From: Baekduia soli
Lineage (GTDB): Bacteria; Actinomycetota; Thermoleophilia; Solirubrobacterales; Solirubrobacteraceae
Direction: 5' to 3'
DNA length: 64,000 nt
Assembly (NCBI RefSeq): GCF_007970665.1
Contig: NZ_CP042430.1
Span: 1,550,001-1,614,000, forward strand
In this document: positions 1-64,000 of the stretch, in pieces
Layout of the letters: each line of letters begins with the position of its first letter
How positions within the stretch are numbered: the stretch's first letter is position 1
Translations under genes and position numbers: made by a program
The notes under the pieces: model-generated
The model's database searches: none
Seen by the model: only the letters and a program-made list of their open reading frames with translations
What the model was told of the DNA's origin: nothing

Positions 1-1
1 G

Positions 2-403
2 TTCCTCGCCGCCCGTGCGGTCCTGCCGCACATGCGCGCCCAGAAGGCGGGCGTCTTCATCGTCAACGCCTCGACGGCCGGGCTGCGCCCACGGCCGAAC
101 CTGCTGGCCTACAACGCGGCCAAGGCGGGCGTCATCGGCCTGGCCCGCTCGATCGCCATCGAGGCCGGCGGCGACAACGTGCGCGCGAACGTGATCTGCC
201 CCGTGGCCGCCAACACGCCGATGCTCGAGCAGTTCGGCTACGGCACCCACGAGGAGACCGCCGCGCTGCTGACCTCGGCGACCCCGCTGGGCCGGGTCGC
301 CGAGCCGGAGGAGATCGCCGCCGCGGCGGCGTTCCTGGCCTCCGACGACGCCGCCTTCCTGACGGGCGTGGTCCTGCCCGTCGACGGCGGCCGCACGATC
401 TGA
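2..403 (+). CDS. SDR family oxidoreductase, C-terminal part (5' end outside window)
   Basis: The first 133 codons visible are the C-terminal half of a classical short-chain dehydrogenase/reductase, an NAD(P)-dependent oxidoreductase of the Rossmann fold. Seen directly: the catalytic serine region (NAS at fragment residues 22-24), the YxxxK motif (Y37, K41), the conserved ICPVAANTPM stretch after the active-site helix, and the family-typical end with FLASDDAAFLTG followed by a VDGG turn. The N-terminal cofactor motif lies before base 1. It precedes a MaoC hydratase and an MmgE/PrpD gene on the same strand, so it may act on a hydroxyacyl substrate in the same pathway; that role is inference. 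Confidence 0.9.
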   Translation, partial: FLAARAVLPHMRAQKAGVFIVNASTAGLRPRPNLLAYNAAKAGVIGLARSIAIEAGGDNVRANVICPVAANTPMLEQFGYGTHEETAALLTSATPLGRVAEPEEIAAAAAFLASDDAAFLTGVVLPVDGGRTI

Positions 404-457
404 GGCGCCGCCACAGGGCGGCACCGGGTTCCCACCACGACAAGGAGCAGGACAGAC

Positions 458-1000
458 ATGACCGCCGAACCGCAGGAAGCCCCCAAGATCTGGCGCGGGA
501 GGTTCTTCGAGGACTTCGAGGTCGGAGACGTCTTCCGCAGCCGCCTGGGGCGCACCGTCACCGAGGTCGACAACATCTGGTTCACGTGCCTGACGATGAA
601 CACCAACCAGATGCACTTCAACACCGACTACTCCAAGGGCACGCGCTTCGGCAAGCCCCTGGTGAACTCGTGCCTGACGCTGGCCATCATCGCCGGCCTC
701 TCGGTCCCGGACACGAGCGAGAACGGCACCGCCAACCTGGGCTGGACGGACATCAAGCTCCCCAACCCCGTCTTCGCCGGCGACACGCTGTACGCCGAGA
801 GCGAGATCCTGGGCCTGCGCGAGTCCTCCTCGCGGCCCAACGTGGGCATCGTCTCCCTGCGCACGCGCGGGATCAACCAGGACGGCGTGGTCATCATGGA
901 GTACCTGCGCACGTTCATGTGCTACCGCCGCGACGCGCCGGAGGTCCAGGACCAGTTCCCCAAGGTCGAGTCCGACTGGACCGTGGGAGAGCCGGGATGA
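458..1000 (+). CDS. MaoC family dehydratase
   Basis: 180-residue single hot-dog-fold protein of the MaoC/(R)-specific enoyl-CoA hydratase family, which adds water to or removes it from acyl-CoA thioesters. The core signature is present around residues 53-71: H53, D57 and the FGKPLVNS stretch (canonical members have a GxPxxHG turn here; this one reads N-S where H-G is usual, as in some mesaconyl-CoA-hydratase-like members). A GGAGCAGGA-like ribosome site lies just upstream of the ATG. The stop codon overlaps the next start by four bases (ATGA), so it is translationally coupled to the MmgE/PrpD gene. The exact substrate cannot be read from the sequence. Confidence 0.88.
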   Translation: MTAEPQEAPKIWRGRFFEDFEVGDVFRSRLGRTVTEVDNIWFTCLTMNTNQMHFNTDYSKGTRFGKPLVNSCLTLAIIAGLSVPDTSENGTANLGWTDIKLPNPVFAGDTLYAESEILGLRESSSRPNVGIVSLRTRGINQDGVVIMEYLRTFMCYRRDAPEVQDQFPKVESDWTVGEPG

Positions 1001-2379
1001 CCGCCGCCGAGGCCCTCGCCGGCTTCGGGGAGGCGCTGACCTACGACGCCGTTCCGCCGGAGGTCGCGCACCGCGCGAAGCTGGGGCTGCTGGACGTCGT
1101 CGGCTGCGCGCTGGCCGCCAGCGCGGCCGGCGCCGGCACCCAGGCCCAGGCGCTCGTCCTCGACGAGCAGGGCGCCGGGCCGGCGGAGCTGTGGGACACC
1201 GGCACCGGCACGACCCCGTCGGGGGCGGCGCTGGCCAACGGCATGCTCGGCCACGCGCTGGACTTCGACGACACGCACCCGGCCGCGATGATCCACGTCT
1301 CGACGGTCGTGGCCCCCGCCGCGGTCGCCGTCGGCCAGGCCCGCGGCGCCACCGGGCGCGACCTCGTCGTCGCGCTCGTCGCCGGGACCGAGGCCACGAC
1401 GCGCCTCGGGCTCGCGACGCCGGGCGCGTTCCACGAGCGCGGGCTGCACCCGACGTCGGTGTGCGGCGTCTTCGGCGGGGCGCTGGCCGTGGCCGGCCTG
1501 CTCGGGCTGGACCGCGCGCAGACCACCGCGGCGCTGGGCATCGCGGGCAGCACGGCCTCCGGGCTGTTCGAGTTCCTGGCCGACGGGTCGGCGACCAAGC
1601 CGTTCCACGCGGGCTGGGCCGCCCACGCCTCGGTCGTCGCGGCCGGGATGGCGCGGCTGGGCGCGACCGGCCCCGCCTCGGTGCTGGAGGGGCGCTTCGG
1701 CCTGTTCCGCGCCGTGCTGGGCCAGGAGGCCGACGAGGCGCTGCGCGAGCAGGTCGCCGACCTCGGCGAGCGCTGGGAGACCCTGGCGATGGCCATCAAG
1801 CCCTACCCGGCGTGCCACCTGACCCACGCCGCGATGGACGGTGCCCAGCAGCTGCACCGCCGCGGGCTGCGCGCGGAGGACGTGGCGTCCGTGCAACTCC
1901 GGGTGCCCGAGGCGGCGGTGGGCATCGTGCTCGAGCCCGCCGCGCGCAAGGCGCGGCCCGACACGCCCTACGAGGCGAAGTTCAGCCTGCCCTTCTCCGT
2001 GGCGGCCATGCTCGTCGACGGGGCGGTCGACCTCGACAGCTACGGCGCCGACCGCCTGGGCGACGAGCGCGTGCTCGACCTGGCCGGCCGCGTGACCTAC
2101 ACGGTCGTGCCCGCCGACGGGCGCGGGCCGTTCTTCACCGAGCTGACCGTGCAGCGCGCCGACGGCGCGACGGACACGGTCGACGTGCCGCATCCGTCGG
2201 GCACGCCGGAGGCGCCGCTGGACACCGACGCGGTCGTGCGCAAGTTCACGGCCAACGCCGTCGGCGTCCTCGGGGACGCCGCGACCGACGTCGCCGAGGC
2301 GATCCTGGCCATCGACGACCCGGCGCGCGCGGGCGCGGGCCTGCTGCCGCTGCGCGCCGCCGCCGGCGCGAGGGGCTGA
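997..2379 (+). CDS. MmgE/PrpD family protein
   Basis: 460-residue member of the MmgE/PrpD fold. Known members include 2-methylcitrate dehydratase, cis-aconitate decarboxylase and iminodisuccinate epimerase, so the family name does not fix the reaction. The all-helical N-terminal domain carries the conserved LDFDDT motif (about residues 88-93). A KPFHAGWAAHAS segment near the middle and the KPYPACHLTHA segment before the C-terminal alpha/beta domain are also family-typical. The ATG at 997 is chosen because it overlaps the preceding stop (ATGA) and the protein then starts at the usual family N-terminus, although the frame is open further upstream. With the SDR and MaoC genes it suggests a small carboxylic-acid or acyl-CoA catabolic operon. 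Confidence 0.9.
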   Translation: MTAAEALAGFGEALTYDAVPPEVAHRAKLGLLDVVGCALAASAAGAGTQAQALVLDEQGAGPAELWDTGTGTTPSGAALANGMLGHALDFDDTHPAAMIHVSTVVAPAAVAVGQARGATGRDLVVALVAGTEATTRLGLATPGAFHERGLHPTSVCGVFGGALAVAGLLGLDRAQTTAALGIAGSTASGLFEFLADGSATKPFHAGWAAHASVVAAGMARLGATGPASVLEGRFGLFRAVLGQEADEALREQVADLGERWETLAMAIKPYPACHLTHAAMDGAQQLHRRGLRAEDVASVQLRVPEAAVGIVLEPAARKARPDTPYEAKFSLPFSVAAMLVDGAVDLDSYGADRLGDERVLDLAGRVTYTVVPADGRGPFFTELTVQRADGATDTVDVPHPSGTPEAPLDTDAVVRKFTANAVGVLGDAATDVAEAILAIDDPARAGAGLLPLRAAAGARG

Positions 2380-2577
2380 GGCCGCAGGACCGGCTGCCGC
2401 GCCGCCCCGACCTTGGGCTGAGGATGTCGGAGCGGCGCGGAGCAGCCTCACGGTCCGAGAACCGCTTCGGACGTCCCGACACGCGCGGGCGGCGAACATC
2501 ACGCACCGATGTCCGCCGCCGCGCGACGGGGCCGCGTGGCGGATGACAGGCGCACGGGCCGGGTACCACGCGGTGCC

Positions 2578-2805
2578 ATGAGCATCGGTACCTCCATCCT
2601 GCTGATCGCCGTCGGCGCGATCATGCGCTTCGCCGTGACCGTGCACGCGTCGGGCTTCAGCATCCACACGGCCGGCACGATCCTCATGGTCGTCGGCGTC
2701 GTGGGCCTCGTGCTCAGCGTCCTGTGGATGACGATGTGGGCCGGCCGCCGCGACGCGACCGTCGTGCGCGAGCGCCCCGTGGTCCGCGAGCGCGACGTCT
2801 ACTGA
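2578..2805 (+). CDS. Small two-helix membrane protein, DUF6458-like
   Basis: 75 residues. Starting at the ATG at 2578 gives the family-typical beginning MSIGTSILLIAVGAI. There are two hydrophobic segments (about residues 3-21 and 33-52), the second preceded by the short GFSIHTAG turn, and then a charged, Arg/Glu-rich cytoplasmic tail. This length and layout match small actinobacterial membrane proteins annotated DUF6458; no biochemical role is known. The frame is open upstream to 2509, but the added residues are Arg-rich and unlike the family, so the shorter start is preferred. Its end overlaps by seven bases the end of the convergent small membrane gene. Confidence 0.75.
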   Translation: MSIGTSILLIAVGAIMRFAVTVHASGFSIHTAGTILMVVGVVGLVLSVLWMTMWAGRRDATVVRERPVVRERDVY

Positions 2806-3002
2806 CGTGCCCCGGCGCGCACGCTGAGCGCCAGGACCGCGCAGACACCGGCGAGCAGCACGAAGCCGCCGGCGTGGCGCCAGCCGGTCCCCAGCAGCGG
2901 CCGGACCAGGACCACCGCGCCGGCGACGACGAGCGTCAGCCCGCACGGCAGCAGCCACGTCTCGCCGAGGAGGAGCCTGCGCGCGGTCCGCAGTGCGCTC
3001 AC
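2799..3002 (-). CDS. Small hydrophobic membrane protein (unknown)
   Basis: 67-residue protein with a GTG start that overlaps the stop of the upstream membrane gene (GTGA), so the pair is translationally coupled. Two hydrophobic stretches (about residues 15-34 and 46-61) predict a hairpin membrane protein with a short basic N-terminus. I do not recognise the family. Its tight coupling to the larger seven-helix protein suggests that it is a partner subunit of that protein. The start is supported only by the overlap and by the length of the hydrophobic segments. Confidence 0.6.
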
Positions 3003-3733
3003 GACGGCGCCGCCCCGCGTGCGATCACGTGCGACTGCGCCTGGCTGACCAGCGCCAGGGTCGCGACGAGGTAGAGGACCGCGGCGTCGCCACCGGGCCA
3101 GTGGACGCCCGCGCCCTCCGCCAGGAAGAACACGCCGAACGCGCTCAGCAGGACCCCGACGCCCCACTTGAGCTCGGTCTCGGGCAGGCGGGCGAGCGGG
3201 CGGTGCAGCACGACCGCCAGGCCGGCCACGGCCACGACCGCCGCGCCCGCGCCCACGAGGGCCGGAGCCGGGCCGCTGGGACGCGCCGCCAGCGCCGTCG
3301 TGATCACGACGACCTCGATGCCCTCCAGCAGCACGCCCTTGAACGCGACGACCCGCGCCGCCCAGTCGGGGCGGCCCGGCTCGGGCAGGGGCGCGCCGGC
3401 CAGATCCTCGCGCGTCTCGAGGTACTCGGCCAGCGAGGACGACCGTGCGCGCCGCCCCGCCAGGCGCAGGGTGCCCTTGCGCAGCCACTCGAGGCCGAAG
3501 AGCAGGAGCAGGCACCCGATCACCACGCGCAGGGCGTCGAGCGGTACCGACCCGAGCAGCACCGGACCCAGCAGCGCCGCGAGCGCGGCGCAGGCCACGA
3601 CCGCGGCCGCGGCGCCCGCCAGCGCGTCGGACGGACGCCGCGTGGCGGCGACGGCGAGGACGATCGCCACGGCCTCCAGCAGCTCGACGCCGACCGCGAC
3701 GCCCGTGCCCAGAGCCACCAGGAGGAAGGTCAT
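2999..3733 (-). CDS. Seven-helix integral membrane protein, COG4280-like
   Basis: 244-residue polytopic membrane protein with about seven hydrophobic segments. Two are related to each other and hold conserved acidic residues inside the membrane: VELLEAV in helix 1 and LLEGIEVV after the central cytoplasmic loop. Such duplicated acidic motifs are a hallmark of small cation or metal transporters (LysE/UPF0016-like superfamilies), and the overall pattern resembles the uncharacterised COG4280 membrane proteins. The central loop (about residues 85-125) is Arg-rich and cytoplasmic. It is followed by a coupled 67-residue membrane protein. A transport role is inference; the substrate is unknown. Confidence 0.65.
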
Positions 3734-3764
3734 CGCCTGGCGGCCCGGGAACGGAGGGGGTGGC

Positions 3765-4862
3765 TCAGGCCACGCCGATCTCGTCGCGCTTGCGCGCGAT
3801 GGCGTCGATCATCTCGTCGTAGGCGTCGGCGAACTGCTTGACGCCGTCGTGCTCGAGCGCGGAGGTGATCTCGTCCAGGGAGACCCCGGCCGCGCGGAGC
3901 TCGTCGAGCTGGCGGCGGGCCTCGTCGACGCCCTCCCGCAGGGTCGCGCGCACCTCGCCGCCGGCGTCGCGGAACGCGTCGATCGTGGCGTCGGGCACGG
4001 TCGTCACCGTGTCGCGTCCGACGAGCTCGTCGATGTACAGGGTCTGGGAGTAGGCCTTGTTCTTGACGCCCGTCGACGCCCACAGCGGGCGCTGCACGTT
4101 GGCGCCGGCCTGGGCCAGGCGCTGGAACTCGGCCCCGCCGAAGATCGGCACGAAGACGTCGGCGTAGGCCAGCTTGGCGTTGGCGACCGCGATGCGGCCC
4201 CGCAGCGGCGAGTCCTCGGGCAGCGCGTCGTCGACCTTGGAGTCGATGCGCGAGACGAAGAAGCTCGCGACGGAGGCGATCGCGTGGAGGTCCTCGCCGG
4301 CGTCGACGCGCGCCTGGAGCGCTCGGACGTAGGCGCCCGCGACCTGGTGGTAGCGCTCGCGCGAGAACAGGAGCGTCACGTTGACGCTGACGCCCTCGCG
4401 GGTCAGCTGCTCGAACGCCTCGACGCCGGGCAGCGTGCCGGGGACCTTGATCATGACGTTGGGCCGGTCGACGAGCGCGCGGAGCTCGTGGCCGCGGCGG
4501 ACCGCCTCGGGCGCGTCGAAGGCCATGGCGGCCTCCTCCTCGATCGAGATGTAGCCGTCGGCGCCGTCGGTGGATTCCCAGATCGGGCGCACGAGGTCGC
4601 ACGCCGCCTGGATGTCGGCGATCGCGCACGTCTCGAAGACCTGCTCGGGCGTCGCGTCGGCCGGCGCTCCGGCGATGTCGTCGTCGTACAGGTCGGAGCC
4701 CAGCACCGCCTTGGAGAAGATCGAGGGGTTCGACGTGCCGCCGGTGATGGCGTCCTCGCGCATCAGGCGCTCGAGGAGCCCGTCGGCCAGCGCCGGGCGG
4801 GCGACGTTGTCGTACCAGACGCTCTGCCCCAGCGCCGCCAGCTGCTTCCACTTGCTGCTCAT
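3765..4862 (-). CDS. tal: Transaldolase
   Basis: 365-residue transaldolase of the mycobacterial/actinobacterial type. It transfers a dihydroxyacetone unit between sugar phosphates in the non-oxidative pentose phosphate pathway (cytosolic TIM barrel). The Schiff-base lysine is K139 in the MIKVPGT motif; TSNPSIF at residues 43-49 (usually TSNPTIF) and the FVSRID segment are also typical. Length is normal for this subclass. It lies 66 bases downstream of aceB on the same strand, so it may be the last gene of the glc-aceB transcript, although transaldolase is not directly part of glycolate use and could have its own promoter. Confidence 0.95.
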
Positions 4863-4928
4863 GCTCCAGATCCTTCCCGGAAGGGTTGGTGCGCACTCGA
4901 TGGGTGCGCACTCCAGACTAGCCCGCGC

Positions 4929-6517
<1,589 letters not shown>

Positions 6518-6521
<4 letters not shown>

Positions 6522-7798
6522 GCGGTGTGCTCCTTGAGGGTCTGTGCGTAGGCCCGGTCGAGGACCTGCAGGGTGTGCAGCACGGGGATCTCGTGGCCGA
6601 GGGCCCGCAGGTGCGTCTGGACCTGCGTCATGCAGCCGATGTTCCCGGTGGCGATGAGCCCCGCCCCCGTGTCGAGCAGGTTGCGCGCCTTGCGGCGGCC
6701 GAGCTCGTGGGCCGTGTCGGGCTTCTCGACGTTGTAGGTGCCGGCCGAGCCGCAGCACAGCTCCCACTCGGCGGCCTGGACGAGGGTGACGTCGCCGATG
6801 GCCTGCAGCAGCGCGCGCGGCGGGCTGCGCACGCCCTGGGCGTGGGCGAGGTGGCAGGCGTCGTGGTAGGCGATCCTCAGCGGGGCCGGCGCGGGCGGCG
6901 GCGGCGCCGACAGCCCCAGGGCCTGCAGGAAGACGCTGACGTCGACGACGCGGTCGGCGAATGCCTGCGCGGCGTCGTGCTCCGGCAGGCCCTTGAACAG
7001 CAGGCCGTACTCCCGCATGCCCGAGCCGCAGCCCGCGGCGTTGGTGACCACGGCGTCGACGTCGTCCGGGAAGGCCTGCATGTTGCGCCGGGCCATCGGG
7101 CGGGCGCGGTCCGACGCGCCGGTGTGCATCGGCAGCGCGCCGCAGCAGCCCTGGTCCCTCGGGATGACCGTCTCGACGCCGTTGCGGGCCAGCACGCGCA
7201 GCGTGGCCCAGTTGATGTCGGGGGCCAGCACCTGCTGGGCGCAGCCGGCCAGCAGCGCGACGCGGGCCCGGCGCTCGCCGCGCGCGGGGAAGACCTCGGG
7301 CAGGGGGCTGGCGGGCGGCAGCGCGGCGGGCAGCAGGCGCAGCATCGCGGCCATCCGCTCGGGCAGCAGGCGCGCCAGCGGCCGGCTCAGGCGGCCCAGG
7401 CGCGCGGCGGCCCGGAAGCGCCCGGGGTAGGGCAGCGTGCGCAGGATCATCTCGCGCTGGACGCGGTCGATCGGCTCGCGGTGGCGGTGGGCGTCGGCGT
7501 AGGCCCGGAACGGCGTGATGAGGTCGCCGTACTGCACGCCGGACGGGCAGGCCGTCTGGCAGGCCTGGCAGCCGAGGCAGTTGTCGATGTAGGGGAGGGC
7601 GGTCTCGAGCTCGATCTGGCCCTCGAGGACCTCCTTCATGAGGAAGATGCGCCCGCGCGGGGAGTCCATCTCCTCGCCCATCGTCACGTAGGTCGGGCAG
7701 GTCGGCAGGCAGAAGCCGCAGTGCACGCAGGCGCCGATCGCGCCCGCCATCTCGGGGGCCTGGGGGCCGAGGTCCTCGACCGGGATCCGGTGCTGCAC
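6518..7798 (-). CDS. glcF: Glycolate oxidase iron-sulfur subunit GlcF
   Basis: 426-residue electron-transfer subunit of the three-part glycolate oxidase (GlcDEF). Two ferredoxin-type 4Fe-4S motifs are intact: Cys 24, 27, 30, 34 and Cys 74, 77, 80, 84. Two CCG domains follow, with [11 protein letters not shown] and [11 protein letters not shown], which bind a further cluster or contact the quinone path. The protein is cytoplasmic or membrane-peripheral and carries electrons from the flavins of GlcD/GlcE to the respiratory chain. It follows glcE by only a few bases and overlaps aceB by four bases. Confidence 0.95.
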
Positions 7799-7802
7799 GT
7801 GC

Positions 7803-8899
7803 TCAGTCCTCCAGGAAGCGGCCGTAGGGGTCCAGGGCGCCGCGCACGCGCGCGGCGAACAGCCCGCCGCGCCGGGTGCCCAGCAGCGGGCGGCCGGGCG
7901 GGCCGCGCAGCACCATGCCGGCCAGGCCGAGGCCCGCCAGCGCGTCGTGCAGGTCGTCCAGCGGGCGGTCCTCGGGCCACGCGATCCAGGCGACGTTGGC
8001 CGCCTGCGCGTAGCGCACGGCGGCGCCCGCGGCGATCAGCGCCGCGTCGAGCGCGGCGAGGCTGCGCGACGTCAGGCCGGCGCGCACGACGTGGTGTCCG
8101 GGGGGACCCACGTCAGCGCCGCCACCGTGCGCCACAGGTCCTCGTCGTCCTTGTCGTGCAGGTGGTCGCGCGGAAGCTCGCCGACGGCGTCGACGACGCG
8201 CTGGGTGCGGGCGTCGAGCGCGTCGGGGTCGCCGCCGAGGCGCACGAGCAGGCGGCCGACGGGCTCGAGGTCCAGCGCGTCGAGGTCGAGCGGGCCGCGC
8301 ATGAGCGCGGAGGAGACCTCCACCGCGCGGTCGCGGTCGCCGAGCTCGAACAGCAGCGTCGTCGTCGCCCGCGGCCGCGGGAAGACCTTCAGCGACAGCT
8401 GGACCATCACGCCCAGGCGGCCCATGGAGCCGACCATGAGCTTGGGCAGGTCGAAGCCGGCGGCGTTCTTGACGACCCGGCCGCCGCCGGAGATGAGGCG
8501 CCCGGTGCCGTCGATGAAGCGCACGCCGAGCACGAAGTCGCGCACGCCGCCGTGGCGCAGGGCGTTGGAGCCCGCGGTGCCGGCGGCCACCGCGCCGCCC
8601 AGCGTCGCGCCGGCGTCGCCCAGCGGCGGGTCGAACGGGAGGTACTGCCCGTGCTCGGCCAGCGCCTCGGCGACCTCGGCCACGGGCGTGGCGGCCAGCG
8701 CGGTGAACGTCAGCTCGGCCGGGTCGTACTCCGTGATGCCCCGCAGCCCGGAGACGTCGAGCGCGAGCACGTCGTCGGCCGGTGGGGTCGACAGCGCCGG
8801 CTTCGTGCCGCCGGCGACGGGCAGCACCCGGGCGCCCTCGGGCCGGTCGCGCACCGCCTCCTGCAGGGCCTGCACGTCCTCGGGCAGCGCGACCGTCAT
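7803..8899 (-). CDS. glcE: Glycolate oxidase FAD-binding subunit GlcE, apparent one-base frameshift
   Basis: The first part (8072-8899) encodes a PCMH-type FAD-binding domain ([12 protein letters not shown], then [19 protein letters not shown]) that runs off-frame after WVPPD. The rest of the protein continues in another frame down to 7803, ending DPYGRFLED. The switch lies at a run of six G on the plus strand (8100-8105; six C in the coding strand). Adding one C restores [13 protein letters not shown] and a 365-residue protein, normal for GlcE. The start codon overlaps the glcD stop (ATGA). Either the gene is really broken, which would disable the oxidase, or one base was lost in sequencing. 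Given the other cases in this window I favour the latter. Confidence 0.85.
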
Positions 8900-10281
8900 G
8901 CGACGGCCGGCGCGGGCTCGAGCATCTTGCCGCGGTTGGCCAGCTCCCCGGGGTCGACGGCCAGGCGCACGCGGCGCATGAGCTCGAGGTCGTCCTCGGA
9001 GAACATGAGCTTGAGGTAGGCGCGCTTCTCGACGCCGACGCCGTGCTCGCCGGTGATCGACCCGCCGAGCTCGACGCACAGGCGCAGGATGTCGCCGGCG
9101 AGCCGCTCGGCGCGCTCGATCGCCCCGGGCTCGCGCCCGTCGAAGAGGATGAGCGGATGGAGGTTGCCGTCGCCGGCGTGGAAGACGTTGGCGACGCGGA
9201 TGCCGGTCTCCGCGCTCATGCGGCCGATCTCGGCCAGCGCCTCCCCGAGGCGCGTGCGGGGCACGACGCCGTCCTGGACGATGTAGTCCGGCGCGAGCCA
9301 GCCCACGGCCGAGAACGCGCTCTTGCGGCCCTTCCAGATCAGCGCGCGGGCGTCGGGGTCCTCCGTCGCGGTCAGCTCGCCGGCGCCGGCCTCGCGCAGC
9401 AGCTCGTCCAGGCGCAGGGCATCGGCGTCAACGACCTCGCGCTCGCCCTCGAGCTCGACGATGAGCAGGGCGGCGGCCTTCGGGTAGCCGGGCTTGACGG
9501 ACGCCTCGGCGGCCTCCATGGCCAGCGCGTCCATGATCTCCATCGCGACGGGCAGCAGGCCCGCGCGAACGATGCGGGCGACCGCGTCGCCGGCGGCCTG
9601 CAGGCTGTCGAAGACCGCGAGCGAGGTGCGCGTCGCCTCCGCGAGCGTCACGAGCCGCACGGTGACCTCGACGGCGATGCCGAACAGGCCCTCCGAGCCC
9701 ACGAACATGCCGACCCAGTCGGGCCCGACCGGCTCGGTGGACTCGCCGCCGAGCTCGACGAGCTCGCCGTCGGGCAGGACGACCTTCAGGCCGATGACGT
9801 GGTTGCTCGTCATCCCGTGCTTGAGGCAGTGCGCGCCGCCGGAGTTGAACGCGAGGTTGCCGCCGATGGAGCAGACCGACTGGCTCGACGGGTCGGGCGC
9901 GTAGGCCAGGCCGTAGGGCGCGGCGGCCGCGCTGACGTGCAGGTTGATGACCCCGGGCTCCACGACGGCCGTCCGCGTGTCGGGGTCGATGCTCAGGACC
10001 CTGTTGAGGCGGTTGAGCGCGATGACGATCCCGCCCTCCACCGGCAGCGACCCGCCCGACAGCGACGTGCCGCTCCCGCGGGCCACGAACGGGACGCCCT
10101 CGCGGTGGCACAGGCGCACCGTCGCGACGACCTCCTCGACGGTCTCGACCACGACGACGGCCAGCGCCCGCTGGTGGAAGGCCGTCAGCGCGTCGGACCC
10201 GAACGCGGCCAGCTCGGCGGGGCTCGTGAGCAGCCGGCGCCCGAGGTCCAGCTCTCCCAGCGCGGAGACGATGTCGGCCAT
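8896..10281 (-). CDS. glcD: Glycolate oxidase FAD-linked subunit GlcD
   Basis: 461-residue flavoprotein of the FAD-linked oxidase family (PCMH domain plus FAD-oxidase C domain). It oxidises glycolate, or a related 2-hydroxy acid such as D-lactate, to the 2-oxo acid. FAD-site motifs: [38 protein letters not shown] and [14 protein letters not shown]-terminal family motifs: [12 protein letters not shown] and [12 protein letters not shown]. The start [12 protein letters not shown] at 10281 is chosen over an upstream in-frame ATG at 10317 because the latter would overlap the regulatory region shared with the divergent GntR gene. It is the first gene of the glcDEF-aceB(-tal) operon; the neighbouring malate synthase supports glycolate rather than lactate as substrate. 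Confidence 0.93.
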
Positions 10282-10285
10282 CCGA

Positions 10286-10335
10286 GCATCTATGCCACCC
10301 CTGGCGCCCCCTGTCAAGGATGCGATATAGATGCA
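10286..10335. promoter_or_regulatory. Divergent glcD / GntR regulatory region with inverted repeat
   Basis: The 56 bases between the glcD and GntR starts hold an exact 8-base inverted repeat, GCATCTAT at 10286-10293 and ATAGATGC at 10327-10334. The right copy lies inside an imperfect palindrome, TGCGATATAGATGCA (10321-10335). GntR/FCD regulators bind short A/T-centred palindromes and usually control the adjacent divergent operon, so this is the likely operator for both the regulator and glcDEF. The site is seen; the binding is inferred. Confidence 0.5.
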
Positions 10336-10337
10336 AC

Positions 10338-10997
10338 ATGACCGCGACCGCGCGTGCCTATGCCTTCGCCAAGGAGCGCATCCTCGACGGGCGCTTCGCG
10401 GGCGGCGACCTCATCAGCGAGGGCGACGTCGCGGCCGGTGTCGGCCTCAGCCGCACCCCGGTGCGCGAGGCCTTCCTGCGCCTGGAGTCCGAGGGCCTGC
10501 TGCGGCTCTACCCGAAACGCGGGGCGCTCGTCATCCCCGTGTCCGCCGCCGAGGTCGAGAGCGTCATGGAGACGCGGCTGCTCGTCGAGCGCTTCGCGAT
10601 CGAGAAGGTCATCCGCCTCGGAATCGACCTCGAGGCCGAGCTCGCCGCCGCGATCGCCCACCAGGAGTCCGTCGCCGCCTCGGAGGACTCGCGGGCGTTC
10701 GTCGAGGCCGACCGCGAGTTCCACCGCATCCTGGTCGCCGCGGCGGGCAACCCGATCCTGCTGGGGCTGCACGACTCGCTGCGCGACCGCCAGAGCCGGA
10801 TGAACCTCGCGGCCCTGGCCCGCGACGAGCGCCGCACCCGCCAGATCCTCGAGGAGCACCGCGGCCTGGCCGCCGCCGTGGCGCGCCGCGACGAGGGCCT
10901 CGCGCGCACGCGCGTGGACGCGCATCTGCACACGACGCTCGCGCTGCTGCGCGGCGCCCCGACGCTGCTGGGCGCCGACCCCGGCCTGCCCGCGTGA
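10338..10997 (+). CDS. GntR family regulator, FCD (FadR/GlcC-type) domain
   Basis: 219-residue transcription factor. An N-terminal winged helix (about residues 5-65, with [19 protein letters not shown], the recognition region of the family) is followed by an FCD ligand-binding domain (about 75-205). The FCD metal-binding set is visible: Asp and His in [10 protein letters not shown], then one His in EEHRGLA and further His in [11 protein letters not shown] regulators sense small organic acids through this metal site. It is divergent from glcDEF-aceB, as GlcC is in other bacteria, so glycolate/glyoxylate control is the simplest inference. The ATG at 10338 gives a normal N-terminus; a start at 10320 would add six residues inside the palindrome. 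Confidence 0.88.
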
Positions 10998-11124
10998 CCC
11001 CGGCCTGTGCCGCCCCGCCCGGTCCGGCACGGCGCCACGGACCGCGTTCCAGTACTACTAGGACCATGCCCGCCTGCACGACGCCCCTCGCCGCCGCCCC
11101 CTCGACGCCGCGCCGGGTGGCGTG

Positions 11125-11820
11125 ATGGACGCCACGGATCCGCGGATCGCGGCGGGCCTGCAGGCCCAGGCCGGCCTGCGCCGCCAGGCGCTGGACGACG
11201 GCGCGCAGCGGCTGGGCTGGAAGGCCGGGTTCGGCACCCGGGCCGCCAAGGAGGGCTTCGGGATCTCCGGGCCCATCGTCGGCTTCATCACCGACCGCAA
11301 CCTGCTCGCCGACGGCGCGGAGTGCTCGCTGGACGGCTGGACCAAGCCGCACATGGAGCCGGAGGTCGCGGTGCGGCTCGGCCGCGACGTCGCGCCCGGC
11401 GCCACGCGCGAGGAGGCGCTGGACGCCGTGGAGGCCGTCGCGCCCGCGATCGAGCTCATCGACCTCACGTTCGCCCCGACCGACCTGGAGGCCGTCCTGT
11501 CGGGCAACGTGTTCCACCGCCACGTCGTGCTCGGCGCGTTCACGCCCGTGGGCGGCGACATCGCGCTCGGCGGCGTGCGCCTGGACGTCGAGGGTCCCGG
11601 CGAGACCTCCGAGCGAGCCGTCGACCCGTCGGGCAACCTCGGCGACCTCGCCGAGGTCGTCCGCCACCTGGCCGGGCTGCTGCCCGCCGCGGATGACGCG
11701 TTGCGGGCCGGCGACGTCGTCATCACGGGGTCGGTCATCGCCGCCGTGCCCGTGGCCGCGGGCGACCACACGACGGTCAGCGCGCCGGGCATGGGCAGCG
11801 TGAGCCTCACGCTGACCTGA
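11125..11820 (+). CDS. 2-keto-4-pentenoate hydratase / fumarylacetoacetate hydrolase-fold protein
   Basis: 231-residue protein of the FAH/MhpD fold, which catalyses hydration, decarboxylation or C-C hydrolysis of 2-oxo acids with a divalent metal. The metal-site region is recognisable (HMEPEVAVRLGRD near residues 77-89 and APAIELIDL near 112). The N-terminal segment LGWKAGFGT is typical of the 2-oxopent-4-enoate hydratase branch, as is the C-terminal GDVVITGSV followed by a short barrel strand. Slightly short for the branch (about 260 is usual). The start at 11125 (ATG) is preferred to the GTG directly before it. It stands alone between the GntR gene and a secreted protein, so its pathway cannot be told. 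Confidence 0.8.
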   Translation: MDATDPRIAAGLQAQAGLRRQALDDGAQRLGWKAGFGTRAAKEGFGISGPIVGFITDRNLLADGAECSLDGWTKPHMEPEVAVRLGRDVAPGATREEALDAVEAVAPAIELIDLTFAPTDLEAVLSGNVFHRHVVLGAFTPVGGDIALGGVRLDVEGPGETSERAVDPSGNLGDLAEVVRHLAGLLPAADDALRAGDVVITGSVIAAVPVAAGDHTTVSAPGMGSVSLTLT

Positions 11821-11943
11821 GCGCCGCGGCGTGGGCGCCGGCGCCCGCGCGTTGACAGGTCCGGTCCCAATTGCCATGTTCGGGCGGGTTCGTCTCCGTC
11901 GCCTCGACGGTGACGTGTCGACGACGGGAGACCCTGCCCTCCA

Positions 11944-13632
11944 ATGCTTGTTCATCGCTGGCTGTCGCTGCCCATCGCCGCCCTCTGCGCTGTGGTGCTG
12001 GGCGTTCCCGCCGCCTCCGCGGGCACGCCGCCGGTCGTGTGGTGGGTCCAGGCGGGCGCCACGCCCGGCGGCGACGGCAGCGCGCAGCACCCGTTCGCGA
12101 CGCTGGCCGACGTCGAGGCCGCCTCGGCCCCGGGGTCCACGATCCAGGTCCTGCCTTCGGCGCTCGCGCTGGACGGCGGGATCGCGCTCAAGCCCGGGCA
12201 GACCCTCGCCGCGGCCCCGGGCGGGATCCAGCCGCGCATGGCGGGCGACGCCCCCACGATCACCAACTCGACGGCCGGTCACCTGGACGGCGCCGCCGTC
12301 GTCGTCGCCGACCACACCGTCGTGCGCGGCCTGCGCATCGACGGCGCCTACGGGCCCGGCATCCGCGGCCGCGACGTCAACGACGTCGAGATCGACGGCA
12401 ACCTCATCACCGGCTTCGACCAGGGTCAGCGGGTGGCGGCCGTCGGCTGGCTCGGGCTCCAGTTCGCCGAGGCCGGCATCGACATCCGCGCCGCGGGCAG
12501 CACGCGATCGGTGCTCGACATCCACGACAACGAGATCGCGGCGGCCGACGGCAACGGCACCATCTTCCGGACGTCCGGGAGCGCGACGATGAACGCGCGC
12601 CTGGGCCGCAACAGCATCCACGACCTCGGCCTGGCCTCCGTCCTGCCGCAGGGCAACTTCGGCTTCGTCGAGGCCATCTTCTTCGACAGCTCCGACACGA
12701 GCAGCCTCAAGCTGCGCGTCGACGGCCTCAGCGTCGACGACATCGGGTCGGGCACGACGTCCAACGCCGACGCGATCTTCAGCACCCTTGACGGCATCTC
12801 GCAGCAGCGGGTCGACATCCGCAACTACACGTTCCGCGACAGCTCCGGCGTCGGCGGCCCGCGCGCCAGCGGCGGCGAGTTCGTCACCGGCATCCCCACC
12901 GCCACGTCCGGCAGCCGGTTCTCGCTGCGGGTCGCCGACAGCGACATCCGCGACGCCCAGGCCGAGGGCCTGCAGATCGACGACTTCTCCAAGGGCGGCG
13001 ACGTCACGATCAAGATCCTGGACACGGTCATCAGCCACGTCGGGCTCAGCCAGACGCCCGACCCCGCCGAGCACCCGCTCGGCCGCGCCGACTGCCTGGA
13101 GATCACGCCGCGCAACCCGGCGTCGGGCAGCGACTACGCCGTGACCCTGGACGGCGACCGGTTCGACGGCTGCACGGGCAACGGCGTCCAGGTCTGGAAC
13201 GGCCCCGCGACGCTGAGCGACGTCGTGGCCGCCGCCGTCGACGACCTGTCGATCGACGTGCGCGACACGGTCCTGGCCGGCAACGGCGGCGCCGGGCTGC
13301 TCGTCGACGACGTCGGGACGATCGGCGACCTCGCGTTGCGCGCCGCGCGCACGACCGTCACCGGCAACGCGACCGGCCTGGCCCTCCTCGACGCGGCGCC
13401 GGGGGCCACCGCGGCGAGCACGATCGACCTCGGCGGCGGGGACCTGGGCAGCCGCGGGCGCAACCGCATCTTCGGCAACGGCCTCGACGTGCGGGCCGCG
13501 GGGTCCTTCGCGATCGCCGCCACGCGCAACTGGTGGGGCGATCCCGCCGGCCCGGCGCCCGGGCAGCTCGCCCTGGACGGCGGCGCGACGCTGGCCACCG
13601 ACCCCCCGCTGGACCAGGACCCCCAGCCCTGA
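11944..13632 (+). CDS. Secreted right-handed parallel beta-helix repeat protein
   Basis: 562 residues. A Sec signal peptide spans about residues 1-26 (basic start, hydrophobic core, AASAG cleavage region). The mature protein opens with a pectate-lyase-superfamily-like segment (VQAGATPGGDGSAQHPFATLADVEAA), in which a tandem-domain Gly-Asp-Gly turn leads into many short strand repeats (VVRGLRIDG, DVEIDGNLITG, VLDIHDNEIAA, DVTIKILDTVISHVG). This ladder of about 20-25-residue coils is characteristic of right-handed beta-helix proteins that bind or cleave polysaccharide. The end RNWWGDPAGPAPGQL is a common C-terminal coil of the family. Catalytic residues cannot be assigned, so lyase or hydrolase activity is open. 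Confidence 0.85.
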   Translation: MLVHRWLSLPIAALCAVVLGVPAASAGTPPVVWWVQAGATPGGDGSAQHPFATLADVEAASAPGSTIQVLPSALALDGGIALKPGQTLAAAPGGIQPRMAGDAPTITNSTAGHLDGAAVVVADHTVVRGLRIDGAYGPGIRGRDVNDVEIDGNLITGFDQGQRVAAVGWLGLQFAEAGIDIRAAGSTRSVLDIHDNEIAAADGNGTIFRTSGSATMNARLGRNSIHDLGLASVLPQGNFGFVEAIFFDSSDTSSLKLRVDGLSVDDIGSGTTSNADAIFSTLDGISQQRVDIRNYTFRDSSGVGGPRASGGEFVTGIPTATSGSRFSLRVADSDIRDAQAEGLQIDDFSKGGDVTIKILDTVISHVGLSQTPDPAEHPLGRADCLEITPRNPASGSDYAVTLDGDRFDGCTGNGVQVWNGPATLSDVVAAAVDDLSIDVRDTVLAGNGGAGLLVDDVGTIGDLALRAARTTVTGNATGLALLDAAPGATAASTIDLGGGDLGSRGRNRIFGNGLDVRAAGSFAIAATRNWWGDPAGPAPGQLALDGGATLATDPPLDQDPQP

Positions 13633-13782
13633 CCCAGCGCGCCCGCGGTCGTCCTCGGGGCCTGGAGTGCGGTCGGATGGCGCAAAGGTGGGGGATGACC
13701 ACACGTTCGCGCCATCGGGCGTCGACGTGAGCGCGGACGCGCCGGTTCCGCACGTCGCTGGCACCCCAGGCGCCGCGCGCCC

Positions 13783-14376
13783 TCAGGCGGCCACCCGGCG
13801 CCTGGGCGCCGCCGGTGGGGCCGGCGTGGCCCCGGGGCCGCGCGGGGCCCGGCCCGCCAGGCGCAGGACGGCCATGGCGAGCGCCGGGGCGATCGCGATG
13901 GCCAGCATCGCCACGAACCACGCCTTGCCGGCGTCGGTGCCCTCGCCCAGGCTGTGGGCGATGCCCGCCAGCCAGGCCAGCAGCGTGAAGCGGTGCATCA
14001 CCCGCCAGCGGGCGACGCCGATCCGCGCCCGCACGTAGTAGGAGAGCCCGAGCACCACGAGCGTCCAGCCCGCCACGATGCCCAGGCTGGTCCACCAGCG
14101 CTGGTAGGAGGAGGCGAAGGGGATGAGGACGTCGGCGAGCGAGGGGTTCATGTAGGTGTCGCCCAGCAGGACGAGCCCGTGGACGGCGATCGCCACCAGG
14201 GTGGCCAGCGACAGCGCCTCGTGGACGATCCGCCGGCCGCCCAGCTTCCTGGGCAGCATCCGGCCCGCGGTCAGCAGGCCGTAGCCGACCGACGCGCTGG
14301 CCAGCGCGAGCGCCGCGGTGCCCGCGGCGCGGCTGGCGTACCAGGACGCGTGCGTCGTGGCCAGGACGGTGCTCAT
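13783..14376 (-). CDS. Ferric-reductase-like haem membrane protein
   Basis: 197-residue integral membrane protein with five to six helices. It shows the paired-histidine pattern of the ferric reductase/YedZ-type cytochrome b domain: H52 and H66 in one helix pair and H128 and H141 in the other, spaced 13-14 residues so that two b haems can be stacked across the membrane. Such proteins pass electrons across the membrane to iron, oxygen or a partner protein. There is no FAD/NAD-binding domain attached, so it must receive electrons from elsewhere. Its start overlaps the stop of the Ser-rich gene (ATGA), making the two a unit. The C-terminus is a Pro/Ala/Arg-rich tail. Confidence 0.78.
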   Translation of the reverse strand: MSTVLATTHASWYASRAAGTAALALASASVGYGLLTAGRMLPRKLGGRRIVHEALSLATLVAIAVHGLVLLGDTYMNPSLADVLIPFASSYQRWWTSLGIVAGWTLVVLGLSYYVRARIGVARWRVMHRFTLLAWLAGIAHSLGEGTDAGKAWFVAMLAIAIAPALAMAVLRLAGRAPRGPGATPAPPAAPRRRVAA

Positions 14377-14765
14377 GACGCCTGGGTGGTGACCGGCGAC
14401 GACGAGGAGGACGACGACGACGTCGAGTCCGACGCGCTCGAGGAGGAGGTCGAGCCCGACGAGGTCGAGCCCGTGGAGGCCGACGTCGGGGAGCCGGCGG
14501 CGGAGCTTGTCCTCGACCCCGTCGTGCTGCCCGAGGTCGAGGCGACCGGCACGCCGGAGGCGACGCTGGAGGTGGAGGTCTTCGTGCCGCCGACGGCGAT
14601 GACGCCGTAGGTCGCGACGAAGAGGGTCGCGGCGCCGGCGGCGATCCGGCGGCGCAGGCCGCGGGCGCGGCGCTGCTTGGCCTGCCGCAGCTGCGCGGCG
14701 CGGGCGCGGGCGGCGGCCTTGCGGGCCTGCGGGTCGTCGGTGGGGGTGCCGGGCTCGGTGTCCAT
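14373..14765 (-). CDS. Membrane-anchored Ser/Thr-rich protein
   Basis: 130 residues: a basic, Ala/Arg-rich N-terminal region (about residues 12-40), one transmembrane segment (about 41-60), then a low-complexity outer region (61-130) made almost wholly of Ser, Thr, Gly, Ala and Asp, with runs of serine near the end. The layout is that of a type II anchored protein with an extended, possibly glycosylated stalk. No domain is recognised. Tight coupling to the haem membrane protein implies a joint function, for example positioning or an electron-transfer partner in the cell wall; this is inference. Confidence 0.7.
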   Translation of the reverse strand: MDTEPGTPTDDPQARKAAARARAAQLRQAKQRRARGLRRRIAAGAATLFVATYGVIAVGGTKTSTSSVASGVPVASTSGSTTGSRTSSAAGSPTSASTGSTSSGSTSSSSASDSTSSSSSSSSPVTTQAS

Positions 14766-14858
14766 GCCCGCAGGGTCGCCGCCGCGGCTGGACCGGTGCT
14801 TGGCGTTTCCTGGGAGCCTGCTGTGGGGCTCGGCGCCCCGCCGAGCGCGCGGCGCCGG

Positions 14859-14886
14859 TTGACATGTACCGACCCACCGGTATAAA
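14859..14886 (+). promoter_or_regulatory. Candidate sigma70-type promoter of hyuA1
   Basis: TTGACA at 14859-14864 and TATAAA at 14881-14886, 16 bases apart, are an almost consensus -35/-10 pair in a very G+C-rich setting. They lie about 95 bases upstream of the hyuA1 GTG. This rules out the longer reading that would start at 14864, inside the promoter. Confidence 0.65.
14867..14882. promoter_or_regulatory. Palindromic operator overlapping the hyuA1 promoter
   Basis: TACCG-6-CGGTA, an exact inverted repeat, sits between the -35 and -10 hexamers. Its size and place are those of a TetR-family repressor site, which would block polymerase directly. A TetR gene lies at the end of the same transcript (19484), so autorepression of the hyuA1-hyuB1-tetR unit is likely. 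Seen: the repeat and its position. Inferred: the regulator. Confidence 0.55.
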
Positions 14887-14980
14887 ACTGCGCCCCTGCC
14901 GCGCGAGCGGCACGGGGAGCAGCATCAAGAGACCGCCTCGTCGAGGGGCTGTCGTACGCAGGGTCACCGAGGAGAGAGAC

Positions 14981-17098
14981 GTGAGTGCAGAGCGCGACAC
15001 CGCCGGGGTTGTGGCGGCGATCGACATCGGCGGGACGTTCACCGACTGTGTGGTCATCTCGGGCGACGGCAGCGTCGCCTACGGCAAGGCGCTGAGCTCG
15101 CCGGCCGACGACTTCCAGTCGGGGTTCTTCGGCAGCATCGAGTCCGCGGCGACCCAGGCGGGCTACTCGACCGATGAGCTGTACCGGAAGCTCACGCGCC
15201 TGATCTCGCACGGCTCGACCGTCGCGACGAACATCGTCGTGGAGCAGAAGGGCGCGCGCGTCGGCCTGCTCACGACCCGCGGCCACGAGGACACGATCCT
15301 CATGATGCGCGGCCTCGGCCGCGTCACCGGCGAACCGCCCGAGAACATCCTGCGCGTCGTCGAGACCGCCAAGCCCGACCCGATCGTCCCGCGCGAGCTC
15401 ATCCGCGGCGTGCCGGAGCGGGTCGACTCGACCGGCAACGTCGTCGTCGCGCTGAACGACGAGGTGCTCGAGCGCCAGGTTCGCGAGCTCATCGACGCCG
15501 GCTGCGAGGCCATCGCCATCTGCTTCCTGTGGTCCATCCAGAACCCCGACCACGAGCAGCGCGCCAAGGCCGTCGTGCAGCGCGTCGCGCCCGACGTCTT
15601 CGTCTCGGTGTCCCACGAGCTCACGACGGCCGTCGGCGAGTACGAGCGCACCGTCGCCGCGGTCATCGACGCGTTCGTCGGCCCGCGCACCCACCACTAC
15701 CTCTCCAAGCTCGACGGGCGCCTCGAGGGCCTGGGCTTCGGCTCGAGCCTGATGCTCATGCAGTCCCATGGCGGCATGGTCCCGCTGCAGCACGGCACGC
15801 AGCACCCGGTGCTCACGATCGGCTCCGGTCCGGTCGGCGGCATGGTCGGCACCCAGCGCCTGGCCGAGGACCTCGGCGTGCGCGACATCATCGCCACCGA
15901 CATGGGCGGCACGAGCTTCGACGTCGGCATCGTCAAGGACCTCGAGCCCGAGACCGCGGCCGAGACCGTCATCGGCAAGTACGCCTACAAGATCCCGGCC
16001 GTCGAGGTGCTGTCCATCGGGGCCGGCGGCGGGTCCATCGCCTGGATCGAGCCCCACAGCAACACCCTGCGGGTCGGCCCCCAGAGCGCGAGCTCCAACC
16101 CCGGGCCCGCCTGCTACGGCCGCGGCGGCGAGGAGCCCACGGTCACCGACGCCAACCTCGTGCTCGGCTACCTCGACCCCAAGGCGGTGTTCGGCACCTC
16201 CGGCGACCGCCAGATCCACCCCGACAAGGACCTCGCCTACGCCGCGGTCAAGCGCGTCGCCGACCCGCTCGGCCTCTCCGTCGAGGACGCGGCACTCGGC
16301 ATCGTCGAGATCATCAACGCGAAGATGGCCAACGCGCTGGAGCGCGTGGTGGTCGGCCGCGGGTTCGACCCGCGCGACTTCGCGATCCTGTCCTACGGCG
16401 GCTCGGGCCCTCTGCACGCAGCGGGCTACGCGCACGAGCTCGGCGTCGACCAGGTCATCGTGCCCGGCGAGGTGGCCTCCGTGTGGAGCGCGCTGGGCAT
16501 CGGCCTGTCCGACATCCGCTACCAGCGCCAGCGCGACGCGCAGCTCGTCTCGCCGTTCGACCCCGCAGAGCTCGAGGGCATGTACGCCGAGATGGAGTCC
16601 TCGCTGGCCGAGCAGGCCGCCGAGCACGGCGCGCCCGAGCTGCGCCGCTACGCCCGCATCCGCTACGAGTGGCAGCGCAACGAGCTCGAGGTGGCGGTGC
16701 CCAACGCCCTGGACCAGGCCGGCCTCGACGAGGCGCTGCGGACGTTCGAGAGCACCTACGAGAGCCGCTACGGCTCGGCGGCGCTGCTGCCCGAGGCCGC
16801 GCTGGAGATCGTCGCCCTGCGCGTCGAGGCCGTGCTGCCCTCGGGCACCCGGGCCTCCTCGCACACGCCGGCCTCGGCGCCGTCGTCCAACGGGCACCGC
16901 GCTTCGCGCGTCGTGCACTTCGTGCGCGGCGAGCCGGGCCAGGACACGCCGATCCACGACGGCCGCGCCCTCGCGCTCGGCGACGTGGTGCAGGGTCCGG
17001 CCGTCATCGACCTGCCCACGACGGGCATCGTCGTGCCCCCGGGCGCGCAGGTCGCCGTCTCCGACGGCGGCAACTTCATCATGACCTTCAACCGCTAG
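14981..17098 (+). CDS. hyuA: HyuA-type subunit 1 (hydantoinase A / acetone carboxylase beta family)
   Basis: 705-residue ASKHA-fold ATPase subunit of the hydantoinase/oxoprolinase/acetone carboxylase family, which activates a substrate or bicarbonate by phosphorylation. Nucleotide motifs: DIGGTFTD (15-22), SHGSTVATN, then TDMGGTSFDVG and IGAGGGSIAW. Family markers GPACYGRGG and TDANLVLGYL follow. The GTG at 14981 has a GGAGAGAG ribosome site and lies downstream of the promoter. The partner HyuB1 follows 17 bases later. HyuB1 carries an acetone-carboxylase gamma-type domain, so this pair may be an ATP-dependent carboxylase of a ketone or aromatic ketone rather than a true hydantoinase. The substrate is not determinable from sequence. 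Confidence 0.92.
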   Translation: MSAERDTAGVVAAIDIGGTFTDCVVISGDGSVAYGKALSSPADDFQSGFFGSIESAATQAGYSTDELYRKLTRLISHGSTVATNIVVEQKGARVGLLTTRGHEDTILMMRGLGRVTGEPPENILRVVETAKPDPIVPRELIRGVPERVDSTGNVVVALNDEVLERQVRELIDAGCEAIAICFLWSIQNPDHEQRAKAVVQRVAPDVFVSVSHELTTAVGEYERTVAAVIDAFVGPRTHHYLSKLDGRLEGLGFGSSLMLMQSHGGMVPLQHGTQHPVLTIGSGPVGGMVGTQRLAEDLGVRDIIATDMGGTSFDVGIVKDLEPETAAETVIGKYAYKIPAVEVLSIGAGGGSIAWIEPHSNTLRVGPQSASSNPGPACYGRGGEEPTVTDANLVLGYLDPKAVFGTSGDRQIHPDKDLAYAAVKRVADPLGLSVEDAALGIVEIINAKMANALERVVVGRGFDPRDFAILSYGGSGPLHAAGYAHELGVDQVIVPGEVASVWSALGIGLSDIRYQRQRDAQLVSPFDPAELEGMYAEMESSLAEQAAEHGAPELRRYARIRYEWQRNELEVAVPNALDQAGLDEALRTFESTYESRYGSAALLPEAALEIVALRVEAVLPSGTRASSHTPASAPSSNGHRASRVVHFVRGEPGQDTPIHDGRALALGDVVQGPAVIDLPTTGIVVPPGAQVAVSDGGNFIMTFNR

Positions 17099-17115
17099 CC
17101 CAGGAGATCACGACC

Positions 17116-19427
17116 ATGGCTTCCACCGTCGACTCCACCCGCGCCGCCCTCACCGACGAGGAGCACCGCGCCTTCTGGGACGGCGTCAACCACGCCTACA
17201 TCCCCGCGCAGGAGCTGCGCGTCCCCCCGGCCTGAAGCTGTACGACGACGCCGAGGAGGACATCGACCCGATCACCTTCGAGGTCATCCGCCACAGCCTC
17301 TGGAACGCCAACGAGGAGCACGGATCGATCATCGCCAACCTGTCGGTCTCGCCGATCTCGCTCGAGACGCGCGACTTCCAGACGGCGATCATCAGCGCCG
17401 AGGGCGAGATCCTGTTCTTCGGGCCCTACCTGCAGTACCTCGCCGGGTTCATGGACATGGTGGCCAAGTTCATCATCGAACGCCGCGGCGAGGACATCCG
17501 GCCCGGCGACATGTGGCTGGTCAACGACCCGTGGATCGGGACGGCCCACCAGCCCGACGTCAACCTCATGTGCCCGGTGTTCCAGGACGGCGAGCTGTTC
17601 TGCTGGGTGGCCAACAACGTCCACCAGAACGACATCGGCGGCACGGTCCCCGGGTCCTTCTGCACCAACGCCCAGGACATCTACTACGACCCGGTGGTCA
17701 TCCCGCCGGTGCGCATCGTCAAGAACGACGAGATCGACGTCGACATCGAGTCCTTCTACCGCCGCCAGTCGCGCACGCCGATCAACCTCGCGCTCGACCT
17801 GCGCGCGTGCATCGCGGGCAACCACGCCGCGCGCCAGCGGATCTACACGCTCATCGAGCGCTACGGCGCGCGGACGGTCAAGGGCGTGATGAACGGGATC
17901 CTGGACGCCAGCGAGTCGGCGTTCACCGCGCTGCTGGACACGATCCCCGACGGGGAGTGGAGCGAGCGCTGCTACCACGAGGTCGCCGTGACCGGCGACC
18001 GCGGCACGTACCGCATCGAGCTGCACCTCAAGAAGCAGGGGCGGTCCATCACGTTCACCAACGAGGGCACCGACCCCGAGGTCGGAGCGATCAACCTGCC
18101 CTTCGCGGCGCTGCGCGGGACGACGCTGGCCGCCATCAACGTCCTCATGCTCGCCGAGCAGATGGGCGTCATCGGCGGTGCGGCGCGCCAGGTGTCCTAC
18201 GAGCCGGTGCCCGGCACGCTCACGTGCCCCAACTACGGCGTCGCGGTCAGCCCGGCGGGCATCTACTCGACCGAGCTGAGCATGGCCATGTCCAACGCCG
18301 TGCTGAGCAAGATGCTGCTGTGCTCCTCCGACGAGGCCGTGCGCGACAAGGCCCTCTCGACGACCCCGGCGCAGTGGCACATCCACATCCACGCGGGCGT
18401 CAACCAGCGCGGCGCCTACTACGTCGGCCCGATGCTGGACGCGATCATCGGCACGACGGGCGCGACGCGCAGCGCGGACGGCACGTTCGCCAACGGCGTG
18501 TGGTGGATCCCCGAGGGCCGCGGCCCCAACGTGGAGACCTACGAGCGCGACTGGCCGATCCTGTACCTCTACCGTGGCGAGGACCAGGACTCCGGCGGCG
18601 CCGGCCGGTTCCGCGGCGGCAACGGCGGGCGCCTGGCCTACATCCCCTACAAGGGCGAGGTGGCGGTCGGCGTCTACAGCGCCGAGGGCGTGCCCAAGAC
18701 CGCCGGCCTGTTCGGCGGCAACCCCGGCAGCGTCGGCGCCACGACGCTGCTGCGCGGCAGCGACGTCGTCGCCCGCCTGGCGGCCGGCGAGCTGCCCGGC
18801 AGCGCCGCCGAGATCGAGGGGACCGTCGAGCCCGTCCAGAACAAGGGCGTCGCGCTGCCCGTCGACCACGACGCCGTCCTCGAGTGGAACTGGGGCGGCA
18901 GCGCGGGCTACGGCGACCCGCTGACCCGCGACCCGGCCCGCGTCGGGGCCGACGTCGCCGCCGGGAGCGTCGGCGTCGCCAGCGCCTCCGACACCTACGG
19001 CGTCATCGCGAGCGAGGCCGGCGAGGTCGACGCGGCCGCCACCGAGGCCCGGCGCGCCGAGCTGCGCACGGCGCGCCTGCGGGCCGCCGGCAGCGGCGAC
19101 GAGGCGGGTCCGCTGGACCTCGAGCTGCCGGCGGGCGCGGTCGTCATCGGCGAGGACATCTGGGTCAACGCCGACGACGACGCGTACTGCTGCGCGCACT
19201 GCGGCCGGCGCACCGGCGCGCTGTCGGGTGGCCACCCCAAGGAGGAGCTGCTCGTCCACCAGCACGCGATGGAGGAGATCGGCCCTCGGTTCGTGGATCC
19301 GGCGGCGTTCGTCGACGATCCGATGGTCTGGCGCGAGTACTTCTGCCCCGGCTGCGCGACGCGGCTGGCGACGGAGGTGGCGCGTCCGGACGACCCGCCG
19401 TTCGTCGAGATCCGGCTGGACCGTTAG
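17116..19427 (+). CDS. hyuB: HyuB-type subunit 1 with fused acetone-carboxylase gamma-like zinc domain, apparent frameshift
   Basis: The N-terminus (ATG 17116) ends off-frame at AQELRVPPA; the rest continues in another frame from LKLYDDAEEDIDPITFEV. The break is at a run of six C (17223-17228); one more C gives RVPPGLKLYDD and a 770-residue protein. Residues about 55-600 are the hydantoinase B/acetone carboxylase alpha fold (DIRPGDMWLVNDPWIGTAHQ, DIGGTVPGSF, DSGGAGRFRGGNGG). Residues about 670-770 form an extra domain with two zinc knuckles, C693/C696 and C744/C747 (FCPGCA), closely resembling the separate gamma subunit of acetone carboxylase. A fused alpha-gamma chain is unusual and supports carboxylase chemistry. 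Confidence 0.85.
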
Positions 19428-19440
19428 CGTTGGGCAGCGT

Positions 19441-19461
19441 GCCGGCGGCCCGACCGCCGGC
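19441..19461 (+). terminator. Hairpin after hyuB1
   Basis: An exact 8-base stem (GCCGGCGG / CCGCCGGC) with a 5-base loop lies between the hyuB1 stop and the TetR start. There is no T-run, so it could be a weak intrinsic terminator, an attenuating structure or an mRNA-stabilising hairpin. Confidence 0.4.
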
Positions 19462-19483
19462 ACGTGACCCCCCCCTCACACCG

Positions 19484-20188
19484 ATGGCCGATCCCCCCAA
19501 GCCCCCCCGGGCGCGCTACGAGGCCCGCCGCAACGCCGTCGTCGACGCGGCCGCCGCCGTGTTCGCCCGCAAGGGCTTCCACGCGACCTCCGTCGACGAC
19601 CTGGTCGAGGCGACCGGGCTGCAGCGCGGCGGCCTGTACTACTACATGAAGGGCAAGCAGGATCTGCTCATCCGGATCCACGAGCGCTTCATCGAGCCGC
19701 TGCTGGAGAACGCGCGCGAGATCGCGGCGCGGCACGAGCCGCCCGAGGTCGAGCTGCGGCTCCTGGTCCACGCGCTCATGCAGGACATCGCCGAGTACCG
19801 CGACGCGGTGACCGTCTTCCTGCACGAGTGGCGGATCATCGCCGACGGCCCGGAGTGGAAGGAGGTCCGCCGCGCGCGCCGCGAGTTCGAGGACCTCTTC
19901 GCGGGCTGCATCCGGCGCGGGACGGACTCCGGCGTGTTCCGCGAGCTCGACCAGCGCACGACGATGCGCGGCATCGTGGGCATGGTCAACTCGACCTACC
20001 AGTGGATGGACGTCCGCGGCGCCCGGACCCCGGCGGCGCTGGCCGACGCCTACGCCGACATCGTCCTGTACGGCATCGTCGCGCCGCGCGCGTCGGCGTC
20101 CGCGGCCCGCAAGAAGGCCGCCGGCGGCACCGGCGAGCGCCGGGTCGCCCCGCGGCGCAAGGCGCCCGCCCGGCGCAGCCCGGGCTGA
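19484..20188 (+). CDS. TetR family transcriptional regulator
   Basis: 234 residues. The N-terminal TetR DNA-binding domain is clear: AVFARKGFHATSVDDLVEATGLQRGGLYYYMKGKQDLL at about residues 25-62, the helix-turn-helix plus the YYY/FxxKxxL positioning helix. The C-terminal ligand domain resembles KstR/FadR-like regulators of acyl or aromatic catabolism. After about residue 205 there is an odd Lys/Arg/Ala/Pro-rich tail, probably disordered. It is the third gene after the hyuA1 promoter, whose spacer holds a fitting palindrome, so it is probably a local autoregulated repressor released by the HyuAB1 substrate. Confidence 0.88.
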   Translation: MADPPKPPRARYEARRNAVVDAAAAVFARKGFHATSVDDLVEATGLQRGGLYYYMKGKQDLLIRIHERFIEPLLENAREIAARHEPPEVELRLLVHALMQDIAEYRDAVTVFLHEWRIIADGPEWKEVRRARREFEDLFAGCIRRGTDSGVFRELDQRTTMRGIVGMVNSTYQWMDVRGARTPAALADAYADIVLYGIVAPRASASAARKKAAGGTGERRVAPRRKAPARRSPG

Positions 20189-20268
20189 CCCGCCGGGCGA
20201 CGAAGCGCCCGCCCCGATTTGGACGATCTCCAGTGGGCCGGCCGGCGGGGTCGGCACATACTCGTGCG

Positions 20269-21579
20269 ATGAGCACCTCCGCCGAGGCCCCCGCCGGGCG
20301 CGACACGCGCCTCTGGCACCCGTTCGCCGACATGGCCGCCGTCCGCGGCGCCGAGCTCGTCATCGCGCGCGGCGAGGACGTCTGGGTCTGGGACGAGGAG
20401 GGGCGGCGCTACCTCGACGCGTTCGGCAGCCTCTGGTACGCCAACATCGGCCACGGCCGCGCCGAGATCGCCGATGCCGTCGCCGCGCAGATGCGCACGC
20501 TCGAGGCGTTCACGATCTTCTTCGACTACGCCAACCGCCCGGCGCTCGACCTCGCCGACCGCCTCGCCGACCTCTCGCCCATGCCGGGCACGCGCGTCCT
20601 GCTGGGCGCGGGGGGCAGCGAGGCCATCGACTCCGCCGTCAAGCTCGTGCGCCGCTACTGGACGCAGGTCGGCGAGCCCGGGCGCACCCACATCATCACC
20701 CGCGAGCACGCCTATCACGGCGTCGGTGGCGCCGGGACCAGCCTGTCGGGCATCCCGGCCAACCGCGAGGGCTGGGGCCCGCTGCTGTCGGGCACCTCGC
20801 AGATCGACCACGCCGACCCCGAGGCGCTGGAGGCCGAGATCGCCCGCCTGGGCGCCGGCGCCGTCGCGGCCTTCTTCTGCGAGCCGGTCATCGGCGCCGG
20901 GGGCGTGCGGCCGCCCGCGCCGGGCTACCTCGAGCGTGTCGCCGAGATCTGCGCGCAGCACGGCGTGCTGTACGTCAGCGACGAGGTCATCTGCGGCTTC
21001 GGGCGGCTCGGGACGTGGTTCGGGATCGAGCGCTGGGGGATCGTCCCCGACCTCATCATCTTCGCCAAGGGCGTCACGAGCGGCTACCTGCCGCTCGGCG
21101 GCGTGCTGGTCGGCGAGCGCGTGGCGCGCCCGTTCTGGGAGGAGCCCGGGACCATGGTGCGCCACGGCTTCACGTTCGCCGGGCACCCGGCCTGCTGCGC
21201 GGCGGCGCTGGCCAACCTCGACGTCATCGAGCGCGAGGGCCTGCTCGCGCGCGGGGCCGAGCTCGAGGGTCTGCTGGCCGGCGCCCTGGCGCCGCTGGCC
21301 GGCCACCCGGCGGTCACCGAGGTCCGCAGCGGCACCGGCGCCATGGCGGCGCTGGACCTCGCCGTGACCCCCGAGGAGCCCGCCCCGGGCCCGCGGCTGG
21401 TCGCCGCCGTGCGGGCGGCCGGCGTCATCACGCGGGCCACCGGTCCGGCGACCGTCGCCGTCTGCCCGCCGCTGACCGCCACCGCCGAGCACGTCGGCCT
21501 GCTGCGCGAGGCGCTGGACACCGGCCTGGCCACGCTGCCGGCGGCGGCCCCGGGGGCCGCGGCCGCGGGACGGCCATGA
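20269..21579 (+). CDS. Class III PLP-dependent aminotransferase
   Basis: 436-residue fold-type I aminotransferase of the omega-amino-acid:pyruvate/GABA group. The PLP lysine is K267 (FAKGVTSGYLPLGG), the pyridine-binding aspartate is D238 (SDEVICGFGR), and the phosphate-binding GAGGSEAID loop is at 113-121. Such enzymes move the amino group of beta-alanine, GABA, taurine or amines to pyruvate or glyoxylate. The stop overlaps the start of the next gene (ATGA). In a cluster with ureide- or hydantoin-cleaving genes it could deaminate a beta-amino acid released by ring opening, but the substrate is not fixed by sequence. Confidence 0.92.
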   Translation: MSTSAEAPAGRDTRLWHPFADMAAVRGAELVIARGEDVWVWDEEGRRYLDAFGSLWYANIGHGRAEIADAVAAQMRTLEAFTIFFDYANRPALDLADRLADLSPMPGTRVLLGAGGSEAIDSAVKLVRRYWTQVGEPGRTHIITREHAYHGVGGAGTSLSGIPANREGWGPLLSGTSQIDHADPEALEAEIARLGAGAVAAFFCEPVIGAGGVRPPAPGYLERVAEICAQHGVLYVSDEVICGFGRLGTWFGIERWGIVPDLIIFAKGVTSGYLPLGGVLVGERVARPFWEEPGTMVRHGFTFAGHPACCAAALANLDVIEREGLLARGAELEGLLAGALAPLAGHPAVTEVRSGTGAMAALDLAVTPEEPAPGPRLVAAVRAAGVITRATGPATVAVCPPLTATAEHVGLLREALDTGLATLPAAAPGAAAAGRP

Positions 21580-22978
21580 GCACCCGCACCCGCACCCGGG
21601 CCCGGCCCGGCCTAACCGCCGACCTCGGGCGCATCGTCGGCGCCGGCCACGTGCTGGCCGGCAGCCCGGCGCCCTACGGCGAGGACGCCACGGGCGCGAC
21701 GCTCGGGCTGCACGGCGTCGCCGACGCCGTCGTGCGCCCGGGCAGCACCGAGGAGGTCCGACGTGTCGTGGCCTACTGCCACGAGCACGACGTCGCGATG
21801 GTCCCGCGCGGCGGCGGGACGGGCTTCGCCGGCGGCGCGGTCCCGGTCCACGGCGGCGTCGTCGTGTCCCTGGAGCGGATGGACGCCGTGCGCGCGCTGG
21901 ACCCCGGCGCCTGGCGGATGCACGCCGAGGCGGGGGTCCGCACGGGCACCGTCGCGCGCCGCGCCCGCGAGAGCGGCCTCTTCTTCCCGCCCAACCCCGG
22001 CGCGGCCGAGCAGTCGCTCATCGGCGGCAACGTCGCCACGAACGCCGGCGGCCCGAGGGCGTTCAAGTACGGCGTCACGCGCCGCTGGGTCACCGGGCTG
22101 GAGGTCGTCGTCGCGCCCGGCGAGGTCCTGCAGGCCGGCGGCCCGCTGCGCAAGGACGTCACGGGCTACGACCTCGTCGGGCTGTTCTGCGGCTCGGAGG
22201 GCACGCTGGGCGTCATCACCGCGGTGTGGCTCTCGCTGCTGCCGGCCCCGAGACCCGCGCCCTGGTCGCCGTGCCGTGCGCCGACGCCGCCGCGGGCTGC
22301 GAGGCCATCGCCGCCCTGTTCGCCGCCGGCGTGCAGGCGGCGGCGATCGAGCTCGTCGACGGGGGCGCCCTCCGGGCCGCCCGGGCGGCGTTCCCCGTGC
22401 CCGCCGCGCTGCCCGACGGCGCCGGGTTCCTCGTCGTGGTCGAGCTCGACGGAGCGCCCGCCGAGGTGCAGCGCCTGGTCGGCGAGGTGCGCGAGGCGGT
22501 CGCGCCCGCGGCGATGGACCCCTACGCGGCCACGGGCGCGGCCGAGCTCGAGGCGCTGGCCCGCTGGCGCGACGGCGTGTCCTGGGCGGTGACGGGCGTC
22601 CTGGGGGCCAAGCTCAGCGAGGACGTCGTCGTGCCCGTCGACCGCATCGCCGGGCTGCTGGCCGCCGCCGAGGCGATCGGCGGACGCCACGGCCTGCCCG
22701 TCTGCACGTGGGGTCACGCCGGGGACGGCAACCTGCACGTGAGCTTCCTGCTGCACCCGGGCAGCGACGACGCGCACGGGCGGGCCCGCCTCGCCGGCGG
22801 GGAGCTGCACGCCGAGGCCGTCGCGCTGGGCGGCTCGATCTCCGGCGAGCACGGCATCGGCCACGTCAAGCGCGACGAGCTCGGGCTCGCGCTCGGGCCC
22901 GCCGGGCTGCGGGTGCACCGGGCGATCAAGGACGCGCTGGACCCCAAGGGCCTGTTCAACCCGGGCAAGAAGGGCTGA
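21576..22978 (+). CDS. FAD-linked 2-hydroxyacid oxidase (GlcD/D-lactate dehydrogenase family), apparent frameshift
   Basis: PCMH FAD domain: VPRGGGTGFAGGAVPVHGG and LIGGNVATNAGGPRAFKYGVTRRWVTG. The frame breaks just after SEGTLGVITAVWLSLLPAP; the C-terminal FAD-oxidase domain continues in another frame from ETRALVAVPCADAAAG to the end at NPGKKG. Adding one C to CCCC at 22246-22249 joins the two exactly (LLPAPETRALV) into 467 residues, normal for the family. C-terminal motifs [12 protein letters not shown] and ISGEHGIGHVKRDEL are intact. It oxidises a D-2-hydroxy acid to the 2-oxo acid with a quinone or protein acceptor. It is a paralogue of glcD at 8.9-10.3 kb but has no GlcE/GlcF partner here. 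Confidence 0.85.
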
Positions 22979-22981
22979 CCC

Positions 22982-24619
22982 GTGGCGCCGACCGTCGCCG
23001 ACCGCATCGTGCAGGTGCTCCTCGCCCACGGGGTGCAGACCGTGCACGGCATCCCTGGCGTGCACAACCTCGCGCTCTTCGAGGCGCTGGACCGCTCGCC
23101 GATCCGCGTCGTGGTCGTCCGCCACGAGGCGTCGGCCGCCTATGCCGCCGACGCCCACGGCCGGCTCACGGGCCGCCCGGGGGTGTGCCTGACGACCTCG
23201 GGACCGGGGGCGGCCAACGCGGTCGCGGCCATGGGGGAGGCGCAGGCGTCGCGCTCGCCGATGCTGCACCTCACGACGACCGTCGCCCGCCGCCACCTCG
23301 GCGCGGGCCCCTCGCGCGGCGTGCTGCACGAGCACCCCGAGCAGGAGGCGCTGTTCGCGCCCGTGACCAAGCTGACCCGCCACGTCGCCGAGTCCGGCGC
23401 CGTGGCGGGCGCCGTCGACGAGGCGCTGGGTGCCGCGGCCGCGGCACCGGCCGCGCCGGCCTACGTCGAGATCCCCACCGACGTGCTCGGCGAGCCCGCG
23501 CCCGAGCCCCACGCCGGTGGCCCGCCCGCCCGCCCGCCCGCGCCCGGCCGGCCCGAGCTGCGCGCGCTGGCCGCGCGACTGGAGGCGGCGCGGCGCCCGC
23601 TGGTCTGGGTCGGCTCGGGCGCGGCCGGGCAGGCCGGCCCGATCCTCGCGCTGGCGCGCCGCCTGGGCGCGCCCGTCGTGCTGACGCACTCGGCCAAGCG
23701 CGCCTGGGCGGGCGGCGGGGACCCGCTCGTGCCCGGCCACCCGCCGCACGAGCCGGCGGTCACCGCGCTGTGCGCGCAGGCCGACGCGGTCCTCGTCCTG
23801 GGCAGCGACCTCGACGGGATGATGACCCAGGAGTTCCGGCTGCCGCTGGCCGGCGTGCTGCGCATCGACGTCGACCCGTTGCGCCTGCAGGTGCCCTACC
23901 CCGCCGAGGTGGCGGTGCTCGGCGATGCCGGGCAGGTCGTCGGCGGCCTGCTGGCGCTCGTGGCCGAGACCGACCGCGAGGGCTGGGGCCCGGGCGCCGT
24001 GGCGCACGCCGACGCGCAGGCCGCCGCCGCGCTGGCCGGCGAGGACGACGCGGCGCCGGGCCTGGCGTTCGTCGGTGCCCTGGACGCCGCGCTGGGCGAC
24101 CGCGAGGCGGTCGTGGTCTGCGACATGGCGATCGCCGCCTACTGGACGGCGGCCTACCTGCCGCTGGCCCCGACGCGGCGCATCCTGTACCCGATGGGCT
24201 GGGGGACCCTGGGCTTCGCGCTGCCCGCCGCGATCGGCGCGGCCTGCGCCGGAGGCGGGCGCGTGGTGGTGGTCTGCGGCGACGGCGGCGTGCTGTTCGC
24301 GGTGGGCGAGCTGGCGACGCTGGCCCAGGAGGGCCTGGACGTCACCGTCGTCGTCTCCAGCGACGGCGGCTACGGCATGCTGCGCTACGACCAGGAGCGC
24401 GCGTTCGGCCGCACGTTCGCCGTCGACCTGCGCCCGCCCGACCTGCCCGCCGTCGCCCGCGGCTTCGGGCTGCCGGCCCACCGGATCGGGCTGGGCGAGG
24501 CCGGCCTGGCCGGCGCGCTGGCTCAGGGCCTGGACGTCACGGGCCCCTGCCTCGTCGAGGTCGCCGGCGCGATGACGCCGCCGCGCACCACGTCGCCGCG
24601 CTGGCCGCTGCGCGGCTGA
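22982..24619 (+). CDS. Thiamine pyrophosphate enzyme (acetolactate synthase / benzoylformate decarboxylase-like)
   Basis: 545 residues, GTG start two bases after the preceding stop. Three-domain TPP fold: PYR domain with the cofactor-activating glutamate E49 (VRHEASAAYAADAHGRLTG), a central domain (about 190-330), and a PP domain with GDG at 433-435. The usual NN pair of the GDG-NN metal motif reads S460-D461 (VSSDGGYGML), a noteworthy change in the Mg2+ site. Such enzymes decarboxylate a 2-oxo acid or join two of them. E49 argues against glyoxylate carboligase, which lacks it. Placed between a 2-hydroxyacid oxidase and a PucR regulator, it probably uses the 2-oxo acid made by its neighbour. 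Confidence 0.87.
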   Translation: MAPTVADRIVQVLLAHGVQTVHGIPGVHNLALFEALDRSPIRVVVVRHEASAAYAADAHGRLTGRPGVCLTTSGPGAANAVAAMGEAQASRSPMLHLTTTVARRHLGAGPSRGVLHEHPEQEALFAPVTKLTRHVAESGAVAGAVDEALGAAAAAPAAPAYVEIPTDVLGEPAPEPHAGGPPARPPAPGRPELRALAARLEAARRPLVWVGSGAAGQAGPILALARRLGAPVVLTHSAKRAWAGGGDPLVPGHPPHEPAVTALCAQADAVLVLGSDLDGMMTQEFRLPLAGVLRIDVDPLRLQVPYPAEVAVLGDAGQVVGGLLALVAETDREGWGPGAVAHADAQAAAALAGEDDAAPGLAFVGALDAALGDREAVVVCDMAIAAYWTAAYLPLAPTRRILYPMGWGTLGFALPAAIGAACAGGGRVVVVCGDGGVLFAVGELATLAQEGLDVTVVVSSDGGYGMLRYDQERAFGRTFAVDLRPPDLPAVARGFGLPAHRIGLGEAGLAGALAQGLDVTGPCLVEVAGAMTPPRTTSPRWPLRG

Positions 24620-24671
24620 GCGCCGCGGCCGGGCGCGGAGCGCGCCGCGCGTAGACTGACCGCCCTCCCGC

Positions 24672-26224
24672 ATGGATCGCCTCACCCTCCGAGATCTGCT
24701 CGCCCAGGAGTCGCTGGACCTGCGCCTGCGGACCCCGGAGACCGACGCGGCGCTGGCGACCGTCGTCATGGGCGCCCACGGCACGGAGGCGCTGCACCCC
24801 GTCCCCTGGATGCAGAAGGACTGGGCGCTGCTCATCACCGGCGTGCGCCTCGTCGACCGCCCCGACCTGCAGCGCGCGCTCGTGGGCGAGCTGGCCGACG
24901 GCGGCCTGGCCGCGCTGGGCTTCGGCGTGGGCATCGACTTCGAGACCGTGCCCGAGGCGCTCGTCGACGCCGCGCAGGAGCGCGGCTTCCCCGTCTTCGA
25001 GATCCCGCTGCGCACGCCGTTCCGCGAGATCATCGCGTTCGTCAACCGCTCGCTGCTGAGCACCGACCTGCACACGATGCGCCGGCTGACCTCGATGCGC
25101 GAGTTCCTGCTCGACGCGCTGCAGCATCCCGAGGCCGCCGAGACCGTCGTGGGGCGCGTCGGCTCGTTGCTGGACGGCACCGCCGTGCTCTTCTCGCGCG
25201 ACGGCCGCGCCGAGCACGCCACCGGGCCGCTCGCGCCCGAGGGGCTGTGGGCGTGCGTGCAGGCCGCCGAGCGAGACGCGCCGGTCCCCGAGGTCGGCGG
25301 CGTCGTCCCCGCCGTCGTGCCGGTGCGCCACGGCGGGCGCGTACAGGGCTGGCTCGTGGTGGCGGGGCGCCGCACGGCGGCGTCGGACCGCTTCACGCGG
25401 CCGCTCGTGGAGACCGCGGGCATCGTGCTGGCCGGCCTGGCCGGGCTGCAGCACCTCACGCGCGACCTCGAGCGCGCGGCGCAGGCCGCGTTCGTCGACG
25501 ACCTCCTGGCGCTCGGCGAGGCCGAGGAGACGATCTGGGCCCACCGGGCCGCCGGCCTCGGGCTCGGCCTCGGCGCCACCCCGCTGCGCGGCGTGGTCCT
25601 CGTCCCCGCCCCGGCGGCCGCTCCCGGCGCGGCGGAGCGCCTGCTGACCGAGCTCGAGGCGGCGCTGGAGCCCGCGCCCGGCCTGCGCGCGGTGCTCGCC
25701 GTGCGCGAGGGGACCGTCGTCGGGCTCGTCGAGGGCGAGACGGAGGCCCTGGCCGCCCGGCTGGCCGAGCTGGCCGGCGCGGGCGGTCCGATCGCCCCGC
25801 GATCGGCGTGGGCCGGCCCGTGGCCGCCGTGGCCGCCGCGCGCGCGTCGGTGCGCGACGCCCGGGCCGCGGCCGACCTGGCCCGCCGCGCGGGACCCGGC
25901 GGCGCGCCCGTGCGCTGGTTCGAGGACCTCGACCTCGTCGCGTGGGCGCTGACGACCGCCGACCCCGCCGGGGTGCAGGCCAAGGCCGCGGCCCTGCTGG
26001 CGCCGCTCGCCGACGACGGGGTGCTGCTCGAGAGCCTGTCGGCCTACCTGGCCCACAACCTCAACGCCGTGCGCGCGGCCCGCGCTCTGAGCATCCACCC
26101 CAACTCGCTGCGCTACCGCCTGGCGCGCATCGAGGAGCGCCTCGGGTGCTCGCTGCAGGATCCCGGGACGATCGGCCTCCTGCACGCCGCCGTCGGCGTC
26201 CTGCGCGGCGGGCCGGCCGCATGA
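24672..26224 (+). CDS. PucR family transcriptional regulator, apparent frameshift
   Basis: N-terminal PucR ligand domain (residues 1 to about 125, starting MDRLTLRDLLAQESLDLRL), central GGDEF-like/linker part, and a C-terminal HTH_30 domain (SAYLAHNLNAVRAARALSIHPNSLRYRLARIEERLG). The frame breaks at CCCC 25795-25798: the upstream frame reads on as low-quality Pro/Arg sequence while the true C-terminus lies one frame away. One added C gives GPIAPAIGVGRPVAAV and a 517-residue protein. PucR regulators control purine/allantoin and amine catabolism. Its place just before the amidohydrolase and urease-like genes makes it the likely activator of that part of the island. Confidence 0.85.
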
Positions 26225-26354
26225 GAGGATCGCCGCGTTGTCCGATGCGCGCGGGGCGGGGTCGATGTTCGTCCGATCTCCAGTTCCGGGCGCACCGGGC
26301 GCCGCCGAGAATGGCGCTGCACCGGCCTGCGCGATCCCCGAAGGAGCGACCCGC

Positions 26355-27365
26355 ATGACCCCGACGACACCCGCGAGCGGGACCGAGGCGGCCCCCGCGG
26401 CGCGTGTCGCGGTCGTCGACTGCGGTCCGGGGGACGTGGAGCGCCTGCGCCGCCTGCAGGACGCCGTGCCCACGAGCACCGCCGACGGCGCGGCCGGCGG
26501 CGCGGAGATCGTGCGGCGCGCGGCGGGCGCCGCCGTGCTCGTCACGCTCTACACCTACACGGCCGTCGACGCCGAGGTCATCGCCGCGCTGCCCGACCTG
26601 CGGCTCATCATCACCCGCACCGCGGGCCACTCGCACATCGACGCCGAGGCGGCCGCCGCGCGCGGCATCGCCGTGGCGACGGTGCCCGACGCACCGACGG
26701 AGGCCGTCGCGGAGTTCACGCTCGGCGCGCTGCTGGCGCTGCGGCGTGCCCTGCCCGAGGCCGCCGCGAGCACCCGCGCGGGGGCCTGGGAGTTCACGGG
26801 CTTCCGGGGCCGCGAGCTCGGCGGGTCGACGCTCGGCGTCCTGGGCCTGGGCCACATCGGCGCCCACGTCGCGCAGCTGGGGCGCGCGATCGGCATGGAG
26901 GTGCTGGCGTTCACCCGCACGCCGCGCGGCCTGCCGGGCGTCGCCGAGGTCGCGCTGCCCGAGCTGCTGGAGCGGTCCTCGGCGCTGTCGGTCAACGTGC
27001 CGCTGACGCCGCAGACCCGCGGCCTGCTCGGCGCCGGGGAGCTGGGGCGGCTGCCCCGCGGTGCGCACGTCGTCAACACGTCGCGCGGAGAGGTCCTGGA
27101 CCTCGACGCCCTGTGCGCGCTGCTGCGCAGCGGCCACCTCGCCGGCGCCTGCCTCGACGTGCTCGAGGGCGAGCCCGTCGCGGCGCAGCGCCTGCACGCC
27201 CTCGCCGACGTACCCAACCTTCTCATCACCCCGCACATCTCCTGGCACACCGAGGAGACCCTGCGGCGGCAGTTCGACGGCCTCGTCGACCGCGTCCTGG
27301 CCTTCCTCTCCGGCCGGCCGATCGACACCATCGCCGGCACCCCGACCCAAGGAGCACCCGCATGA
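26355..27365 (+). CDS. D-isomer-specific 2-hydroxyacid dehydrogenase
   Basis: 336-residue NAD(P)H-dependent reductase/dehydrogenase. The nucleotide motif GLGHIG is at 164-169 and the catalytic triad R244 (TSRGEVLD), E273 and H294 (ITPHISWHTEE) is complete. An AAGGAG ribosome site sits at 26341, supporting the ATG at 26355 rather than upstream in-frame starts. The stop overlaps the next start (ATGA). It probably reduces a 2-oxo acid such as glyoxylate or hydroxypyruvate, or oxidises the corresponding D-hydroxy acid, forming a redox pair with the FAD oxidase upstream. Phosphoglycerate dehydrogenase is a less likely alternative because no ACT or regulatory domain is present. Confidence 0.9.
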   Translation: MTPTTPASGTEAAPAARVAVVDCGPGDVERLRRLQDAVPTSTADGAAGGAEIVRRAAGAAVLVTLYTYTAVDAEVIAALPDLRLIITRTAGHSHIDAEAAAARGIAVATVPDAPTEAVAEFTLGALLALRRALPEAAASTRAGAWEFTGFRGRELGGSTLGVLGLGHIGAHVAQLGRAIGMEVLAFTRTPRGLPGVAEVALPELLERSSALSVNVPLTPQTRGLLGAGELGRLPRGAHVVNTSRGEVLDLDALCALLRSGHLAGACLDVLEGEPVAAQRLHALADVPNLLITPHISWHTEETLRRQFDGLVDRVLAFLSGRPIDTIAGTPTQGAPA

Positions 27366-28747
27366 CCCCGCAGCGCTACGACCTGGCGATCACCGGTGGC
27401 GACGTCGTGCTGGACGGCGGGGAGCCCACCCGCGTCGACATCGGCGTCGTCGACGGGCGGATCGCGACCCTGACCGACCAGCCCATCGACGCCGACGAGC
27501 AGCTCGACGCCACGGGCCGCATCGTCCTGCCCGGCGTCGTCGACGAGCACTTCCACGTCTTCCGCGGCTACCCGTGGGAGACCTACGAGAACGCCACGCG
27601 CGCCGCGGCCAAGGGCGGCGTGACCACGGTCGTCGACATGCCGCTCGACCAGCCGACGACGGTGACCGCCGCCGCGCTGGAGGACAAGCTCGCCGCCATC
27701 GAACACGCCTGCCATGTCGACTACGCGACGTTCGGCGGCTACCTGCCCGAGGACCCCGACGAGATGACCGCGATGGCCGCCGCCGGCGCGGGCTGCTTCA
27801 AGCTGTTCACCGGCGGCGTCGCGCCCCCCGGCATGTACCCCGGCGTCGACGACGGCCAGCTCCTGGACGCGCTGCGCCGCGCGGCCGCGCTGGGCCTCAC
27901 GACGACCGTGCACTGCGAGAACGCGGGCATCGTCGACTTCGAGACGGCCCGCCTGCAGGGCGAGGGCCGCACCGACATGGCCGCCTGGGACGACGCGCGC
28001 CCGTGGTTCGCCGAGGTCGCCGCCGCGCACACCGTCGCGCTGCTGGCGAAGGTCACCGGCGCCCGCGTGGTCATCGCCCACGCCAGCTCGCCGCAGACGG
28101 TGGAGATGGTCGCCGCGATGCGCCGCCAGGGCGCCGACGTGTGGTCGGAGACCTGCCACCACTACCTGTGCTCGACCAAGGACGATGCCCGCAAGGACGG
28201 GCGGTTGAAGTGGAACCCGCCCACGCGCGAGGCCGACCAGGTCGCGCGCCTGTGGGAGCTCGTGAAGTCCGGCGACGTCCACGCGATCGGCACCGACCAC
28301 GCGCCGCTGCCCAACGTCGCGGGCGCCGACGTCTGGGACCAGCTCCCGGGCGCGGGCAACGCGGTGGAGATCGTGCTGCCCGTGTTCGCCACCGACGCGA
28401 TCCACACCCACGGCCTGACGTTCGGCCGGGTGGCCGAGCTCATGAGCGCGACGCCGGCCAAGCTGTTCGGCCTGTACCCGCGCAAGGGCGCGATCCGCAT
28501 CGGCTCCGACGCCGACCTCGTCGTCGTCGACCCCGACGGCTCCAAGGTCCTGGACGCCGCCGAGCTCGAATACCACCAGCAGGAGAAGTGGTCGCCGTTC
28601 CACGGCCGCACGCTGCGGGTGCTGCCGCTGCACACCGTCCTGCGCGGCCGCGTCATCGTCCGCGACGGCGAGGTCCTCGGCACGCCGGGCGACGGCGTCC
28701 ACCTGCGACCCGAGCCCTCCACGGCGGCCGTGCCGACGCCGTCCTGA
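27362..28747 (+). CDS. Cyclic amidohydrolase (allantoinase / dihydropyrimidinase family)
   Basis: 461-residue TIM-barrel amidohydrolase that opens cyclic amides (hydantoins, dihydropyrimidines, allantoin). The full binuclear metal set is visible: H63 and H65 (EHFHV), the carboxylatable lysine K147 (GCFKLFTGG), H184 (VHCENAG), H240 (IAHASSP) and D312 (GTDHAP). The C-terminal beta-sandwich returns with GSDADLVVVDPDG. I cannot tell allantoinase from D-hydantoinase by eye. It is coupled by overlap both to the 2-hydroxyacid dehydrogenase upstream and to the urease gamma-like gene downstream (TGATG), so ring opening and the urease-like enzyme are made together. Confidence 0.92.
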   Translation: MTPQRYDLAITGGDVVLDGGEPTRVDIGVVDGRIATLTDQPIDADEQLDATGRIVLPGVVDEHFHVFRGYPWETYENATRAAAKGGVTTVVDMPLDQPTTVTAAALEDKLAAIEHACHVDYATFGGYLPEDPDEMTAMAAAGAGCFKLFTGGVAPPGMYPGVDDGQLLDALRRAAALGLTTTVHCENAGIVDFETARLQGEGRTDMAAWDDARPWFAEVAAAHTVALLAKVTGARVVIAHASSPQTVEMVAAMRRQGADVWSETCHHYLCSTKDDARKDGRLKWNPPTREADQVARLWELVKSGDVHAIGTDHAPLPNVAGADVWDQLPGAGNAVEIVLPVFATDAIHTHGLTFGRVAELMSATPAKLFGLYPRKGAIRIGSDADLVVVDPDGSKVLDAAELEYHQQEKWSPFHGRTLRVLPLHTVLRGRVIVRDGEVLGTPGDGVHLRPEPSTAAVPTPS

Positions 28748-29055
28748 TGCAGCTGTCGCCGCGCGAGCTCGAGCGCCTCCAGCTGTTCACGGCCGCCGAG
28801 CTGGCGCGCCGTCGCCTGCGCGAGGGCGTCCCGCTGAGCCACCCCGACTGCGTCGCGCTGGCGTGCGACATCGCGCTGGAGGCGGCCCGCGCCGGGCGCA
28901 GCTACGCCGAGGTCCGGGCGTCCGTGCGCGGCATCGTCCGGGCCGACCAGCTGTTCCCCGGCGTCGCCGAGCTGCTCCACGGGCCCCTGCAGGTCGAGGC
29001 CACGTTCGGCGACGGCAGCCGCCTCGTCGCGCTCGAGGACCTGGTGGCGCCGTGA
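28747..29055 (+). CDS. ureA: Urease gamma subunit-like protein
   Basis: 102 residues, full length for UreA. The family start MQLSPRELERLQLFTAAELARRR and the end LQVEATFGDGSRLVALEDLV are both recognisable. UreA is the small structural subunit that packs against UreC in the urease trimer of trimers. The start overlaps the preceding stop (TGATG) and the stop overlaps the UreB start (GTGA). Sequence between residues 40 and 80 is clearly divergent from ordinary ureases, in line with the divergent UreB and UreC beside it. Confidence 0.88.
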   Translation: MQLSPRELERLQLFTAAELARRRLREGVPLSHPDCVALACDIALEAARAGRSYAEVRASVRGIVRADQLFPGVAELLHGPLQVEATFGDGSRLVALEDLVAP

Positions 29056-29306
29056 GGCCGGGGGAGATCCTGCCCGCCGACGCGCCCGCGCCGCGGGCCG
29101 CGCGGGGGCGCACCGCGACCATCGCGATCCGCAACGCGGGGCGCTTCGACGCCTACCTCACGTCGCACGTCCGGCTCGAGCGCGCCAGCGCGGCGCTGGA
29201 GTTCGACCGCGACGCGGTGGCCGGGGCGCGGCCGCTGCTGCCCGCCGGCGCCAGCACCCGGGTCGGCGCCGGGGAGACCGTGGAGGTCGAGGTCACGTGG
29301 AGCTGA
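29052..29306 (+). CDS. ureB: Urease beta subunit-like protein, short and divergent
   Basis: 84 residues from a GTG that overlaps the ureA stop. Typical opening PGEILPADAPAP and core (ATIAIRNAGRFDAYLTSHVRL, then LEFDRDAVAGARPLLPAGASTRVGAGETVEVEV) match UreB. Two oddities: the strongly conserved SHYHF motif reads SHVRL, so both histidines are lost, and the protein ends about 20 residues early, lacking the usual C-terminal strand region that ends GFRG in normal urease beta subunits. The ureC start lies inside its 3' end (29297). These changes affect the interface next to the active-site entrance, which supports a specialised urease-like enzyme. Confidence 0.82.
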   Translation: MRPGEILPADAPAPRAARGRTATIAIRNAGRFDAYLTSHVRLERASAALEFDRDAVAGARPLLPAGASTRVGAGETVEVEVTWS

Positions 29307-30964
29307 GCCGGGCCGAGTACGCCGCGCTGTACGGCCCGAGCACCGGGGACCGCGTGCGGCTGGCCGACACCGACCTCGTGGTGACCGTGGAGGCCGACGA
29401 CACGGCGCCGGGCCACGAGCCCGTCGTCGGCTTCGGCAAGACGATCCGCGACGGGCAGCTCTCCAGCGGGCGCATGGCGCTGGAGGAGGCCATGGACGGC
29501 GTGGTCACCAACGTGGTGCTCATGGACCCCGTTCTCGGGATCCGCAAGACGTGCCTGGGCATCCGCGACGGGCGGATCGCCGCGGTCGGCCGCGCCGGCG
29601 ACCCCGACCGCGACCCCGGGGTGACCGTTCCGATCAGCGCCGCGACGGGCATCTACGCGGCCGAGGGCCTCATCGCGACCCCCGGCACGATCGACACGCA
29701 CGTGCACCTCATCGGCCCCCAGCTCGTGCCCACGGCGCTGGCGGGCGGCATCACCACCGTGGCGGCCATGAGCTACTCGGGGGCCTTCGACCTCGGCATC
29801 AACCCGACCGGCAACTTCGACCGGCTGCTCGACGCGTGGGCCGCGGTGCCGCTCAACCTCCTGCCGCTCGTGCGCGGCAGCACCACGGAGGAGGGCTTCC
29901 TCGACGCGCTGCTGGAGATGGGGGGCGGCGGCTTCAAGATCCACGAGGACGTCGGCGCCTACCCCGACGTCGTCGACGCCGTGCTGCGCGTCGCCGACCG
30001 CCACGACGTCCAGGTCGCGCTGCACGCCGACGGCCTGGGGGAGACCGCGACGCTGGAGGAGACGCTGGCGGCGATCGCCGGCCGCGCGATCCATGCCTAC
30101 CACGTGGAGGGCTGCGGGGGCGGGCCCGTCAACCTGCTCGAGGTCGTCTCGCACCCCAACGTGCTGCCGTCCTCCACGACGCCGACGGTGCCCTTCGGCG
30201 TCAACGTCTGCGACGAGCACGAGGAGATGATCCGCACCGTCCACCGGCTGCACCCGGCGCTGCCCAACGACGCGCGCGCCGCGCGGGCGCGCATCCGCGC
30301 GTGGACGATCGCCGCCGAGTCGGTCCTGCACGACCTCGGGGCGATCAGCATCATGAGCTCGGACTCCATGGGCATGGGCCGCATCGGCGAGGTCGGCCTG
30401 CGCGCCTGGCAGACCGCCCACGTCATGCGCCGCGCCACGGGCGAGGAGGGCGACGCCAACGCCCGCGTGCTGCGCTACCTGGCCAAGCTGACGATCAACC
30501 CGGCGATCGCCCACGGCATCGCGGGCGACGTCGGCTCGCTGCAGCCCGGCCGCCTGGCCGACGTCGTGCTGTGGCGCCCGGCGTTCTTCGGCGTCAAGCC
30601 CCACCTGGTCATCAAGGGCGGCTTCCCGGCCTGGGGCCAGCGCGGCTCGGGCTCGGGCTCGACGCGCATCGCCGAGCCCATCGTGCAGGGCCCGCTGTGG
30701 GGCGGCCTGGGCCGCGCGCCCGAGCAGCTGGGCACCGTCTTCACCAGCGCCGCCGGCGAGGCCCGCGTGCGCGCCCGCCGCGCCGGGCCGGTGGCCGTCG
30801 TGACCGGCACGCGCACCATCGGCAAGGCCGACATGGTGCACAACGCCGCGACGCCCGCCGTCGAGGTCGACCCTGTGCGCCGCGAGGTCCGCGTCGACGG
30901 CGTCGCCGCCGACCCCGCGCCGGCCGCCGAGCTGCCGATGCAGCGGGCCTACTTCTTGTCCTAG
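29297..30964 (+). CDS. ureC: Urease alpha subunit-like amidohydrolase, divergent
   Basis: 555 residues. All bimetal ligands of urease are present: H135 and H137 (DTHVH), carbamylatable K214 (FKIHED), H243 (ALHAD), H269 (HAYHVEG) and D356 (SSDSMGMG). The catalytic helpers matching Klebsiella H219, H320 and R336 are H216, H316 and R332. The flap cysteine (C319 in Klebsiella) is V315. The conserved loop GGTGPAAGTHATT that lines the urea pocket is replaced by MSYSGAFDLGINPTGNF and is shorter. So the metal site looks active while the substrate pocket differs. No ureD/E/F/G metallochaperone genes are in the window. Urea may still be the substrate; a larger ureide is the alternative. Confidence 0.88.
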   Translation: MELSRAEYAALYGPSTGDRVRLADTDLVVTVEADDTAPGHEPVVGFGKTIRDGQLSSGRMALEEAMDGVVTNVVLMDPVLGIRKTCLGIRDGRIAAVGRAGDPDRDPGVTVPISAATGIYAAEGLIATPGTIDTHVHLIGPQLVPTALAGGITTVAAMSYSGAFDLGINPTGNFDRLLDAWAAVPLNLLPLVRGSTTEEGFLDALLEMGGGGFKIHEDVGAYPDVVDAVLRVADRHDVQVALHADGLGETATLEETLAAIAGRAIHAYHVEGCGGGPVNLLEVVSHPNVLPSSTTPTVPFGVNVCDEHEEMIRTVHRLHPALPNDARAARARIRAWTIAAESVLHDLGAISIMSSDSMGMGRIGEVGLRAWQTAHVMRRATGEEGDANARVLRYLAKLTINPAIAHGIAGDVGSLQPGRLADVVLWRPAFFGVKPHLVIKGGFPAWGQRGSGSGSTRIAEPIVQGPLWGGLGRAPEQLGTVFTSAAGEARVRARRAGPVAVVTGTRTIGKADMVHNAATPAVEVDPVRREVRVDGVAADPAPAAELPMQRAYFLS

Positions 30965-30996
30965 TGTCCGCCTGTCCGATCCCCGAGGAGACCGCC

Positions 30997-31035
30997 ATGA
31001 CCCATCCCGCGAGCCGGCCCGAGGGCCGGCGATGA
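30997..31035 (+). CDS. Possible 12-codon leader ORF before hyuA2
   Basis: A short frame MTHPASRPEGRR with a GAGGAG ribosome site (30985-30990) ends in a TGA that overlaps the hyuA2 start (ATGA). It may serve translational coupling, or mark the true start of hyuA2 if a base is missing here too. Nothing more can be said. Confidence 0.25.
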   Translation: MTHPASRPEGRR

Positions 31036-33072
31036 GCCACCGCCTCGGCATCGACGTCGGCGGCACGTTCACCGACGTCCTCATCCAGGACGCCGACGGG
31101 CGCGTGCAGCTCGTCAAGACGCCGTCGACGCCCGCCGACCAGTCCGAGGGCGTGGCGCGCGGGGTGGCGCTCGTGTGCGAGCAGGCCGGCATCGCCCCCC
31201 GCGACATCACCGCGCTGCTGCACGGGACCACGGCCGCCACCAACGCGGTCCTCGAGGGCCGCGGTGCTCGCGTCGGCGTCGTCGTCACGACGGGCTTCCG
31301 CCACCTCTTCCACCTCGCCGAGGCCTGGACCCCCGGCCCGCTGTTCGGCTTCATGGTCTACGACCGCCCGCCGCCGCTGGTCGAGGTCCGCCTCGTGGCC
31401 GAGGTCCCGGGCGCCTGGACGCGGCCGGGGCCGAGGTCGAGCCGCTGGACCTCGAGGCGACGCGGCGCGCCGTCGAGCACCTGGTGGCCGAGGGCGCCGA
31501 GGCGATCACGGTCTGCCTGCTGAACTCCTACGCCTCCGACCGCCACGAGCGCGAGGTCGGCCGCGTCGTGGCCGAGGTCGCCCCGGACGTTCCGGTGTCG
31601 CTGTCGTGCGCGGTCCTCGCCGAGTTCCGCGAGTACGAGCGCGCGGTCACGACGACGATGAACGCGTTCGTCGCGCCCGAGATGGCCCGCTACCTCGGCG
31701 GCCTGCAGCGCCGGATGGCCGAGCTCGACACGGGGGCCGAGCTGCAGGTCGTGCGCTCCGACGGCGGGCTCATGAGCCTGGACGCCGCGCGCGAGACGCC
31801 CGTGCACACGATGCTCTCCGGGCCCGCCGGCGGCGTCAACGGCGCCGCGCACGTCGCGGTGCGCGCCGGGCACGACGCGATCCTCACCGTCGACATGGGC
31901 GGGACGTCGACCGACGTGGCGGTCTGCCTGGACGGCACCCCGACGATCACGCGCGAGACCAAGGTGGGGCCCTACCCGATGCGCGCGCCGTCCGTCGAGG
32001 TCGAGACGATCGGCGCCGGCGGCGGCTCGATCGCCTCCATCTCAGAGATGACCGGGGGCCTGCGCGTCGGGCCGCGCAGCGCGGGCTCGGTGCCCGGGCC
32101 GGCCTGCTACGGCGCCGGCGGGACCGAGGCGACGGTGACCGACGCCAACGTCGTGCTCGGCCGGCTCCCGCCGCGCCTGCTCGGGGGCGCGATGCAGCTC
32201 GACGCCGACGCCGCCCACACAGCGGTCGCGCGCGTCGCCGACCGCCTCGGCGTCGGGGTGGCCGAGGCGGCCGAGGGGATCGTCGACCTCGTCAACGAGA
32301 ACATGCTCGGCGCGCTGCGCCTGGTCACCGTCCAGCGCGGCCTGTCGCCCGAGCGCTTCGCCCTCGTGCCCTTCGGCGGAGCGGGCGGGCTGCACGCCAA
32401 CGCGCTGGCCGCGATGCTCGGCTGCTTCCCCGTCATCGTGCCCACCGAGCCCGGCGTCCTGTCGGCGCTGGGCTTCGTCGTCTCCGACATCCGCAGCGAG
32501 CACAGCCAGACGTTCATCCGCCCGCTGGCCGGGCTGCAGGCCTCCGAGCTGACCGAGCGCCTGCGCGCGCTGGAGGTCAAGGCGGGCGACTTCCTCGAGC
32601 GCGAGCAGGTCGACCCCGCGCGCCGCGAGGTCGCCTTCTCGGCCGACATGCGCTACGCGGGCCAGGGCTATGAGCTGACGGTGCCGATCGGCGACCCCGG
32701 CGACCTGGCCAGGATCGTCGAGGACTTCACGACGGCCCACGACCGCCTGTACGGCTTCAGCCGCCCGGAGGGCGCCGAGATCGTGACGCTGCGCGCGGTG
32801 GGGATCGGCCGCGTGCCGACCGTCGACCACCGCGCCGAGCCGTCGGGCCCAGCCGACCCGTCCGACGCCCGGGCGGGCGAGCACCCGCTCTGGCACGAGG
32901 GGGCCTATGTCGCGGCTCCCACCTACGACCGGGCGCGCCTGCGCCCGGGCATGGTCGTCCCCGGCCCCGCCATCGTCGAGCAGTACGACGCCACGACCCT
33001 CGTCCTCGCGGGCCACGCCGCGACCGTCGACCCCACGGCAACCTGCTCATCACCCCGGAGGCCCACGCATGA
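31032..33072 (+). CDS. hyuA: HyuA-type subunit 2 (hydantoinase/oxoprolinase family), two apparent frameshifts
   Basis: ASKHA-fold subunit with GIDVGGTFTDV at residues 6-16, LLHGTTAATNAV, VDMGGTSTDVAV, IGAGGGSIASI and GPACYGAGG. Two breaks occur. After LVAEVP the frame shifts at CCCGGG (31406-31411). At the C-terminus the end HGNLLITPEAHA is reached only if one C is added to CCCC at 33031-33034. With both corrections the protein has 680 residues and its stop overlaps the hyuB2 start (ATGA), as expected for an operon, which is strong support for base loss rather than decay. It follows the urease-like genes and so probably acts on their product or on a related N-carbamoyl or cyclic amide. Confidence 0.85.
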
Positions 33073-34862
33073 CCGAGCCGGCCACCACGATCGACCGCCG
33101 CACCCTGGACCTCATCGAGAACGCGCTGCTCAACGTGCGCTTCGAGATGGACGAGGTCGTCCGGCGCGCCGCGATGTCGCCCATGATCCGCGAGCAGCAC
33201 GACGAGTTCCCCATGATCTGCAACCGGCGGGGTCAGATGGTCGTCGGCCAGTTCGGGTCCTACATCCCGGGCGTCGTCGAGCACCTCGGCGGCGACCTCG
33301 CCCCCGGCGACGTCATCCTGTTCAACGACCCCTACCTGAGCCAGGGCTCGATCACGCACCTCAACGACTGGTGCCTGGTCCTGCCGATCTTCCACGAGGG
33401 CCACCACGTCGCGTTCTCGTCGATGTTCGGGCACATGATGGACGTCGGGGGCAAGGTCCCGGGCAGCCAGGTCAACGACGCCGACTCGATCTGGGAGGAG
33501 GGCATCCGGATCCCGCCGGTCAAGATCGTCGAGGGCGGGAGGCTCAACCGCACGGCGCTCGACGTGATCCTCAACAACTGCCGCGCGCCCGAGATGAACG
33601 AGAGCGACCTCATGGCGCTCATCGCCGGCTGCCGCACCGCCGAGACGCGCGTGCAGGAGCTGTGCGACCGCTTCGGCGTCGGCGCCTTCGAGGCCGCGTG
33701 CGACGCGCTGCTGGTCCGTACGCGCGACGCGATGGCCCAGCTCATCCGGCGCTACATCCCGGAGGAGAAGGTCACCTTCACCGACCAGGTGGACGACGAC
33801 GGCCGCGGCAACGGGCCCTTCGACATCGTGCTGACGCTGTGGCGCGAGGGCGACGTGTGCCACGTGGACTGGACCGGCACAGCCGCCCAGGCCCCCGGCC
33901 CGATCAACTTCCGCATCAACGAGGGGCTGTGCAAGCTCTTCTTCGGGATCTACCTCATCATGGCCTTCGACCCCGAGATCCTGTTCAACGACGGGGTCTA
34001 CGAGGTCTTCGACGTCACGCTGCCCGAGGGCACCGTGCTGAACCCGCGCTTCCCCGCGCCGGTCTCCAACCGCCTCAACGTGCACGTGCGCTTCTTCGAC
34101 TGCATGAGCGGGGCGCTGGGCCAGCGGGCGCCGGACCTCGCGATGGCGGCCGGCTACGGCGCGAGCCCGTACTTCGTGTTCTCGGGCGAGGACGCCGAGG
34201 GGGAGTACTTCCAGTTCGTCGAGCTGCTCTTCGGCGGGCTGCCGGCCCGGGCGCGCGGCGACGGCCTGGACGGGCACTCGTGGTGGCCGCTGTTCCGCAC
34301 GACGCCGGTCGAGTACGCCGAGAGCCACCACCCGATCCGGGTGCGGCGCTACGCGCCGGTGCTCGACGGGGGCGGCCCGGGCCTGCATCGCGGCGGCGCG
34401 GGCGTCGACAAGGAGTACGAGTTCCTCTCCGACGGCGTCTTCTCCGTCAACGACGACCGGACGCTGACGAGCCCGTGGGGCGTGGCGGGCGGCCGGGCGG
34501 GCGGGCGGGGGTCCAAGCACCTCGTCCGCGCCGACGGCACCGAGGTGCCGCTGCCGTCCAAGTTCGACGCGCTCGCCGTGCGCGCGGGCGACCGCTTCGT
34601 GTTCCGCACGGCGGGGGCCGGCGGCTGGGGCGATCCGCTGGAGCGGCCCGCCGAGCGCGTGCGCCAGGACGTCAGCGACCTGGTGGTGTCGGTGGCCGCG
34701 GCCGAGGCCGAGTACGGCGTCGTGCTCGGCGCCGACGGCGAGGTCGACGGCCCGGCCACGGAGGCCCGCCGGGCGCAGCTGCGCGAGGGACGCCCGCCCC
34801 TGGCGGCGTTCGACTTCGGGCCGCCCGCGCTGCCGGCCGAGGTGTTCCGGCGCCCGGCCTGA
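33069..34862 (+). CDS. hyuB: HyuB-type subunit 2 (hydantoinase B/oxoprolinase family)
   Basis: 597-residue catalytic partner of HyuA2. The HyuB core is complete: DLAPGDVILFNDPYLSQGSITH, MMDVGGKVPGSQ, EGIRIPPVKI, FDCMSGALGQRAPDLAM and a GGGPGLHRGGAG glycine-rich segment, ending FGPPALPAEVFRRPA. Unlike HyuB1 it has no gamma-like zinc domain, and its FDCMSG segment differs from both other HyuB proteins, so the three pairs are probably not interchangeable. Overlap with hyuA2 shows co-translation. Family reactions: ATP-dependent ring opening (hydantoinase, 5-oxoprolinase) or carboxylation. This is the last gene of the island. Confidence 0.9.
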   Translation: MTEPATTIDRRTLDLIENALLNVRFEMDEVVRRAAMSPMIREQHDEFPMICNRRGQMVVGQFGSYIPGVVEHLGGDLAPGDVILFNDPYLSQGSITHLNDWCLVLPIFHEGHHVAFSSMFGHMMDVGGKVPGSQVNDADSIWEEGIRIPPVKIVEGGRLNRTALDVILNNCRAPEMNESDLMALIAGCRTAETRVQELCDRFGVGAFEAACDALLVRTRDAMAQLIRRYIPEEKVTFTDQVDDDGRGNGPFDIVLTLWREGDVCHVDWTGTAAQAPGPINFRINEGLCKLFFGIYLIMAFDPEILFNDGVYEVFDVTLPEGTVLNPRFPAPVSNRLNVHVRFFDCMSGALGQRAPDLAMAAGYGASPYFVFSGEDAEGEYFQFVELLFGGLPARARGDGLDGHSWWPLFRTTPVEYAESHHPIRVRRYAPVLDGGGPGLHRGGAGVDKEYEFLSDGVFSVNDDRTLTSPWGVAGGRAGGRGSKHLVRADGTEVPLPSKFDALAVRAGDRFVFRTAGAGGWGDPLERPAERVRQDVSDLVVSVAAAEAEYGVVLGADGEVDGPATEARRAQLREGRPPLAAFDFGPPALPAEVFRRPA

Positions 34863-34960
34863 CCGGTGGAGGACCGCCGTCGGACCGGGGAGGCCGGGAG
34901 ATGTACAAGCAGATCTACGACCCGGTGATCCGCACGGTCTCGTCCGCAGCCCAGCCGGCG

Positions 34961-35300
34961 CGGAGATCGCGGACCGGTCCCCGTCGACGGGCAGCGCCTG
35001 GTCGAAGATCGCCACGTCGTCGATGTCGCCCGTGCAGCACAGGTCGCACGTGCCGAGGACCCCGCCCAGCGACGCGTCGCCGGTCGTCGACCGGTTGTCG
35101 TCGATCGGCCGGCTGTCGCCCACCGGGAAGTCGTTGCCGTCGAAGTGCAGCGGTCCCGAGCCACCAGGTGCGGATCCACGAGGGGTCGTTGGCGTCGACG
35201 CCGGGCGTCGAGCCCAGCGTGCCGTTGTCCCCTTGCCCGACGGGTCATGCACGACCTGGCCGCCGCCCTCGTACACGGGCCACCGGCCGAGACGGAATCG
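34961..35300 (-). pseudogene. Remnant of a LamG (concanavalin A-like) domain protein
   Basis: In the gap between hyuB2 and the ATPase gene, the minus strand reads in pieces as a LamG/laminin-G-like lectin domain: WPVYEGGGQVVHDPSGKG, then DNGTLGSTPGVDANDPSW in the next frame, then PLHFDGNDFPVGDS and finally GDIDDVAIFDQALP. This order and wording is the classic LamG_3 domain of secreted proteins. At least two frame changes are needed and there is no start, signal peptide or stop in place, so it is a decayed or rearranged fragment. The edges are approximate. Confidence 0.6.
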
Positions 35301-35452
35301 AGGACCCCGGCCGGAATCTGGCCGGAGGTCGAGGATCTCCGCGTTTGCCCCGCGGCTCCGCGCGACAGCGTCGCGGACGACCACGCCGGGGGTTCCGTAG
35401 TCCGTCCGGAGGGCGCGACGGCCGGCGGTGCGTACGGTCGGTGCCCGACCAC

Positions 35453-38175
35453 ATGCCTGCGCCCGCCCCCGGCCCCACCGCGACCCCGCCCGGCGGCCTC
35501 GACGCGCGCGAGGCCGCCCGGCGCCTGCTGCAGTACGGCCCCAACGAGATCCGGCGCGAGTCGGGACCGCGCTGGTGGCGCAGCCTGCTCGGGCAGTTCA
35601 CCCATCCGCTCGCGCTGCTGCTGTGGGCCGCCGCGGCGCTCTCGCTGGCGACCGGGGTGCTCGCCCTGGCCGTCGCGATCGTGGTCGTCATCGTGCTCAA
35701 CGCCGCGTTCGCGTTCGCGCAGGAGCGCCAGGCCCAGCACGCCACGGAGGCCCTGCGCGAGCTGCTGCCGCCCCGGGCGCGCGTACGTCGCGGCGGCGCC
35801 CTGGTCGAGATCGAGGCCACCGGGCTGGTGCCCGGCGACCTGCTGCTGCTCGCCGAGGGCGACCGCCTCTCGGCCGACGCCCGGCTCACCGCCGGCGCCG
35901 TCGAGGTCGACATGTCGCCGCTGACGGGCGAGTCCCGCCCCGTCACCCGCAGCGCCGACGGCGACGCCGACGGCCCGGTGCCCGATTCGCCGCTGGCCGC
36001 GCCCGACCGCGTGTTCGCCGGCACGCTGTGCACGGGCGGCGACGCCCACGCCGTCGTGGTGGCCACCGCGATGCACACCCAGCTCGGGCGCATCGCGGCG
36101 CTGTCGCAGGCCGTGGCCGAGGAGTCCTCGCCGCTGCAGCGCCAGGTCAACCGCGCCGCCCAGCTCATCGCGGGCGTGGCGGTCGGCCTGGGCATCACGT
36201 TCTTCGCCGTCGGGCACGTCGTGGCCGGGCTCAGCCTCTCCGACGCGGGGGTGTTCGCGATCGGGCTGCTCGTCGCCAACGTGCCCGAGGGGCTGCTGCC
36301 GACGATCACGCTCGCGCTGGCCGTCGGCGTGCGCCGGATGGCCCGGCGCCACGCGCTGGTCAAGAAGCTCACGGCGGTCGAGACCCTGGGCTCCACCGAC
36401 GTCATCTGCACCGACAAGACGGGCACGCTGACCCAGGGGCGCATGACGGCGACGTCCCTGTGGCAGGGCGGGCGGACCGTGGCGATCGGCGCGGGCACGC
36501 CGGCGGCGACGGGCGCGGTCGCCGACCTGCTGCGCAGCGCGGTGCTGTGCAACAACGCGACGCTGACCGCGGTGCCGGGCGGCGGCTGGGCGCGCAGCGG
36601 CGATCCGAGCGAGAGCGCGCTGCTGCTGGCCGCGGCCGCGTTGGGCGTCGACGTGCCGGCGCTGCAGGCGGGGCGCGAGACGTGGCGGCGGCGCCTGTTC
36701 GCCTTCGACGCGCGGCTCAAGCGCATGGCGACGCTGGACGTCGAGCCCGGGTCCGAGCCCTGGATCCACGCAAGGGCGCCCCGCTGGAGCTGCTGGCGCG
36801 CTGCACCGCCCTGCGGCACGCCGACGGGTCGCGGCGCCCGCTGGACGCCGAGGGGGCCGCCGGCGTGCGCGAGGCGTTCGAGCGCTACGCCGCCGACGGC
36901 CTGCGCGTGCTCGGCGTCGCCGACCGGCCCGCCCCCGACGTCGCGCAGCACCACGCCGACGACCGCGACGCCGCAGAGGCCGGCCTGTGCTTCGCCGGGC
37001 TCGTCGCGATGCGCGACCCGCTGCGTGAGCACGTGCCCGCCGCCGTGGCCGACTGCCACCGGGCGGGCATCCGCATCATCGTCATCACCGGCGACGACGG
37101 CCTGACCGCCGCCGCCGTGGCCCGGGAGGCGGGCATCATCGAGGCCGACGCGCAGGTCGTGACCGGGCCGCAGGTCGACGCGCTGGGCGAGGACGCGCTG
37201 GACGCGATGCTGCGCGCCTCGCCGCGGCTGATCGTCGCGCGCAGCTCGCCGGAGGCCAAGCTGCGGATCGTCGACGCGCTGCGCACCGATGGCCACACGG
37301 TGGCCATGACGGGCGACGGGGTCAACGACGCGCCCGCGCTGCGACGGGCCGACATCGGCGTCGCCATGGGCGCCTCGGGCACCGACGTGGCCCGCGAGGC
37401 CGCGGCCATGGTCCTCCAGGACGACGACTTCGCCTCGATCGTGGCCGCCGTCAAGGAGGGCCGCACGGTCTACGCCAACATCCGCAAGTTCGTCACCTAC
37501 ATCTTCGCCCACGCCACCCCCGAGATGGTGCCCTTCCTCATCTACGCGCTGTCGGGCGGGAGCATCCCCCTGCCGCTGACGGCGCTGCAGATCCTGGCCA
37601 TCGACCTCGGGACGGAGACGCTGCCGGCGCTCGCGCTGGGCCGCGAGCCCGCCGAGCCCGGGCTCATGGAGGAGCCGCCGCGCCCGCGGACCGCCACGAT
37701 CATGACCAGGACGATGCTCGTGCGTGCGTGGCTGTGGCTCGGCCTCCTGGAGGCCGCGCTGGTGGCCGGTGGCTTCTTCTTCGTGCTGCTGCGCGCGGGC
37801 TGGTCGCCGGGCGATGCGACGGGCGCCGGCACGCCGCTGCACCACAGCTACCTCGTGGCGACGACGATGTCGTTCGCGGGCATCACCGCCTGCCAGGTCG
37901 GAACGGCGTTCGCGTCGCGCACCGACCACGCCTCGCTGCGCACGATCGGCGTGTGGTCCAACCCGCTGCTGCTCGGCGGCATCGCGTTCGAGCTGGCCTT
38001 CGCGGCGGCGCTGGTCTACCTCCCCCCGCTGCAGCACCTGTTCGGGACCGCGGCGCTCGGCCCGGCCGAGCTCGGGCTGCTCGTGGCCTTCCCCGTGCTC
38101 GTGTGGGGCAGTGACGAGCTGCGCCGGGCCCGGCGCCGGCGGCGCACGCGCCAACCGCGCGGAACCCCGGCGTGA
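35453..38175 (+). CDS. Cation-translocating P-type ATPase (type II), apparent frameshift
   Basis: About 907 residues after correction. P-type motifs: TGES (158-161) in the actuator domain, PEGLL (278-282) in helix M4, phosphorylated aspartate D321 in DKTGTLT, and [12 protein letters not shown] in the hinge. The PEGLL form and [16 protein letters not shown] in M6 resemble the Ca2+/Na+,K+ (P-II) branch rather than heavy-metal pumps; no N-terminal CxxC metal domain is present. The frame breaks at 36771 in the nucleotide-binding domain, where HA-RAPRW should read [10 protein letters not shown] (the KGAP ATP-site motif); one extra C restores it. It stands alone; the ion cannot be told from sequence. 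Confidence 0.88.
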
Positions 38176-38235
38176 ACGCGGCGGGGAGCGGGAAGCGCCA
38201 GGGGAGAAGGTTCACGGCGAAACGAGGAGGAGCAG

Positions 38236-38589
38236 ATGATCAAGGGTGTCTCCGCAGTCTGGCTGCCCGTCAGCGACATGGACCGCGCGCTGGACTTCTA
38301 CGGCGAGACGCTGGGCCTGAAGGTCACCAAGCACGACGGTGACTGGAGCGAGGTCGAGTCCGACGGCACGACGATCGGCCTCAACGCCAAGCCGTCCGAG
38401 TCGCCCGCGGGGGACGGCGGCGCGCTGATCGCCTTCGGCACCGACGGCGAGCTCGAGGACGAGGTCGAGCGCCTCAAGGGCCAGGGCGTCGCGTTCGCGG
38501 GCGAGATCTCCGAGCACGCCTGGGGCCGGATCGTGCCGTTCAAGGACCCCGACGGCAACGACCTGCAGCTCTACGCCCCGCCGGCCTGA
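38236..38589 (+). CDS. VOC superfamily (glyoxalase-like) protein
   Basis: 117-residue single-domain vicinal-oxygen-chelate protein with two beta-alpha-beta-beta-beta modules: VSAVWLPVSDMDRALDFYGETLGL at the start and FKDPDGNDLQLY at the end. Strong ribosome site GGAGGAG just before the ATG. Members include glyoxalase I, fosfomycin resistance enzymes and ring-cleaving dioxygenases; the expected first-module metal histidine is not evident at its usual place near the start, so it may be a binding protein. Function unknown. Confidence 0.85.
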   Translation: MIKGVSAVWLPVSDMDRALDFYGETLGLKVTKHDGDWSEVESDGTTIGLNAKPSESPAGDGGALIAFGTDGELEDEVERLKGQGVAFAGEISEHAWGRIVPFKDPDGNDLQLYAPPA

Positions 38590-38629
38590 TCGCGACGCCA
38601 TGGCCGCGGGCTGATAGCGACCCGCGGCC

Positions 38630-38779
38630 ATGGCCGACGACGGGCACGAGCTGCAGTTCGGCGTGTTCCTCATGCCCGAGGCCGCACGGGCGGGGGCGGT
38701 GCTCGAGCTCGGCCGGTCGGCCGACATGGCCGGCCTGGACCTCGCTCGCGCGCTAAAATGCTTGCCAGCAAGCACGTAA
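38630..38779 (+). pseudogene. 5' fragment of a luciferase-like (LLM class) monooxygenase
   Basis: 49 codons. LQFGVFLMPEAARAGAVLELG followed by RSADMAGLDL is the normal N-terminus of LLM-class F420- or FMN-dependent oxidoreductases (first strand and helix of the TIM barrel). Homology stops after AGLDL and the frame ends at TAA inside the MarR operator region. Intact family members have about 300 residues, so this is a truncated relic, probably left by the event that brought the marR-MFS pair next to it. Confidence 0.55.
38754..38774 (+). promoter_or_regulatory. Promoter -10 and perfect palindromic operator of marR-MFS
   Basis: TAAAAT (38754-38759) is a good -10 element. It runs directly into TGCTTGC-CA-GCAAGCA (38759-38774), an exact 7-base inverted repeat with a 2-base centre. 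This shape (TTGC...GCAA) is typical of MarR/EmrR operators, and the marR ATG is 27 bases downstream. It is the likely autorepression site, released when the regulator binds a drug-like or phenolic ligand. No clear -35 element is seen. Confidence 0.65.
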
Positions 38780-38800
38780 TCCTCCCCGGGGTCCAACGTC

Positions 38801-39244
38801 ATGGTCGACACCACCATCGAGCCCGCCGCCCGGCTGCGGCTCGTCATCGGCAAGCTGTCCCGCCGCCTGCGACCCACCGTCGCGGGGACCGGGCTGACCC
38901 CGACGAGCATCTCCGTCCTGTTCAGCGTGGTGCGCGACGGCCCGCTGCGGCTCTCCGAACTGGCCGAGGCCGAGGCGCTGAACCCGACGATGCTCTCGCG
39001 CGTCGTCGGCTCGCTCGCCCAGGACGGCCTGCTGCGCCGCGTCGCCGACCCGCTGGACCGGCGTGCGGCGCTCGTCGAGGCGACCGCCGCCGGGCGCCGG
39101 CTGCGCCAGAAGATCCACCGCGAGCGCAACGACGTCCTCGCCGTCCAGCTCGCGCGCCTCTCCGACGAGGACCGGCGGACGCTGGAGGAGGCGCTGCCCG
39201 TGCTCGAGGAGCTCGTCGAGCTGCTCAGGGACCGGCGCGCGTGA
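38801..39244 (+). CDS. MarR family transcriptional regulator
   Basis: 147-residue winged-helix regulator. It has the typical layout of a dimerisation helix, GLTPTSISVLFSVVRDGPLRLSELAE, the recognition helix around NPTMLSRVVGSLAQDGLLRR, the wing VADPLDRRAALVEATAAG, and a C-terminal dimer helix. It overlaps the MFS gene (GTGA), and a perfect palindrome lies in its promoter. The standard model is repression of itself and the exporter until a toxic compound is bound. Confidence 0.92.
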   Translation: MVDTTIEPAARLRLVIGKLSRRLRPTVAGTGLTPTSISVLFSVVRDGPLRLSELAEAEALNPTMLSRVVGSLAQDGLLRRVADPLDRRAALVEATAAGRRLRQKIHRERNDVLAVQLARLSDEDRRTLEEALPVLEELVELLRDRRA

Positions 39245-40497
39245 CGGACCGCATGGCCCACGCGGGCCGGGTGACCTTCGCCGCGCTGTCGGTGCCCAAC
39301 TACCGCCGCTACATGAGCGGCCAGGCCGTCTCGCTCGTCGGGACGTGGATGCAGATGACGGCGCAGTCGTGGCTCGTGCTGACGCTGACGCACTCGAGCA
39401 CCGCGCTCGGCGTCGTCGTCGCGCTGCAGACCCTGCCCGTCCTGCTCCTCGGGCCCTACGGCGGCGTCATCGCCGACCGCGTCGACAAGCTGCGCCTCAT
39501 GACGATCCTGCAGGCCGCGATGGGCGTGCAGGCGCTCGTGCTCGGCCTGCTGACCGTGACGGGCGTCGTGCGCGTCTGGGAGATCGGGCTGCTCGCCGCG
39601 CTGCTGGGCCTCAACAACGCCTTCGAGAACCCCGCCCGCCAGTCGTTCATGTTGGAGATGGTCGGGCCGGAGCACCTGCGCAATGCCGTCAGCCTGAACT
39701 CCGTGTTCGTCAACGTGGCGCGGTCGGTCGGCCCGGCCGTGGCGGGCATCCTCATCGCGACGGTCGGCGACGGCGTGTGCTTCCTGGTCAACGCCGCGAG
39801 CTTCGTCGCGGTCGTCACGTCGCTGCGGCGCCTGGACCGTACGGCGCTGGCGCCCAGCCCGCCGGCCCCGCGGACGCCCGGGCAGCTGCGCGAGGGACTG
39901 CGCTACGTGGCGCGCACGCCGCAGCTGGGCGTGCCGCTGCTCATGATGTCGCTGGCCGGGATGCTGGCCTACGAGTTCCAGGTGTCGCTGCCGGTGATGG
40001 CCAAGGACGCGCTGCACAGCGACGCCGCCGGCTTCGGCTTCATGACGGCGGCGATGGGCGTGGGCGCGGTGGCGGGCGGCCTGCTGGTGGCGGCGCGCGG
40101 CGAGATCGGCCTACGGCGGCTCGTGGCCGCGGCGACCGCGCTCGGCGTCGCGATGCTGGGCGCCACGCTGGCGCCCGGCCTCGCGCTCGAGCTCGTCGCG
40201 ATGGCCTTCGTGGGCGGCGCGAGCATCACCTTCATGTCGACGGGCAACGCGACGATGCAGCTCAACGCCGAGCCGAGCATGCGCGGCCGCGTGATGTCGC
40301 TGTGGTTCGTCGCCTTCCAGGGCTCGACCCCGATCGGCGGGCCGCTCGTCGGGTGGGTCATGGCGGCCGCTGGCGCGCGCGCCGGGCTCGGCCTCGGCGC
40401 GGTGACGTGCCTGGTCGTCGCCGCGCTGGGCGCGCTCACCGTGCGCCGGCTGGGCCGCGCCGCGAGCGGGCACGCGCCCGCGGCGATGGCGCACTGA
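39241..40497 (+). CDS. MFS transporter, DHA3/EntS-like exporter
   Basis: 418 residues with about 12 transmembrane helices. It belongs to the MFS_3/EntS-like group: SVPNYRRYMSGQAVSLVGTWMQ in helix 1, WLVLTLTHSS, then the motif-A-like GVIADRVDKLR between helices 2 and 3, and NNAFENPARQSFMLEMVG. Such proteins export drugs, siderophores or metabolites with the proton gradient. GTG start coupled to marR. With MarR control, efflux of an aromatic or antibiotic compound is the likely role. Confidence 0.92.
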   Translation: MTDRMAHAGRVTFAALSVPNYRRYMSGQAVSLVGTWMQMTAQSWLVLTLTHSSTALGVVVALQTLPVLLLGPYGGVIADRVDKLRLMTILQAAMGVQALVLGLLTVTGVVRVWEIGLLAALLGLNNAFENPARQSFMLEMVGPEHLRNAVSLNSVFVNVARSVGPAVAGILIATVGDGVCFLVNAASFVAVVTSLRRLDRTALAPSPPAPRTPGQLREGLRYVARTPQLGVPLLMMSLAGMLAYEFQVSLPVMAKDALHSDAAGFGFMTAAMGVGAVAGGLLVAARGEIGLRRLVAAATALGVAMLGATLAPGLALELVAMAFVGGASITFMSTGNATMQLNAEPSMRGRVMSLWFVAFQGSTPIGGPLVGWVMAAAGARAGLGLGAVTCLVVAALGALTVRRLGRAASGHAPAAMAH

Positions 40498-40521
40498 GCG
40501 CCGCCGCGCGGGCCCGGCCGG

Positions 40522-40875
40522 TCAGCCGCGCGTGACCGACTCGACGTCGGGCGCAAGCGGGAGCGTGAGGTCCAGCGCCGTAAGGCGCAGGGTCTCACGC
40601 ACCGGCGGCGTGGCGCCGGCGATCACGAACTCGTAGCCCTCGGCGCGAGCCCGCTGGTGCTCGGAGAGCAGCACCCGCAGGCCGGTGGAGTCCACGAAGG
40701 ACATGGCCGAGCCGTCCAGGACGACGATCTGCGGCGGCCGGGACAGGCCGTCGAGCACCGCCACGAGCTGGTCGCGCGTGTTGAGGTCCAGCTCGCCCTC
40801 GACGCGTACGACGTGCGCGGTGTCGTCGCTGTGCGTGGAGATGGCGAAATCGGGCGCGGACGGCTCGGAGGTCAT
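40522..40875 (-). CDS. STAS domain anti-anti-sigma factor
   Basis: 117-residue single STAS domain. The core is VVRVEGELDLNTRDQLVAVLDGL, then IVVLDGSAMSFVDSTGLRVLL; the serine that partner kinases phosphorylate is S63 in DSTGL. Such proteins (SpoIIAA/RsbV type) bind an anti-sigma kinase and free a sigma factor, here probably in stress control. No anti-sigma kinase or sigma gene lies beside it, so its partners are elsewhere. Confidence 0.9.
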   Translation of the reverse strand: MTSEPSAPDFAISTHSDDTAHVVRVEGELDLNTRDQLVAVLDGLSRPPQIVVLDGSAMSFVDSTGLRVLLSEHQRARAEGYEFVIAGATPPVRETLRLTALDLTLPLAPDVESVTRG

Positions 40876-41028
40876 GGGGGAAGTGGCTCCAGGGAGGTCG
40901 GGTCGGGCGGCCCCTGAAGCATGGCGTACGCGCGTGCCGCGCGGCGTCCACGTGGCCGGTGGTCAGGGCCGGTGGGCCTCCGGCCGGATCGTGTGGGGGT
41001 CACGCGGCCTTCCACGTCCCGTCGCCCG

Positions 41029-41250
41029 TCAGGTCGTGCAGCGCCACGCGTGGTAGGCGAACGGATGACGGAAGACGTCCATCGCGCGCTCGCCGTCGCG
41101 CACGTCGAGCGCGAACGACGCACCGGACCGGGCGTCCGTGACGGCGACCGCGAGCAGGTCCGGATCGGGACGCCACAGCAGCCGGACGTGGATGCCGTCC
41201 ACCGTGCGGCTGTGCAGCTCGCGCATGGTCTCGAGGAGCTGGCTGGTCAT
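41029..41250 (-). CDS. Small conserved hypothetical protein (73 aa)
   Basis: 73 residues with clear strand-like segments: GIHVRLLWRPDPDLLAVAVTDARSG, then SFALDVRDGERAMDVFRHPFAYHA. This looks like a soluble small alpha/beta protein that recurs as a hypothetical in high-GC actinobacteria; no function is known to me. The ATG at 41250 is the only start that gives this compact protein. It is divergent from the zinc-knuckle SDR gene. Confidence 0.65.
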   Translation of the reverse strand: MTSQLLETMRELHSRTVDGIHVRLLWRPDPDLLAVAVTDARSGASFALDVRDGERAMDVFRHPFAYHAWRCTT

Positions 41251-41398
41251 GGGCGCACGGTCGCACCGCGGCAGGCCGGGGCCATCGGCAGCGCGCCGCC
41301 GGTCGCGTCCGGGTCCGGCGCCGGGGCGGCGCGGCGAACTACAGAGCGGCCCTGGCGCGAACCCGGCCGCCCCGGCCGCCCTACGCTCCCTGACGACC

Positions 41399-42817
41399 AT
41401 GGACCGCATCGACCCCGACCGCCTCGCCGACGCGCTCCGCGTGATCGCCGAGGTCGAGCCGCTTCCCGACGACCACCCCGATGCGGTGGCCGTCCGCCGT
41501 GCCGTGGCCCGGCTGTTCAAGGCCGTCAAGGAGCAGCGCCGCGCGCAGCGGCGCTCGGCGATCCGTGCGCACGACGACGCGGTCACCGCGGCGACGGCCA
41601 CCGGCGCGCCCGACCGGATCGACGACGAGACCCAGGGACTGGCCCTGACCTCGCGGGTGGCGGGCGAGCGCGCGGGCACGCTGCGGCGCGCGCGCTCCTG
41701 CTACGTCTGCAAGCAGCGCTACGTCGACGTCGACGCGTTCCACCACCAGCTCTGTCCCCCCTGCGCGGCCCGCAACCACGAGCGCCGCACGGCGCGGACC
41801 GACCTCACCGGACGCCGCGCCCTGCTCACCGGCGGCCGGGCCAAGATCGGGATGTACATCGCGCTGCGGCTGCTGCGCGACGGTGCGCACACGACGATCA
41901 CGACGCGCTTCCCCGACGACGCGGTCCGGCGCTTCGCCGCGATGGACGACAGCGGCGAGTGGCTGCACCGCCTGCGCATCGTCGGCCTGGACCTGCGCGA
42001 CCCCGGCCAGGTCATCGCGCTGGCCGACGACGTCGCCGCGCGGGGGCCGCTGGACATCCTCATCAACAACGCCGCGCAGACCGTGCGCCGCTCGCCGGAG
42101 GCCTACGCCCACCTCGTCGCGGCCGCGCAGGCGCCCCTGCCCGGCGGCCCGCTGCCCGAGCTGGTGACCCTCGGGCGCCGCGGGCCGGCCGACGGGACCC
42201 AGCAGCCCGGCGGCCACTGGGCGCCGACGCCCCAGGCCCTCGCCGCGCTGGCCCTCACGTCGGGTTCCGCGTCGCCCGCACGGGTCGCCGCGGGCACCGC
42301 GATCGATGCGGGCGGCCTCGCACCCGACCTGGACCCGCACAACAGCTGGAGCCAGGTGCTGGGCGAGGTCGACCCCGTCGAGCTGCTCGAGGTCCAGCTC
42401 TGCAACCAGACCGCGCCCTTCATCCTCGTCAGCCGGCTGCGACCGGCGCTGGCCGCGTCCCCGGCGCGCCGCACCTACGTCGTCAACGTCTCGGCGATGG
42501 AGGGCCAGTTCGGCCGCGGGTACAAGGGCCCCGGCCATCCGCACACCAACATGGCCAAGGCCGCGCTGAACATGCTGACGCGCACGAGCGCGAGCGAGCT
42601 GCTCTCCGACGGCATCCTGATGACCAGCGTGGACACGGGCTGGATCACCGACGAGCGCCCGCATCCGACGAGGATGCGGCTGGCCGGGGAGGGCTTCCAC
42701 GCGCCGCTGGACCTCATCGACGGCGCCGCGCGCGTCTACGACCCGATCGTCCGGGGCGAGGCCGGCGAGGACCTCCACGGCGTGTTCCTGAAGGACTACG
42801 AGCCCGCGGCCTGGTGA
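41399..42817 (+). CDS. SDR-like protein with N-terminal zinc knuckle and altered active site
   Basis: 472 residues. Residues 1-95 are a helical, charged region; 101-122 form a CxxC...CxxC zinc knuckle (C101, C104, C119, C122). From about 135 comes a Rossmann SDR domain with TGGRAKIG (144-151), LINNAAQTVR and VVNVSAMEG (S365). At the catalytic YxxxK position the sequence reads T383-N-M-A-K387, so the proton-donor tyrosine is replaced; Y375 is nearby and might substitute. The NNAAQ stretch is followed by a roughly 100-residue insertion. The zinc knuckle, the insertion and the missing tyrosine suggest a binding or regulatory role or a different reaction. Confidence 0.8.
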   Translation: MDRIDPDRLADALRVIAEVEPLPDDHPDAVAVRRAVARLFKAVKEQRRAQRRSAIRAHDDAVTAATATGAPDRIDDETQGLALTSRVAGERAGTLRRARSCYVCKQRYVDVDAFHHQLCPPCAARNHERRTARTDLTGRRALLTGGRAKIGMYIALRLLRDGAHTTITTRFPDDAVRRFAAMDDSGEWLHRLRIVGLDLRDPGQVIALADDVAARGPLDILINNAAQTVRRSPEAYAHLVAAAQAPLPGGPLPELVTLGRRGPADGTQQPGGHWAPTPQALAALALTSGSASPARVAAGTAIDAGGLAPDLDPHNSWSQVLGEVDPVELLEVQLCNQTAPFILVSRLRPALAASPARRTYVVNVSAMEGQFGRGYKGPGHPHTNMAKAALNMLTRTSASELLSDGILMTSVDTGWITDERPHPTRMRLAGEGFHAPLDLIDGAARVYDPIVRGEAGEDLHGVFLKDYEPAAW

Positions 42818-43091
42818 CCGGGGTTCACCCGGTCGCCGGCCGGGCCGGGCGTGGTGCAACGACGCGCTCGGCACAGCCGCCGGGGCCGGGCGTCTGCCGG
42901 GCGCGGCCGGGGTGGGCGCTGGCCGGGGACCGAGGCAGGTGACGGTGGGAGAGAGCATGCCGGGACGCTAGATCCGGCTCGCGGGGCGGCCATCCGCGAC
43001 TCCCCGCGCGCCGGGCCGGCGGCCTGCGGGTCGTCCGACGGTACGTCCCCGCCGGCCGGCCGTGGAGACCCCGGACCCCGCCGCCTCGGCG

Positions 43092-43565
43092 TCAGGCCAG
43101 CGCCACGACGGCCTCGACCTCGATGGGCATCCCGAACGGCAGCTCGCCGGCGCCGATCGCCGAGCGCGCGTGGCGGCCGGCGTCGCCCCACAGCTGCAGG
43201 ATCAGGTCGCTGAAGCCGTTGATGGCGGCCGGCGTCGCCGTGTAGCCCTCGGCGCAGGTGACGAAGCCGAGCACCTTGACCCATGCCGCCACGCGGTCCA
43301 GGTCGCCGAGCTCCTGGCGCAGCGAGGCGAGCATGGAGAGGGCGGTGGCGCGGGCCGCGTCGTAGCCCTGCTCGGGGGAGACCTCGCCGCCGACCCGGCC
43401 CGTGGTCAGCAGCCGCGCGCCGTCGAACGGACCGTGACCCGAAACGAACGCCAGGTCGCCGTGGACGCGCACGAGCTCGAACGGCAGCCGCTGGCCGGCG
43501 GGCGCGGCGGGGGGCGCCGGAAGCCGCAGGCCCAGCTCGTCCAAGCGATCCTCGATGACGCCCAT
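43092..43565 (-). CDS. RidA family (YjgF/YER057c/UK114) protein
   Basis: 157-residue member of the RidA superfamily: VRVHGDLAFVSGHGP at the first strand, then MLASLRQELGDLDRVAAWVKVLGFV, and the closing PFGMPIEVEAVVAL. Canonical RidA hydrolyses enamine/imine intermediates such as 2-aminoacrylate. The substrate-binding arginine of true RidA (in the motif RxxxxV near the end) is not evident here, so it is a divergent subgroup whose activity cannot be assumed. The RidA fold explains the whole length. Confidence 0.82.
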   Translation of the reverse strand: MGVIEDRLDELGLRLPAPPAAPAGQRLPFELVRVHGDLAFVSGHGPFDGARLLTTGRVGGEVSPEQGYDAARATALSMLASLRQELGDLDRVAAWVKVLGFVTCAEGYTATPAAINGFSDLILQLWGDAGRHARSAIGAGELPFGMPIEVEAVVALA

Positions 43566-43953
43566 CGGCGCAGCTTGCCATCGCGCGACGCCCCGCGCCA
43601 GCCGGCCCCACGGACCACGGTCCTGGTGGCGTCTGCGGGGACCGACCGCCAGGCGGCGTCGTGGCGCCGGCGCAGCGGCGGTCCGACGGTGTCGGCGAGC
43701 CGGGACCCCGTCCATGCCAGGGTCTGCGATGAGCCCGGTCGCGGGCGCCCATCGAGCCCCAGGCCGATGCAGGGCATCCACCAGACGACCGACGGTCGGC
43801 CCTGAGAAGTCACCGCCGCGTCCGGCCACCCGCGGCCCGCAAGCCTCAATCCTCGGCGCACGGCGTCGCCGTCATCGAGATGACGGTCGCCGTCCCGCCG
43901 GGCCGGCCGCCGGGGAGTCCCACACGTGACCGTCTGTCCGAAAAGGAGCCCTC
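43566..43953. other. Divergent intergenic region, no gene seen
   Basis: 388 bases between the RidA gene (minus) and the TPP-enzyme operon (plus). Open frames here have no family resemblance. An AAGGAG ribosome site for the downstream gene is at 43943-43948. The region presumably holds the operon promoter, but no confident -35/-10 pair was found. Confidence 0.5.
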
Positions 43954-45741
43954 ATGGCCAGCCGCACCGTTGCGCAGTTCGCTCTCAACCGCTTCGCCGA
44001 CTGGGGCATCAAGCGCATCTACGGCTACCCCGGCGACGGTATCAACGGCTTCCTGGGCGCCTTTCACGAGGTGGGCGACCGCATCGCCTTCACCCAGGTC
44101 CGCCACGAGGAGATCGCCTCCTTCGCCGCATGTGCTCATGCGAAGTTCACCGGGGAGGTGGGAGTCTGCATGGCCACGTCGGGTCCCGGCGCGATCCATC
44201 TGCTCAACGGCCTGTACGACGCCAAGCTCGACCACCAGCCGGTCGTGGCCATCGTGGGGCAGCAGGCGCGGATGGGCCTGGGATCCAACTACCAGCAGGA
44301 GGTCGACCTCACCTCGCTCTACAAGGACGTCGCGTCGGAGTTCGTGCAGGTCTGCATGGTCCCCGAGCAGATGCCCCACCTGGTCGATCGCGCGATCAGG
44401 GTCGCCAAGGCCTCGCGGACGCCGACGTGCATCATCGTGCCCAACGACGTCCAGGAGATGGCCTACTCCGAGCCGCCGCGGGAGCACGGCGCCGTCTTCT
44501 CCTCCGACGTGGCGGCCGGCCGCGTCCACATCGGCCCCGACGACAGCCAGCTGCAACGCGCCGCCGAGATCCTCAACGCCGGCGAGAAGGTCGCGATCCT
44601 CGTCGGGCAGGGCGCCAAGCGCGCGGCCGCCGAAGTCGAGCAGGTCGCCGAGCTGCTGGGCGCCGGTGTGGCCAAGGCGCTCAACGGCCGCGCGGTGGTG
44701 CCCGACGACCTCCCCTACGTCACGGGCTCGATCGGGCTGCTGGGCACCAAGCCCTCCTACGACATGATGGAGGGCTGCGACACGTTTCTCATGGTCGGGT
44801 CGAGCTTCCCGTATGCGGAGTTCCTGCCCGAGCCGGGCTCGGCGCGCGGCGTGCAGATCGACATCGACCAGCGGCTGGTCGGGATGCGCTATCCGATGGA
44901 GGTCAACCTCGTCGGCGACGCGACTGAGACGTTGCGCGCGCTGATCGGCCGGCTGGAGCGCAAGGAGGACCGTTCCTGGCGGCAGGGCATCGAGGAGAAC
45001 GTCGAGCGGTGGTGGGCCATCCTGGACGAGCGCGCCCATCAGTCGGCCGACCCGGTCAACCCGCAGCGAGTCTTCCACGAGCTCAGCAAGCGGCTGCCCG
45101 ATAACTGCATCCTGACGACGGACTCGGGCTCGGCCACCAACTGGTGGGCTCGGCACCTGCGCATGCGCAAGGGGATGGACGCCGCGCTGAGCGGCACGCT
45201 GGCGACGATGTGCCCGGCGCTGCCCTACGCGCTGGCGGCGAAGTTCGCCTTTCCGGACCGGCCCGTGATCGCGTCGAGCGGCGACGGCGCCATGCAGATG
45301 ATCGGCAACGCGGCGCTCATCGACCTCGCTCATTACGCCAAGTGCTGGTCCAATCAGCAGCTGGTCGTGGTGGTCCTGCACAACAACGACCTCAACCAGG
45401 TCACCTGGGAGCAGCGGGTGATGTCGGGCGACCCCAGGCTCGAGGCGTCCCAGGCGCTGCCCGACTTCCCGTATGCCGAGTACGCCCGGATGCTCGGCCT
45501 GCACGGCGTGCGCGTCGACCGGCCCGAGGATCTGGGCGCGGCCTGGGACGAGGTCCTGGGCGCCGGCAGGCCCGCGCTCCTGGAGGTCATCACCGACCCG
45601 GAGGTCCCGCCGCTGCCACCGCACATCCGCTTCGAGCAGGCCAAGGGCCTGGCCAGCGCCCTGCGCGCCGGCGAGCCGCATGCCGGGCGGATCATCAAGG
45701 GCTCGGTCAAGGGCAAGCTCGCGGAGTTCGTGACCCGATGA
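43954..45741 (+). CDS. Thiamine pyrophosphate-requiring enzyme, pyruvate oxidase-like
   Basis: 595 residues. PYR domain with activating glutamate E52 (RHEEIASFAACAHAKFTGE), a central domain (about 195-330), and a PP domain with SSGDGAMQM and an intact NN pair (VVLHNNDLNQVTWEQ). The sequence is closest in style to pyruvate oxidase/dehydrogenase (PoxB-like) proteins often annotated as thiamine pyrophosphate-requiring. The C-terminal tail (about 560-595) is short and basic, not the lipid-binding helix of E. coli PoxB. It heads an operon with a GMC oxidoreductase and a dehydratase, suggesting decarboxylation of a 2-oxo acid made there. Confidence 0.9.
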   Translation: MASRTVAQFALNRFADWGIKRIYGYPGDGINGFLGAFHEVGDRIAFTQVRHEEIASFAACAHAKFTGEVGVCMATSGPGAIHLLNGLYDAKLDHQPVVAIVGQQARMGLGSNYQQEVDLTSLYKDVASEFVQVCMVPEQMPHLVDRAIRVAKASRTPTCIIVPNDVQEMAYSEPPREHGAVFSSDVAAGRVHIGPDDSQLQRAAEILNAGEKVAILVGQGAKRAAAEVEQVAELLGAGVAKALNGRAVVPDDLPYVTGSIGLLGTKPSYDMMEGCDTFLMVGSSFPYAEFLPEPGSARGVQIDIDQRLVGMRYPMEVNLVGDATETLRALIGRLERKEDRSWRQGIEENVERWWAILDERAHQSADPVNPQRVFHELSKRLPDNCILTTDSGSATNWWARHLRMRKGMDAALSGTLATMCPALPYALAAKFAFPDRPVIASSGDGAMQMIGNAALIDLAHYAKCWSNQQLVVVVLHNNDLNQVTWEQRVMSGDPRLEASQALPDFPYAEYARMLGLHGVRVDRPEDLGAAWDEVLGAGRPALLEVITDPEVPPLPPHIRFEQAKGLASALRAGEPHAGRIIKGSVKGKLAEFVTR

Positions 45742-46166
45742 GTGCGAGGCGCCGGATGGTGCGCAACTTTCGCCGCGGGCGCATGCAGCGGATGCTGGCC
45801 GCGGCCACCGCGGCCACCGCGCTGCCGATGGGCGCCGAGATCTACATGAACCACTACGGCGGGTCGTTCGGCAACAAGTGGATGTGGACGCCGGTCCTCC
45901 TCTCGCCGGCGCTGGCGGCGGCGGGCATCGCGGGCGTCGTCAACGAGCGGGCGGCGCGCACGGTGCTGCCGGCGGTCTCGGCGGTGTTCTTCCTGGACGG
46001 CGCGCTCGGCGTGTTCTTCCACCTGCGTGGCGCGGCGCGCAAGCCGGGCGGCTTCAAGGAGGCCACCTACAACCTCGTCATGGGGCCGCCGGCGCTTGCG
46101 CCCGGCTCGCTGACGCTCATCGGCGGCATGGGCCTGGCGGCCGCGGCCGCACGGAGGGAGCACTAG
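45738..46166 (+). CDS. Small integral membrane protein in the GMC oxidoreductase operon
   Basis: 142 residues; the ATG overlaps the preceding stop (ATGA). After a strongly basic N-terminus (about 1-18) there are about four hydrophobic segments (20-38, 52-68, 76-94, 118-136). No haem or metal motif is evident. I do not recognise the family. The position directly before the subunit-3 and GMC genes suggests a membrane anchor or quinone-side partner for that dehydrogenase, in place of the usual cytochrome c subunit, which is absent here; this is inference. Confidence 0.65.
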   Translation: MSARRRMVRNFRRGRMQRMLAAATAATALPMGAEIYMNHYGGSFGNKWMWTPVLLSPALAAAGIAGVVNERAARTVLPAVSAVFFLDGALGVFFHLRGAARKPGGFKEATYNLVMGPPALAPGSLTLIGGMGLAAAAARREH

Positions 46167-46907
46167 ATGGCTCACTCGTTTGCGGGCGCCGACCATCTGC
46201 CTCACAACCGCGCCGGACGCCCGGCCGCTGACCCCGCAGGCCTGCCGCGCCAGCGCCGGGGCACCACCCCGCAGGGTCACGGGCGCTATCCCGACTTCGA
46301 CGTGCTGGCCGAGGCCGAGCACTGGGACGAGGTCACCCGCGCGGTCGTCCTGAAGCGGGTGCACGAGGTCCCGCCGATCCGGTTCTTCACCGATGAGGAG
46401 GTGCGCTGCCTGCGCCCCTTCCTGGATCTCCTGCTGGCGCAGGACCATGAGCCGCGGATCCCCGTGCTGGAGATGGTCGACAAGAAGATGCACGAGGGCA
46501 AGCTCGACGGCTACCGCCACGCGGGGATGCCCGAGGACCCCGTCACCTGGCGCCTGGTCGCCGCCGGGCTGGACGAGGCGGCTCGGCGCCTCGGCGCCAA
46601 CGACTTCGCCACCGCCCCCGACGGCACGCAGTACGACATCGTCGACGCGTTCTCGCGCGGGGATCTGGCCGGCGGGGTGTGGGAGCGGATCGCGCCATCG
46701 ACCGCCTGGTCGGTCGTGACACGGGCCGCGCTGGCGGAGTTCTACTCGCACCCGTGGGCATGGAACGAGATCGGTTTCGGCGGACCGGCCTACCCGCGCG
46801 GCTATATGCGCCTGGCGCCCGGCCCGCGCGGCCGCGAGCCCTTCGAGGCCGAGGAGGCCTTCGGCCTGGACCCGGTCACCGACGTCTCACGGCGAGGTCT
46901 GCGGTGA
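46167..46907 (+). CDS. Gluconate 2-dehydrogenase subunit 3 family protein
   Basis: 246 residues. FFTDEEVRCLRPFLDLLLAQD, then VLEMVDKKMHEGKLDGYRHAGMPED, is the family core of the small subunit that accompanies GMC-type membrane dehydrogenases (gluconate, 2-ketogluconate or sorbitol dehydrogenases). Canonical subunit 3 is exported by a Tat signal; here the first 40 residues are polar with no twin-arginine/hydrophobic pattern, so the complex may be cytoplasmic. It starts one base after the preceding stop and overlaps the GMC gene (GTGA). Confidence 0.85.
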   Translation: MAHSFAGADHLPHNRAGRPAADPAGLPRQRRGTTPQGHGRYPDFDVLAEAEHWDEVTRAVVLKRVHEVPPIRFFTDEEVRCLRPFLDLLLAQDHEPRIPVLEMVDKKMHEGKLDGYRHAGMPEDPVTWRLVAAGLDEAARRLGANDFATAPDGTQYDIVDAFSRGDLAGGVWERIAPSTAWSVVTRAALAEFYSHPWAWNEIGFGGPAYPRGYMRLAPGPRGREPFEAEEAFGLDPVTDVSRRGLR

Positions 46908-48622
46908 GCGGTGAGGACCGGCGTCGGCTCGCCAAGGGCTCCCGCTTCCCCAAGGACAACGACTCGGCGTTCCTGCTGGACGTCCACCGGCGGGCCATCC
47001 CCGGTCGCGAGCGGATGCAGCGCTTCGCCGACGACGACGAGATCGACCTGCTCATCGTCGGCGCCGGCGCCGGAGGGTCGGTGCTCGCTCAGCGCCTGGC
47101 CCGGCGCGGGTGGCGGATCGCCATCATCGAATCGGGGCCGTTCTGGGATCCCGACGCCGACTGGGTCTCTGACGAAGCCGGCCAGCACAAGATCTACTGG
47201 ACCGCACCGCGCGTCATCGGCGGGGAGGACCCGGTGGAGCTGGGCAAGAACAACTCCGGCCACGGCGTCGGCGGCTCGATGATCCACTACGCGGGCTACA
47301 CGCCCCGCTTCCATCCCTCGGACTTCGACACCCGCACGCGCGAGGGCGTCGGCGCCGACTGGCCGATCTCCTATGCCGACCTCAAGGCGCACTACGAGCG
47401 CGTCGAGAGCGAGCTGCCGGTCGCCGGCCAGGACTGGCCGTGGGGCGATCCGCACCGCTATCCCCATGCGCCGCACCCGATCTCCGGCGCCGCCGACCAG
47501 GCGCGCCGCGGCATGATCGGCGCCGGGATCGAGGTCCGCATCGGGCCGGTGGGCATCCCCAACGGCACCTTCGGCAACCGCCCGCACTGCATCTACCGCG
47601 GCTTCTGCCTGCAGGGCTGCAAGGTCAACGCCAAGGCGTCGCCCTACGTGACCCACCTCCCCGACGCGATCGAGCACGGCGTCGAGGTGCGGGCCGACGC
47701 CCACGCGCTCCGCGTCGAGACCGACCCGTCCTCGGGGCGCTGCACCGGCGTGACCTACGAGCACGAGGGCCGCCAGCGCTTCCAGCGTGCCGCCGCGGTC
47801 GCGGTCTGCGGCTATGCGATCGAGACGCCGCGGCTGCTGCTGAACTCCCACAGCGCCCGTCACCCCGACGGGCTGGCCAACGGCCACGACCAGGTCGGGC
47901 GCTACATCATGGTCCAGGGCGCCACGCAGATCGCCGGACGCTTCCCCGAGCCGCTGCGCCAGTACAAGGCGCCGCCGCCGGAGATCTCCTCCGAGCAGTT
48001 CTACGAGACCGACCCGTCGCGCGGCTTCGCGCGCGGCTTCTCGATCCAGACGGTCGGCCCGCTGCCGATCGGCTGGGCCGAGCACGTGGTGGCCGACGGC
48101 CACTGGGGACACGGGCTGCGCGAGTACATGCGCGACTACAACCACTGGACGACGCTCGGGCTGCTGTGCGAGCTGCTGCCCCAGGCGCGCAACCGCGTCA
48201 CGCTGGCCGACGAGGTCGACGCGCACGGCATGCCGGTCGCGCGCTTTGACTACACCCAGTGCGACAACGACCGGGCCAACATCGCCTATGGCGCCGACGT
48301 GCTGGAGCGCGTATGGGAGGCGGCGGGAGCGCAGGACACGCTGCGCGTCGATCGCTACGCCCATCTGGTCGGCGGCTGCCGCATGGGCACGACGCCTGAG
48401 GAGAGCGTCATCGACTCCGACCACCGCGCGTGGGGGATCGACAACCTCTTCGTCTGCGACGGCAGCGTCATGCCGACCGAGGGTGCGGCCAACCCGGCGC
48501 TGACGATCATGGCGCTGGCCTCCCGGCTGGCGCAGCGGCTGGGCGACAAGCGGGTGGCCCGTGCGCCGCGCACGACGCCTCGCGCCGTCGCGGGCGCCCG
48601 GGCCGGCGGGTCGGGCCGATGA
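46904..48622 (+). CDS. GMC family oxidoreductase (gluconate/sugar dehydrogenase-like)
   Basis: 572-residue flavoprotein. FAD-binding GAGAGGSVLAQRLARRGWR sits at about residues 51-69, followed by the ESG end of the second strand. The middle has GHGVGGSMIHYAGYTPRFHPSDF, the family FAD clamp. The C-terminal catalytic part holds HLVGGCRMGTTPEESV and the closing DGSVMPTEGAANPALTIMALA, the standard GMC signature with the active-site His/Asn pair. It oxidises an alcohol or sugar hydroxyl; with subunit 3 it should feed electrons to the respiratory chain. No signal peptide is present. Confidence 0.93.
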   Translation: MSGEDRRRLAKGSRFPKDNDSAFLLDVHRRAIPGRERMQRFADDDEIDLLIVGAGAGGSVLAQRLARRGWRIAIIESGPFWDPDADWVSDEAGQHKIYWTAPRVIGGEDPVELGKNNSGHGVGGSMIHYAGYTPRFHPSDFDTRTREGVGADWPISYADLKAHYERVESELPVAGQDWPWGDPHRYPHAPHPISGAADQARRGMIGAGIEVRIGPVGIPNGTFGNRPHCIYRGFCLQGCKVNAKASPYVTHLPDAIEHGVEVRADAHALRVETDPSSGRCTGVTYEHEGRQRFQRAAAVAVCGYAIETPRLLLNSHSARHPDGLANGHDQVGRYIMVQGATQIAGRFPEPLRQYKAPPPEISSEQFYETDPSRGFARGFSIQTVGPLPIGWAEHVVADGHWGHGLREYMRDYNHWTTLGLLCELLPQARNRVTLADEVDAHGMPVARFDYTQCDNDRANIAYGADVLERVWEAAGAQDTLRVDRYAHLVGGCRMGTTPEESVIDSDHRAWGIDNLFVCDGSVMPTEGAANPALTIMALASRLAQRLGDKRVARAPRTTPRAVAGARAGGSGR

Positions 48623-49719
48623 GCGGCGCGGCCGTTCGCGCGACGGTCGGCACGCTCGACGTCACGGTGTGCACGGTCCCGACCGACGCGCCCGAGTCCG
48701 ACGGGACGCTGGCGTGGGACGCCACGACGGTGGTCCTGGTCGAGGCCCACGGCGGCGGCTGCAGCGGCCTGGGCCTCAGCTACGGGCCGCCGGCGATCGC
48801 CGCGATCATCGAGGGTCAGCTGGCGGCGGTCGTGGCGGGACGTCCGGTGCTCGACGTGCCGGCCTCGTGGCTGGCGATGCGGCGGGCGGTGCGCAACTTC
48901 GGCGGGGTCGGCCCGTCGGCCATGGCGATCTCGGCGGTGGACGTGGCGCTGTGGGACCTCGCCGCCCAGACCCTGGAGCTCCCGCTGTGCTCGCTGCTGG
49001 GCCGCGTACACGACCGTGTGCCGATCTACGGCTCGGGCGGCTTCTGCTCCTACTCCGACGCGCGCTTGGCCCGGCAGCTGGGCGGCTGGGCGGCCGACGG
49101 CATCGGGCGCGTCAAGATGAAGCTCGGGCGTGAGCCCGAGCGCGACCGCCAGCGCCTGCAGGTCGCCCGCGACGCGATCGGGCCCGACGTCGAACTGTTC
49201 GTCGACGCCAACGGCGCCTTCGACCGCAACGCCGCCCTGGGCTGGGCCGAGGTCTACGCCGGCTTCGACGTGCGCTACTTCGAGGAGCCGGTGTCCTCCG
49301 ACGACCTGCAGGGCCTCGCGTTGCTGCGCCGCCGCGCGCCGGGGGGCATGGCGATCGCGGCGGGGGAGTACGGCTTCGACCTGCCCTACTTCCGCGACAT
49401 GGTCACGGCCGTCGACGTCCAGCAGGCCGACGTCACGCGCTGCGGAGGCATCACCGGCCTGCTGCGCGTCGGAGCGCTGTGCCAGGCCCACCAGGTGCCG
49501 TTCTCGGCGCACTGCGCGCCGGCCATCAGCGCCCACGCCTGCACCGCCGTGCAACCGCTGGCCCACCTGGAGTACTTCCACGACCATGTTCGGCTCGAGT
49601 CGATGCTGTTCGACGGCACGCTGTCGCCACAGGAGGGATGCCTCGTGCCGGATCTGGACCGCCCCGGCTTGGGCCTTCGGCCTCGTCGTGAGGTGATTGC
49701 CCGCTTCGCGCAAGGCTGA
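48619..49719 (+). CDS. Enolase-superfamily dehydratase/racemase (mandelate racemase-like)
   Basis: 366 residues; the ATG overlaps the GMC stop (ATGA). The mandelate-racemase/muconate-lactonizing fold is clear: catalytic KxK (VKMKLG, near residue 170), metal ligands in VDANGAF, FEEPV and AAGEYGF, and a further His in SAHCAPAIS. The family takes a proton next to a carboxylate; sugar-acid dehydratases (galactonate, gluconate) are the commonest members. Placed after a sugar dehydrogenase, it probably dehydrates the aldonic acid formed, giving the 2-keto-3-deoxy acid that the TPP enzyme or others could use. The substrate is not proven. Confidence 0.9.
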   Translation: MSGAAVRATVGTLDVTVCTVPTDAPESDGTLAWDATTVVLVEAHGGGCSGLGLSYGPPAIAAIIEGQLAAVVAGRPVLDVPASWLAMRRAVRNFGGVGPSAMAISAVDVALWDLAAQTLELPLCSLLGRVHDRVPIYGSGGFCSYSDARLARQLGGWAADGIGRVKMKLGREPERDRQRLQVARDAIGPDVELFVDANGAFDRNAALGWAEVYAGFDVRYFEEPVSSDDLQGLALLRRRAPGGMAIAAGEYGFDLPYFRDMVTAVDVQQADVTRCGGITGLLRVGALCQAHQVPFSAHCAPAISAHACTAVQPLAHLEYFHDHVRLESMLFDGTLSPQEGCLVPDLDRPGLGLRPRREVIARFAQG

Positions 49720-49859
49720 GCATCGGGGCCAGTGACGTCGTCGGCTGCCGGCGGACGGCCGTCGGCGGGCCGCGCGGAGCGCTGATCTGTCCTGGAAGCC
49801 ATAGGGTGCTCCGATCTTGTGGGTGGAGGCCCTGCGGAGCTACCGGCACTTGCGGTGGC

Positions 49860-50070
49860 GTGGGGGCCCAGAGGCCGCGCTGCGGCGTCTTCCGGCTCCT
49901 TCCCGCCACCGGGCGGTGCTGGCCGACCTGGGCCCATGGAACTGCTGCGCTTCGGCCGCTTCGCGCCGGCCTCCGCGCGACGCACGGGCCAGGAGCAGTT
50001 CGCAGGGGAGGGCGGCGCGCTGCTGCTGGCCGGCAACGCGCTGTACGGCAGCCTGTCGCGCGATGACGTC
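49860..50070 (+). pseudogene. Remnant of an FAD-dependent phytoene dehydrogenase-like oxidoreductase
   Basis: Two adjoining frames read RHRAVLADLG and then PMELLRFGRFAPASARR, followed by EQFAGEGGALLLAGNALYGSLSRDD. This is close to the middle of the NAD(P)/FAD-dependent oxidoreductases related to phytoene desaturase (LGP-LLRFARF...F-GE-ARLLLAGNALH). The shift lies at GGGCCCATGG (49931-49940). No FAD-binding N-terminus or C-terminus is near, so it is a short internal fragment of a lost gene. Limits are approximate. Confidence 0.45.
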
Positions 50071-50163
50071 GATCGAGGTCACGGTGGACGCACGACGGGG
50101 TGTGCGCACCGACATCGAGCGGGGTGGACACGACGTCCGCGCCGATCGGACCTCGGGACGGCG

Positions 50164-50502
50164 ATGGACATGATCGCCGAGCGAGTGGTCGAGACCCGTG
50201 CCCGCACCTGGCAGGCCCACGACGCCAACGGACGCCCGCTGAGGCGCACGCTCGGCATGGCTGGCTGGGGCGGCGCGAGGCCGGACACCGAGGAGAACGA
50301 TCTCATCAAGAAGGGCTTCACGGCTGCCGGGGCGGTGTCCATCGAGAACCAGGCCCGCATATGACACCCGAGCACGGTCGCCGGTCTGGTGATCTCGTTC
50401 GGGCGCGGCGGCGCCACCACGTTCCAGCAGGATCTGCGGAACCCCGACCCATCCTGACCCGACCCGCGGTTCACACGCACGAGCGCGATCGCCGACCGGC
50501 AT
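50164..50502 (+). pseudogene. Relic of selenocysteine-type formate dehydrogenase alpha subunit
   Basis: From 50164 the frame reads DMIAERVVETRARTW, then GRPLRRTLGMAGWGGA, EENDLIKKGFTAAGAVSIENQARI, an in-frame TGA (50362), and HPSTVAGL, FGRGGATTFQQDL. In formate dehydrogenases of the FdnG/FdoG type this is exactly the segment around the Mo-binding residue, ENQARI-[Sec/Cys]-H-STV. So the TGA is a selenocysteine codon. After QQDLRNPDPS a second TGA (50455) occurs, and in the same frame PDPRFTRTSAIADRH follows, which in intact enzymes lies some 35-45 residues further on. An internal deletion and the loss of the rest (about 1,000 residues normally) make this a pseudogene. Confidence 0.75.
50362..50394 (+). 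promoter_or_regulatory. Bacterial SECIS-like hairpin after the in-frame UGA
   Basis: Behind the TGA at 50362-50364 comes a 7-bp stem GGTCGCC (50376-50382) / GGTGATC (50388-50394, with two G-U pairs) closed by the loop GGTCT (50383-50387). The loop begins with G 18 bases after the UGA and contains GGU, matching the rules for SelB-binding elements and resembling the E. coli fdhF loop (AGGUCU). It supports the selenocysteine reading. Confidence 0.6.
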
Positions 50503-50952
50503 GAGCGTGCGGCACTTCCCCCACACGCCGGTGATCCTCAAGGAGGCCTTCGGCCGCTGCCGGACGCGCCGCGGATCGCCGGCGATCGATGTCGGGGGCG
50601 AGCGGGCGCGCGGGTGAGCGGGCGCATCCGACGGTGCAGGAGATCGTCACCGGCTCGCTGGCCGGCGAGGAGCACCTCATCGTCGTGGTGGTCGCGGATG
50701 CGACGAACATCGCGCGGCTCATCGACGGTGACCAGCGCGTGGTGGCGCGCGTCGTGCGTCACGCCGACCCGTCGACCGCCGAGCGGGTGGGGTTGCCGCG
50801 TGGCGGCGGCTACGCCGTCGGCGTCGCAGTGACGTGTCAGCCGCGCCCGCGGCTGGCGGTTCCGCGGGCCGCTGTGGTGCGCATGACATTCGCACGAGCC
50901 AGGCTGCCGACGCCGAGTTCTGGGATCACGCGGGCCGCGCGGCCGTCCCGGC
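50503..50952. other. Stretch without a recognisable gene
   Basis: 450 bases between the formate dehydrogenase relic and the alcohol dehydrogenase. A plus-strand frame from 50589 (containing TVQEIVTGSLAGEEHLIVVVVADATNIARL) looks more protein-like than the other frames here, but I do not recognise a family and it fades into Arg/Pro-rich sequence after about 75 codons. Probably a further gene remnant. Confidence 0.35.
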
Positions 50953-52065
50953 TCATGCCGTCATGGAGATGAGCGCGCGGCCGAGGTTGGCCTTCGAGCC
51001 CGCCCAGTCAGACGCCGTGATGGCGTCGTTGATCTGCTCCAGGGGATAGACCTGGGAGACGAGGTCGTCGAACGGCAGCTCGTCGCGGCGCCGGGCCAGC
51101 CAGTCCAGCGTGCGCGGCAGCATCCACTGCTCGTAGTTGACGATCCCGACCAACGTGCGGTTGGAGCGCACGATCTGCTGGGGCACGACCTCGGTCGCAC
51201 GGTCGGCCATCGTGTTGCCGATGAGCACATAGCGGCCGCCGGCGCGCATGGACTGGATGCCCTCGGGCACGACGGCGGGCACGCCCGCCATCTCGATCAC
51301 GACGTCGGCCCCGGCGCCGCCCGTCAGCCGCTGGATCTCGGCGATCCGCTCCTCGGGCGAGGTCAGCTGCGAGATGTCGATGGTCTCGTGGGCACCGAAG
51401 CGCCGGGCCAGCTCGAGGCGCTCGGGCACCATGTCGATCCCGATGACCAGGCCCGCGCCCGAGTCGCGGGCCAGCGCGGCGGCATAGATGCCCAGACCGC
51501 CGAGGCCCTGGACGACGACGGTGTCGCCGAAGCGGATCTGGCCGGCGTGCACACCGGCCAGAGCCTGGGCGATCGCGCAGTTGGCCGGAACGGCGTGCTC
51601 GGTCTTGGTCGCCTCGGGCAGCTTGTAGATCCACTGGCCCTCGCGCAGCACGTAGTAGTCGCCGAACGCACCGTGGAAGTGCGGCGGGTCATACACGGTC
51701 AACGGCGCACGCACCGCGTAGCGGTTGGGACAGGCCACCGAGCCCGCAGCGCAGGTCGGGCAGCCATCGCAGACCCGGAAGTACGCATAGGCCACCCGAT
51801 CGCCCTCACGCAGCTCGCGGCCCAGCGTGTCGCGCTTGCGCCGCTCGCCGAGCTCGACGATCTCGCCGATCATCTCGTGCCCCGACGCGCACGGCAGCGC
51901 GGTCAGCATCCCGAGCTCACCACGGTACATGTGCACGTCGGAGCCGCAGATCCCCGCAGCCAGCACGCGCACGAGCACCTGGTCGGGCTCGGGCCTGAGC
52001 ACCGGAAACTCGTCGATCTCAAACGGCGTGTTCGGCCCAGGCGAAAAGGCGATGCGTCCCTTCAC
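50953..52065 (-). CDS. Zinc-dependent medium-chain alcohol dehydrogenase
   Basis: 370 residues. Catalytic zinc site C40, H63, E64 (GICGSD ... SGHEMIGE), structural zinc cysteines C99, C102, C105 and C112, and NAD(H)-binding VQGLGGLGIYAAALA. It oxidises an alcohol or reduces an aldehyde or ketone. The GTG at 52065 is chosen because GGGAG stands six bases before it; open sequence further upstream is not family-like. It is the last gene on the minus strand after hyuA3-hyuB3, separated from hyuB3 by a truncated CoA-transferase, so all may have formed one pathway operon. A secondary alcohol dehydrogenase feeding a ketone to an acetone-carboxylase-like HyuAB3 is an attractive inference. Confidence 0.9.
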   Translation of the reverse strand: MKGRIAFSPGPNTPFEIDEFPVLRPEPDQVLVRVLAAGICGSDVHMYRGELGMLTALPCASGHEMIGEIVELGERRKRDTLGRELREGDRVAYAYFRVCDGCPTCAAGSVACPNRYAVRAPLTVYDPPHFHGAFGDYYVLREGQWIYKLPEATKTEHAVPANCAIAQALAGVHAGQIRFGDTVVVQGLGGLGIYAAALARDSGAGLVIGIDMVPERLELARRFGAHETIDISQLTSPEERIAEIQRLTGGAGADVVIEMAGVPAVVPEGIQSMRAGGRYVLIGNTMADRATEVVPQQIVRSNRTLVGIVNYEQWMLPRTLDWLARRRDELPFDDLVSQVYPLEQINDAITASDWAGSKANLGRALISMTA

Positions 52066-52198
52066 ACAGATCACTCCCAACTCGTGCAGCGGTCGGAGAT
52101 CAGCTCGGACCCCTCGGGCGCCGAGAGCTCCGCCGTCACACAGCGTTGTTCCGGGCGACGAACGCCCACTGCAGCGAGTGGCCCTCGGGGGGTCGTGC

Positions 52199-52366
52199 TC
52201 ATCGTGCGCAGCCCTTCGCCAGACGATGCTCGGCCTCGAGGACATCGGCGCCGAAGTCGCCGAGCAGGGTCTCGATCATCGGTCCCGCGAACAGCGTGGC
52301 GCAGTCGATGACCTTGAGACCCCGCAGTTTCGGCCCGGGATCTTCCGACGGTGCGGCGTCGGTCAA
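52199..52366 (-). pseudogene. N-terminal fragment of a CaiB/BaiF (family III) CoA-transferase
   Basis: 55 codons from a TTG that overlaps the hyuB3 stop (TTGA). KLRGLKVIDCATLFAGPMIETLLGDFGADVLEAEH is the standard first strand-helix-strand of family III CoA-transferases (about 400 residues when intact). The reading frame ends at 52199 after AKGCAR and no continuation is seen in other frames. The natural coupling to hyuB3 shows that a complete gene once followed and was cut by a deletion joining it to the region upstream of the alcohol dehydrogenase. Confidence 0.65.
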
Positions 52367-54552
52367 GCGTCGCCCGCCAGGACCGACGCCGGCAGGACAA
52401 AGTCGACGGGCAGCGGGTCGCCCTTGAGGTGCACATCCATCCACAGCGAGCGACCGGTGAGCGGGTCCAGGTACTGGAGCAGTTCCAGGCGCTCGTCGAG
52501 CACGACGCCCGGCCCGACCTCCGCCGCCGGGACCGAGCGCCAGGGTGCGACGTCGCGCCAGTTCTCCCCGAGGGGTCCGAGCACTGCACCGCTCGACGCC
52601 GACTGGACGAGAATCTGCTCTCCGTCTCGCAGCAGGATCAGCGTGTCGGCCCATCGGGCCGCGACAGGAAGGTCATCGCGGGTGTCGTAGTGCGGCTGCA
52701 GGTTCTGCGCGGAGGCAAGACGGTGCGCACGGATCTCGTCGCGCTTGGCGGCCGTCGCGGTCCCGTCCACCTCTGGACCTTCGGTCATGACGACGCCGTA
52801 GACGGCGGCGGCGTACGGGGCGCTTACGCTGCCGCCGATGAGGTCGGCCAGGACACGCTGTGGGTCGCGCTCCAGCGGATCCCCGTATCCGCCGGCGTTC
52901 TGGGTCAGCAGGTGCAAGACGTCCTCGGGCTGCATGACCAGCGTCGCCTTGGCCTCGGGCACGAAGTGCTCGCCTTCGATCGCCTTGATCTCGGCGACGT
53001 GACCGTCGCGGGCGAACTGGCGGCGCCAGGTCGAGCCCTTGACCTGCTCGTAGTGCGAGGTGGCTCCGGGATAGGCGCCGAAGACCCCGACGGTGTTGGG
53101 CACGACCATCCCCTGCAGCGCGCCGGCGACCTTGCTGGGCTCGTCGGTGTCGTACAGGGAGAAGCAGATGTCCATGCCGTTACCGCCGCGTTGGCGACCG
53201 GCGCCGCCGGAGTCGAGGTTCTCGCGTCGCCAGAGGAAGAGCAGGGGGTCACGGCTCTCGGTCAGCTCGACGTCGTTGAAGCCGCCGCCTGGGACGAACA
53301 TCGCCCCGCCGGTGTCGACGCCGTCGCGAAACCGGAACGCCGGACCGCCCCATCCGAGGGCGTCCATCGGCATCGCCGCGTACGCCTCGCCGAACTGGTT
53401 CTTGCCGCCGAGCACCGTCAGCAGCCACGAGCCGTCCGCGGGACCACAGACGTAGTCCTGGTACTTCTCCGAGAAGGCCAGCATCTTGCCGAAGCAGGTC
53501 AGCGCCAGGCACTCCACCAGGTAGGCGGCGCCGGTCGAGCCGGCCGAGATCGGCATGGGCTTCTCGGCGCTCACCACCGAGTTGTCAGGCGAACGGACCT
53601 CGAGCATCCGGACCAGACCGCCGTTCCACGGCAGCCGCGAGCCGAAGATGCCGAGGATCGCCGAGCCGATCGAGCCGTAGGTCCCCGACCGGCTCGCATT
53701 GCCGAGACCGACGATGGCGTCATCGGAGCCGTGAAAGTCGAAGATCATCCGGTCGCCCTCCTTGATGAGGGTGCAGTTGATCTTGAACAGCCGGTTCTCG
53801 TGGCCGTCGTGGTCGATGAAGACCTGGTGCTGGAAGCGACCGTCAGGCAGCTCGAGCAGCCACTCGCGCATCTGCTGCTCGGTGCGGTCGATCGACGTCT
53901 CCATCGTCTGGATGACCGCCGCGGCTCCGTACACGTCGATGGCCTCGGTCAGTCGCGCCTGCGCGACGCGATGGGCCGACAGGAAGGCGGACATGTCGTT
54001 GGCGACCATGGCCGGGAGTCGTGAGTTGGACAGGATCATGTCCCACAGCCCGCGGTTCAGGTCGCCGCCGGTCACGATCCGCGCGGGCGGGATGAGCATG
54101 CCCTCCTGGAAGACCTCGGTGGCTCCGGGGCACCAGGATCCGGGGAGCATGCCGCCGACATCCATCAGGTGGGCCATGCATCCTGTCCAGGCGACCAGCT
54201 CACCATCATGGAAGAACGGGGCGACGAACTGGACGTCAGACTGATGGATCCCCGCGATGAACGGGTCGTTGGTGACGAACACGTCGCCGGGACCGACGTC
54301 GTCGGGGAACCGATCGAGGACCTCGGCGATCACCATTTGCATGACGTAGATGGGGATCGTGTAGAAGACGCCCGAGACGGCGAGCTCGCCCGTGGCCGAG
54401 TAGATCCCGAAGTTGTAGTCGGTCGCGTGGACGACCGGCGAGCCCGAGGCGTGGACGATCGTCGTCGCACCCTCCTCGTTGATCGACCAGAGACGGTGCG
54501 AGATGACCTCGTAGGTGATGGGGTCGACCGTGGTGGTGTCCAGTGAAGCCAT
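52363..54552 (-). CDS. hyuB: HyuB-type subunit 3 with degenerate gamma-like C-terminal domain
   Basis: 729 residues. HyuB/acetone carboxylase alpha core: GPGDVFVTNDPFIAGIHQSD, LMDVGGMLPGSWCPGATE, GTYGSIGSAILG, WRRENLDSGGAGRQRGGNGMD. Residues about 640-725 align by eye with the acetone carboxylase gamma subunit (VQSASSGAVLGPLGENWRD ... LLQYLDPLTGRSLW ... KGDPLPVDF), but the four zinc cysteines found in HyuB1 are all replaced, for example YLDPLTGR where FCPGCA is expected. So the fused domain is kept without its metal. It is transcribed after hyuA3 with a 10-base gap. Confidence 0.9.
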   Translation of the reverse strand: MASLDTTTVDPITYEVISHRLWSINEEGATTIVHASGSPVVHATDYNFGIYSATGELAVSGVFYTIPIYVMQMVIAEVLDRFPDDVGPGDVFVTNDPFIAGIHQSDVQFVAPFFHDGELVAWTGCMAHLMDVGGMLPGSWCPGATEVFQEGMLIPPARIVTGGDLNRGLWDMILSNSRLPAMVANDMSAFLSAHRVAQARLTEAIDVYGAAAVIQTMETSIDRTEQQMREWLLELPDGRFQHQVFIDHDGHENRLFKINCTLIKEGDRMIFDFHGSDDAIVGLGNASRSGTYGSIGSAILGIFGSRLPWNGGLVRMLEVRSPDNSVVSAEKPMPISAGSTGAAYLVECLALTCFGKMLAFSEKYQDYVCGPADGSWLLTVLGGKNQFGEAYAAMPMDALGWGGPAFRFRDGVDTGGAMFVPGGGFNDVELTESRDPLLFLWRRENLDSGGAGRQRGGNGMDICFSLYDTDEPSKVAGALQGMVVPNTVGVFGAYPGATSHYEQVKGSTWRRQFARDGHVAEIKAIEGEHFVPEAKATLVMQPEDVLHLLTQNAGGYGDPLERDPQRVLADLIGGSVSAPYAAAVYGVVMTEGPEVDGTATAAKRDEIRAHRLASAQNLQPHYDTRDDLPVAARWADTLILLRDGEQILVQSASSGAVLGPLGENWRDVAPWRSVPAAEVGPGVVLDERLELLQYLDPLTGRSLWMDVHLKGDPLPVDFVLPASVLAGDA

Positions 54553-54562
54553 GACGTTCTCC

Positions 54563-56680
54563 CTAGGTCCGCGGGGTGATGACGACGTTGCCGTGATCGT
54601 CGACGTTGCCCACCTGTCCGGGGCCGATGACGATGTTCGTGTCCTTCATCTCGACGATGGCGGGGCCGTTGAGGTGCGCGCCCACCTGCAGCGCGCCCTC
54701 GTCGTAGACGTCGGCGTCCTGCCAGCCTCCCTCGTACATCCGGTCCCGTCGGATCGGCGCGACGGCGGTGCCGCCGCTCTGGGACGTCTCCCGGAAGGCG
54801 GGCCGCGAGAGCCGGCCGGTGGCCACCACGCGCCAGTTGACGAACTCGACGCCGGCGGCGGTGAACGCGGAGCCCTCGCCGAAGCGCAGCTCGTAGTCGC
54901 GCACGAAGTGCTGGACGAGAAGGTCGAGGTGCGGGGGCTCGAGCGGGAAGTGCGGGATCTCCACCGTCAGCTCGTGGATCTGGAAGCGGAAGTGCATGTC
55001 GACGAAGCGGTCGATCCTGATGTCGTCGGCGCCCAGGCCCTGCTCTTCGAGCAGCGCAACGGCATCCCGCTCCAGGGTGCCGACGATCGCGTTGACGTCG
55101 GACGCGTCGACATAGGGCGCGGCGTCCGACGTTCCCGCCGGAGTCATGAACGAGCGCGAGAGCTCGCGCGTCACGACGAGGTCGGAGGCCAGGATGCCGA
55201 AGGCCGAGTGCACGGACGCCGTCACCGGGACGATGATCTTCTTGACCCCGAGGCCGGCGCCGTAGGAGTAGGCATGGACCGGGCCCGCGCCGCCGAACGC
55301 CACGAGCGCGAACTCACGTGGGTCGAAGCCTTTGTGCACGGTGACGGTGCGGATCAGGTCGGCCATACGGGCATCGACGATGCGTTTGATGCCCTCGGCC
55401 GCGTCCTCGACGGTGATGCCGAGGGGCACGGCGACGCGCGAGCGGACCGCCTCCACCGCAGCATCTCGATCCAGTCGCTTGCGCCCGCCCAGGAAGGAGT
55501 CGGGGTTGATCAAGCCGAGCACCACGTCGGCGTCGGTGACGGTCGGCTCGGTGCCGCCTGCGCCGTAGCAGGCCGGCCCGGGGACCGCTCCCGCACTCGT
55601 CGGGCCGACCATGAGCGCCCCGCCCTCTACCCGCGCGATGCTGCCGCCGCCCGCCCCGACCGTCTCGACGGCCACCGTCGGGATGCCGATCGGCTGGTTG
55701 TCGATGAAGGAGCTTGACTGCAGCAGCGGCCGGCCGTCGACGACGAGGCCGACGTCGAAACTGGTACCGCCCATGTCCGTCGTCACGACGTTGGGCTCAC
55801 GGATCGTGTCAGCGACGTAGCGCGAGCCGACGACCCCACCGACAGGGCCGGACAGCAGAAACGACACCGGATGCTCACCGGCGCGTGACACCGACGTCAC
55901 GCCGCCGTTGGACTGCATGAGCAGCGGCTCGTGCGCGAGGCCCTCGTCCGTCAGGCGGCCGGTGATCGACGCCGTGACACGGCTCACGAGTGGGCCGAGG
56001 TAGGCGTTGACGACCGTGGTCACGCCGCGCGCGTACTCGTTGATCCGGGCGAGCACCTCGGACGAGGTCGAGACGTAGATGTGCGGCGCCTCCTCGCGGA
56101 TGAGCTCGGCCACGCGCTGCTCATGCGCGGGGTGGGCCGTGCACCAAAGCAGGCATACCGCGATCGAGTCGACGCCGGCCTGGACGAGCTCACGGATCGC
56201 CACGCGCGTGCCCGCCTCGTCGAGTTCGATCAGCACACGGCCTCTCGCGTCGACGCGCTCGGACACCTCCCGGACCAGCTCACGCCCTAGGAGCGGCTGC
56301 TTCTTGACGAAGTGCCGGAAGTCCTTGAGCTCGTCCTCGTCGAGGCCGAACCCCTTGTAGCCGCGCATGATGAACAGCGTGTCGCCGAAGCCCGCCGTGT
56401 GGATGACGCCGGTCCGTGCCCCGCGCCGCTCGATCAGCGCGTTCGTCGCGACGGTCGTCCCGTGGGAGAACACCCGGAGGCGCCCGATGAACTCCTGCAC
56501 CGAAAGGCCGAGCTCGCCGGCGGCCAGCTCGAAGGTCGACAGGACGCCGCGAACGAGGTCGTCCGGGGTCGTGGGCGCCTTGAACCGGCGGACCGCGCCG
56601 TTGCTGTCGGCGACCACCGTGTCAGTGAACGTACCTCCGATGTCGGAGGCGGCAAAGAACCCGTCTGCGCTGCTCTGCAT
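54563..56680 (-). CDS. hyuA: HyuA-type subunit 3 (hydantoinase A / acetone carboxylase beta family)
   Basis: 705 residues, the same length as HyuA1. ASDIGGTFTDT (11-21), FSHGTTVATNALIERRGARTG, TTDMGGTSFDVG, GAGGGSIARVEGG and GPACYGAGG are all intact. The ATG at 56680 has GGGAG at a good distance; the longer open frame to 56776 is rejected because it covers the intergenic promoter region. A Liv-type importer is transcribed divergently from the same intergenic region, suggesting that the transporter brings in the substrate of HyuAB3. Codon use in this part of the window looks slightly less extreme in G+C than in the 1-43 kb part. Confidence 0.92.
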   Translation of the reverse strand: MQSSADGFFAASDIGGTFTDTVVADSNGAVRRFKAPTTPDDLVRGVLSTFELAAGELGLSVQEFIGRLRVFSHGTTVATNALIERRGARTGVIHTAGFGDTLFIMRGYKGFGLDEDELKDFRHFVKKQPLLGRELVREVSERVDARGRVLIELDEAGTRVAIRELVQAGVDSIAVCLLWCTAHPAHEQRVAELIREEAPHIYVSTSSEVLARINEYARGVTTVVNAYLGPLVSRVTASITGRLTDEGLAHEPLLMQSNGGVTSVSRAGEHPVSFLLSGPVGGVVGSRYVADTIREPNVVTTDMGGTSFDVGLVVDGRPLLQSSSFIDNQPIGIPTVAVETVGAGGGSIARVEGGALMVGPTSAGAVPGPACYGAGGTEPTVTDADVVLGLINPDSFLGGRKRLDRDAAVEAVRSRVAVPLGITVEDAAEGIKRIVDARMADLIRTVTVHKGFDPREFALVAFGGAGPVHAYSYGAGLGVKKIIVPVTASVHSAFGILASDLVVTRELSRSFMTPAGTSDAAPYVDASDVNAIVGTLERDAVALLEEQGLGADDIRIDRFVDMHFRFQIHELTVEIPHFPLEPPHLDLLVQHFVRDYELRFGEGSAFTAAGVEFVNWRVVATGRLSRPAFRETSQSGGTAVAPIRRDRMYEGGWQDADVYDEGALQVGAHLNGPAIVEMKDTNIVIGPGQVGNVDDHGNVVITPRT

Positions 56681-57059
56681 CGTGCTCCCATGTCCGGGAC
56701 GGTCATACCCGAGGTCGGTCCGAGCCCCGGGGCGGGCGGAACGTATCAGCAGCCGCCCCGCTGACCGCCCAAGCATCTCAAGCGCTCCGGGTGGTGCCGC
56801 GACATCTGTCGATCGTTGAATCGCTCCCGGCTACCGGTGTCGGTCGCCGAACTGCTGTCCGGGCATTCTGCACGTTGCTGACTAGTGGAACTGCTGATCG
56901 GGTCCGGTGCTCCTTGACTTGCGATTCGGAGCGGGCATAGCCTCGAGATCGAGGCGTGGTCCATGAAGTCGTATGCCTCGAAGGTGCTTACCGGAGGCGG
57001 CGCACTGCGCCCTCCACGGTCGGTGCATTCACCGTTCGAACAGAAGAGGGATTGCTCTT
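56681..57059. promoter_or_regulatory. Divergent promoter region hyuA3 / livK
   Basis: 379 bases with visibly lower G+C than the genes around. For the plus direction, TTGACT (56914-56919) and ATAGCC (56937-56942) are 17 bases apart and could be the livK promoter, leaving a leader of roughly 110 bases. No clear palindromic operator was found. An AGAGGG ribosome site stands before the livK ATG. Confidence 0.4.
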
Positions 57060-58271
57060 ATGCGTCTGCGAACCGGTCCAACGACCGTGTTGTCGGTTAC
57101 TGCTGCGACCGTTGCGCTCATGGCGGCCGGGTGCGGCGGCTCGAGCTCATCCTCTTCGGGCGGCTCGGGCGGCGGCGGCGGTGGGGGCGGCACGGTCAAG
57201 GTCGCGGCCATCAACTGGGCCGAAGGACCCGTCAAGGACCTCGGCGACGCCGAGAACAACGGCATCCAGCTCGCGTTCGACGAGCAGAACGCCAAGGGCG
57301 GCGTGCAGGGCAAGAAGATCGTGCTCAAGCGCTACGACGAGGGCTATGCCGCTGACACCTTCATCCCTTCGGCACGCAAGGCGATCGCCGATGGCAACGT
57401 CGCGCTCATCGGAGGGCAGGAGGTTGCAGCGTGCTCGGCCATCGTGCAGGTTGCGCGGACGAAGAACGTGCCGGTCATCGCCTCGGTGTGCGGCAGCGCC
57501 GGTAAGACGATGGACGGGTATGACCGTTCGATCCTCATGCGCGTCCCGGGCGAGGGCGGCCTGACCGCTCTGGGCCAGTGGATCGCCGACCAAGGGTACA
57601 AGAAGGTCCAGTTCATCGGCGCCGACACCGCGTTCGACCGGCTGACCATCGACATGTTCAAGAAGGTCTTTCAGAAGAAGGGCGGCATCACGTTTGCCAA
57701 CCCGATCTTCGCGCCGTTCTCCTCGGCCAACAACCGTGTCCAGATCACGAAGGCGGTCGCCAGCAAGCCGGATCTGCTCTACATGGGCATCTTCGGGCAC
57801 GACATCGTGGTCAACGGTGTCAAGGACGCACGGGCCGCCGGCTACAAGGGGCCGATCGTGATCAACGAGGCGGCCTTCCTGCAGCCCGAGGCCGACGCGC
57901 TCGGAGCGGATGGCAACAACGTCTACGGCTCAACGGGCTGGGTGAATGATCCCAGTCACGAGAGCGCCACGGCGAAGAAGTTCGCCACAGATTTCAAGGC
58001 GAAATTCGGCACCGATGCCGAATGGCTGGCCGAGAACGGTTATACCGCCGGCAAGGCCTTGATCGCCGCCATGGATCTGGCCAAGTCCACCGATCCGAAC
58101 AAGTTCGGCCCGGAGCTGCGCAAGATCAAGATCCAGACCGTCAATGGCGACCCAGTGACGATCGGGCCCGACGGCAACCGCATCGCCAAGAACTGGTACC
58201 TGCTCAAGAGCACCAACGGAAAGATCGGACTCGGGGCGACCCTTCCCCTGACGTGTCAGGCCTCCTGCTGA
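57060..58271 (+). CDS. livK: ABC transporter substrate-binding lipoprotein, Liv/branched-chain amino acid type
   Basis: 403 residues. Lipoprotein signal peptide with lipobox LMAAGC (acylated C25), then a Ser/Gly-rich linker (to about 44), then a type I periplasmic-binding fold: GTVKVAAINWAEGPVKDLG, NGIQLAFDEQNAKGGVQGKKI, ALIGGQEVAACSAIVQVA. The first domain is that of the Leu/Ile/Val/amide-binding family, which also includes binders of urea, amides and aromatic acids. It captures the solute outside the membrane for LivHMGF. Together with divergent hyuA3-hyuB3, the ligand may be a ketone-acid, amide or cyclic amide rather than a branched-chain amino acid. Confidence 0.92.
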   Translation: MRLRTGPTTVLSVTAATVALMAAGCGGSSSSSSGGSGGGGGGGGTVKVAAINWAEGPVKDLGDAENNGIQLAFDEQNAKGGVQGKKIVLKRYDEGYAADTFIPSARKAIADGNVALIGGQEVAACSAIVQVARTKNVPVIASVCGSAGKTMDGYDRSILMRVPGEGGLTALGQWIADQGYKKVQFIGADTAFDRLTIDMFKKVFQKKGGITFANPIFAPFSSANNRVQITKAVASKPDLLYMGIFGHDIVVNGVKDARAAGYKGPIVINEAAFLQPEADALGADGNNVYGSTGWVNDPSHESATAKKFATDFKAKFGTDAEWLAENGYTAGKALIAAMDLAKSTDPNKFGPELRKIKIQTVNGDPVTIGPDGNRIAKNWYLLKSTNGKIGLGATLPLTCQASC

Positions 58272-58375
58272 GCCGGAAGGGCGTCATCGCGTGTCGAGTG
58301 CCCTCCATCCGGCAGGTTCCGGGCGGAGGGCACCGTACCCTCACGTTCAATACACCCATCCCATGAGATGACTCC

Positions 58376-59263
58376 ATGAATTGGCACATCTTCGGTCAGC
58401 AGCTCTGGAACGGCGTGCTCAATGGTGCCATCTACGTGCTGTTCGCCAGCGGGGTGAGCCTGATCTTCGGGGTCATGCGCGTGATCAACATGGCACATGG
58501 TGAGGTGGCCATGCTCGGCGCGATGAGCATGTACGAGCTCATGGCCAAGGTCGGGCTCGGGTTCTGGCCATCGGTCGTGATCACGCTGGTCGCGGCCGGG
58601 GTCATCGGGGCGGTCGTCAATCGGATCGCCGTCCAGCCCGTCGTCAAGAGCTCGCAGCTGAACGTCCTGCTCACCACGCTGGCGTTGAGCATCGTGCTCG
58701 TCGAGGGTGCCACCGCCGTCCTCGGAAGCGATACCAAAGGGATCAAGGTCCCGTACCGTCACGTGTTCCATCCGTTTGGATTGAACATCCCGATGTCGGG
58801 CATCCTCGTGCTGATCCTCATGGTGGCGGCGATGACCGGGCTCTTCCTGTTCCTGGCCCGGACGCGGTTCGGGCGCATGGCCCGGGCGACCGGAGAGAAC
58901 ACGTTCGGTGCCCAGGTGGTGGGCATCAACACGCGACGGGTCTACGACTACACCCTCGCGCTCGGATCCCTCCTGGCTGGCCTGGCCGGTGTCGCCGTGA
59001 TCCTGACGTCTGACGCGACCCCGACGCTCGGCCAGCCGCTGCTGCTGATCGGCTTCGCCACGGTGATCGTGGCAGGGATCGGGAGCATCAGCGGCGCCGT
59101 GGTGGTGGGCATGTGGTTCGGGATCACCGGGGCGATGTTCGGGCAGTACGTATCATCGACCTACAGCGAGGCCTACATCTACGCGACGATGATCGTCGTG
59201 CTGCTGCTCTGGCCCCACGGTCTGTTCGGCCAGCGCCGCGCCAACCCGCTCATCGCGGCATGA
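58376..59263 (+). CDS. livH: Branched-chain amino acid-type ABC permease LivH
   Basis: 295-residue inner-membrane permease with about eight helices. Family start QLWNGVLNGAIYVLFASGVSLIFGVMRVINMAHGE, the cytoplasmic coupling segment TRFGRMARATGENTFGAQVVGIN, and the end GSISGAVVVGMWFGI. It pairs with LivM to form the membrane channel. The stop overlaps livM (ATGA). The intergenic gap after livK is 104 bases. Confidence 0.95.
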   Translation: MNWHIFGQQLWNGVLNGAIYVLFASGVSLIFGVMRVINMAHGEVAMLGAMSMYELMAKVGLGFWPSVVITLVAAGVIGAVVNRIAVQPVVKSSQLNVLLTTLALSIVLVEGATAVLGSDTKGIKVPYRHVFHPFGLNIPMSGILVLILMVAAMTGLFLFLARTRFGRMARATGENTFGAQVVGINTRRVYDYTLALGSLLAGLAGVAVILTSDATPTLGQPLLLIGFATVIVAGIGSISGAVVVGMWFGITGAMFGQYVSSTYSEAYIYATMIVVLLLWPHGLFGQRRANPLIAA

Positions 59264-60309
59264 GGCGCATCGCCGCGGCGGTCCCGGTTGTGGTGGTTGC
59301 CGTCCTTGCTCTGCTCGCGCCGTCGATCGTGGGAACGGACTACTACGTGAGCCTGCTGGTGACGTTCGTCGTCGTGGCCATCGCTGCGCTCAGCCTCGAC
59401 ATCGTCATCGGGCACATGGGTCAGTTCTCCTTCGGCCACGCGGCATTCTGGGGTATCGGGGCCTACGCCTCGGCAAAGCTGACCTACAACGAGGGCTTCC
59501 CGGTGTGGCTCGGTGTGCTGTGCGCCATCTTGATGAGTGGGCTGGCCGGACTCGTCGTGGGTCTGGTGGTGCTCAAGCGCAATCGCGGCCTCGAGCTCGC
59601 GATGGTCACGCTGGGGCTCGGCGTGCTGCTGGCCACGGTCGCCGGCCTGGAGTTCAATTTCACGGGCGGTGAGGCCGGGATCCTCGGCATCCCGCCTTTG
59701 ACGTTCCTGGGGTTCGATGCCATCACGCCGACTCGGCAGTACTTCTTCGTCCTGGTGATCCTCGTCGTCGTGGTCTATCTCATGTCGCGCGTATCGGCCT
59801 CGCGGTTCGGTCGCGCCGTACACAGCCTGAGGGAGGGGGAGCATCTCGCGGCGTCGATCGGGATCCGTGTGGCGCCGACGTACGCGCTGGCCTTCGCGGG
59901 GGCGGCGGCGCTCGGCGGGCTGGCGGGGGCACTGTACGGGCACACGCTGGGCTATGTCTCGCCGACGTTCTTCAACCTCACGTTCATGTTCGAGTTCCTG
60001 ATCATGGTCGTGGTGGGCGGGTCCGGGACGCTGGGCGGCCCTATTCTGGGCGCTGGTCTCTACGTGGCGGTGACCGAGATCTCGCGCAATATCTCCGAGG
60101 AGAGCCGACTGCTGATCTTCGGGGTCATCCTGTTCTTCGTCGCCGTGTTCCTGCCTCGTGGCCTGTACCCGACGCTGAAGAGCGGCGTGGTGAGGCTGAT
60201 CGATCTCGTTGCACCGCCGCCGGGACCGCCGGGCGCCGACGTGTCGCCGACGTCGGCCGACGGGACGAGGGCAGTCGCCGCGACCGGCGCGCGGGGTGAT
60301 CTGGGGTGA
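59260..60309 (+). CDS. livM: Branched-chain amino acid-type ABC permease LivM
   Basis: 349 residues, about ten hydrophobic segments. LSLDIVIGHMGQFSFGHAAFWGIGAYASA and the coupling segment SRFGRAVHSLREGEHLAASIGI mark LivM; VVGGSGTLGGPILGAGLYV lies near the end. The last 40 residues are a Pro/Ala/Gly-rich cytoplasmic tail. Overlaps both livH and livG (GTGA). Second half of the transmembrane channel. Confidence 0.95.
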   Translation: MRRIAAAVPVVVVAVLALLAPSIVGTDYYVSLLVTFVVVAIAALSLDIVIGHMGQFSFGHAAFWGIGAYASAKLTYNEGFPVWLGVLCAILMSGLAGLVVGLVVLKRNRGLELAMVTLGLGVLLATVAGLEFNFTGGEAGILGIPPLTFLGFDAITPTRQYFFVLVILVVVVYLMSRVSASRFGRAVHSLREGEHLAASIGIRVAPTYALAFAGAAALGGLAGALYGHTLGYVSPTFFNLTFMFEFLIMVVVGGSGTLGGPILGAGLYVAVTEISRNISEESRLLIFGVILFFVAVFLPRGLYPTLKSGVVRLIDLVAPPPGPPGADVSPTSADGTRAVAATGARGDLG

Positions 60310-61085
60310 CGACGCTGCTGGAGACCCATGGGCTGACGAAGCGCTTCGACGGTCTGTTGGCCGTCGACGACCTGGATCTTCGCGTCGACGAAGGGGAGAT
60401 CTTCGGGCTGATCGGCCCCAACGGCTCGGGCAAGACAACGACGTTGCATCTGTTGACCGGATTCCTGCGGCCCACCGGGGGAACGGTCCGCTACGAGGGC
60501 CGAGAGGTGGAGCGGCTGCGTCCGTCGGTGCGCGCATCCCAGGGTCTCGTGCGGACCTTCCAGCTCACCAACGTGTTCTTCACCTTCACGGCGCTGGACA
60601 ACGTCCGCCACACGCAGCATCTGCACGCATCGGACTCCGTACTGAGCTCGATCTTCCAGACGCCCGGCTATCGCGCTGAGCGGCGCCGTCTGAGAGCCCG
60701 TGCACATGAGTTGCTCGAGCTTGTCGGGCTGGCTCCTGAACGTCGCGATGTCCTGGCCGGCAATCTCAGCGCCGGCGAGCAGCGCCGCCTCGAGGTGGCG
60801 ATGGCCCTGGCCGCCGATCCCCGGCTGCTTCTCCTCGACGAGCCGGCGAGCGGCCTCAACATCGAGGAGACGCAGGAGCTTGAGGGCGTCGTGACGGAGC
60901 TTCGCGACCGCGGTATCACGGTCATCCTCGTGGAGCACAACATGCGCATGGTCCTGGGACTGTGCACGAGGATCGCCGTCCTGAACTTCGGCAGCAAGAT
61001 CGCCGACGGCACCCCGGCCGAGATCTCCGCCGACGAATCCGTGGTCACCGCCTACCTGGGGGCCCGGCGCGATGCTCAAGGTTGA
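60306..61085 (+). CDS. livG: ABC transporter ATP-binding protein LivG
   Basis: 259 residues, GTG start. Walker A GPNGSGKT at 37-44, signature LSAGEQRRLE, Walker B LLLLDEPASGLN, then the switch histidine in VILVEHNM. The AYLGAR ending is typical of LivG. It powers import with LivF. Its 3' end overlaps livF by 14 bases. Confidence 0.95.
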   Translation: MTTLLETHGLTKRFDGLLAVDDLDLRVDEGEIFGLIGPNGSGKTTTLHLLTGFLRPTGGTVRYEGREVERLRPSVRASQGLVRTFQLTNVFFTFTALDNVRHTQHLHASDSVLSSIFQTPGYRAERRRLRARAHELLELVGLAPERRDVLAGNLSAGEQRRLEVAMALAADPRLLLLDEPASGLNIEETQELEGVVTELRDRGITVILVEHNMRMVLGLCTRIAVLNFGSKIADGTPAEISADESVVTAYLGARRDAQG

Positions 61086-61776
61086 CGATCTCATCGTCCG
61101 CTACGGCAAGGCACAGGCGCTGCACGGCGTCTCGCTGTCGGTCGACGAGGGGGAGATGGTCGCCCTGCTCGGGCGCAACGGCGCCGGGAAGTCCACGTTC
61201 CTGCTCGCCGTGTCGGGTCTCGTGCCTGTCGCTGGCGGGACGGTGACGTTCAATGGCAGCGAGATCCAGGGCGTGCCGCCCCACCAGATCGTCCACGCGG
61301 GCATCAGTCACGTCCCGCAAGATCGCGAGCTGTTCGGCAGCCTCACCGTCCTGGAGAACCTCGAGCTGGGGGCTGCCGACAACCCGGCGCGCACGGTGCT
61401 GCGCGAGCGCATGGACCGCGTCTTCGAAGAGTTCCCACGTCTCGCCGAGCGGCGCGGTCAGCGCGCCGGAACCCTCAGCGGCGGTGAGCAGCAGATGGTG
61501 GCCATCGCTCGCGCCCTCATGGCCGAGCCAAAGCTCCTGCTCCTGGACGAGCCGTCCACCGGGCTGGCGCCGATCATGGTCGATCAGGTCGCCGAGGTGA
61601 TCCTCGCGCTGAGACGCACCGGGCTGAGCGTCCTGCTTGTTGAGCAGAACACGCACCTGGGTCTCGAGCTCGCGGACCGAGCCGTGATTCTCGAGTCTGG
61701 CCACGTCAGCGCCCGAGGCACGTCCGACGAGCTCGCGGCGGATGACTCCGTCCGGCGGGCATACATGGGCGTCTGA
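61072..61776 (+). CDS. livF: ABC transporter ATP-binding protein LivF
   Basis: 234 residues. Walker A GRNGAGKS at 34-41, signature LSGGEQQMVAIARALM, Walker B LLLLDEPSTGLAP, switch region VLLVEQN, and the typical end SVRRAYMGV. Last gene of the livKHMGF operon. All five transporter components are present and intact, and none shows the one-base breaks found elsewhere in the window. Confidence 0.95.
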   Translation: MLKVDDLIVRYGKAQALHGVSLSVDEGEMVALLGRNGAGKSTFLLAVSGLVPVAGGTVTFNGSEIQGVPPHQIVHAGISHVPQDRELFGSLTVLENLELGAADNPARTVLRERMDRVFEEFPRLAERRGQRAGTLSGGEQQMVAIARALMAEPKLLLLDEPSTGLAPIMVDQVAEVILALRRTGLSVLLVEQNTHLGLELADRAVILESGHVSARGTSDELAADDSVRRAYMGV

Positions 61777-62495
61777 TCCTGGCGGGTGACCGCGCGGAGG
61801 CCGTCGAAGGCGGGGACACAGCACCGACGGCGACGCACTCGTGGCCGGAGCTCAGGCGCGCGCGGAGCGCAGCAGCAGGTCGATCTGGTCGCGGGCGTGG
61901 TCGGGCGCGCCCGGCCCGCGGCGATGCTCATCCTCGTGGTCGGGGCGTTGCGGTGGTTGACCAGACGGGCGCGCTCGATGGTCTGGATGCGCTGCCGGCG
62001 TGCGACCAGGGCGGGTGAGGGCCTCCTTGGAGGCTGGGTGGTGCTGAAGCCCCAGGCTCATCAAGACGTTGGGCAAGATCGGCGGCCGAGCGGGCAGGCA
62101 GGTCACCGGCATCGCACGCACGGTGCGAAGCAACGGACCACTCCCAAAGGGTGCGCGCGCGAGGCGCGGACCGAGGCGACCTCCCACCCGATCGTCACCA
62201 GCCGCCGGGCGGCCTTCTGCGCTGGTCCTGACCCGGAGCGGTTGCGCGCGTCGATCTCGGCTGGAGTGGTTACGGACGACGATGGGCAGGACACGGCGAC
62301 GGGGTCGAGGCTGACGGTCGTGTCCGTCGTCGTGTCGGTGACGGTGACGTCGATGCTGCTGGCGTCGCGCGGGGTCGACGGCGAGAGTGGCGGCGGCGAG
62401 GTGGCCGGCAGGGGCACGCGGACGTGCGGGCCAGACGCCCGGGTTGCGGGCGTCGCGATCTCGATGGTGTGCTGGCCCCCGATTGACCCGATGGT
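61777..62495. other. Long stretch without a supported gene
   Basis: About 720 bases between livF and the convergent subtilisin gene. Both strands hold long open frames, as expected in such G+C-rich DNA, but their translations are Arg/Pro/His-rich and match no family that I know. A decayed gene cannot be ruled out. No clear terminator hairpin with a T-run was seen. Confidence 0.4.
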
Positions 62496-64000
62496 TCACG
62501 GCGTGCGAACGCGGCGGCGAGCGATCGCTGAGGCTTCGTGCGCCAGTGGGCGCAGCGTGGCGGTGACGAGCAGGGCTGGTGCTGAGCGGAGCCTGGGGCC
62601 GAGGGCGACCGTCGAGGTCCACGAGCCTTGACGCGATCTGCCTCGCATCGTTGCGCAGCTTCTGGCCGCCCCGGGGGCGCACACGCGGACGGTCAGGCGT
62701 CCGGCGGTGCTGGAGGTTCCCGCCACGCGGAGGGCGGTTCGTCCTCGCGGATGAGTTCGCCGCACGATCAGCAGCCGGATGGTGGAGGGGCGCAGTGCCT
62801 GCCGTGGCACGGCATCACGAGTCGGCCAGATGAGCGTGGACGGTGAGAGCGTCTCGGTCGGTTGGTCGGCTGTCGGCGACGGGGAGGACGGCAGCACGGG
62901 GGCCGAGACGGAACCGGTCAAGGTGCTGAAGGCCTGCCGGGTGCCTGCTTCGTTGGACCCGTTGAGCGCGGCCCGCAGCGTCCGGCCGGACAGCTCGGGG
63001 CCGAGGATCAACGTGGGCTCGGTCGCACTGGTCAGCGTCTGGCAGTCATCGCCCTGCGGGCTGCACGACTGCCAGCTCCACGTGGTGCTGGTGGCGTCCT
63101 GGAAGCTTCCGCCCTGGGCGGTCAGCGTCTGACCAATCACCGGTTCGCCCGCGATGGTCGGGATGCTGGTGATGGTGGGCAGAGGCATGGAGGCCGCGGC
63201 CTGTCCGGAGATGAGCGACAGCAACGCTGATGCGTCGAGCGTGCCGCCGGCGACGGTCCGTCCCGCCATGTCGGCAGTCGGTCGGGCGGAGGCGATCAGG
63301 GCGCTGCGGATGGCCGACGGGGTCGCGGAGGGCGCGAGGGCTTTGGCCAGCGCGACGGCGCCGGCGACGTGCGGGCTGGCCATGCTGGTCCCGCTCATGT
63401 ACACCAGGCCCCCGCCTGGTGTCCAGGAACGGATGTCCTGACCGGGCGCGCCGAGGTCAACGCTCGTGGCGCCGAAATCGGAGAACGATGCGAGGCCGCC
63501 GGTGTTGGTCGACGCGGCGACGCAGACAACGTTGCTCAAGGTGTAGGAGCACGGGTAGTGCGGCGTCTGCTCGACGTTGGCGGCGTCGTTGCCGGCCGCG
63601 GTGACCAGCATCACGTCGGGATGGCGGCTGATGGCGTCACGGAGGTAGGTGCTGTCGGTGGTGCCGCTGAGGCTGGCGTTGACGACCTGCGCGCCCTCGC
63701 GCGCGGCATAGTCGAAGCCGTCGGCGACAGCGCTGACGTAGCCCGAGCCGGAACCGTCGAGCACCTTGACCGTCAGCAATCTGGCCTGGGGCGCAACGCC
63801 GACGATACCGGAGCGGTTGTCGGCGGCCGCGACGGCGGTGCCCGAGACGTGGGTCCCGTGGCCGTTGTCGTCGGAGATGTTGGTGGTGTCGGTGACAAAG
63901 CTCCAGCCGTGGACGTCATCGACCTTGCCGTCGGCGTCATCGTCGATGCCGTTGCCGGGAATCTCGGCGGGGTTGGTCCACGCGTTGGTGGCCAGGTCGC
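62496..64000 (-). CDS. Secreted S8 (subtilisin) serine peptidase, N-terminus outside window
   Basis: 501 codons of the C-terminal part. Catalytic His is in DDNGHGTHVSGTAVAA, the oxyanion Asn in LVTAAGNDAAN, and the nucleophile Ser in GTSMASPHVAGA. A calcium-binding-like NGIDDDADGKVDDVHGWSF segment precedes. The catalytic Asp lies upstream, outside the window. After the peptidase domain (ending near ALLSLISG) comes an Ig-like/bacterial adhesion module (GQTLTAQGGSFQDATSTTWSWQSC) and a basic C-terminal region. The frame is open to the window edge; an internal ATG at 63779 is not the start. Confidence 0.92.
   Translation of the reverse strand, partial: DLATNAWTNPAEIPGNGIDDDADGKVDDVHGWSFVTDTTNISDDNGHGTHVSGTAVAAADNRSGIVGVAPQARLLTVKVLDGSGSGYVSAVADGFDYAAREGAQVVNASLSGTTDSTYLRDAISRHPDVMLVTAAGNDAANVEQTPHYPCSYTLSNVVCVAASTNTGGLASFSDFGATSVDLGAPGQDIRSWTPGGGLVYMSGTSMASPHVAGAVALAKALAPSATPSAIRSALIASARPTADMAGRTVAGGTLDASALLSLISGQAAASMPLPTITSIPTIAGEPVIGQTLTAQGGSFQDATSTTWSWQSCSPQGDDCQTLTSATEPTLILGPELSGRTLRAALNGSNEAGTRQAFSTLTGSVSAPVLPSSPSPTADQPTETLSPSTLIWPTRDAVPRQALRPSTIRLLIVRRTHPRGRTALRVAGTSSTAGRLTVRVCAPGAARSCATMRGRSRQGSWTSTVALGPRLRSAPALLVTATLRPLAHEASAIARRRVRTP

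Follow-up and report, generated by a model that had tools for sequence, protein, structure and literature searches.

Selenoprotein pseudogenes and replacements of selenocysteine (Sec) by cysteine (Cys) are known kinds of object, and the locus described here is an ordinary dead gene, a further instance of such a kind and no new system. Formate dehydrogenase (FDH) genes with a UGA, together with clustered sel genes, are on record for Actinobacteria; in Corynebacterium aurimucosum, for example, an FDH of the fdnG type is described as UGA-recoded and clustered with selABCD (PMC2830990). The host of the present locus is a bacterium of the genus Conexibacter, and a search of the open-access literature turned up no report of relics of Sec-FDH genes for this genus or for the family to which it belongs. 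Within the window, the whole 64,000-nucleotide stretch of DNA that was analysed, the relic is almost certainly a pseudogene of the alpha subunit of a Sec-FDH (actinobacterial FDH, clade A), most likely decayed in place. Using as reference the intact Sec-FDH of a congener, Conexibacter sp. RYN_258 (genome G003, loci L085/L095), the alignment defines three colinear pieces of the alpha subunit on the plus strand at 50149-50554, correcting the extent of 50164-50502 given in the original prediction. The features of the relic are as follows.

50149-50457, plus strand: piece 1, the Mo-site segment with the UGA (83% DNA identity to the G003 Sec-FDH, 3619-3928; NF041513)
50362-50364, plus strand: in-frame UGA at the Sec position (aligned with the UGA of intact relatives and the UGC of Cys versions)
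50368-50402, plus strand: bSECIS hairpin (lower stem 50368-50373/50397-50402, upper stem 50376-50382/50388-50394, loop GGUCU 50383-50387)
50449-50459, plus strand: junction of deletion 1, in which a single nucleotide and a further segment are missing, 87 bp net and in frame (alignment with G003 3918-4017)
50460-50501, plus strand: piece 2, DPRFTRTSAIADRH (88% DNA identity, G003 4017-4058)
50502-50505, plus strand: junction of deletion 2, with a net loss of 83 bp that shifts the frame (alignment with G003 4058-4146)
50506-50554, plus strand: piece 3, VRHFPHTPVILKEAFG, in the +1 frame (84% DNA identity, G003 4146-4194; 10/15 residues)

The frame that opens at ATG 50164 reads MDMIAERVV...SIENQARI*HPSTVAGLVISFGRGGATTFQQDLRN. 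Its residues 1-95 are colinear with the NCBIfam model of actinobacterial FDH, NF041513 (E 2.9e-43, 147.9 bits), a score far below the 1400 bits required of a full-length match, which is no surprise for a fragment, and TIGR01553 also reports a hit (E 7.5e-16), so that the predicted resemblance of both flanks of the UGA to FDH holds. In a genome-wide profile search the site scores 139 bits (E 2.2e-40). No credible further FDH pieces were found in 49720-50149 and 50555-50937, the weak matches there being low-complexity frames rich in R, A, and P. On the minus strand, a long frame covers the relic (within 49840-50646); it matches the antisense of intact FDH genes and is an antisense shadow. An open frame of 127 codons (50589-50972), located between the relic and the neighboring alcohol dehydrogenase (ADH) gene, matches no family and is possibly spurious, given the G+C content. 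Gene callers would be expected to miss the relic.

Only ~400 bp survive of a gene that comprises ~3,170 bp when intact. At the locus, neither the initial ~107 codons nor ~2.3 kb of the 3' end can be detected, and the full-length frame with 4Fe-4S and cofactor domains that would mark a working enzyme is lacking. The internal deletion that had been predicted is present as deletion 1, from which a second in-frame TGA (50452-50454) arose, but the segments it joins stand just 29 codons apart in the intact gene and are hardly the distant parts of the enzyme that had been described. Likewise, the remainder of the 3' end is gone, as had been proposed, although deletion 2 and piece 3 had been overlooked. 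The iron-sulfur subunit gene that lies 3' of the FDH in G003, as read by eye from the translation, is missing after the relic, where the next annotated gene encodes an ADH on the opposite strand. This ADH gene lies in a 1,154-bp segment (50937-52090) that is 100% identical to positions ~4,222,088-4,223,241 of the host contig G000:C1 (L084 6089-7242). The edges of the two copies have no further sequence in common; the identity reflects either a recent duplication or an assembly join.

The stop in the context ENQARI*H lines up with the UGA codon of relatives, and with C where the enzyme is a Cys version, and thus stands at the Sec/Cys position, as the original prediction had it. Behind it, the bSECIS comprises 13 bp, with a 6-bp lower stem and a 7-bp upper stem capped by an apical GGUCU. 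The predicted 7-bp stem and its loop do fold; however, the 18 nt given as the distance from the UGA to the stem is that to the loop, the upper stem beginning 11 nt after the UGA, and the lower stem had been missed. The 35-nt hairpin core folds at -17.8 kcal/mol (z -2.8). This hairpin is shared by intact FDHs of the genus that bear the UGA, and the sequence that is identical in G003, G001, G005, and the second Sec-FDH of the host genome was taken as the reference. Relative to it, the relic hairpin has four substitutions and keeps 13/13 pairs, one of them by a two-sided change from C-G to G-U (50380/50390). When four substitutions are placed at random, all pairs are kept in 3.6% of trials, and pairs plus loop in 0.8%. 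Because all pairs survive at this chance level, some of the substitutions may date from the functional period of the gene, which the sequence comparison suggests weakly. Three of the changes replace amino acids that are the same in all 20 relatives compared (S to P, P to A, and G to V). A search of 49700-51000 against Rfam returned no match.

Over 100 codons, the relic is altered at 7 of the 49 columns invariant among 20 relatives, as against 0 or 1 in each relative. Pairwise dN/dS is raised modestly, at 0.39-0.59 when the relic is compared with its clade-A kin as against 0.30-0.45 when these are compared with one another, and the tree branch of the relic measures 0.66 versus 0.055 for its sister G003. 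These comparisons fit a gene that stayed functional through much of its divergence before decaying.

In the protein tree the relic is sister to the G003 Sec-FDH (SH-aLRT 96), as it is in the DNA tree (94/82), from which three rows without the segment were omitted. Both fall inside a clade of Solirubrobacterales Sec-FDHs, labeled clade A in this analysis. The host genome encodes two other FDHs. The UGA-bearing one, at 3.797 Mb, belongs to clade B, while the Cys-FDH, at 2.60 Mb, pairs with a Cys-FDH of G036. From this placement, the relic is a decayed clade-A gene and a copy of neither; with DNA identities of merely 78% and 69%, derivation from a present-day FDH of the same genome is ruled out. 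Two intact genes lie upstream of the relic.

43930-45738, plus strand: thiamine-pyrophosphate (TPP) enzyme of the PRK08273 type, farther upstream (NF006129, E 1.6e-299)
48430-49719, plus strand: MR/MLE (enolase superfamily) dehydratase, just upstream (Pfam PF13378/PF02746)

Homologues of the MR/MLE dehydratase (56-58% identical) are linked to intact FDH genes at three loci (L096, L108, and L165) and those of the TPP enzyme (57-74% identical) at five (L095, L123, L100, L165, and L113); L165 has both. Because the neighbors of the relic are linked to FDH in other genomes, the Sec-FDH probably decayed in place. At E <= 1e-80, the genes flanking the relic have no match in any of the other six genomes of the genus, and the case for decay in place therefore draws on linkage in more distant genomes, among which the order and orientation of the FDH-linked neighbors vary.

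The original prediction held that the lineage has, or had, selenoprotein synthesis, and the genome search bears this out with a tRNA-Sec, selA, selB, selD, and another UGA-containing FDH. The tRNA-Sec (selC; 71.3 bits, anticodon UCA) completes the Sec-decoding gene set and is located together with selB, selA, selD, and the UGA-bearing clade-B FDH in a cluster at 3.787-3.800 Mb. The search for an intact fdh copy returned a full-length Cys-FDH with the motif ENQARVCH (L009, G000:C1 2599643-2602840), whereas the second Sec-FDH (L010/L027) is near full length save for one single-base indel that splits it near 3799525. This Cys-FDH, which pairs with one of G036, represents a Sec/Cys exchange within the family. 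A single-base indel also splits selA near 3793804 (L027, G000:C1 3783000-3802500). In three or four relatives, all genus mates, the selA and Sec-FDH copies are each in one frame. In the host genome, the Cys-FDH is intact, as is rpoB, the one gene outside the FDH and sel genes that was checked for indels. The frameshifts in selA and the second Sec-FDH reflect either an assembly error or a real erosion of the Sec trait. That the host species is losing this trait, as the relic, the two frameshifted genes, and the remaining Cys-FDH would have it, is conceivable but rather unlikely. Elsewhere in the genome, an FDH-like stretch (molybdopterin oxidoreductase; G000:C1 2118291-2119052, L014 and L030) is interrupted by a TAG, with a short open frame, and is possibly a second molybdoenzyme pseudogene.

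Might the relic instead have arrived as a fragment copied from elsewhere, by partial duplication or with horizontally acquired DNA, without ever having functioned as a gene here? The ~400 bp that are left, the recent 1,154-bp duplication only 383 bp away, and the lack of the same neighbors in the six congeners would agree with such an origin. However, the low identity to the two FDHs of the host, the grouping with a congener in the tree, and the linkage of MR/MLE and TPP enzymes to intact FDH genes in other Actinomycetota all speak against it, and we consider it unlikely. The ADH duplication, for its part, covers 50937-52090 only and excludes the relic, so that an origin of the relic as part of that event is ruled out. 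An assembly or sequencing error in an intact gene is barely credible as the source of the lesions. The assembly may contain some indel errors, given the frameshift in each of selA and the other Sec-FDH, but the losses here amount to ~85 bp at a time, the 5' part, and ~2.3 kb, together with many substitutions at invariant sites, and rpoB and the Cys-FDH are intact.

Lastly, the remnant might still function, either through a short peptide that terminates at the UGA or through a SECIS-like hairpin kept for regulation or the binding of SelB. From ATG 50164, 66 codons are open up to the UGA, and the hairpin has kept its loop along with every pair, including the two-sided change; the retention of all pairs, slightly above expectation for a long-dead sequence, counts somewhat against the pseudogene reading. 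Nevertheless, residues invariant in the 20 relatives are altered, the hairpin coincides with amino acid changes tolerated in no relative, a match to any known RNA family is lacking, and the conservation expected from the functional period explains the hairpin, which makes a functional remnant very improbable. We therefore retain the reading of a clade-A Sec-FDH gene that most likely decayed in place. By analogy with intact relatives and the known mechanism, SelB and tRNA-Sec would have read the UGA of the intact gene as selenocysteine, aided by the hairpin behind it. What followed is seen at the locus: the initial ~107 codons, two internal segments, and ~2.3 kb of the 3' end disappeared, and the surviving codons, as their changes show, were freed from constraint. 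The relic now encodes no working enzyme. The clade-B UGA-bearing FDH beside the sel genes, together with the Cys-FDH, may have rendered this copy dispensable.

By itself, the relic alters no general view. It is a clean case in which a selenoprotein gene has died while its recoding signal can still be read and the selenium machinery persists in the genome. Should the frameshifts in selA and the second Sec-FDH prove real, this strain would have been caught losing the Sec trait while keeping the Cys enzyme. Compared with known systems, the relic resembles the G003 Sec-FDH in its Mo-site segment, UGA, and GGUCU hairpin (83-88% DNA identity), but differs from it in retaining ~400 of ~3,170 bp, interrupted by two internal deletions and carrying a second stop as well as a frameshift. 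The host FDH beside selD-selC-selB-selA belongs to the same enzyme family and has the UGA and the SECIS, but is of the other clade, 78% identical in DNA, and near full length. As in C. aurimucosum (PMC2830990), a UGA-recoded fdnG-type FDH occurs in an actinobacterium with sel genes; in that species, however, the FDH is described as recoded and part of the sel cluster, whereas the relic is dead and located 2.2 Mb from the sel genes.
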